The notes below the pieces were generated by a model, which saw only the letters and a program-made list of their open reading frames with translations, ran no database searches and was not told the origin of the DNA. 25,062 nt of DNA. Origin: a virus. Positions 1 through 25,062 of the stretch are shown here, piece by piece. The stretch lies in the IMG/VR virus record IMGVR_UViG_3300026097_000096, positions 1-25,062 of that record; one strand, 5' to 3'. The position numbers and the translations under genes were made by a program. Within the stretch, counting starts at the first letter, position 1. Every line of letters starts with the position of its first letter.

Positions 1-2
1 AA

Positions 3-494
3 GAAAAAGCTGCCTATGAGTCGTTTCATCAGGCTGAAGAATACATGAATCGAAAGTGGGGTTGGTATGCCTGGCAGAAGATGACGACACCAGATCTTGC
101 GGCGAAGTATTCAAAGGCACGACAGAGATACATGGATGCGATTGATGGCATCGGTGATCTGGTGAAGTGCTGCGACAACTTGGTGAAAGGGTTGAAGGTG
201 ATCGATGGGCAGCTGCTTGAAGAGCGAGAGCCGGCCGATGTGTTTTATCTGACGGCGCGTATCAACAAGAAGAACTATTACTTTGTGTCGGACCCGCTGG
301 ACATGCAGCGGATCATTCCACTGATGAAAGGCAAAGATCCGATCGTCTACACGCTCGACGAGATTGTGAAGGTCCTCGAGGCAGATAAGGTCGACGTAGC
401 CGATCAGATCAAGCGCAACTTCCCAGGCGCACATATTCAATCGATAGAGTTTAAGCACAACCAGGAGCAGCTAGATGACGAAATCCCATTCTGA
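3..494 (+). CDS. Hypothetical protein with SSB-like C-terminal tip (5' partial or start at 45)
   Basis: I do not recognise the body of this protein. The frame is open to the window edge. The first in-frame ATG, at 45, has only a weak GAAGAA upstream, so the gene probably begins before the window; if ATG 45 is used the product is 149 aa. Visible features are an N-terminal helix-rich part with several Trp residues (WGWYAWQ), a middle part that could be a small beta domain, and an acidic C-terminus ending LDDEIPF. That ending matches the bacterial single-stranded DNA-binding protein tip (E. coli SSB ends DDDIPF), which docks onto host repair and replication proteins. No OB-fold could be recognised by eye. 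The last 20 nt overlap the next gene's start, so the two are translationally linked. A role in replication or recombination is inference from the tail and the neighbour. Confidence 0.7.
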   Translation, partial: EKAAYESFHQAEEYMNRKWGWYAWQKMTTPDLAAKYSKARQRYMDAIDGIGDLVKCCDNLVKGLKVIDGQLLEEREPADVFYLTARINKKNYYFVSDPLDMQRIIPLMKGKDPIVYTLDEIVKVLEADKVDVADQIKRNFPGAHIQSIEFKHNQEQLDDEIPF

Positions 495-1194
495 GCCGAG
501 GTTCCCAAAGGTCAGCGACTACCCGAAGGAGAAGCCGCCGACCAGGACTTACTCTGTGCTGCCTGCTCGAGCTGTGCAGGATGACAACCTGGCGCACAAC
601 ACACTGCGAGTCCTGGGCGCTATTTGTATTCACACGAATGCATACGGCATTTGCTGGCCGTCGCTGCTGACGTTAGCTAGGCACGTTAGCCTCCGCGCCG
701 AAACAGTGTCCAGGCATGTACAGAAGCTCATCAAGGCTGGGTACATCAGAAAGCTGCAGCGCAAGGCTTACCCAATCCACATCAAGCGCAAGAGCCCTGG
801 CATCACGAATCGGTACCAGGTTCTGTTTAATGGCAACGACCCGCTGCCAACCAAGGAGCAATTCGAGGCGCCGCGCCCTAAGATCGTGGAGGAGCCCAGC
901 CAAGTTGAAACGCAGAGCGACAACAATAAAAGATCAGGGGGTCTGGGGGATAACAAAACGGACTTTCGGAGTTTGGCGCATGCGTTTCGTGCGGGTGTCG
1001 AGCGCGCCTCTGGCGTCGTCAGGATGGCCGACAAGTCGCTGAAGACCGCGCAGATACTGGGCTCGCAGGGCGTGACAGCTGACCAGGTGAGGGACGCTGC
1101 CGTGGCGATGACCAGGCACCAGCTGCAGCGAGGAGCTGCGCCACCAATGACTCTGGAGCAGGTGGCACGCTGGGCCAAGCTGTACAAAAATTGA
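475..1194 (+). CDS. Winged-helix DNA-binding protein, replication-initiator-like
   Basis: The product is 239 aa. Residues about 38-97 form a helix-turn-helix/winged-helix unit: a helix with the LRVLGAI stretch, then WPSLLTLARHV, the recognition-like helix ETVSRHVQKLIKAGYI, and a basic wing RKLQRK. This is the arrangement seen in the HTH_36-type domains of phage and plasmid replication initiators and of some regulators. A polar linker (about 135-160) leads to a C-terminal helical domain (about 165-239) resembling those that recruit helicases in O-like or DnaD-like proteins, though that comparison is weak. The start at 475 is supported by AGGAG at 463-467, 7 nt upstream. It overlaps the upstream gene by 20 nt. 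An exact DnaA box lies 27 nt past its stop, which fits a replication role. It could instead be a transcriptional regulator. Confidence 0.8.
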   Translation: MTKSHSEPRFPKVSDYPKEKPPTRTYSVLPARAVQDDNLAHNTLRVLGAICIHTNAYGICWPSLLTLARHVSLRAETVSRHVQKLIKAGYIRKLQRKAYPIHIKRKSPGITNRYQVLFNGNDPLPTKEQFEAPRPKIVEEPSQVETQSDNNKRSGGLGDNKTDFRSLAHAFRAGVERASGVVRMADKSLKTAQILGSQGVTADQVRDAAVAMTRHQLQRGAAPPMTLEQVARWAKLYKN

Positions 1195-1220
1195 TCGATT
1201 GAGCAAGAAATGAACAACAG

Positions 1221-1229
1221 TTATCCACA
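1221..1229 (+). promoter_or_regulatory. Exact DnaA box (candidate replication origin element)
   Basis: TTATCCACA, identical to the high-affinity E. coli DnaA box, lies in the non-coding gap just after the winged-helix gene. Only one exact copy is visible here; no clear second box or iteron array was found, so an origin is possible but not shown. Confidence 0.45.
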
Positions 1230-1301
1230 GATTGAGAAAGCTTATATGAATCAACAACTTACAAAAGGTGTGCTGTCGCGTAATCATCATTATGTTAAAT
1301 C

Positions 1302-1316
1302 TTGTGCGCTGCACAA
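1302..1316. promoter_or_regulatory. Perfect dyad, possible operator
   Basis: TTGTGC and GCACAA are separated by GCT, giving a 15-bp dyad with perfect 6-bp arms. It lies in the intergenic gap upstream of the DUF3310 and terminase genes. The size and placement suit a dimeric repressor or activator site. No binding protein can be named. Confidence 0.3.
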
Positions 1317-1343
1317 CGACCGACCTTGTGAATATCGACCCTT

Positions 1344-1359
1344 ACCCCTCCCCAGGGGT
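1344..1359 (+). other. Small GC-rich hairpin
   Basis: ACCCCT, loop CCCC, AGGGGT: a perfect 6-bp stem with a 4-nt loop, 60 nt before the DUF3310 start. There is no T tract after it, so it is not a convincing intrinsic terminator; it may be a leader structure. Confidence 0.35.
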
Positions 1360-1406
1360 GCGCTGTTATGTGGGGGCCGACGCTCAAAATTTTTCAGAAA
1401 TCCGCT

Positions 1407-1411
1407 GGAGG
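1407..1411 (+). promoter_or_regulatory. Ribosome binding site deciding the start at 1419
   Basis: GGAGG lies 7 nt before ATG 1419. This places the start there rather than at the in-frame ATG 1368, which would add 17 residues that do not look like the family. Confidence 0.8.
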
Positions 1412-1418
1412 ACTTAAC

Positions 1419-1694
1419 ATGAAAGACAAAATCAACCCATCGCACTACCAACGCGACGGCATGGAGTGCATCGACGCAATCAAGGCTGCGGTTCAGAATC
1501 TTTCGGGAGCTGAGGCATACTCTACCGGCGCAGCGATCAAGTACCTGTGGCGCTGGAAGGAGAAAGGCGGCAAAGAGGATCTGCAGAAAGCGACCTGGTA
1601 TATCCGCGACATGATCTCTGACATCGAAGAGATTGAGTACCAGGAAGAGCTCGAAGCCGAAGAGACGCTGCTCGAGATAGCGAGAAAGTTATGA
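1419..1694 (+). CDS. DUF3310-type small phage protein
   Basis: The product is 91 aa. The N-terminus NPSHYQRDGMECIDAI, the central IKYLWRWKEKGGKEDLQKA and the following WYI helix are the signature of the DUF3310 (SaV-like) family, common in phages of many hosts. The family's biochemical role is unknown; some phages fuse it to nucleotide-metabolism domains. The C-terminal 25 residues are strongly acidic (EEIEYQEELEAEE) and probably helical. The start at 1419 follows the best ribosome site and the family's usual N-terminus. Its last 4 nt (ATGA) overlap the start of the small terminase gene, so it is likely the first gene of the packaging operon. Confidence 0.85.
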   Translation: MKDKINPSHYQRDGMECIDAIKAAVQNLSGAEAYSTGAAIKYLWRWKEKGGKEDLQKATWYIRDMISDIEEIEYQEELEAEETLLEIARKL

Positions 1695-2164
1695 CCAAAA
1701 AGATCAGTGTACGCGAGGCGCGGAAGATATTGGCGCTGGGCAGTGAAGACGAGAAAGAGGCAGTCAAACAGGAGCTGCAAGCGATTGCTGCGTCTAATGT
1801 GACTGACGTATTGCAGTGGACGCAATCTGGAGGCATGGCGCTTCTTGCGTCGCAAGACATCCCGACGCATGTGCAGAAATCAATCAAGAAGGTGAAGGTC
1901 ACGCCCAACCAGTATGGCAATGCGATTGAGGTTGAAATGCACGACAAACTCTCAGCCTTGCGCGTATTGGCTCGGTATCATGGCCTGCATGAACCAAACA
2001 GCGACTCAGACAGTCGTCCAAGTATCCTGGGCATCAATCTGAAAGGCCCAGAAGTTACAACCTATGAGGTATTAGAAGATGGCGAGAGCGAAGCAAGCGA
2101 CGGATCAGAGCCAGAGATCGACCCGACGCCGAAGGGCGACGACGAACAAGCAGATCTCTTCTGA
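1691..2164 (+). CDS. Terminase small subunit (TerS)
   Basis: The product is 157 aa. TerS recognises phage DNA and regulates the large terminase during packaging. The central block VTPNQYGNAIEVEMHDKLSAL followed by RVLARYHGL matches the conserved end of podovirus/siphovirus small terminases (an oligomerisation helix with DKL and a final GL motif). The N-terminal part (about 1-60) is helical and would hold the DNA-binding region. After residue 110 the chain becomes disordered and very acidic. Residues 130-157 carry 11 acidic residues and one Lys and end in QADLF, which resembles a sliding-clamp-binding pentapeptide. The gene starts within an ATGA overlap with DUF3310, and its last 86 nt are also the start of terL in another frame. 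Position next to terL supports the call. Confidence 0.85.
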   Translation: MTKKISVREARKILALGSEDEKEAVKQELQAIAASNVTDVLQWTQSGGMALLASQDIPTHVQKSIKKVKVTPNQYGNAIEVEMHDKLSALRVLARYHGLHEPNSDSDSRPSILGINLKGPEVTTYEVLEDGESEASDGSEPEIDPTPKGDDEQADLF

Positions 2165-3677
2165 CGAGGCGCTTGGAAGTCTTAACCTAGATTTTTCTGG
2201 TGCGCCGACAACCTGGCAATTTTTACATGACGACTCATTTGTGCGAGGACTCATGGGTCCGGTTGGTTCGGGTAAATCTTACGGCTGCGCAGCTGAGATC
2301 ATGCTACGCGCCGTCAAGCAGCCACCATCGCCGAAGGACGGCATCAGGTACAGCCGGTTTGTGATTGTGCGGAACAGTTACCCTGAGCTGCGCACCACCA
2401 CCATCAAGACATGGCTCGAGCTGTTCCCAGAGAATGTCTGGGGTCCGATGCGCTGGTCGCCACCCATCTCACATCACATCAAGCTCCCTGCTCGCGGCGA
2501 CGCCGCAGGCGTGGACTGCGAGGTGATCTTCATGGCGCTCGATCAACCCAAGGATGTGCGGAAGCTGCTGTCATTGGAGCTGACCGGTGCATGGGTGAAT
2601 GAGGCCAGAGAGCTGCCGTTGGCTGTCGTACAGGGCCTGACCCATCGAGTCGGTCGTTATCCAACCAAAGGCAATGGCGGCTGCCCATGGCGCGGTATCT
2701 GGATGGACACCAACCCAATGGACGATGACCACTGGTGGTATCGGCTGTCAGAGAAAGAGCCGGTCAAAGGCAAGTACAAGTGGGAGTTCTTTAAGCAGCC
2801 AGGCGGTGTCATCGAGGTACCGAGCTCTGAGCCGGAAGCCATACCCGCGGCTAACAAGTTCTGGAAGGTGAATCCGAAGGCCGAGAACATCAACAACCTG
2901 CCACCTGGTTACTACGATCAGCAGCTGGGTGGTAAGAACCTGGATTGGATTCGCTGCTATGCCGGCGGCGAATATGTGTATGTACAGGAGGGTCGCCCCG
3001 TCTGGCCGGAGTACGACGACTCTGTGATGTCAGCCGACGACATACAGATTGATCCAACGCTGCCGATACATATTGGTCTCGACTTTGGTTTGACACCCGC
3101 GGCGGTTATTGGTCAGCGCACAGCTGCCGGCACATGGAACATCTTGAAAGAGATCGTCACAGACGACATGGGGCTTGAGCGATTTGGCTTGATCCTGCTC
3201 AACGAGATCAATGTCCATTATAGCAAAAATGATATATTGGTCTGGGGTGACCCAGCCGGCTCCAAGCGCGACGAGATCTTTGAGGTGACTGCATTCGATC
3301 ACCTGCGCACCATTGGGCTCAATGCTCGGCCTACGGCCAGTAACGACTTCCAGGTGCGCCGTGAAGCGGGAGCCATGCCCATGAACCGGTTTATTGATCG
3401 CAAGCCTGGGCTGCAGGTGCACAAGGATTGTCAAAGACTTAGAAAGTCTTTAGCAGGTGGTTATCACTTCAAGCGTGTTTCGGTTGGCGGCGGTACAGAG
3501 CGATTCCGCGATGCGCCGAATAAAAACGAACACTCACACGTTGGCGACGCATTTGGTTATCTGTTGCTTGGTGGTGGAGAGCACAGAGCAATGACCCGCG
3601 GCTATGGCGGGAAGTACGGTGCAGCCGGAGCACGAGGTGGTCAGTTCACAGCAAACACGGATTTCTCGATATGGTAA
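2079..3677 (+). CDS. Terminase large subunit (TerL), packaging ATPase/nuclease
   Basis: The product is 532 aa (T7 gp19 is 586). It is the motor that pumps DNA into the procapsid and cuts the concatemer. The ATPase has Walker A GPVGSGKS at residues 60-67, a Walker B-like block ending in the catalytic Glu at 169-177 (GAWVNEARE), and a coupling-type motif around TNPMDDDHWW (about 210-219). The RNase H-like nuclease shows three acidic positions: D334 (IGLDFG), D390 (WGDPAG) and D489 (HVGDAFG). The start at 2079 has GAGGT 8 nt upstream. Later Met codons would lose the Walker A context. Residues 1-28 are very basic (eight K/R) and are encoded by the same DNA as the acidic TerS tail. The gene runs into the next one with a 7-nt overlap. 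Confidence 0.95.
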   Translation: MARAKQATDQSQRSTRRRRATTNKQISSDEALGSLNLDFSGAPTTWQFLHDDSFVRGLMGPVGSGKSYGCAAEIMLRAVKQPPSPKDGIRYSRFVIVRNSYPELRTTTIKTWLELFPENVWGPMRWSPPISHHIKLPARGDAAGVDCEVIFMALDQPKDVRKLLSLELTGAWVNEARELPLAVVQGLTHRVGRYPTKGNGGCPWRGIWMDTNPMDDDHWWYRLSEKEPVKGKYKWEFFKQPGGVIEVPSSEPEAIPAANKFWKVNPKAENINNLPPGYYDQQLGGKNLDWIRCYAGGEYVYVQEGRPVWPEYDDSVMSADDIQIDPTLPIHIGLDFGLTPAAVIGQRTAAGTWNILKEIVTDDMGLERFGLILLNEINVHYSKNDILVWGDPAGSKRDEIFEVTAFDHLRTIGLNARPTASNDFQVRREAGAMPMNRFIDRKPGLQVHKDCQRLRKSLAGGYHFKRVSVGGGTERFRDAPNKNEHSHVGDAFGYLLLGGGEHRAMTRGYGGKYGAAGARGGQFTANTDFSIW

Positions 3678-4156
3678 CTGCAGCTGAAATACAGAAGATG
3701 ATTAACATGCGCAACCTGGTCATCCTGCCGTTTGTGCCTGAGCACATGCAGCAGATCGGGCTATCGGCTGCGGATCGAAACATGTTCGCGGCGATCCCTG
3801 ACATTGATGCCAGGCTCGAGCATGTGGCGCGAGAAAAGACGGCCTGGACTATTTTTTATCAGCAGCAGCCAGCGCTAGTCATGGGCCTTGAATACAAATG
3901 GGCCACAAATCATGAGGCGTGGCTGGTGCCAGGAAAGCTGGCGATTGAGCACGGATCATTATTGAGTCGCGGCGCTAAGCGTTTTTTTGATAAGATTGGC
4001 GACAAACTTGGTTTACGGCGCATGCAAATAGTGGTATGTGTCGATCGGGAAAAAGCGGTACAGTGGGCCAAATTTTTACGGTTTGAGCGTGAAGGTCTGA
4101 TGCGCTGCTACGGACCGGAAGGTAAAGACTATTACATGTATGCGAGGACGTATTGA
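3671..4156 (+). CDS. GNAT-like acyltransferase fold protein
   Basis: The product is 161 aa. Size and pattern suggest a GNAT-type fold: an N-terminal helix-rich half with an acceptor-like W/Y region (about 57-80), then a core with HGSLLSRGAKRFFDKI (about 94-109), a strand RMQIVVCVD (about 117-125), a helix (REKAVQWAKFLRFE) and a final strand with DYYMYART. The end resembles phage GNAT-like proteins found near terminase and portal genes in marine podoviruses. The classic acetyl-CoA loop (Q/RxxGxG/A) is not clear, so it may bind another ligand or be inactive. It starts inside the last 7 nt of terL and its stop overlaps the next start by one base, so it belongs to the packaging operon. Substrate unknown. 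Confidence 0.6.
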   Translation: MVTAAEIQKMINMRNLVILPFVPEHMQQIGLSAADRNMFAAIPDIDARLEHVAREKTAWTIFYQQQPALVMGLEYKWATNHEAWLVPGKLAIEHGSLLSRGAKRFFDKIGDKLGLRRMQIVVCVDREKAVQWAKFLRFEREGLMRCYGPEGKDYYMYARTY

Positions 4157-4389
4157 TGGGTGGATTATTTGGCGGCAGCTCGCCCCCAGCTCCAGACACA
4201 AGTAAGCAGGAAGCGCTGCAGGAAAAGCAGGAGGCGCGCACCAAGCGTCAGACTGCTGAAGAGCAGCGTCGTTTAGCAGCACAGCAGCGTGCGCGCCGGT
4301 CAGGCGGTACGCGCTCACTGTTATCGCCAGAGCGTGAAGATGCGCGCCGTGGATTATCAACAACGCTCAGCGGGCGTACAGGAGATTAG
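4156..4389 (+). CDS. Small basic MGGLFGG protein, paralogue 1
   Basis: The product is 77 aa, start ATG 4156 (TGATG overlap with the upstream gene; the TTG codon just before is ignored). It begins MGGLFGG, has a Q/E/K/R-rich helical middle (about 16-47, possibly a coiled coil), and ends with a basic block RSGGTRSLLSP followed by RRGLSTTL. The next gene shares both ends, so the two are tandem duplicates. I do not know a function. Short proteins with a C-terminal RSLLSP- or STILT-type block occur near portal genes in other podoviruses. The strong positive charge and place between terminase and portal allow a guess at a DNA- or head-associated role, but nothing here proves it. Confidence 0.7.
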   Translation: MGGLFGGSSPPAPDTSKQEALQEKQEARTKRQTAEEQRRLAAQQRARRSGGTRSLLSPEREDARRGLSTTLSGRTGD

Positions 4390-4391
4390 TA

Positions 4392-4610
4392 ATGGGTGGA
4401 TTGTTTGGAGGCGGTGGATCAAAACCGGCGCCTAAGCCAGAGCCAAAGCCAGAGCCAAAGCCAGAACCAGAGCGCGTAGATCGTCGCTCTGAAGAGCAGG
4501 CAGCATCATTGCGTGCACGCCGTCGCCGTGGAGCTGGTCGCTCTTTGTTGTCGCCGACTCGAGAAAATGCTCAGACAGGATTGTCACGCACCTTGGGTGG
4601 TGGTGACTAA
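4392..4610 (+). CDS. Small basic MGGLFGG protein, paralogue 2 with KPEP repeats
   Basis: The product is 72 aa, with GGAG at 4381-4384, 7 nt before the ATG. The N-terminus MGGLFGG and C-terminal block (RARRRRG, GRSLLSPTREN, GLSRTLGG) match the upstream gene. The middle is different: a proline/charge-rich KPEP stretch (about residues 14-26) made by a 12-bp tandem repeat. Such segments form stiff extended linkers, as in TonB, which suggests that two end-modules are held apart; this is inference. The stop overlaps the next ATG by one base. Function unknown. Confidence 0.7.
   Translation: MGGLFGGGGSKPAPKPEPKPEPKPEPERVDRRSEEQAASLRARRRRGAGRSLLSPTRENAQTGLSRTLGGGD
4434..4469 (+). repeat. 12-bp tandem repeat, three copies (KPEP coding)
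   Basis: The unit AAGCCAGAGCCA occurs at 4434-4445 and 4446-4457, with a one-base variant at 4458-4469. Each copy encodes KPEP. Repeat number could change by slippage without shifting the frame. Confidence 0.85.
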
Positions 4611-4789
4611 TGTCTGAAAGTCGGGTCAATGAGGCCGGCAACTACGACAAGCCTGGTATGCGAAAGCGGCTGTTCGAGCAGATCAAAGGCAGCAACACGC
4701 AAGGCACGCCGGCTGGTAAGTGGTCTGCGCGTAAAGCGCAGCTGCTGGCTAAGAAGTACAAAGCGAAGGGCGGTGGATATACGTCGTGA
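4610..4789 (+). CDS. Short basic phage protein (WSARKAQ/GGGY family, DUF5872-like N-terminal half)
   Basis: The product is 59 aa, 13 K/R against 4 D/E. It starts in a TAATG overlap with the upstream gene and ends in a 4-nt overlap with the next, typical of coupled translation. Recognisable blocks are NYDKPGMRKRLFEQIK, then PAGKWSARKAQLLAKKYK and the end GGGYTS. From memory, this combination is shared by many phages and some large eukaryotic DNA viruses, where it is often the N-terminal half of a longer protein whose C-terminal half resembles the next gene. Biochemical function is unknown. It is below usual ORF length cut-offs and easily missed. Confidence 0.75.
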   Translation: MSESRVNEAGNYDKPGMRKRLFEQIKGSNTQGTPAGKWSARKAQLLAKKYKAKGGGYTS

Positions 4790-5022
4790 AGAAACCTCAG
4801 AGATCTTTACTGGAATGGGGCAAGCAAAAATGGCGCACAAAAAGCGGCAAGCCGTCCAGCGAGACAGGCGAGCGTTACCTGCCGGAGAAAGCTATCAAAG
4901 CCTTATCTCCACAGGAATATGCGGCGACAACCCGCGCAAAGCGTCAAGGTGGTGGGGTTGGTTCGTCTGTCCCCCAGCCGGAGAACATAGCCCGAAAGAC
5001 TCGGAGGTTCCGTAATGCGTAA
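4786..5022 (+). CDS. Small phage protein, DUF5872-like C-terminal half (GTG start)
   Basis: The product is 78 aa. The start codon is GTG at 4786 within a GTGA overlap with the upstream gene; no ATG fits better. Conserved-looking blocks are SLLEWGKQKWRTKSGKPS, TGERYLPEKAIKALSP and EYAATTRAKR, then a basic end. They match, from memory, the second half of the phage/NCLDV protein family whose first half is the gene just upstream. That fused form elsewhere suggests the two products work together. Strongly basic; role unknown. It overlaps the next start by 8 nt. Confidence 0.75.
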   Translation: MKKPQRSLLEWGKQKWRTKSGKPSSETGERYLPEKAIKALSPQEYAATTRAKRQGGGVGSSVPQPENIARKTRRFRNA

Positions 5023-5287
5023 AGAGCACAAGAGCGAGAAGGGCGGTCTGACCGAAGCAGGGCGTCGTCACTTTGAGGCGAAGGAAGGTGGCAACCTACG
5101 ACGCCCCGTCAGAAGTGGCACGAACCCGCGCCGCGTATCTTTTGCTGCTCGGTTTGCCGGAATGAATGCCAAGATGAAAAACGAAGACGGTAGCCCAACA
5201 CGATATGCCTTGGCGTTAAAACGCTGGGGCTTCTCATCACCTGCAGAGGCGCGTGCCTTTGCCAACAAACACAAGGAGAACGCGTAA
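5015..5287 (+). CDS. Small basic phage protein (KSEKGGLTEAGR family, DUF6321-like)
   Basis: The product is 90 aa. The N-terminus KSEKGGLTEAGRRHFEAKEG, followed by NLRRPV and NPRRVSFAARFAGM, is a known-looking pattern of short phage and giant-virus proteins of unknown function (DUF6321-like from memory). The C-terminal part, TRYALALKRWGFSSPAEAR, is probably helical. It begins within the last 8 nt of the preceding gene and its stop overlaps the next ATG (TAATG). Its constant company with the two preceding genes suggests one functional unit. No catalytic residues are evident. Confidence 0.75.
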   Translation: MRKEHKSEKGGLTEAGRRHFEAKEGGNLRRPVRSGTNPRRVSFAARFAGMNAKMKNEDGSPTRYALALKRWGFSSPAEARAFANKHKENA

Positions 5288-5421
5288 TGCCAATGAACGA
5301 CAAAGGCAAGAAGATTAAGTCTGCTATGCAAAAGAAGTATGGCAAGAAAAAAGGCGAGAGCGTTTATAACGCGTCGCGCAATAAAGGCACCATTCAGGGT
5401 GTAGAAAAGAAGGGAAGCTAA
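5287..5421 (+). CDS. Very small basic protein (44 aa)
   Basis: The product is 44 aa with 13 K/R and only 3 D/E, starting in a TAATG overlap. Sequence features are KGKKIKSAMQKKYGKKKGE and the end YNASRNKGTIQGVEKK. Similar small proteins with a YxAS.NKGTI.GVE ending occur before portal genes in other phages. It stops 1 nt before the portal start. A nucleic-acid contact is likely from charge alone. It is far below normal ORF length limits, but the tight gene-to-gene fit on both sides supports it. Confidence 0.7.
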   Translation: MPMNDKGKKIKSAMQKKYGKKKGESVYNASRNKGTIQGVEKKGS

Positions 5422-5422
5422 T

Positions 5423-6961
5423 ATGGCAAGGATCAGTCCAGACGAGATCCTAAAGCGTCACAAGAAAGCTGACGCCAGGAAAGAAGAGTGGCGCACGATT
5501 TACGAAGAGTGCTACGAATTTGCACTGCCGCAGCGAAACTTGTACGACGGATACTACGAAGGCAAGACGCCTGGCCAAAACAAAATGGTCAGGGTGTTTG
5601 ACTCAACTGCGATTAACTCGACGCAGCGTTTTGCCAACCGGATTCAGTCTGCACTGTTCCCTCCGTATCGAGCTTGGTGTGAGCTGACGCCTGGCAATGA
5701 GATCCCCAAAGAGCGTCGCGCTGAGATTCGAGAAGCACTTGAGGTGTATTCAGATCGCATGTTTGATGTGATTCGTCAGACAAACTTTGACCTGGCAATC
5801 TCTGAGTTTCTGCTCGATCTCTGTGTGGGCACGGCAGTCATGCTTGTGCAGCCAGGTGATGAGGATGCGCCAGTGCGATTCACGCCTGTGCCGCAGTATC
5901 TAGTCTCTCTCGAGGAAGGTCCATACGGCACAGTCGATAATGTCTATCGTCGGCTGCGTATCCGCGGCGAAGCAATCATGCGCCAATGGCCAGACGCTCA
6001 GATCCCGCCAAAGCTGCAGGAGCAGATCGACAACAAGCCAGAGCAAGAGATCGATATGATCGAGGCGACGGTGTACAACGTCGATGAAGACATTTACTGC
6101 TACCACCTAATCTGGCCAAAAGATAAGTCAGAGCTGGTGTACCGCACGATGAACATTTCGCCCTGGATCGTTGCGCGCTTTATGAAAGTGCCTGGCGAGG
6201 TGTATGGCCGCGGCCCACTGGTCACTGCATTGCCAGATATCAAGACACTGAATAAGGTCAAAGAGCTGGTGCTGAAGAATGCATCGCTTGCCGTGTCGGG
6301 TGTATATACCGCGGCTGATGACGGTGTTCTCAACCCACAGACAATTCAGATTGTGCCAGGTGCCGTGATTCCGGTTGCTAGGAATGGCGGTCCACAGGGT
6401 GAGTCTTTGCGTCCACTACGATCTGCGGCTGACTTCAATACGTCGCAGCTGGTGGTCAATGACTTAGTCGGTTCAATCAAGCGCATGCTTTACGATGATT
6501 CGCTGCCACCTGACACAATGTCAGCGCGTAGTGCAACAGAAATCGTGCAGCGCATGAAAGAGCTGTCGCAAAACCTAGGCTCCGCATATGGCCGATTGAT
6601 TACTGAGGCAATGACGCCTCTTGTGCGCCGTATCCTGTATGTCATGGACGAAATGAACCTGATTGATTTGCCTCTCGAGGTAAATGGTCTGCAGGTCAAG
6701 ATTGTTCCAAATGCGCCCCTGGCTCAGGCTCAAAACATGGATGAGCTCGAGAAGGTGCTGCAGTTTGGACAGGTAGCACAGCAGTTCGGAATGCTCGGCC
6801 AGGTGGCCGTGAACCAGGAAGAAATGCTGGAATACATTGCAGTGAAGATGGGTGTACCACAGTCGCTGCTTAATACGCCTGAGCAACGAGAAATCATAAT
6901 GCAGCAGATGCAAGAACAGCAGCAAGCTGCAATGCAGGCGCCACAAGAACCAGCCGTCTAG
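5423..6961 (+). CDS. Portal protein (head-tail connector, T7 gp8-like)
   Basis: The product is 512 aa (T7 gp8 is 536). Twelve copies would form the ring at one capsid vertex through which DNA enters and leaves and on which the tail is built. The N-terminal block with WRTIYEECYEFALPQRNLY, then VFDSTAINSTQRFANRIQSALFPP, and the middle FTPVPQYLVSLEEGPYG with YRRLRI are the signature of the podovirus head-to-tail connecting family. The stem/crown region includes RMLYDDSLPPDTMSARSATEIVQR (about 353-376). The C-terminus is Gln/Met-rich (QQMQEQQQAAMQ), as is common in this family. It starts 1 nt after the upstream stop and is followed by the Bbp19-like gene and scaffold, the usual order. Confidence 0.95.
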   Translation: MARISPDEILKRHKKADARKEEWRTIYEECYEFALPQRNLYDGYYEGKTPGQNKMVRVFDSTAINSTQRFANRIQSALFPPYRAWCELTPGNEIPKERRAEIREALEVYSDRMFDVIRQTNFDLAISEFLLDLCVGTAVMLVQPGDEDAPVRFTPVPQYLVSLEEGPYGTVDNVYRRLRIRGEAIMRQWPDAQIPPKLQEQIDNKPEQEIDMIEATVYNVDEDIYCYHLIWPKDKSELVYRTMNISPWIVARFMKVPGEVYGRGPLVTALPDIKTLNKVKELVLKNASLAVSGVYTAADDGVLNPQTIQIVPGAVIPVARNGGPQGESLRPLRSAADFNTSQLVVNDLVGSIKRMLYDDSLPPDTMSARSATEIVQRMKELSQNLGSAYGRLITEAMTPLVRRILYVMDEMNLIDLPLEVNGLQVKIVPNAPLAQAQNMDELEKVLQFGQVAQQFGMLGQVAVNQEEMLEYIAVKMGVPQSLLNTPEQREIIMQQMQEQQQAAMQAPQEPAV

Positions 6962-6970
6962 GAGTGAGAC

Positions 6971-7234
6971 ATGGAAGGATGGGACGGTCTGCGTGATGCA
7001 GACAATCTGCATTTGAGCGAGAAACAAATTTCTCAGGATGATGTGGATATTGCCTATGTACGCTGCTTCTCCACAGAAGCAGGTCAGGAAGTTATTGACC
7101 ATCTCAAAGCGATGACATTGGATCAGCCGTCCTGGTTCCCAGGCGAAGATCCAAGTCACGGCTTTGCGCGTGAAGGTCAAAACAGTGTAGTGCGCGAGAT
7201 ATTGCGCCGTATCGAAAGAGGAAGAAACCTATGA
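6971..7234 (+). CDS. Bbp19-like small phage protein
   Basis: The product is 87 aa, with AGGAG at 6960-6964, 6 nt before the ATG. The block YVRCFSTEAGQEVIDHL, then MTLDQPSWFPGED, and AREGQNSVVREILRRIERG match the Bbp19-type family that regularly sits between portal and scaffold genes in podoviruses. Its function has not been defined; position suggests a head-assembly or packaging accessory. It overlaps the scaffold gene by 4 nt (ATGA). Confidence 0.8.
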   Translation: MEGWDGLRDADNLHLSEKQISQDDVDIAYVRCFSTEAGQEVIDHLKAMTLDQPSWFPGEDPSHGFAREGQNSVVREILRRIERGRNL

Positions 7235-8052
7235 GTGAAGATATGAGTGTTGCAGAAAACACAGAGTCAACAGAGTCAACGACTGAAGAGTCTGGTGCGC
7301 TGCTGAATCCTGAATTAGGCCAGGAGCAGGAGCAGCAGGAGACCGAAGAGGGCGCAGTTCCTCACATGGAACAAGAGCCGGAGCACGCAGCTGATGATGA
7401 AATTGAATGGGGTGATCGCCCTGATTGGATGCCAGAGCAGTTCTGGGACGAGAAAGACGGACCCGATCTTGAAAACCTGGCAAAGTCTTACAGTGAGCTG
7501 CGCTCAAAGATGTCAGCGGGCAAACATAAAGCACCCAAGGACGGGGCATATGACATCGCTTCATTGAAGGATCACGGCATCGAAGAAGATGATGCTCTGC
7601 TCAGTGACTTCAAAGGTTTCGCAGCTGAGAATGGCTTGAGCCAGGATCAGTTCGATCAGATTACCCAGATGTATATGCAGCACATGGGTGAAATGATGGA
7701 GCAGGCTGACACAGATCGCGAAGCGGAGATGGCCAAGCTAGGGCCTCGAGGCGAAAAAGTTATTGGTGGACTGAATCAATGGCTGACTAAGATGGGTAAT
7801 TCAGGTGCATTGTCACATGAAGAAGTCGACGCGATCGCTTCAGCGATGACGACTGCAGATCGTATTAAAGCGCTGCAGAAGATTCGCGAGTCTTACGGCG
7901 AGAAATCAATTCCCGATGTGGCGGTCCAGGAAGGCACCGGCTACAGCAAGGATGAGCTGATGGGCATGATGTCAGATCCGCGTTATGGCAAGGACATGGC
8001 ATTCACAAATGACGTACAACAGAAGTGGTACAAATTACACGGAGAAGGTTGA
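7231..8052 (+). CDS. Capsid scaffolding protein
   Basis: The product is 273 aa (T7 gp9 is 307). It would line the inside of the procapsid and leave before DNA enters. The N-terminal 60 residues are very acidic and Gln/Glu-rich, followed by the RPDWMPEQFWDEKDGPDLENLAKSY block (about 63-87) seen in many phage scaffolds. The rest is predicted helical (QMYMQHMGEMMEQADTDREAEMAKLG) and ends with a GYSKDEL, SDPRYGKD, and basic WYKLHG tail suited to capsid contact. Low hydrophobicity, composition, and the place between portal and capsid support the call. A terminator follows its stop directly. Confidence 0.88.
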   Translation: MSEDMSVAENTESTESTTEESGALLNPELGQEQEQQETEEGAVPHMEQEPEHAADDEIEWGDRPDWMPEQFWDEKDGPDLENLAKSYSELRSKMSAGKHKAPKDGAYDIASLKDHGIEEDDALLSDFKGFAAENGLSQDQFDQITQMYMQHMGEMMEQADTDREAEMAKLGPRGEKVIGGLNQWLTKMGNSGALSHEEVDAIASAMTTADRIKALQKIRESYGEKSIPDVAVQEGTGYSKDELMGMMSDPRYGKDMAFTNDVQQKWYKLHGEG

Positions 8053-8058
8053 CGCCTA

Positions 8059-8089
8059 GGGGCGCAAACAGCGCCCCGCCCCTTCTTTT
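8059..8089 (+). terminator. Intrinsic terminator after the scaffold gene
   Basis: GGGGCGC (8059-8065), loop AAACA, GCGCCCC (8071-8077), then GCCCC and TTCTTTT. The 7-bp all-GC stem is perfect. The T tract is short and starts 5 nt after the stem, so read-through is likely; this would let early head genes and the capsid be expressed at different levels. Confidence 0.75.
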
Positions 8090-8099
8090 CCCGCACTAA

Positions 8100-8113
8100 A
8101 AATCTGATATATT
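8100..8113 (+). promoter_or_regulatory. Extended -10-like element before the capsid gene
   Basis: AAATCTGATATATT contains TGn-TATATT, an extended -10 pattern. No good -35 is seen 17 nt upstream. The same 13-mer with one change (AAATCTGRTATAT) recurs at 20328-20340 before the fibre gene. Its place right after a terminator and 110 nt before the most highly made protein suits a promoter. A start site was not demonstrated. Confidence 0.5.
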
Positions 8114-8128
8114 CCAAGCAACCGATAA

Positions 8129-8142
8129 CTCAGATTCCTGAG
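8129..8142 (+). other. Small hairpin in capsid mRNA leader
   Basis: CTCAG, loop ATTC, CTGAG: a 5-bp stem between the promoter-like element and the capsid start. It could stabilise the 5' end of capsid mRNA; weak evidence. The rest of the 8114-8222 gap shows no other clear element before the GGAG ribosome site. Confidence 0.25.
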
Positions 8143-8222
8143 CCGGCGACCTGATTATTGCGGCCCACACGGACAACCGTCACAGGTTTTACCCTTAAAT
8201 AAATTGTTTTGGAGAAAGTACA

Positions 8223-9065
8223 ATGGCAGTACAAATTTCAAATGCCTTTGTTACCCTCTTTGACGCAGAGGTAAAACAAGCGTACCAGGGGCAACGTCTC
8301 CTGGCGGGTGTTTGCCGCGAGCGTGCAGGGGTCGAAGGTTCTACAGTTAAGTTCCCTAAAATTGGTAAGGGATCAGCGACTATCCGCGTTCCACAGACTG
8401 ATGTAACTCCACTCAACGTGTCCTACTCACAGGTCACTGCGACAATGGAAGACTACATTGCTGCGGAATACTCAGACATCTTTAACCAGCAGAAGGTCAA
8501 CTTCAACGAGCGTCAAGAGCTTGTACAGGTTGTGTCTGGCGCTATCGCGCGTCGCATGGATCAGATCTTGTTGGATGCATTGGATGCGTCTTCAACAAGT
8601 GCAACTGTTTCAAACGACATTGGTGGCAACGACTCAAACTTGAACATTGAGAAGTTGCGTGAAGCTAAGAACCTCATGGACACAAACAACGTGCCTATGG
8701 AAGGTCGTACAATGTTGTTGCACGCGAACAGCTTGCAATCACTGTTGGGTGAGACTGAAGTAACTTCAGCTGACTTCAACACTGTACGCGCCCTGGTTAC
8801 TGGCGAAATCAATACCTTCATGGGCTTCCGTTTCATCACGTTCGGCGATCGTGACGAAGGCGGCCTGCCGATTGATGGATCAAGCGATCGTACCTTGTAC
8901 GCGTTCCATCGTGACGCATTAGGTCTTGGTATTGGCATGAACCAGACTTCACGCGTTGACTACATCCCAGAGAAGACATCCTTCCTGGTTGCGTCAATGT
9001 TCTCAGCTGGTGCAGTAGCGATCGATGACGAAGGTATCGTCAAGATCACTGCTCGCGAAGCATAA
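8223..9065 (+). CDS. Major capsid protein
   Basis: The product is 280 aa (T7 gp10A is 345). It is the shell subunit of the icosahedral head, expected to have the HK97 fold. Visible are the N-terminal helix and arm (ISNAFVTLFDAEVKQAYQ), a strand-rich E-loop-like region with VKFPKIGKGSATIRVP, the spine helix QELVQVVSGAIARRMDQILLDAL (about 100-122), the A-domain with RTMLLHANSLQSLL and a C-terminal RVDYIPEKTSFLVASMFSAGAVAIDDEGIVKI. This pattern is typical of marine podovirus capsids. It directly follows the scaffold, a terminator and a promoter-like element, with a GGAG ribosome site. No frameshifted longer form is evident at its 3' end. Confidence 0.93.
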   Translation: MAVQISNAFVTLFDAEVKQAYQGQRLLAGVCRERAGVEGSTVKFPKIGKGSATIRVPQTDVTPLNVSYSQVTATMEDYIAAEYSDIFNQQKVNFNERQELVQVVSGAIARRMDQILLDALDASSTSATVSNDIGGNDSNLNIEKLREAKNLMDTNNVPMEGRTMLLHANSLQSLLGETEVTSADFNTVRALVTGEINTFMGFRFITFGDRDEGGLPIDGSSDRTLYAFHRDALGLGIGMNQTSRVDYIPEKTSFLVASMFSAGAVAIDDEGIVKITAREA

Positions 9066-9078
9066 GGAGGATTGAATA

Positions 9079-9354
9079 ATGGCTTACGCACAAGCAGGAC
9101 TTCAGCCAATCGGCGGCCAGGCTAAAGCTGGCAACGCGCCTCAAATGTGGTCTTACACCACAGAAGACGCGATTGCGACAGTAAATACGTCTGGCTACTT
9201 CAACGACGCAGCTGACGTACTCAAGGTCGGTGACCTGGTTTACGTCTATGACTCAAACACTCCAACAGCATCGCTTGTTGTTGTGTTGTCTAACACTGGC
9301 ACAGTCGTTGATGTTTCTGACGGTACTTCACTGTCAGTAGCTGACGCTGACTAA
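9079..9354 (+). CDS. Capsid-associated small protein (putative decoration/head protein)
   Basis: The product is 91 aa behind a strong AAGGAGG site. It opens with GLQPIGGQAKAGNAPQMWSY, then TEDAIATVNTSGYFN, and a beta-rich LKVGDLVYVYDSN segment with VVVLSNTGTVVDV. Proteins with this pattern regularly follow the major capsid gene in podoviruses and related phages and are taken as head decoration or fibre proteins; this is by position, not by demonstrated function. It is acidic and strand-rich, fitting an exposed surface protein. A hairpin follows 8 nt after the stop. Confidence 0.65.
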   Translation: MAYAQAGLQPIGGQAKAGNAPQMWSYTTEDAIATVNTSGYFNDAADVLKVGDLVYVYDSNTPTASLVVVLSNTGTVVDVSDGTSLSVADAD

Positions 9355-9361
9355 ATGAATC

Positions 9362-9387
9362 GGGGCTGCTCCGGCAGCCCCTGTTCT
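9362..9387 (+). terminator. Hairpin after capsid genes, probable terminator/attenuator
   Basis: GGGGCTGC (9362-9369), loop TCCG, GCAGCCCC (9374-9381), then TGTTCT. The 8-bp stem is perfect and very stable, but the T run is poor. It sits between capsid genes and tail genes, where partial termination would keep capsid mRNA higher than tail mRNA; it may also protect the capsid mRNA 3' end. Confidence 0.65.
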
Positions 9388-9400
9388 AACGAGGTGACCT

Positions 9401-10018
9401 ATGGCATCGGGTGATACCAAACTGTCCATCTGTTCGGACGCACTTATCATGTTAGGGGCATCGCCTCTTTCGTCGTTTTCGGAAGGCACTGACGCAGCTC
9501 AGATATGCGACCGGTTATACGACGATCTCAAAGATTCTATTATCGCGAGCAATCCCTGGTCTTGGTCTTTCAAAAAGGCGCAGCTTGCCAGGCTAACTAG
9601 CACGCCGGTAAACGAATGGAAATATCAGTATGCGCTACCAGGAGACAGATTGTCTGGAGTGCGCGCTGTATTTAATTCTGGTCAATCAGGCATTCGCCCT
9701 ATCCAGTACGGCTGGGAGATCTTGGGTGACAAGCTCGAGACGAGCGAAGATGAAATATACGTCGACTATCAATACTCGCCAAACGAGTCGGCGCTGCCTA
9801 AGTATTTTGTGCAGCTGCTGAAGTATGCGATGGCTGCAGAGATTGCAGAGACAGTCACGGACCAAATAACAAAAGCTGAGTTCTATGAGCGAAAGGCATA
9901 CGGATCACCATCTGAGAACCGCCGCGGCGGTTACTTCCGTGTTGCGGCCAATATCGACGGCGCCAATAACTCAGTAGACGCAATCGAAGACTATACGCTC
10001 ACGGCGGTGCGTCAATGA
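9401..10018 (+). CDS. Tail tubular protein A (T7 gp11-like adaptor)
   Basis: The product is 205 aa (T7 gp11 is 196). It would form the ring joining the portal to the nozzle. The N-terminus KLSICSDALIMLGASPLSSF, then a YDDLKDSIIASNPWSWSFKKAQL block and YQYALPGDRLSGVRAVF are hallmarks of this family. The C-terminal helices include LPKYFVQLLKYAMAAEIAE with TDQITKAEFYERKA. The start has GAGGTGA 4 nt upstream. It overlaps the nozzle gene by 4 nt, the same order as in T7. Confidence 0.93.
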   Translation: MASGDTKLSICSDALIMLGASPLSSFSEGTDAAQICDRLYDDLKDSIIASNPWSWSFKKAQLARLTSTPVNEWKYQYALPGDRLSGVRAVFNSGQSGIRPIQYGWEILGDKLETSEDEIYVDYQYSPNESALPKYFVQLLKYAMAAEIAETVTDQITKAEFYERKAYGSPSENRRGGYFRVAANIDGANNSVDAIEDYTLTAVRQ

Positions 10019-11985
10019 GTCGTGTCATTCAGGTCCAGACCAACTTCACTTCTGGTGAGCTGGACCCGAAGCTGCGTGCGCGTATTGATCTGCAGCAGTA
10101 TTACAACGGCATGGAAACGGCTCAAAACATTGTCGTACAACCACAGGGCGGTTTTGTTCGTCGCAATGGATCGAAATACATAACGACATTGCCGGCCTCT
10201 GCAGCTGATGGAGCTCGGTTTGTACACTTTGAGTTCTCAGTCAACGACAGTTATATGCTGTTGTTCGTGGATCAACGCATGTACGTCTTCAAGGACGGGG
10301 TGCAGATTACAGATATCAATGGCTCAGGCAATGATTACCTGACGGTCACCAAGGTGACAGACTCTGTAATTCCAACAATGTGCTGGGCACAGTCAGCTGA
10401 CACACTAATCCTGGTTCAAGAAAACATGGTGCCGCAGCGCATCTTGCGCGGCGCGACTGATGCATCTTGGACTGTCTCAGACCTCAGCTTTGATTTCATC
10501 CCAAAGTTTGCATACACGTTAAGTGTAACTACTCCAGCAGGCACAATTACGCCAGACGCAGAAGACGGGAAAATCACGATTACCGCGTCATCTTCAGTTT
10601 TTAGCAGTGGCAATGTCGATCAGTACATCAATGCGTCTCCACAGGGTAGGGCGCGTATTGTCGAGTTTGTCAGCGCCACAGAGGTCAAGGCTATTACTGA
10701 GGTGCCATTTTTCGACACTTCAGCAGTAAGCTCAGGCGATTGGGATCTGGAGTCTGGATACGAAGACACTTGGTCATCATCTCGAGGCTGGCCTCGGTCT
10801 GCTGTGTTTTACGAAGGGCGACTTTACTTTGGCGGCGCATCATCTCGGCCATCAACACTATGGGCGAGTCGCGTAGGTGACTTTTTTAATTTCGACCCAG
10901 GTGAGTCATTTGATGACGCTGCGCTCGAGGCGACTCTTGATACAGGACGTTTTAACGCCATCATCGATTTGTACGCTGGGCGAAACTTGCAGATCTTTAC
11001 AACGGGTGGCGAGTTCTACATACCTCAAACGCTAGGCGATCCGATTACGCCATCAACCTTGGCTGTACAAGAGCAGACATCAAATGGCGTTCGGCCTGGC
11101 ATACGAGTCGTCAACGTGGATGGGGCGACTGTATTTGTTCAGCGCCAGGGGAAGGCGCTTGCTGAGTTTATCTTTAGCGACACAGTAAACGGTTATATCG
11201 CCACCAAGATATCGCTGCTCTCTTCTCACTTACTCAAGTCGCCAAAAGACATGGCGGTGCGAAAGGCAACCTCAACAGATGAAGGCGACCGGCTTCTTAT
11301 TGTCAATGAGGACGATGGCTCGATTGCCTGCTATACACTGCTGCGCGCCCAGGATGTTATCGCGCCAACAGAATGGACAACTGATGGAGACTACCTGGCG
11401 ATTGGTGTCGACATTGCAGATACATACTCTGTGGTTAAGCGCACGATCGACGGCAGCGACGAATACTATGTCGAGCTGTTTGATGATGATCTAACTCTCG
11501 ATTGCGCCAAGTCAGGCACGACAGCAACCACAGTAACCGGTCTATCTTTCCTGGAAGCAGAGACTGTCAAAGTTATTCGAGACGGGATCATTGAGGCAGA
11601 TAAAACAGTTTCGTCTGGTGAAATTACATTGGACTCCGCAGCAACTGAGTCTTACCAGATTGGGCTCAACTATACACCTCAAGTGACCACTCTGCCTGTT
11701 GAGCCGCGCTTGGCGTCTGGAAACATTCGCGGTTTCAAAAAGCGCATTCTCGAGATTAACTCAGAACACTTTGAATCCCAGGCTGTCACTGTTAATGGAG
11801 AGCAGGTTGCTTTCCGGCAGCTGGGTGAAGACAACCTAGATATTGCAGTACAAGCATTTACAGGAGTAAAAAGGTCTGGCCCTCTGCTTGGTTTTGCAAA
11901 TGAGGGTAAAATCACAATCAGTCAAACAGTGCCGTTGAAGATGAATGTATTGGCACTGGATTACAAAGTATCGGTGGGGCAGTGA
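10015..11985 (+). CDS. Tail tubular protein B (T7 gp12-like nozzle)
   Basis: The product is 656 aa (T7 gp12 is 794). It forms the tail nozzle that contacts the fibres and the cell surface. The family's opening is clear: QTNFTSGELDPKLRARIDLQQYYNG, then AQNIVVQPQGGFVRRNGSKYI, and the SRGWPRSAVFYEGRLYFGG block near 257-275. The long C-terminal part is beta-rich, with SWTVSDLSF and TTLPVEPRLASGN segments typical of the nozzle. No signal or membrane segments. It starts within the ATGA overlap with tube A and ends 1 nt before the gp14-like gene. Confidence 0.93.
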   Translation: MSRVIQVQTNFTSGELDPKLRARIDLQQYYNGMETAQNIVVQPQGGFVRRNGSKYITTLPASAADGARFVHFEFSVNDSYMLLFVDQRMYVFKDGVQITDINGSGNDYLTVTKVTDSVIPTMCWAQSADTLILVQENMVPQRILRGATDASWTVSDLSFDFIPKFAYTLSVTTPAGTITPDAEDGKITITASSSVFSSGNVDQYINASPQGRARIVEFVSATEVKAITEVPFFDTSAVSSGDWDLESGYEDTWSSSRGWPRSAVFYEGRLYFGGASSRPSTLWASRVGDFFNFDPGESFDDAALEATLDTGRFNAIIDLYAGRNLQIFTTGGEFYIPQTLGDPITPSTLAVQEQTSNGVRPGIRVVNVDGATVFVQRQGKALAEFIFSDTVNGYIATKISLLSSHLLKSPKDMAVRKATSTDEGDRLLIVNEDDGSIACYTLLRAQDVIAPTEWTTDGDYLAIGVDIADTYSVVKRTIDGSDEYYVELFDDDLTLDCAKSGTTATTVTGLSFLEAETVKVIRDGIIEADKTVSSGEITLDSAATESYQIGLNYTPQVTTLPVEPRLASGNIRGFKKRILEINSEHFESQAVTVNGEQVAFRQLGEDNLDIAVQAFTGVKRSGPLLGFANEGKITISQTVPLKMNVLALDYKVSVGQ

Positions 11986-11986
11986 T

Positions 11987-12508
11987 ATGAGTTTTGCAGT
12001 AATCGGAGCAATCGCGTCAGGGGTCAGTGCAGTCGCACAGATTCAGGCAGGTAAGGCCCAGGCTAAGGCTTACAGAAACCAAGCTAAGCAAGCAGAGCTA
12101 CAAGGCCGGCAAGAGGCTATAAAGTATCAGCAGCAAGGCACCGCGGTGTTGCGCCGGTTGAGAGAAAACATTTCAGCCACTCGAGCTCGAGCAGCTGGTG
12201 CAGGTCTCGATCCATTTGCCGGCACACCTGCGTCATTCCAGCGCTATGCATTGCGCCAGGGCACACAGGAATATGTCATTGCTCAGGAGAATGCTGTCCT
12301 GGCTAACATTGCTGGCGAGCAGCAGGCGTATCAATACAACGCTGCAGCAAGCCAGGCTCGCCGTCAGGGATACATGGGTGCAGTAAGCAGCCTAGGTGGT
12401 GCGGCCATGGGATTAAGTCAAGGTGGCGCGTTTAGTGGGCTGGGTGGATCTGGCGCAGCGCCAATTCAAACCGCACCTGGATTTACGTCAATGGGACCAG
12501 CAGCGTAA
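11987..12508 (+). CDS. Internal virion (ejection) protein, T7 gp14-like
   Basis: The product is 173 aa (T7 gp14 is 196). In T7-like phages this protein leaves the head first and makes a pore in the outer membrane. The start is ATG 11987, 1 nt after the nozzle stop; an upstream in-frame ATG at 11945 lies inside the nozzle gene and adds nothing family-like. Residues 3-20 (FAVIGAIASGVSAVAQIQ) form a small hydrophobic helix, followed by a Q/A/K/R-rich helix (about 20-60), a central block NISATRARAAGAGLDPFAGTP with RYALRQGTQEY, and a Gly/Ala-rich tail. Composition, size, N-terminal hydrophobic helix and position match gp14. Its stop overlaps the next start by one base. Confidence 0.85.
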   Translation: MSFAVIGAIASGVSAVAQIQAGKAQAKAYRNQAKQAELQGRQEAIKYQQQGTAVLRRLRENISATRARAAGAGLDPFAGTPASFQRYALRQGTQEYVIAQENAVLANIAGEQQAYQYNAAASQARRQGYMGAVSSLGGAAMGLSQGGAFSGLGGSGAAPIQTAPGFTSMGPAA

Positions 12509-14664
12509 TGGCAATTCAACGATACCAAAGAGCAGGGCTGCAGATTGCAAGCCAGCCAAGCATTGATCCAATTGGTGTACGAGAAGGCGCTCGCACGCAG
12601 CAGATGCTTGCGCAGTCAATGGATCGTGTTGCCAGCTTTGCATTCAAGCGCGCAGAGCAGGAGTTTCAGGTTGAGGCGCAGCAGCGTGGTGCGCAGATGG
12701 TTCAGGAGCAAGGCGCTCAGACAATCCTGCAGCAGCTTTCGCAACAAGGCGGTCCATCAGGTCTGATTGAGCAAGAAGCATTTGCAGTCGCAAATCGGAT
12801 TGCTGCAACTGAGGTTGAGACAGAAGGCCGTATTGCAATCAGCAATCTGTTGTCAGAAGCAGAAACAACCAACATGGATTTCGAGACATTCTCTGCTCAA
12901 GTCCAGGACATTAAAGACGGATTCCCTGCGTCGCTTGTGGGCATGGACCCAGAAAGTGCAGCTGTTGTTGGCGCGCGCCTCGACAGTGTAAGTGCAACTG
13001 CGCTCAGCAAGTTTGGTGAGTACACGAACAAGCAGGCAGTACAAGATGCTCAGGGCCGAGCACTACTAGGTATCTCATCTAGACAAAACGATGTTTATGC
13101 GCAGGCTGCTTCAGATATGCCAGCCGAAGAGCGAGATGCCCTGGTTGCTGAGCGCGTTGAAGATATTGCTCAGTTCATGCGCGATCGCCAGTTCACAGAG
13201 TCACAGATATCTCAGATGCAGATTAAGACGCTCGAGCAAGCTCGCGTCGAAGGCATTATCTATGACTTCCAAAATCTGTCTGGCGTCAACGAAAGGCAGG
13301 AGTTTCTCGCAAAGCTCGAAGAAAATCCGCCCAAAGAGCTGGGCGTTGAGGCGACTCGAAACCTCAGAAACTCATTGCGCGCAGATCTCAATCGAGAGGT
13401 CAATTTCTTTGAGGGTGCAGCCAGAGATCTTGAAGCAGAAGTAAAAGACATGCGCACCATTCTCACAAATGGTGGCGACCCTGGTCTTGAGCAGCTTTAC
13501 AACCTTGGCGCAGAGATTGAGAAAACTGGTGCGTTTGGATCTGAAGCGCAACAGGATTACCAAGAGCTGCTTATGCTGCGCGAAGCAACATTAGCATTCC
13601 GCAAGATGCCTCCAGGCGAGCTGCAGCGCACAATCAATGAGATGCGCCAGGGTATGCCTGAGTTTGGTGGAGAAGGTGTGGATACCTTGTTTGAAACTGA
13701 GGTCATCCAGACAGCTGAAGGCATGCTGCGCAACATGAACACGCGACTCGAAGAGGATCCACTTTCATTCGCGGCGGAAACTGGACTCATTACGTTTACG
13801 CCAATCGACTTTGAAAATCCTGCCAACCTAGAGTCATCAATCCAGAAGCGTAAAGAAGATGCATTAAGGGTATCGAGAACATACGCAACTGAGCCTAGAT
13901 TCTTAACAGATGAGGAATCATCGGCCCTGGTCTATTCCATGAAAAACATGGACCGGCTGCAGCGTGCTCGATTCCTAGGCGTAATGAATGAACAGTTTGG
14001 TCGGTACACACCTGATGTACTGGCAGACATCTCAGACAAAGCGCCAGATCTAGCACACATTGGCGGCCTGGTATCTATGGGCAGACTCGAGTCAGTCAAC
14101 TACGCGCTGCAAGGCCAAGACCTTTTAGCGTCGGGCACAAAGGCTGCAGAGTTTACGCCATCGAATACAGATGAATTATTCCGAGACCAGGTTGGTACGG
14201 CGCTTGGATTCCAGACTGACGCAATTGCAGCTGGTCGCCAGGTTGCAGAGCAAATCTATACAGCGATCTCTATTGAGCGAGGATCGACTGAGTTTGATGG
14301 CGAATTGTGGCAGTCATCAATTAACATGGCTTACGGTTTCAACAAGCGTACAGGTCGCGGTGGACTACAAAAAGTTCGCGGCGTGCCTGTGCTGCTGCCA
14401 CCGCAGCTGAATGCAGAAGACGTTGAGACCATGCTTGAAGACCTCGATGTTGATCGCGTCAACGAAGTCACCGGTCTCGATGTCGATGGATTCCTAGTAG
14501 AGCAGATCAGAGACAATGACGATTATTCACTCATGCTAACAGATATGGGCGTGTATCGAATCGTGTACGGATCCCCTGGCATGCCGTCATTCAAAGTCAT
14601 GGCTGACAAGAATGGCAACATTATTGAGCTCGACGCATTGCAGTATCTGGGTGTGAACCAATGA
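12508..14664 (+). CDS. Internal virion (ejection) protein, T7 gp15-like
   Basis: The product is 718 aa (T7 gp15 is 747). It is expected to be an inner core protein that travels into the periplasm to build the DNA tunnel. The sequence is almost wholly helical, Gln/Glu/Ala-rich and without membrane spans: AQSMDRVASFAFKRAEQEFQVE near 35-56, and repeated helix-turn patterns to about residue 450. The C-terminal 200 residues contain more strands (NMAYGFNKRTGRGGLQKVRG and the end GSPGMPSFKVMADKNGNIIELD), possibly a separate folded domain. No lysozyme or transglycosylase motif is visible. It sits between the gp14-like gene and two larger proteins with 1-4 nt overlaps, as in the T7 ejectosome operon. 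The call rests on position and composition. Confidence 0.8.
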   Translation: MAIQRYQRAGLQIASQPSIDPIGVREGARTQQMLAQSMDRVASFAFKRAEQEFQVEAQQRGAQMVQEQGAQTILQQLSQQGGPSGLIEQEAFAVANRIAATEVETEGRIAISNLLSEAETTNMDFETFSAQVQDIKDGFPASLVGMDPESAAVVGARLDSVSATALSKFGEYTNKQAVQDAQGRALLGISSRQNDVYAQAASDMPAEERDALVAERVEDIAQFMRDRQFTESQISQMQIKTLEQARVEGIIYDFQNLSGVNERQEFLAKLEENPPKELGVEATRNLRNSLRADLNREVNFFEGAARDLEAEVKDMRTILTNGGDPGLEQLYNLGAEIEKTGAFGSEAQQDYQELLMLREATLAFRKMPPGELQRTINEMRQGMPEFGGEGVDTLFETEVIQTAEGMLRNMNTRLEEDPLSFAAETGLITFTPIDFENPANLESSIQKRKEDALRVSRTYATEPRFLTDEESSALVYSMKNMDRLQRARFLGVMNEQFGRYTPDVLADISDKAPDLAHIGGLVSMGRLESVNYALQGQDLLASGTKAAEFTPSNTDELFRDQVGTALGFQTDAIAAGRQVAEQIYTAISIERGSTEFDGELWQSSINMAYGFNKRTGRGGLQKVRGVPVLLPPQLNAEDVETMLEDLDVDRVNEVTGLDVDGFLVEQIRDNDDYSLMLTDMGVYRIVYGSPGMPSFKVMADKNGNIIELDALQYLGVNQ

Positions 14665-17600
14665 GTTTCTTGTATGGCAAGAAAGACAAACTAGACGTAT
14701 TACCTGACCAGCTGCAGAGCGAGGCAATGCCTACGCTTATGCAAAACTTTCAGGCTGCGTCTGACTCTGCATATGTCAGCGATCAGTCAGTCAGTAAAGG
14801 TCGACTACTGCAGCAGCAGTGGGAGCCAATTATTGAAGAGGTCAATGCACGCAGCGGCGGCATACCATACCCAAACCCAGCTGACGTTTATCTGGATAAC
14901 GCACTTAGTGGAATTATATTCCCGTCACTTAACGAGTCGACGTACCAAACAGACGCTGACGACATCATTAACCATATCAATGAAAACCCAGATCTTTATC
15001 CAGATCTGTTCGGCATTACTAAAGAAGGGCTGCTCGAAAACTCAAAGGCAGAGGCGCTTGCGCTGCGCCGCGAATACGAAGAGACAGCTGACGATTCACC
15101 AGGCTTTTTGCCTGGCCTTGTGCGCTTTGCGGGTGCAGTACACGGCACAGTGTCTGATCCAGTGCTGCTTTACGCTATGGCGCAAACAAGGGGCGCAACT
15201 GCAGTTCCTGGACTGATGGGCGTTATGTTTCGTGATGCAGCAATCGGCGCAGGTACTGAAGCAATCATCCAGAAAGACGTAAAAGATTGGTACGAAAGTC
15301 TAGGGCTCGATTACACCTGGGAAGACTTTGCCACTAACGTCGCAATCGGTGGTGTCTTTGGTGCCGGCGCACCTCTAGTGTTTAAGATTGGTGGCGACAC
15401 AATCACGCTGACATCGCAGCAAGCGCAGAAAGGATACGAAGCATTAGTGCGCAGCGGTGCGTTTAAGCCAAAAGGCACAACCAAGGCTGCAGAGCGTGCG
15501 CGTGACGCACAGCAAGACATTGCTGATGCCAACCCACTAGAAGATGACAACGTACACCAGGAGCGCATTACAAGAGCTGCAGTGGCAGCTGAGAACAATC
15601 GCCCTCCGGCCATCCCTGATGAGCCGCCTGCTGCAGTCAAACCGCCAAGCAGCGTGTATGACGCAGATAACCTGGACGGCCTGGTGTATCGGTTCGATCC
15701 TAATGAGATCCAAGTCGATGCAGAGACTTTTCAGTTCAAGGCCGGCGGTGACGAGTTTGGTGTATCTGATCGGCTACAGGGCGTCACTGAATGGGATCCG
15801 ATTAAGGCAGGCCAGGTTACTGTCTATGAGTTCGCAGACGGCAATCAGTTTATTGCAGATGGCCACCAGCGCTTAGGTTTAGCAAAACGTATTCAGCAGC
15901 AAGACCCGTCGCAAGACGTTCGTTTGTACGGTCACCTGTTGCGCGAAGTCGATGGCTTTACACCTGAAATGGCCCGAGTCGCAGCTGCGATGAAAAACAT
16001 TGCAGAAGGTACAGGCACAGCAATTGACGCAGCCAAGGTTTTACGCGTCGCACCAGAGCGCATGGGTGAGCTGCCACCGCGATCTGCGTTAGTACGCCAG
16101 GCGCAAGAGCTGACGTTTTTAGATGACGACGTATTTGGCGCTGTTATTAACGGCTTGGTTCCTGCAAACTACGGCGCAGTCGTTGGTCGGTTGATCCCTG
16201 ACAATCCAGGGCTGCAGCAAAACGCAGTAAGTATCCTGGCCAAGACAGATCCTGCAAACGAGTTCCAGGCTGAGTCGATTGTTCGCCAGGTACGCGAAGC
16301 AGGTTTTGAGCAGCGTGAGCAGGTCGGCTTATTTGGCGACGAGCTCATCACAGAATCATATTTCACAGAGCGCGCCAGGATTCTGGATCGAGCTCAGAAA
16401 GCACTACGCCAGGACAAAAATGCATTTAGCAGCCTGGTAAGTAACGCTGATCGGTTGCAAACCGAAGGCAATATCCTGGCACAAAATGCTAACCAAAGGA
16501 GAGCAGAAAATGACGCGCAAGCCCTCGCGCTCCTCCAGGCGCTCGCGAACAAAGTCGGCCCCCTCTCAGACGCCCTTACAGCAGCAGCAAAGCAGGCGAG
16601 AGAAACCGGAAGCTATACAGAACCTACTCGCGGATTCGTCGACGCTATCAGAAGCTCAATTGAGTCAGGCGATTTCGAAAGGATCGGAGCTGGCGATGTT
16701 GGACGCCCTGGCAATGATCCAGCGCAAAGCCGCGTCCGTGCGGATGAAGCAGAGCCAGAGCTCGAAGGATTCGACGACGCAAGCGGAGCCGCAGCAGCAA
16801 GACAGTCAGATCAGCTAACAGAAGATCTGCTTGGTGACGCAGACACTGCCCTGGCAGACCAATTAGCGGAAATCGACAATCCCAAAGTCGTTGAGCGTGC
16901 ATTTAAGGATGCGCAGCCGGTTGAGGCAATCGACGACATTTATGAGATAGCGCCTCAATCCCAAGACTTTATTGTAGGCATTGCTCGAAACATAGAATCA
17001 GATCTAGGCATACAGCTCAAAGATCCTGGATTAAAGAAACCTGAAACAGCTGCAGAAAAAATGACAAGGAAGTCATACGCCAGCGTGCGCGAAATGACAG
17101 ATATTGCTCGAGCAGGATTCATTATTGATTCGCCAGAACAAGCTGAAGAGATTGTGCGCCGGTTTGGTGCCAGGGCTAGGATCTTAGACGAAGGATGGAA
17201 TGTGACTCCGGTCAACTTCTTTGATCGCAAGATACTGGTACAAACGCCAAATGGCTTAGTCGCAGAAATACAAGTCTGGTCCCCAAAACTATTTGAGGCC
17301 AAGTTTTCTGCTGACAATCGATTTGGCATGAAAGGCCAAGACATGTACACAGAGGCTCGAGAAGACGCAACGCCTATTGCGCGCAAAGAAGAGCTCGAGC
17401 AAAACATGCGCGACCTCTATGACGAAGCACTTGCAGCAGAAGATCAGGCGTTTAGAGATTTAGTCGGTACGTCGATTGAGCCAAAGACGCTTTCAAACTT
17501 TGACTTCAGAGCATTCTCAGAGGCAAGCACCTTGCCAGAGTCTGCAACGTCCATTGCGTCGACTGCAGTCCAATCGCCGCCTGGCTCAAGAATAGCGACT

Positions 17601-17861
17601 GCATCGCCCTTGGCAGCAGAGAACAGAATGGCTGGTCGGCCATCCCAATCGACAAATGTAGGTGATGTATCCATAAACCCTCCAGATGTCAGCATAGACG
17701 ACTTGACGCCTGCGATCAACTTGGATGATGAAATACCACTCGATCTACGCGTCGACGACAATGGTGAGCTAGTATCTGGCACAACAACATTACGCCAGAT
17801 CAAAGAAGAGATTGACCAAGACCAGGCAATGCTCGATCGACTCGAAGGATGTATACGATGA
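14661..17861 (+). CDS. Large internal virion protein with ParB-like and RelA/SpoT-like domains (polyvalent-type)
   Basis: The product is 1066 aa. It takes the place of T7 gp16 (1318 aa) in the ejection operon but has no visible transglycosylase. Residues 1-330 are a virion-type helical region with a hydrophobic stretch near 150-240. Residues about 340-545 look like the DdrB-type ParB superfamily domain of polyvalent proteins: YRFDPNEIQVDAETFQFK, then GVTEWDPIKAG, and a FIADGHQRLGLAKRI core (D400, H402, R404). Residues about 755-900 look like a RelA/SpoT-type nucleotidyltransferase: MTRKSYASVREM, DIARAGFIID (D814), NFFDRKILVQTPNG, AEIQVWSPKLFEAKF (E869) and KGQDMYTEAR. The C-terminal 165 residues are low-complexity. 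This suggests an enzyme injected with the DNA; activity is inferred. A second frame inside (16510-16818) has its own ribosome site. Confidence 0.8.
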   Translation: MSFLYGKKDKLDVLPDQLQSEAMPTLMQNFQAASDSAYVSDQSVSKGRLLQQQWEPIIEEVNARSGGIPYPNPADVYLDNALSGIIFPSLNESTYQTDADDIINHINENPDLYPDLFGITKEGLLENSKAEALALRREYEETADDSPGFLPGLVRFAGAVHGTVSDPVLLYAMAQTRGATAVPGLMGVMFRDAAIGAGTEAIIQKDVKDWYESLGLDYTWEDFATNVAIGGVFGAGAPLVFKIGGDTITLTSQQAQKGYEALVRSGAFKPKGTTKAAERARDAQQDIADANPLEDDNVHQERITRAAVAAENNRPPAIPDEPPAAVKPPSSVYDADNLDGLVYRFDPNEIQVDAETFQFKAGGDEFGVSDRLQGVTEWDPIKAGQVTVYEFADGNQFIADGHQRLGLAKRIQQQDPSQDVRLYGHLLREVDGFTPEMARVAAAMKNIAEGTGTAIDAAKVLRVAPERMGELPPRSALVRQAQELTFLDDDVFGAVINGLVPANYGAVVGRLIPDNPGLQQNAVSILAKTDPANEFQAESIVRQVREAGFEQREQVGLFGDELITESYFTERARILDRAQKALRQDKNAFSSLVSNADRLQTEGNILAQNANQRRAENDAQALALLQALANKVGPLSDALTAAAKQARETGSYTEPTRGFVDAIRSSIESGDFERIGAGDVGRPGNDPAQSRVRADEAEPELEGFDDASGAAAARQSDQLTEDLLGDADTALADQLAEIDNPKVVERAFKDAQPVEAIDDIYEIAPQSQDFIVGIARNIESDLGIQLKDPGLKKPETAAEKMTRKSYASVREMTDIARAGFIIDSPEQAEEIVRRFGARARILDEGWNVTPVNFFDRKILVQTPNGLVAEIQVWSPKLFEAKFSADNRFGMKGQDMYTEAREDATPIARKEELEQNMRDLYDEALAAEDQAFRDLVGTSIEPKTLSNFDFRAFSEASTLPESATSIASTAVQSPPGSRIATASPLAAENRMAGRPSQSTNVGDVSINPPDVSIDDLTPAINLDDEIPLDLRVDDNGELVSGTTTLRQIKEEIDQDQAMLDRLEGCIR

Positions 17862-20329
17862 GTTTTCGCAACTGTATCAATAACGCTGAAGCAGAAGGCA
17901 CGATCACCGCAGAACAAGCTGCAGAGGTGCGCGATCTGTTCGATGAGTTTGATGCAGACTATAAAGGCAAAATGGCTCCTGGCTCAGCTGAAGCAAAAGC
18001 AGCTCAAGATGCATTTAACGCGCTGCAGAAAGAAGTCATGGAGCGTAAGCGTCGCAAACTACTGCAGGCTCGAAACTGGCAGCAGATTACATTGAACCTC
18101 CAATCGTATCGCAACTTAAAAGGTGAGCAGGACTTTGGTCGTGCAGCTGAGGCACTGTTTGCAAGCGACGGCTTGGCAAGATATTCAAACATTGAGTTCA
18201 GAGAGCAAGCCGTCAAAAACGCAATGACGCGCAAACTGTACAACGTCTTAGGTGATTTTCGACGCAACGTCATCGGCCAGACAAGAAACAAGGCAAAGCA
18301 AGAAAACATGGCGCGCGCCGCCTTTGGTGAGCAGGTCGAAGATGCTAGCGCTCGAGAGATGGCTGAAGCCTGGAGGGAAACAGCCGAATATGCCAGGAAG
18401 CGTTTTAACGCAGCTGGCGGGCGTATCCCGAAGTTAGAAAACTGGGGATTCCCACAGTCACACAATACACTGGCAATTCGCAAAGTGTCGTTCCAAGAGT
18501 ACAGAGACTTCATTACAGACAAGCTCGACGCGAATCGTATGATCGATCAAAAGACAGGGCTGCCATTTACACCAGAGCGTCTCGAGCTTGCATTGTTCGA
18601 TGTGTACGAAACATTGCGTACAGACGGCATGAACAAACTGACCCCTAGTGGCGCCGGCCGTGGACGATCTTTAGCGAATCAACGCCTAGATCATCGTTTC
18701 CTGGTATTCAAAAACGCAGACTCATGGATGGAATATCAAAAGCGGTTTGGCAACCCAGAGATCTTTGACGCCATGATGGGGCATATCAGCAATATGGCGC
18801 GTGACATTGCGCTTATGGAAGTTCTGGGTCCGAATCCAAACGCCACAGTGCAGTTCCTAAAGCAGACAATCCAGAAGCAAGCTGCAGGTGACGAGGCAGC
18901 AGAATCGGCTGCGCGCAGCGCGGCATCGAGGCTGGACAACTTCTACATGGCCGTCACCGGCAAAACCAATGCGCCGATTAACAGTACATTCGGTTCCTTC
19001 TTTGCTGGTCTGCGCCAGATACTACAAGGTGCACAGCTCGGTTCAGCTGCAATCTCAGCATTGACTGATCTTAACTTTGGCCGCATGGCGCGAGGTTTCG
19101 TCGGATTGCCCCAGACTAAGATGCTTAAAAATTATTTGGACTTTTTGTCACCATTGTCGGCTGACGAAAAAGGGCGCTTGGCGATTCGCATGGGATTGAT
19201 TGCTGAAGGCTGGTCATCATTAGCAGCTGCGCAGATGCGATACGTCGGCGATATTTCTGGCCCTGAGATTACGCGCCGCATATCTGACTTTGTGATGCGT
19301 GCTTCACTGCTTTCGCCAATGACAAATGCAGGGCGCTGGGCATTTGGTATGGAGCTGTTAGGCGGACTTGCTGACAATGTTGGCAAAACTTTTGACCAGC
19401 TTGATCCAAATACTAGAGCTACATTGGAGCGATACAACATTCGCGCCGATCACTGGGACATCATGCGCACCACTGAATTGTACGATCACGAAGGCGCCAA
19501 GTTCCTGCGCGCCGAAGACATTGAGATGCGCACAGACTTATCGCCTACGGTTGCGCAAGACTTGGCGACTCGGGTCATGGAGATGGTCGAAACAGAAACA
19601 AACTTTGCAGTGCCATCGAGCTCGCTGCGTGGCCGTATTGCACTGACAGGTGAAACACGGCCAGGAACCATTGCCGGTGAGCTGACTCGATCGTTTGCCA
19701 TGTACAAAAACTTTGGCGTGACGCTCATTAACACGCACGTTGCTCGAGGCATGCAGCAGCCAGGTGTTAAAGGCAAGGGCCGCTATTATGCAGACCTGTT
19801 AATCTCAACCACATTGATGGGTGCCCTGGCGCTGCAGATGAAAGAAATGTCAAAAGGTCGCGATCCGCGTCCCATGGATAGTAACGAATTTTGGCTGGCT
19901 GCTTTCCTGCAAGGCGGCGGCTTAGGTATCTATGGCGACTTTGCATTTAGTGATGTCAACCGATTTGACCGCGGGCTCGCCGAAACCATTGCAGGGCCGG
20001 TTGTTGGTTTCTCTGATGATCTGAGAAAACTGACTGTCGGTAATTTAGTGCAGGCGGCGCAAGGCGAAGACACGAATGCAGCCAGGGAAGCAATTAAATT
20101 TGCAGGCCGGTACACACCTGGCGCGTCGCTTTGGTATTCACGCCTGGCGCTCGAGCGAATGGTCTTAGACCAAATGCAGCTTTATACAGATCCCAAGGCC
20201 AGATCAAACATGAAGCGCCTAGAATCAAAGTTTCGCCGCGAGTATGGGCAGAAATACTGGTGGCGTCCTGGAAAAACGCAGCCATCAAGAGCACCAGATA
20301 TTAGCAATGCGCTAGAGGAAGCGCCGTAA
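17858..20329 (+). CDS. Large internal virion (ejection) protein, second gp16-like component
   Basis: The product is 823 aa from ATG 17858, inside the ATGA overlap with the preceding gene and 8 nt after AAGGA; an ATG 9 nt upstream lacks a ribosome site. Residues about 1-190 are helical and charged. The middle part, with ENWGFPQSHNTLAIRKVSF, then RLDHRFLVFKNADSWMEYQKRFGNPEIF and GHISNMARDIALMEVLGPNPN (about 190-330), is a pattern seen in large ejection/polyvalent proteins of marine podoviruses. The region 360-460 has small hydrophobic helices. A hydrophobic helix near 645-660 (LLISTTLMGALALQM) could touch a membrane. The C-terminus is basic, ending in YWWRPGK. No catalytic motif is visible. With the 1066-aa protein it may share the job of one T7 gp16. 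Confidence 0.75.
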   Translation: MSFRNCINNAEAEGTITAEQAAEVRDLFDEFDADYKGKMAPGSAEAKAAQDAFNALQKEVMERKRRKLLQARNWQQITLNLQSYRNLKGEQDFGRAAEALFASDGLARYSNIEFREQAVKNAMTRKLYNVLGDFRRNVIGQTRNKAKQENMARAAFGEQVEDASAREMAEAWRETAEYARKRFNAAGGRIPKLENWGFPQSHNTLAIRKVSFQEYRDFITDKLDANRMIDQKTGLPFTPERLELALFDVYETLRTDGMNKLTPSGAGRGRSLANQRLDHRFLVFKNADSWMEYQKRFGNPEIFDAMMGHISNMARDIALMEVLGPNPNATVQFLKQTIQKQAAGDEAAESAARSAASRLDNFYMAVTGKTNAPINSTFGSFFAGLRQILQGAQLGSAAISALTDLNFGRMARGFVGLPQTKMLKNYLDFLSPLSADEKGRLAIRMGLIAEGWSSLAAAQMRYVGDISGPEITRRISDFVMRASLLSPMTNAGRWAFGMELLGGLADNVGKTFDQLDPNTRATLERYNIRADHWDIMRTTELYDHEGAKFLRAEDIEMRTDLSPTVAQDLATRVMEMVETETNFAVPSSSLRGRIALTGETRPGTIAGELTRSFAMYKNFGVTLINTHVARGMQQPGVKGKGRYYADLLISTTLMGALALQMKEMSKGRDPRPMDSNEFWLAAFLQGGGLGIYGDFAFSDVNRFDRGLAETIAGPVVGFSDDLRKLTVGNLVQAAQGEDTNAAREAIKFAGRYTPGASLWYSRLALERMVLDQMQLYTDPKARSNMKRLESKFRREYGQKYWWRPGKTQPSRAPDISNALEEAP

Positions 20330-20341
20330 ATCTGGTATATA
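20328..20341 (+). promoter_or_regulatory. Extended -10-like element before the fibre gene
   Basis: AAATCTGGTATATA holds TGn-TATATA. Its first 13 bases match those at 8100-8112 with a single purine change. It begins in the stop codon of the preceding gene and lies 27 nt before the fibre ATG. No clear -35. Likely a phage promoter or activator site for the fibre operon. Confidence 0.45.
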
Positions 20342-20367
20342 GGAAGGCAATTTAGTCGGAGAGCAAA

Positions 20368-21966
20368 ATGACTGATTACAACATTAACGCAGTGTCTAGG
20401 AAAGTGTCTTATACCGGATCAACCGGTCTAGGCCCGTATGCGTTTTCGTTTGAAATCCTGGCTGAAGGTGACATCGCTGTTTACTTTAACGAGACTCTCC
20501 TGACGCTCACAACAGACTACACGGTCACGATCAATGCCAACGGCACAGGTGAAGTTGACCTGGTAACAGGTGGCAGCATTCCCTCAACACCAACTGCGTC
20601 GGATCTAATTGTCATCCTGGGCGCACGCGACATCGAGCGCACCACCGACTTTGTGACGGCTGGTGACCTACGCGCTGCAGCTCTCAACGAGCAGCTCGAC
20701 GCACTGACGATCTACATGCAGCAGATCAAGGAAGAGGTGGATCGCTCTGTTAAGGCGCCGGCTTTTGACCCGACCGGCATCGACATGGTGCTGCCGAAAA
20801 AGGCAGATCGCGTCAATGCGTTTATTGCGTTTGATGCCAATGGCGATGTGTCGGCAGCTGTACCCTCAGATGACGTAACAACCCTGGCAGAGGTGGCCAC
20901 AGACATTGCGACCTTGGCCGATATCGAAGACGGCACCACTGCAACAGATGCAATCTCTGACACCGCAGCCATTGCGTCGGATGTGACTACAGTGGCCGGC
21001 ATTGCAAGCAACGTGACATCGGTTGCGAATGACGCCACAGACATTGGCACAGTCGCAACAGACCTAGCTGGCGATGATGACATCGGCACAGTGGCTGCCA
21101 ACATTTCAGATGTCAGCTCGGTTGCTGCGATTGACAGCCAGGTGAGCTCGGTTGCAGCTGATGCCACAGACATCGGTACTGTGGCCACAGACCTTGCTGG
21201 TTCTGACACGATCGGCACAGTGGCTGGTATTGCTTCTGATGTATCAGCGGTCGCGGCGATTGACACAGACGTAACCACAGTCGCAGGTATCGACTCAGAT
21301 GTGACAGCGGTCGCAGCTGATGCGACGGACATCGGTACAGTCTCGACAAACATTGCCAACGTCAACACGGTGGCCGGTATCTCTGGCAACGTGACGACGG
21401 TTGCAGGCATTGATTCAGATGTGACAGCAGTGGCCGCAGATGCAACTGACATCGGCACAGTATCAACGAACATCGCCAATGTGAATACGGTTGCTGGGAT
21501 CTCGGCCGACATCGGCACACTGGCCGACATTGAGGACGGCACTGTTGCGACGACAGCAATCTCTAGCCTGGCTGCACTTGAGACAGAGATCCTTGGGTTG
21601 TACGCCCAGCTCGCAGACATTGCGACGAAGGTGAATCGCTCAGGCGACACAATGACAGGCGATTTGATCCTGGATACGACGGGTGCGTTGACACTGCCAG
21701 TGGGTACAGAGGCACAGCGTCCGACTCCAGTGAAAGGGATGTTCCGATTCAACGATGACGAAGATCAGTTTGAAGGATACGACGGAGCTGCATGGGGAGC
21801 TGTCGGCGGTGGTAACACGGCTGTCGTCGGATGGGAAAACCAGATTACAGTGTCTGAGGATTACACGATGACAACAGGTAACAACATGGTAAGTGCGGGG
21901 CCGATCACGATTGACACAGGCTACACCGTCACAGTACCAACAGGATCAAGATGGGTGGTGGTGTAA
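20368..21966 (+). CDS. Tail fibre protein with T7 gp17-type N-terminal domain and repeats
   Basis: The product is 532 aa (T7 gp17 is 553). The N-terminal 130 residues are the T7 fibre anchoring domain: VSYTGSTGLGPYAFSFEIL, then LTTDYTVTINANG, ILGARDIERTTDF and LNEQLDALTIYMQQIKEEVDRS. This end plugs into the tail near the nozzle. Residues about 170-395 are a degenerate repeat array (ATDIGTV, NTVAGI, DVTAVA units), probably an extended trimeric shaft. Residues about 400-475 are a junction with NRSGDTMTGDLILDTTG and then FRFNDDEDQFEGYDG, a segment common in phage fibres. The short C-terminal part ends in a beta-rich strand. It has no large receptor-binding head of its own, so the following small fibre genes may supply binding. 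The ribosome site is GGAG. Confidence 0.92.
   Translation: MTDYNINAVSRKVSYTGSTGLGPYAFSFEILAEGDIAVYFNETLLTLTTDYTVTINANGTGEVDLVTGGSIPSTPTASDLIVILGARDIERTTDFVTAGDLRAAALNEQLDALTIYMQQIKEEVDRSVKAPAFDPTGIDMVLPKKADRVNAFIAFDANGDVSAAVPSDDVTTLAEVATDIATLADIEDGTTATDAISDTAAIASDVTTVAGIASNVTSVANDATDIGTVATDLAGDDDIGTVAANISDVSSVAAIDSQVSSVAADATDIGTVATDLAGSDTIGTVAGIASDVSAVAAIDTDVTTVAGIDSDVTAVAADATDIGTVSTNIANVNTVAGISGNVTTVAGIDSDVTAVAADATDIGTVSTNIANVNTVAGISADIGTLADIEDGTVATTAISSLAALETEILGLYAQLADIATKVNRSGDTMTGDLILDTTGALTLPVGTEAQRPTPVKGMFRFNDDEDQFEGYDGAAWGAVGGGNTAVVGWENQITVSEDYTMTTGNNMVSAGPITIDTGYTVTVPTGSRWVVV
20880..21570 (+). repeat. Degenerate coding repeats of the fibre shaft
   Basis: The stretch encodes many variants of DVTTVAGI / ATDIGTV / NIANVNTVAGIS. 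The clearest pair is 21280-21384 and 21400-21504, spaced 120 nt (40 residues): the 35 residues are identical but 22 of 35 codons differ, all at synonymous positions. Confidence 0.85.
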
Positions 21967-21967
21967 G

Positions 21968-22465
21968 ATGGCACTAGAACTAAACGGAACAACTGGCGTA
22001 TCGCTTGTACAGGATGGGGTTGTTACTGCGGCTGATTTGGCGAGTGATGCAATTACGTCTGCGGCATTGCCTGCGGGTAGTGTGTTGCAGGTTGTGCAAG
22101 ACACTTATTTGTCTCAGGTGACTACAACGGCAGGAAACACTACTTATGTGGACACCAATCTTTCTGCGTCAATTACCCCATCAAGTACAAGCAACAAAGT
22201 ACTTGCACTAGTAACCCACTCAAATTCAAGAAAAGTTGGAGACAACGTTCTCAACGTGAGATTGCTTAGAGACAGTACGGCAATAATTTCTTCAATTGGA
22301 AATCTTGATACTGGAGATACACAACTACTTACAGATGTATTTTCTTTTTCATATTTAGACTCCCCAAATACGACATCTCAGGTAACTTATAAAACTCAAT
22401 TTGCTTCTGCGAATGGCGTAATTTACGGGCCGAATGTGATTATCTTAATGGAGATTGCAGGATGA
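21968..22465 (+). CDS. Small fibre/adhesin protein
   Basis: The product is 165 aa from ATG 21968, 1 nt after the fibre stop; an earlier in-frame ATG lies in the fibre gene and is not used. The N-terminus ALELNGTTGVSLVQDGVV and the block SAALPAGSVLQVVQD are common in short phage fibre proteins. The remaining 110 residues are Ser/Thr/Asn-rich beta strands (STSNKVLALVTHSN) typical of a receptor-binding tip such as a small beta-sandwich. The DNA for that tip (22130-22450) is visibly more AT-rich than the beginning, suggesting an exchanged module. The stop overlaps the chaperone gene by 4 nt. I infer host-surface recognition. Confidence 0.7.
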   Translation: MALELNGTTGVSLVQDGVVTAADLASDAITSAALPAGSVLQVVQDTYLSQVTTTAGNTTYVDTNLSASITPSSTSNKVLALVTHSNSRKVGDNVLNVRLLRDSTAIISSIGNLDTGDTQLLTDVFSFSYLDSPNTTSQVTYKTQFASANGVIYGPNVIILMEIAG

Positions 22466-22791
22466 TTATAGATAAAGCAACCGCACTCCAAGCACTCCGC
22501 CCTAACGCTGAATGGGTACTGCGTGGTGACGAACTAGAATGGCTCGACACAGAACAGTCTGAGCCGACTGAAGCTGAAATCACAGCCAAGATTGCAGAGC
22601 TTGAAGCCGCAGAACCTATGCGCTTACTCAGAGCCGAACGCAACCAACGTCTCGCAAACACAGACTGGTGGGCATCGTCTGACCTGACAATGACAGCGGA
22701 GCAGACAGCCTACCGCCAAGCACTGCGTGACATTACAGAAACATACACGAGCCTAGACGATGTAGTCTGGCCGGAGGAGCCAAATGTCTAA
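22462..22791 (+). CDS. Tail-fibre assembly chaperone-like protein (Phage_tail_APC type)
   Basis: The product is 109 aa. The end RAERNQRLANTDWWASSDLTMTAEQTAYRQALRDITETY is the signature of the short tail-assembly chaperone family (RdxLLaxTDW then YRQaLRDi) that follows fibre genes and helps them fold or trimerise. The N-terminal half has the acidic EQSEPTEAEI linker and helix. It starts in an ATGA overlap with the small fibre gene and its end overlaps the next fibre by 8 nt, so it is co-translated with two possible clients. Which fibre it serves is not evident. Confidence 0.8.
   Translation: MIIDKATALQALRPNAEWVLRGDELEWLDTEQSEPTEAEITAKIAELEAAEPMRLLRAERNQRLANTDWWASSDLTMTAEQTAYRQALRDITETYTSLDDVVWPEEPNV
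22773..22779 (+). promoter_or_regulatory. Strong ribosome binding site of the long fibre gene
   Basis: GGAGGAG lies 4 nt before ATG 22784 and inside the end of the chaperone gene. It supports this start over coupling alone. Confidence 0.75.
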
Positions 22792-23869
22792 GGTAGCAAT
22801 CCAAGGCAACGCATCGGGAACTGGCACGTTCACCATTGCGTCTCCAAACTCTAATACAGACCGCACACTGACGTTGCCTGATGAGGCGGGGACGGTGTTG
22901 ATTAACGGTACGTCAGATAACGTAGGGATTGGGACAAGTAGTCCGGGAAATACACTAGAGGCATATAACTTAGCCGATACCCAGATTAGAGTGTCAAATG
23001 GAACATCAGCGCAATCCTACGACTTTGGACGCAATGGCTCTAATGGGCTATTTACCTTTTATGGCAATCAAACAGGTTTTACAGGATATGTTTTTTCTGG
23101 TGTAGATGGCGAACGTATGCGCATCGACCCCAGTGGTAACTTGTTGGTGGGTACTACTGACACGACCATTTATAACAATAGTGGATCGGGACAGGGGGGT
23201 GCAAGTTTTTCTAGAGCAGGTGCAGGTAATTATTACTTGCAGGTAGCAAGAGATTCTGAAAATGTGATTTTTGTAAATCGTTTGGTCAATGATGGAAATT
23301 TAATTGATTTCCGACAAGATGGAACGCAAGAAGGCACTATTTCCGTCTCAGGATCAACCGTATCCTACAACGGCGGTCACTTAGCACGTTGGTCACGCCT
23401 TGCAGATGACAGCAAAGACACATCAATCGTCAAAGGTACAGTGATGACTAACCTTGATGCGATGGTTGAGTGGTCACACGATGCTGTTGCTGAAGTATTA
23501 GATGAAGAAGGCAACGTAGTCACTGAAGCTAAAGACGCATACACAGAAGACAATGAGCAGTTAAACAAGATGGCTGTTTCATCTGTCGAAGGCGATGCGA
23601 ATGTTGCAGGAGTCTTTGTCAACTGGGATGAAGATGACGATTGGAATGACATGAACATCGCAATGACAGGCGATATGGTGATTCGTATTGCTCAAGGCAC
23701 AACTGTACAGCGTGGCGATCTACTCATGTCAGCAGGAGACGGTACAGCTAAACCACAGGGTGATGACATTGTACGATCTAAGACGATTGCAAAGGTCACA
23801 TCGACTCATGTTTCACACACTTATGACGATGGTTCTTATTTAGTGCCATGTGTCCTGATGGCTTGTTAA
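22784..23869 (+). CDS. Tail fibre/adhesin with conserved C-terminal processing-type domain
   Basis: The product is 361 aa. The N-terminal 60 residues (NTDRTLTLPDEAGTVLING, then DNVGIGTSSPG) are common in marine phage fibres. Residues about 60-190 are Gly/Asn/Ser-rich, AT-rich in DNA and probably the variable binding module. The C-terminal 165 residues, beginning GGHLARWSRLADD and including NEQLNKMAVSSVEGDANVAG, AMTGDMVIRIAQGTTVQRGDLLMSAGDGTAKPQ and the end YLVPCVLMAC, form a conserved block seen from memory in marine phage fibres; it resembles Peptidase_G2/intramolecular-chaperone-type ends that trimerise the fibre and may be cut off. Self-cleavage is inference. This module is GC-richer than the middle. 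Confidence 0.78.
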   Translation: MSKVAIQGNASGTGTFTIASPNSNTDRTLTLPDEAGTVLINGTSDNVGIGTSSPGNTLEAYNLADTQIRVSNGTSAQSYDFGRNGSNGLFTFYGNQTGFTGYVFSGVDGERMRIDPSGNLLVGTTDTTIYNNSGSGQGGASFSRAGAGNYYLQVARDSENVIFVNRLVNDGNLIDFRQDGTQEGTISVSGSTVSYNGGHLARWSRLADDSKDTSIVKGTVMTNLDAMVEWSHDAVAEVLDEEGNVVTEAKDAYTEDNEQLNKMAVSSVEGDANVAGVFVNWDEDDDWNDMNIAMTGDMVIRIAQGTTVQRGDLLMSAGDGTAKPQGDDIVRSKTIAKVTSTHVSHTYDDGSYLVPCVLMAC

Positions 23870-23878
23870 GGAAGGGTT

Positions 23879-24442
23879 ATGTCACAACTCAACGTAGATA
23901 CAATCAAGAAAGCTGACGGCACAGGCAACCTGAGTGTTCCTGCTGAGACAGGTACGCTTGTTATCAAGGACGGCTCCAACGATGTCACGCTCAACGACAT
24001 CACAGCCGGTGGCATCTATCTAGGCGGTACAGGTGCGGCGAACTTCTTGGATGACTATGAGGAAGGGACGTTTACTCCGACAATTTCATCCGGACTTGAA
24101 TCTATCACTTACACCACTCAATCCGGCCATTATACTAAAGCTGGTAATTTTGTTTTTTTTGTTATTCGTCTTAATTTAGTTGCAACCAGAAATGCATCTC
24201 AACTAAAAATTGGTTCATTACCATTTACTGGAAAAAGTGGTATTTCCGGACAAGCGGGATCGGCATATTGGGCATATGTAGGCAGTGGAGTCCAAAGTTC
24301 TACAACGACAAACCCACCACAACTTTATATAAACACCAACACATCTGAAATTACTTTTTATAGCGGTGCTGGTAATTTTATTGGTAATAGCCTAGCAAGT
24401 GGAAGCGTAGACTTTTACATCACCGGTCACTATTTAACCTAA
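23879..24442 (+). CDS. Small fibre/adhesin protein with YEEGTFTPTI tip domain
   Basis: The product is 187 aa behind AAGGAAGGG. The N-terminus SQLNVDTIKKADGTGNLSVP, then the GTLVIKDGSNDVTL segment, resembles the beginnings of other fibres here. The block FLDDYEEGTFTPTISSG followed by YTTQSGHYTKAGNFVFFVIRL is a very common phage host-recognition module. The rest is strands rich in Asn/Ser/Thr/Gly. The coding DNA from 24100 to 24440 is clearly AT-rich and includes an eight-T run (24153-24160), unlike the first part. It is the last fibre gene before a leader with a possible pseudoknot. Receptor unknown. Confidence 0.75.
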   Translation: MSQLNVDTIKKADGTGNLSVPAETGTLVIKDGSNDVTLNDITAGGIYLGGTGAANFLDDYEEGTFTPTISSGLESITYTTQSGHYTKAGNFVFFVIRLNLVATRNASQLKIGSLPFTGKSGISGQAGSAYWAYVGSGVQSSTTTNPPQLYINTNTSEITFYSGAGNFIGNSLASGSVDFYITGHYLT

Positions 24443-24446
24443 CCTA

Positions 24447-24476
24447 TCACCAGTGGACTCTGGTGACTGACAGTCC
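24447..24476 (+). promoter_or_regulatory. Predicted H-type RNA pseudoknot upstream of a strong ribosome site
   Basis: Stem 1 pairs TCACCAG (24447-24453) with CTGGTGA (24460-24466). Its loop TGGACT holds GGACT (24455-24459), which is complementary to AGTCC (24472-24476). Connecting loops are 1, 0 and 5 nt, which is sterically reasonable. It lies 7 nt before AGGAGG (24484-24489). No T tract follows, so it is not a terminator. Confidence 0.45.
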
Positions 24477-24483
24477 AAGCCAA

Positions 24484-24489
24484 AGGAGG
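24484..24489 (+). promoter_or_regulatory. Consensus ribosome binding site for the 88-aa protein
   Basis: AGGAGG, 5 nt before ATG 24495, among the best such sites in the window and close enough to the upstream structure to be affected by it. Confidence 0.8.
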
Positions 24490-24494
24490 AAACA

Positions 24495-24761
24495 ATGGCA
24501 CTAACTAAAACAGTTAAAGTAGACAAGATTGAAATCGTAGGCGACTACAAGCACGTTCAGGTGCGTACAGCCACAGTGATTGAGGAAGACGGTGTAGAAC
24601 TCTCACGCTCTTACCATCGCCACGTTGTATCGCCACTGGATGACTGCTCAGGCGAATGTCCTGAAGTTCAAGCTATTGCGGCCGCTGTCCACACTGATGA
24701 AGTGAAGGCGGCGTATCAGGCGCACCTTGATGCACAGCAAGCTGAGATGAATGCGGAGTAA
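24495..24761 (+). CDS. Small conserved marine-phage protein of unknown function
   Basis: The product is 88 aa. The N-terminus VDKIEIVGDYKHVQVRTATVIEEDGVELSRSYHRH is a beta-rich segment that I recognise as common in small proteins next to fibre genes in marine phages; the function is unknown. After a SPLDDCSGEC turn with two Cys, the C-terminal third is a helix (EVQAIAAAVHTDEVKAAYQAHLDAQQAEM). The strongest ribosome site in the area points to high expression. It may be a fibre-adjacent structural or accessory protein; position alone suggests this. Confidence 0.65.
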   Translation: MALTKTVKVDKIEIVGDYKHVQVRTATVIEEDGVELSRSYHRHVVSPLDDCSGECPEVQAIAAAVHTDEVKAAYQAHLDAQQAEMNAE

Positions 24762-24768
24762 GTAGGCC

Positions 24769-24969
24769 ATGAGCAACGAGCAGCACAACATCCCCCTGAC
24801 CGACACACAGATCGAGGCGATTGCGGAAAAGGCTGCTGAGGTTGCTTTGAACAAAGTCTATGCCGAGGTCGGCAAGAATGTTTTGAAGAAGCTGGCATGG
24901 CTCACAGGTGTCGTGGTCATTGGCATTGCACTCTGGCTTGCCGGTAACGGCAACTTGCCGAAGACGTAG
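24769..24969 (+). CDS. Single-TM small protein, possible holin
   Basis: The product is 66 aa. Residues 1-43 are polar and helical (TDTQIEAIAEKAAEVALNKVYAEVGKNVLKK), and residues about 44-59 (LAWLTGVVVIGIALWL) form one membrane span near the C-terminus, followed by a short tail. Small one-span proteins after fibre genes are often holins (T7 gp17.5 lies at the same place). However, the polar N-terminal helix and single span are also seen in phage membrane proteins with no lysis role. No endolysin is visible in the window, so the lysis assignment is tentative. The stop is 1 nt before the next start. Confidence 0.55.
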   Translation: MSNEQHNIPLTDTQIEAIAEKAAEVALNKVYAEVGKNVLKKLAWLTGVVVIGIALWLAGNGNLPKT

Positions 24970-24970
24970 C

Positions 24971-25062
24971 ATGGACCCTCTCACTGCGATTGCTGCATTC
25001 AACGCGAGCTATGCAGTGGTCAAGACTGCGGCGCAAAACGCAGGGGAAATCTCTCAGATCTT
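24971..25062 (+). CDS. Start of a small MDPLTAI-type phage protein (3' partial)
   Basis: Thirty codons are visible before the window ends: MDPLTAIAAFNASYAVVKTA and then AQNAGEI. This opening resembles small proteins in many marine phages, found near fibre and lysis genes, often with an N-terminal amphipathic or hydrophobic helix. It starts 1 nt after the one-TM gene, implying coupling. Function is unknown; some related proteins are labelled holin-like without proof. Confidence 0.6.
   Translation, partial: MDPLTAIAAFNASYAVVKTAAQNAGEISQI

Follow-up and report, generated by a model that had tools for sequence, protein, structure and literature searches.

Many aquatic phages encode, amid their replication genes, a small and previously unstudied protein that almost always ends on the six-residue peptide with which bacterial SSB docks its partners, which suggests a borrowed docking tag that brings host enzymes to phage DNA. 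The protein, referred to here as the tip protein, is encoded by the first gene of the window, the entire 25,062-base stretch of a virus record that was analysed. We propose, with a probability of roughly 0.55, that it is a component of the replication cassette distinct from SSB: an adaptor displaying the SSB C-terminal docking peptide (SSB-Ct) to bring host SSB partners into the phage replisome. Genome maintenance in bacteria relies on the SSB tip as its central docking hub, and the tip is also a drug target.

The tip protein gene (3..494, plus strand; assigned from the open reading frame, homologues and an AlphaFold2 model) is truncated at its 5' end by the left edge of the window, with 163 of 170 residues inside and the first seven falling outside; six related records with the whole gene supply the N-terminus of the full-length protein, MRELRQE. 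The sequence-only reading had the gene closing on LDDEIPF exactly at the C-terminus, and this was confirmed by direct reading of CTA GAT GAC GAA ATC CCA TTC TGA (L D D E I P F stop) at window positions 471-494. The leucine codon lies at 471-473 and the SSB-Ct-like hexapeptide DDEIPF with its stop codon at 474..494 on the plus strand, an assignment based on this reading and on conservation. The terminal feature of bacterial SSB, acidic residues followed by a hydrophobic residue, proline and phenylalanine, is present in the tip protein and conserved.

To assess conservation, loci were collected via the neighbouring large terminase (TerL) and via the body of one diverged member, and a profile was built from homologues stripped of their last 16 residues, so that the tip played no part in the search. 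The tip-free profile recovered more than 50 homologous ORFs in the fetched loci, and the first 50 ended on a tip (DDEIPF, NDEIPF, DDDIPF, DDELPF, SDDIPF or like) in 49 cases. The sole exception, L025, has a 407-codon frame (L025:6033-7256) that runs on into the initiator gene and leaves IDDEIPF internal; the two proteins are fused in frame because the CCCC run of the tip has one C fewer, which could reflect either misassembly or a true fusion that buries the tip. Conservation was seen in homologues reached by body alone or by TerL, and the tip persists where the gene order is changed (L238). Across 164 pairs of representatives with less than 30% body identity, mean identity was 19% in the body and 82% in the tip. 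Such tips are found on 48 of 1108 distinct ends of ORFs of at least 150 aa in the fetched loci, all 48 belonging either to the tip-protein family or to a gp2.5-like SSB. Scans of genome contigs returned no close homologue in cellular genomes, nor did a search of named phages with the window sequence; the Roseobacter CRP-8xx homologues were reached through a diverged marine family member.

In the alignment of homologues that the sequence-only reading had proposed as a check, the last six residues are conserved, with D-x-[IL]-P-F in 25/25 representatives of less than 90% body identity (drawn from PF-ended members, the unselected count being the 49 of 50 given above) and one clade lacking the tip. 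That reading had taken tipless homologues as a sign of chance: such homologues do exist, in the CRP-8xx and L146 clade, but chance does not follow from them, because the neighbouring SSB carries the tip there. Another idea is that the tip serves as a degron through which ClpXP times the turnover of a replication protein, the role that LPF has on SsbA of certain Streptococcus mutans strains. In S. mutans UA159, LPF by itself is enough to turn GFP into a ClpXP substrate (PMC5143411), but DDDLPF is unrecognised in E. coli and other streptococci (PMC5143411), and in the family described here the acidic residues are conserved besides the last three, making a degron very improbable.

Selection on the tip could be read from its overlap with the next gene, which encodes an O-like/DnaD-like replication initiation protein of 239 aa with a winged HTH (475..1194, plus strand; HTH_36, 9e-11; phrog_270, replication initiation protein, 7e-11). 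Its ATG lies at 475, so nearly all six tip codons sit in a 20-nt two-frame overlap (475..494, plus strand) and are read twice; the sequence-only reading was correct on this double coding, in which the initiator is the yielding partner. Third codon positions of the tip are second positions of the initiator, and tip codons depart from the consensus 13, 2 and 49 times at positions 1, 2 and 3, respectively. Proline in the tip is encoded by CCT, CCC, CCA and CCG, the first three giving Leu, Pro and His in the initiator; TTT and TTC for phenylalanine give Phe and Ser, and isoleucine, mostly ATC or ATA, gives Ser or Tyr. Changes in the overlap at third positions of the tip are silent in the tip yet alter the downstream protein, a mark of purifying selection on the tip itself, which is held while the N-terminus of the initiator drifts and the downstream protein gives way. 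Most family members share the overlap with the start codon and first codons of the next gene, as would be expected if chance, or passive conservation from the overlapping start, explained the tip. However, this explanation is scarcely tenable: a double-coding artefact or chance is ruled out by the codon-position counts together with members in which no downstream gene was seen to overlap the tip and the tip is retained all the same (L137-L139, LDDSIPF; L052, SDDIPF).

The body of the protein was analysed by family and fold searches. Sequence searches of Pfam, PHROG and the PDB with 31 members gave no family of note, the best PHROG match (5.5e-4) being of unknown function, and no loader or primosomal family profile of note was matched among these members in Pfam and PHROG. 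The AlphaFold2 model (pLDDT 83, from a 31-row alignment) comprises helices at residues 6-26, 30-34, 37-54 and 60-81 followed by a β-β-α-β-α-α arrangement, that is, four helices and a small alpha/beta domain. The sequence-only reading had judged the body unlike an OB-fold SSB and suggested structure prediction; the model bears out this judgement and contains no OB barrel. Residues 160-170 (about 11), the tip included, are disordered in the model (pLDDT <50), which is without the long disordered linker that precedes the tip in bacterial SSB. Foldseek returned 13 viral proteins at E <0.001, all unnamed or uncharacterised except for one labelled terminase small subunit. Fold comparison against the PDB gave generic helical bundles only, with the four N-terminal helices scoring Z of about 7, the chance level for such models, and was uninformative for loader or primosomal families.

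Two identities had been offered for the protein from its sequence, a divergent phage SSB or a non-SSB protein that copies the tip. The second is backed by the conservation of the tip and by codon-level selection on it, and the first is not supported. PF00436 had no match in the window or in any of seven related records, while 10 control genomes gave matches; PF10991 had none in the window and five tip-bearing related records, with CRP-831 and L146 matching as expected; and phrog_112 was unmatched by the window protein and its homologues. The lack of a family match together with the wrong fold in the model speaks against a divergent OB-fold SSB, and a separate gene with its own acidic-Phe tail occupies the SSB position. 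A divergent ssDNA-binding protein without an OB fold, on which the tip would work as in any SSB, would fit both the SSB type of the tip and the location of the gene among DNA replication genes, but this too is quite improbable given the absence of SSB and gp2.5 family matches and of an OB barrel, the calculated pI of 5.3, and the occupation of the SSB position by another gene.

The cassette has a conserved order: one or more PDDEXK nucleases, the SSB-position protein, a TOPRIM/AAA_25 RepA-like helicase-primase, the tip protein, the O-like initiator (replaced or absent in some cassettes), TerS and TerL. No DNA polymerase of family A, B or C (three Pfam families) and no PF00436 SSB was detected in eight records mostly of unknown completeness, namely six related viral contigs of 30-36 kb (completeness unknown), the window and CRP-831. 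The SSB-position protein, so labelled by position and tail alone, has no family match and a structure model of pLDDT 37, too low to judge whether it has an OB fold. Its acidic tail ends in ..DLF, ..DIF, ..WEF, ..WKF, ..EF or similar and never in PF, as counted in about 40 cassettes where it accompanies a tip-bearing homologue (about 30 distinct pairs plus 9). The protein at L003:1877-2452 and its equivalents, with a Pro/Ala-rich linker, a DDETWEF tail and no family match, are likely undescribed phage ssDNA-binding proteins. A second acidic-Phe tail in the window genome was observed on the predicted small terminase (1691-2164), which ends KGDDEQADLF; close relatives keep this tail (QDNLF, QEDLF, QADLF), and the wider marine group seemingly does not.

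At least 17 proteins of E. coli are recruited by SSB-Ct (PMC10018359), and Pol III chi, PriA, DnaG and RecO are among those that host SSB attracts through its tip peptide (PMC10018359, PMC5872125). In the adaptor proposed here, the body would attach at the origin or fork to one of three phage proteins, the helicase-primase, the initiator or the SSB. Because the SSB-position protein of the phage lacks an IPF tip, the tip would keep interactors of host SSB in place there; Pol III via chi is the most plausible, with PriA, DnaG or RecO as further candidates. DNA coating and partner recruitment, combined in one protein in bacteria, would then be divided between two phage proteins. We infer the place of the tip protein at the fork from gene order, because the fold of the body has no informative match in the PDB.

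The T7 gp2.5 tail contacts its own polymerase and helicase, and the tip protein could similarly dock on a phage protein, namely the helicase-primase or a nuclease of the same cassette. Such a phage partner would agree with the nearly constant adjacency of the cassette genes and with the known binding of phage partners by acidic phage tails (PMC5928155). It is nevertheless unlikely, since the tip closely matches bacterial SSB-Ct and is unlike the ..LF/..WEF acidic tails of the cassette itself, and since relatives bear PF tips on other carriers, for example MEP301, which has no helicase-primase in its annotation. A distinctly unlikely alternative is a decoy, in which free tip would flood host RecO, RecQ, RecJ, ExoI and PriA, either keeping them off phage ssDNA or stopping host replication. 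Isolated SSB-Ct peptides do bind these host partners (PMC10018359), but the gene overlaps the initiator start and lies among core replication genes, not in a separate anti-host region, and the family survives without the tip in the CRP phages. The latter persistence implies that the basic role of the protein is something other than display of the tip. Recruitment would be a more natural role than blocking for a gene that lies within the replication cassette, adjoins the helicase-primase and overlaps the initiator. This position makes an adaptor more likely than a decoy, and the close agreement of the tip with that of bacterial SSB makes it more likely than docking on a phage partner only.

Apart from the tip-protein family, the tip was observed on other carriers. 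The cultured Roseobacter phages CRP-811/821/823/831 and the locus L146 have the same gene order and a homologue of the tip protein (profile E about 1e-22) that ends ..GLFEHD or similar, and where the homologue is tipless the adjacent gp2.5-like SSB (phrog_112, PF10991) ends LDDALPF or LDDDIPW. Other TerL relatives have a protein of ~100-110 aa bearing ELEDDLPF or similar, which in MEP301 is annotated as ssDNA binding and weakly matches phrog_18154. Two PF-tip proteins never occur together in the 25 loci that extend 4 kb or more upstream of TerL; the carrier is the tip-protein family in 18, the ~100-110 aa protein in six and an exonuclease-like protein in one. This last protein (L041:2526-3305), exonuclease-like by eye, has a less typical end, LDEDDISPF, and no other carrier was seen upstream of TerL in that locus. 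The tip seems to move between carriers within cassettes. The tipless clade corresponds to a single change on the family tree, so the evidence for a trade of the tip comes from one event, in loci that are phylogenetically dependent.

These patterns lead us to a broader and more tentative reading, to which we give somewhat less than even odds. The two halves of bacterial SSB would be split over two polypeptides, the SSB-position protein and a helical adaptor with the host docking tip, and the tip would be a portable replisome module that moves between unrelated carriers, about one per cassette, serving as the handle by which phages lacking a polymerase capture the host replisome.

A wider viral sample was covered by a scan of viral contigs for DDEIPF followed by TGA, which gave at least 121 ORF ends among the matches listed. 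At least 23 of these listed ends have an SSB motif, with at least 13 more in a cluster that is SSB-like by eye. The tip-protein family contributes at least 13 of the 121 listed, is one of the largest carriers among them, and is therefore no one-phage curiosity. The other listed carriers include at least nine SF2 helicases, at least eight short 'KNDRK...DWHPDY' proteins and at least one ERF annealing protein, among others, so non-SSB phage proteins bearing this tip are not rare. The SF2 (ResIII/DEAD) phage helicases, of about 560-600 aa, themselves end in DDEIPF (L265:8180-9865; also L170, L185, L190, L216, L223 and L257, with L168 and L213 in the same cluster). The ERF-family annealing protein (PF04404; L220:489-1367, minus strand) ends GGDDEIPF, showing that proteins of the single-strand annealing kind can bear the SSB tip themselves as well as bind it. 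No description of an SSB tip on a phage protein other than SSB turned up in a search of the open-access literature.

If the adaptor reading is true, a widespread viral family with the tip but without SSB would show how phages lacking an identified polymerase capture host replication enzymes. It would provide an uncharacterised family with a testable function, and chi, PriA, RecO and DnaG with natural tip ligands. The exchange of the tip between neighbours in the cassette would serve as a natural experiment on its purpose.

Several known systems share elements with the tip protein. With the SSB-Ct of bacterial SSB (PF00436) it has in common the acidic run, the hydrophobic residue, the proline and the terminal phenylalanine at the very C-terminus, disordered in the tip-protein model; in contrast to bacterial SSB, it has no OB fold, PF00436 match or long linker. 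Plasmid-borne SSBs of Rhizobium and Roseomonas close on MDDDIPF, which makes the tip similar to the one on alphaproteobacterial SSBs. The gp2.5-like/Enc34 SSBs (PF10991, phrog_112) of CRP-811/821/823/831 lie in the same cassette and have the LDDALPF/LDDDIPW tip, but are a different protein, and there the homologue of the window protein (CRP831_7 and orthologues, annotated hypothetical) has a homologous body without the tip. MEP301 gp50, a small ssDNA-binding-like protein of ~100 aa ending ELEDDLPF, has the same kind of tip in a TerL relative, whereas its body is unrelated and it occurs where the window family was undetected. The SSB of phage HK620 likewise has a phage-encoded SSB-like tip that brings in a partner (Sak4), and requires this NDYPPF tail to recruit its annealing protein (PMC5928155); unlike the window protein, it is a bona fide tetrameric SSB. 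A structural likeness extends to uncharacterised BFVD proteins (A0A6J7XNJ8 and others), which match the tip protein over nearly its full length with Foldseek E values down to 1.6e-7.

What the first reader, a model, noticed from the sequence alone, without database searches (positions are those of the whole stretch)
14661..17861. Ejection protein carrying ParB-like and RelA/SpoT-like domains: possible virion-delivered effector
In the slot of T7 gp16 lies a 1066-aa protein whose residues ~340-545 resemble the DdrB/ParB domain (core DGHQRL) and ~755-900 resemble a RelA/SpoT nucleotidyltransferase (KSYAS, DIARAG with D814, NFFDRKIL, AEIQVW with E869). Such domains are known from the polyvalent proteins of phages and conjugative elements, which enter cells with DNA. 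Here they are embedded in a T7-like core operon, so each infection could inject an enzyme acting on nucleotides or on tRNA/ATP before phage genes are read. Seen: motifs and operon. Known: polyvalent and MuF-linked RelA/SpoT domains. Inferred: activity and delivery.
Basis: partly seen in the sequence, partly recalled or inferred. Interest (0 to 1): 0.78.

Follow-up and report, generated by a model that had tools for sequence, protein, structure and literature searches.

The report
Swappable enzyme cassette in phage ejection protein
A short-tailed marine virus of bacteria builds an alarmone-making enzyme (related to a known bacterial weapon) into one of the proteins it probably injects with its DNA, and related viruses swap different enzymes in and out at exactly this spot, which suggests that they carry interchangeable weapons inside the particle.

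Summary
Window 14661-17861 is a real 1066-aa ORF. Residues 748-938 are a RelA/SpoT-type (RSH) pyrophosphokinase: profile hit to Tas1 (5.8e-15), model pLDDT 95, best structural matches all RSH synthetases. D814 and E869 are invariant in 49 relatives. Residues ~340-550 match ParB/Noc structures.

The larger finding is that the RSH domain is an exchangeable cassette. Against the nearest relative, DNA is ~77% identical on both sides (14521-16831 and 17671-20843), but residues 724-1003 are replaced by a different domain. Among 117 non-redundant proteins of this slot, the site holds an RSH (37), a zeta-toxin-like kinase (36), another RSH-like domain (8, plus one with both), nothing (21), or rarer domains (PBECR1 RNase, ADP-ribosyltransferase-like, another RSH clade). 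A ~40-aa C-terminal tail is kept. The core tree needs 21 cassette changes.

Genes on both sides are epsilon15/phiV10-type ejection genes, so the slot matches epsilon15 gp16, not T7 gp16 by homology. No immunity gene fits: 68 of 74 cassette-bearing genes abut or overlap the next gene.

Best reading: a polymorphic, virion-carried effector delivered by the ejectosome. Folds and swapping are shown; packaging, delivery and activity are inferred.

The parts
14661..17861 (+). whole gene: 1066-aa ejection-slot protein with ParB-like core, exchangeable RSH cassette and conserved C-terminal tail
   Evidence: ORF; full-length relatives; start and stop codons overlap neighbouring genes
14661..15620 (+). 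N-terminal module (residues 1-320), mostly helical, low-confidence Gly/Ala-rich stretches; the part shared with slot proteins that lack ParB and cassette
   Evidence: Vibrio phage ZCVPP1 615-aa protein matches profile positions 23-321 only (2.9e-23) and a gut phage slot protein 119-312 (6e-14); the gut protein carries a GH108 domain instead; model
15678..16310 (+). ParB-like region (residues ~340-550: nucleotide-binding-type domain plus helical part)
   Evidence: Foldseek: top 14 PDB hits ParB/Noc/Spo0J, ~216 columns; D400-R404 invariant in 45 sequences
15858..15875 (+). DGHQRL motif (residues 400-405)
   Evidence: D400 G401 H402 Q403 R404 invariant in 45 aligned cores
16308..16796 (+). conserved helical remainder of the core (residues 550-712)
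   Evidence: alignment A6 and model
16832..17670 (+). exchangeable cassette (residues ~724-1003)
   Evidence: no blastn match to L014/L094 here, ~77% identity on both sides
16902..17474 (+). RelA/SpoT-type synthetase domain (residues 748-938)
17100..17102 (+). D814, predicted metal-binding Asp (aligns with the catalytic Asp of Rel-type synthetases)
   Evidence: invariant 49/49; alignment to Tas1 and 3l9d
17265..17267 (+). E869, predicted ExQ Glu
   Evidence: 48 of 48 sequences with a residue there; alignment to Tas1
17730..17858 (+). conserved C-terminal tail (residues ~1024-1066, ..LRQIKEEIDQDQAMLDRLEGCIR)
   Evidence: kept across all cassette types and in cassette-less proteins; 88% identical to L014 in the last bin
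11945..12508 (+). gp14-like internal virion protein
   Evidence: PF24072 weak 0.0076; phrog_418 internal virion protein 5.5e-15
12508..14664 (+). gp15-like ejection protein (718 aa)
   Evidence: phrog_992; family profile matches phiV10p18 at 2.5e-35
17849..20329 (+). epsilon15 gp17/phiV10p20-type virion protein (826 aa), directly downstream, overlapping start
   Evidence: phrog_684 5.4e-182; phiV10p20 6.8e-198 by family profile; tblastn

Best explanation
The gene encodes an ejection-type virion protein of an epsilon15/phiV10-like podovirus whose C-terminal half is a loading bay for exchangeable enzymes. The N-terminal module and the short C-terminal tail probably hold it in the internal core and ejectosome (inferred); the ParB-like core probably binds nucleotide or DNA (fold shown, activity inferred). 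The cassette, here an RSH pyrophosphokinase of the Tas1/Apk-like group, probably travels through the tail with the DNA and acts in the cytoplasm at the start of infection, transferring pyrophosphate from ATP to a nucleotide (most likely making (p)ppApp or (p)ppGpp; tRNA is not excluded). That would drain ATP or slow host synthesis before phage genes are read, or arrest a competitor. Relatives load a zeta-type kinase, an RNase or an ADP-ribosyltransferase-like domain for the same broad purpose.
For: Folds and catalytic conservation. Exchange at one site with intact flanks: window vs L014; core tree with 21 changes of cassette type, window (A) sister to L014 (C) at full support, L004 (B) sister to L084 (zeta), L077 (A) sister to L079 (zeta). 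Conversely, type A cassettes of distant backbones share 48-64% with the window over the RSH bins while most N-terminal bins share about 22-44%. Repertoire: 37 RSH, 36 zeta, 8 type C plus one with both, 21 without cassette, 7 other, 7 cut, of 117; zeta PF06414 4.3e-19 to 4.5e-34, Walker A 43/43; PBECR1; ART-like and another RSH clade. Context: gp15-type gene upstream and gp17-type gene downstream seen together in 85 of 117. Every cassette type needs cytosolic substrates (ATP, NAD, RNA), an argument from known chemistry.
Against: No proteomics or infection data exist for these phages here; nearly all members are metagenomic. No enzyme assay. No immunity gene is seen at the site, so either the enzyme is held inactive before ejection, immunity lies elsewhere, or it is not toxic to the producer. 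About 18% of slot proteins have no cassette, so it is dispensable. T7 ejection proteins partly unfold to pass the portal; refolding of an enzyme domain is assumed.
Confidence: 0.66

Rival explanations
1. The enzyme acts in the producing cell, late in infection: it is made with the virion proteins and shuts down host metabolism, stops superinfecting phages or weakens the wall before lysis; the virion attachment is secondary.
For: Late-gene position means production in the infected cell is certain if expressed. Zeta kinases attack wall precursors, which could help lysis. No immunity gene is seen, which is less of a problem if late toxicity is tolerated.
Against: Fusion between an ejection-type N-terminus and a conserved C-terminal tail would be unnecessary for a cytosolic late toxin; in the loci read at this site the enzyme was always part of the slot protein.
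Confidence: 0.17
2. The cassettes are not weapons on the host but tune the infection decision or counter a host defence (alarmone or NAD-based immunity, lysogeny choice), as proposed for MuF proteins.
For: 6 of 33 contigs, some only fragments, carry an integrase, so some are temperate; MuF authors propose lysogeny effects (PMC5576092).
Against: The mix of RSH, zeta, RNase and ART-like domains is that of toxins; no known defence is countered by all of them.
Confidence: 0.12
3. The domains are catalytically dead structural filler or a neutral insertion site.
For: 21 of 117 slot proteins lack any cassette.
Against: K792, K800, D814, R817, D855 invariant in 49 of 49 and E869 in 48 of 48; Walker A in 43 of 43.
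Confidence: 0.04
4. Assembly chimeras or misread frames create the apparent swaps.
For: All close relatives are metagenomic contigs.
Against: Continuous reading frames in 117 non-redundant proteins from many samples, same boundaries, plus isolate genomes (Aureimonas with PBECR1, Stappia without cassette).
Confidence: 0.01

Closest known systems
MuF polymorphic toxins of temperate phages, including Apk2 ((p)ppApp synthetase) (PMC5576092, PMC12226406)
   Same: phage structural-module protein with variable enzymatic domain, including RSH domains; proposed delivery with the phage
   Different: carrier here is a podovirus ejection-slot protein with a ParB-like core, not MuF; cassette lies before a conserved C-terminal tail instead of at the end; no adjacent small immunity ORF (68 of 74 cassette-bearing genes abut the next gene, against 89.4% of MuF toxin genes followed by a small ORF)
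Polyvalent proteins of phages and conjugative elements (PMC5512222)
   Same: multidomain late-gene proteins with ParB, RelA/SpoT, PBECR, ART or zeta domains
   Different: that survey places RelA/SpoT in epsilon-proteobacterial and spirochaete phages and in MuF fusions, and zeta in conjugative elements and MuF fusions; here one slot of one podovirus gene cluster exchanges them; no metallopeptidase domain found
Tas1/Apk1, type VI secretion effector, (p)ppApp synthetase
   Same: closest solved structure and sequence match of the RSH domain
   Different: delivered by T6SS with an immunity protein; about 19% identity in the structural alignment
T7 gp16 and epsilon15/phiV10 gp15-gp17 ejection proteins (PMC8954989)
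   Same: gene order, position and homologous neighbours (epsilon15 type)
   Different: known domain swapping there concerns peptidoglycan hydrolases; the review contains no occurrence of effector, toxin or nuclease
Phage P1 DdrB
   Same: ParB-type domain in a protein packaged in the head (reported in PMC5512222)
   Different: Pfam DdrB-ParB model not matched here; no C-terminal peptidase found

Membership tests
RSH (RelA/SpoT homologue) synthetases | synthetase fold | tested here: met
   model pLDDT 95; all best PDB matches are RSH synthetases
RSH (RelA/SpoT homologue) synthetases | basic ATP-binding residues, catalytic Asp, G-loop Tyr, ExQ Glu | tested here: met
   K792, K800, D814, R817 49/49, E869 48/48; G-loop Tyr in 48 of 49, Phe in the window
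Pfam RelA_SpoT (PF04607) | match to the Pfam RelA_SpoT model | tested here: not met
   no Pfam hit for the window protein; one relative, L113, reaches 1.4e-5, just under the cut-off. Superfamily membership rests on fold and Tas1 homology, not on this model
RSH (RelA/SpoT homologue) synthetases | pyrophosphate transfer from ATP | not testable with these tools
   needs biochemistry
Toxic SAS / Apk group (ppApp or tRNA) | toxicity and product specificity | not testable with these tools
   nearest structures Tas1 and SaEAS, which does not fix the product
ParB/Srx superfamily | ParB nucleotide-binding fold with conserved Arg in the pocket | tested here: met
   14 top PDB matches ParB/Noc/Spo0J; R404 invariant in 45
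DdrB-like ParB (phage P1 type) | family-specific profile and conserved Tyr helix | tested here: inconclusive
   no Pfam match up to E=1; Tyr helix not examined
MuF polymorphic toxins | N-terminal MuF domain | tested here: not met
   no MuF hit
MuF polymorphic toxins | variable C-terminal toxin followed by small immunity ORF | tested here: not met
   cassette precedes a conserved tail; no room for an immunity ORF in 68 of 74
Polyvalent proteins | multidomain late-gene protein with domains of this repertoire | tested here: met
   late-gene context
Polyvalent proteins | transferred into the host with DNA | not testable with these tools
   inferred from neighbours only
T7 gp16 | sequence homology incl. 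N-terminal transglycosylase | tested here: not met
   no such domain found; neighbours are epsilon15-type
Podovirus ejection proteins (epsilon15 type) | position between gp15-type and gp17-type genes | tested here: met
   both neighbours seen in 85 of 117 loci
Podovirus ejection proteins (epsilon15 type) | presence in virion and ejection | not testable with these tools
   needs proteomics
Zeta toxin (relatives' cassette) | PF06414 profile and Walker A | tested here: met
   4.3e-19 to 4.5e-34; Walker A 43/43

The most novel reading that the evidence does not exclude
Podoviruses have their own polymorphic-effector system: the ejectosome protein is the delivery vehicle, a defined site in it accepts interchangeable enzymes (RSH synthetase, zeta kinase, RNase, ADP-ribosyltransferase-like), and self-protection comes from packaging and timing, with no immunity protein. 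Each infection would then begin with a hit on host nucleotides, wall precursors or RNA before any phage gene is transcribed.
Probability: 0.45. Interest if true: 0.87.

Novelty: new variant of a known kind. Interest (0 to 1): 0.73.

Why it matters
Ejection proteins are usually seen as the tube for DNA. If one of them carries interchangeable enzymes, short-tailed phages deliver proteins as a secretion system does, and the cassette site offers a way to find new effectors by reading what lies between two conserved flanks. It also extends virion-delivered alarmone synthetases from MuF phages to a large group of marine and environmental podoviruses, and the lack of an adjacent immunity gene poses a clear question: how does the producing cell survive until assembly? 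The natural with- and without-cassette pairs make it testable.

Tried and rejected
Pfam and NCBIfam on the window protein gave nothing useful, so domain calls rest on PDB profile and fold searches. The profile of the ParB region found no PDB match by sequence; only the structure comparison did. Type C cassettes have no PDB match; profile comparison with RSH gives E 3.2e-5, probability 73%, so 'divergent RSH' is probable, not shown. The first neighbour search with the 826-aa protein found only 4 viral loci. Cyanophage P-SCSP1u was checked as an isolate group with a ParB-containing protein in the same region; its cryo-EM paper has no mention of mass spectrometry or internal core proteins. Supplementary mass-spectrometry tables of phage PhiGT1 could not be opened. 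A search for type B RSH, and for the other RSH clade, in 50,697 phage records found none. DNA polymerase A was sought as a lytic marker and not found in 33 contigs. Profiles containing the tail gave false zeta/type C hits in cassette-less proteins; the final tally used tail-free profiles.

Full report
What is there. The window is a 25,062-base virus record with a podovirus late region: terminase, portal (PF12236, 1.4e-99), capsid-region genes, tail tube genes, then three internal-protein-type genes and a tail fibre. The ORF of the finding, 14661-17861, is open, has an ATG start that overlaps the stop of the preceding gene, and ends over an in-frame start of the next. All named motifs are present at the stated residues.

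The two domains are real. Sequence search of the protein against solved structures finds one hit, Tas1 (6ox6), a type VI secretion (p)ppApp synthetase, over residues 751-900 (2.3e-5). The profile of 27 relatives gives Tas1 at 5.8e-15 and the exported Streptomyces synthetase 8vx3 at 1.4e-5. The predicted structure of residues 748-938 has mean pLDDT 95.1, and all its best PDB matches are RSH synthetases, Tas1 first. In 49 relatives K792, K800, D814, R817 and D855 never vary, and E869 is present in all 48 that cover it; the G-loop Tyr is Tyr in 48, Phe in the window protein. The core model (pLDDT 74) is weaker, but its top 14 structural matches are all ParB, Noc or Spo0J over about 216 columns, and D400-R404 are invariant. 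Sequence profiles alone do not show ParB, and the Pfam DdrB-ParB model is not matched.

The RSH domain is a cassette. Eight full-length relatives in viral contigs align well up to residue ~712 and again over the last ~40 residues; between them the sequences fall into different domain types. The closest relative, L014, is about 77% identical in DNA over 14521-16831 and 17671-20843 with no match between: residues 724-1003 have been replaced. The tree of the core (72 rows) needs 21 changes among five states; the window (type A) is sister to L014 (type C) at full support, L004 (B) to L084 (zeta), L077 (A) to L079 (zeta). The reverse also holds: type A domains on distant backbones share 48-64% with the window over the RSH bins, while most N-terminal bins share about 22-44%.

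The repertoire. Over three searches and a tail-free classification there are 117 non-redundant slot proteins: 37 RSH, 36 zeta, 8 type C, 1 with both RSH and type C, 21 with a short or no insert, 7 other, 7 cut by contig ends. Zeta cassettes reach PF06414 at 4.3e-19 to 4.5e-34 and all 43 examined keep a Walker A motif. Others include PBECR1 RNase domains in two Aureimonas genomes (1.2e-8 and 5.3e-8), an ART-like domain (DUF3990 2.1e-4, ART-PolyVal 2.2e-3; below curated cut-offs) and an RSH of another clade (PF04607 1.4e-5, just below cut-off). Type C is probably a divergent RSH, not proven.

The context. The downstream 826-aa protein is related to phiV10p20, an epsilon15 gp17-type protein (family profile 6.8e-198), and the upstream 718-aa protein to phiV10p18 (2.5e-35). 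phiV10's gene between them, p19 (600 aa), has no detectable similarity to the core. The slot is therefore positionally epsilon15 gp16. A Vibrio phage protein shares only the N-terminal module (2.9e-23), and a gut phage slot protein joins part of that module to a GH108 peptidoglycan hydrolase domain; this fits an ejection protein that carries interchangeable functions. Epsilon15, P22 and T7 eject internal proteins (PMC8954989), and epsilon15 gp15 and gp17/16 are assigned to its injection device (PMC12391199). Both neighbours are seen in 85 of 117 loci; many of the other loci are cut short by contig ends.

No immunity gene. In 68 of 74 cassette-bearing loci the slot gene abuts or overlaps the next virion gene; only 2 have 200 bases or more between. 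[quoted passage not shown]

How it most likely works. Shown: the folds, the conserved catalytic residues, the repeated exchange at one site, the conserved flanks and neighbours. Inferred: packaging in the internal core, passage through the tail with DNA, and action in the cytoplasm. The inference rests on the neighbours and on the fact that all cassette types need ATP, NAD or RNA. The product of this RSH domain cannot be told; nearness to Tas1 makes (p)ppApp plausible, (p)ppGpp and tRNA remain open.

Comparison. The nearest concepts are MuF polymorphic toxins and polyvalent proteins. It is not a MuF protein (no MuF domain, no adjacent immunity ORF, cassette not at the end). It fits the broad description of polyvalent proteins, but that survey reports RelA/SpoT in phages of other hosts and zeta in conjugative elements and MuF fusions. 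A review of ejection proteins reports swapping of peptidoglycan hydrolases and contains no occurrence of effector, toxin or nuclease. Literature coverage here is limited to open-access papers, so prior description cannot be excluded.

Limits. Nearly all cassette-bearing members are metagenomic; no virion proteomics was available; 6 of 33 contigs carry an integrase, so lifestyle is mixed, and the window's own lifestyle is unknown because its record is probably a fragment. The tallies depend on searches that kept the best 80 loci of 198 and of 460, so proportions are indicative.

Noticed in passing
4153-4389 and 4392-4610: Two adjacent small ORFs look like tandem paralogues (M-GGLFGG...RSLLSP.RE.A..GLS.TL.G).
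   Followed up: no
20368-21966: Tail-fibre-like protein with repeated units of the form VTTVAGIDSDVTAVAADATDIGTVSTNIANVNTVAGI.
   Followed up: no
L011:9805-21543 (Ruegeria phage 45A6) and L012:8624-16315 (cyanophage P-SCSP1g): The same ParB-like core is embedded in giant proteins (3912 and 2563 aa) of other phages, the second in a T7-like gene order; the rest of these proteins is unassigned.
   Followed up: partly
window 14661-17861, residues 344-655, against PHROG family phrog_21: A phage family annotated as portal protein ends in the ParB-like core (profile about 1014-1349 of 1362), so the core also seems to be joined to another virion protein.
   Followed up: no
L103:5889-10037 and L108:4860-10010 (Aureimonas genomes): Probable prophage slot proteins carry a PBECR1 RNase domain after the core.
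   Followed up: partly
L178:7111-7683, L183:7099-7746, L028:8173-8595, L077:3872-4507: Extra domains of about 150 aa lie between core and RSH cassette; L178 and L183 contain a DGNST motif reminiscent of another ParB-like domain; none is identified.
   Followed up: partly
L191:5795-9001 (gut phage MT835618): Slot protein joins part of the N-terminal module to a GH108 peptidoglycan hydrolase.
   Followed up: yes
L137:6958-7629: Slot protein cut by the contig end with an unidentified domain after the core.
   Followed up: partly
L010 (HQ332136, Dunaliella viridis virus SI2): Deposited as a virus of an alga, but its gene content is that of a tailed bacteriophage of this group, so the host label is doubtful.
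   Followed up: no
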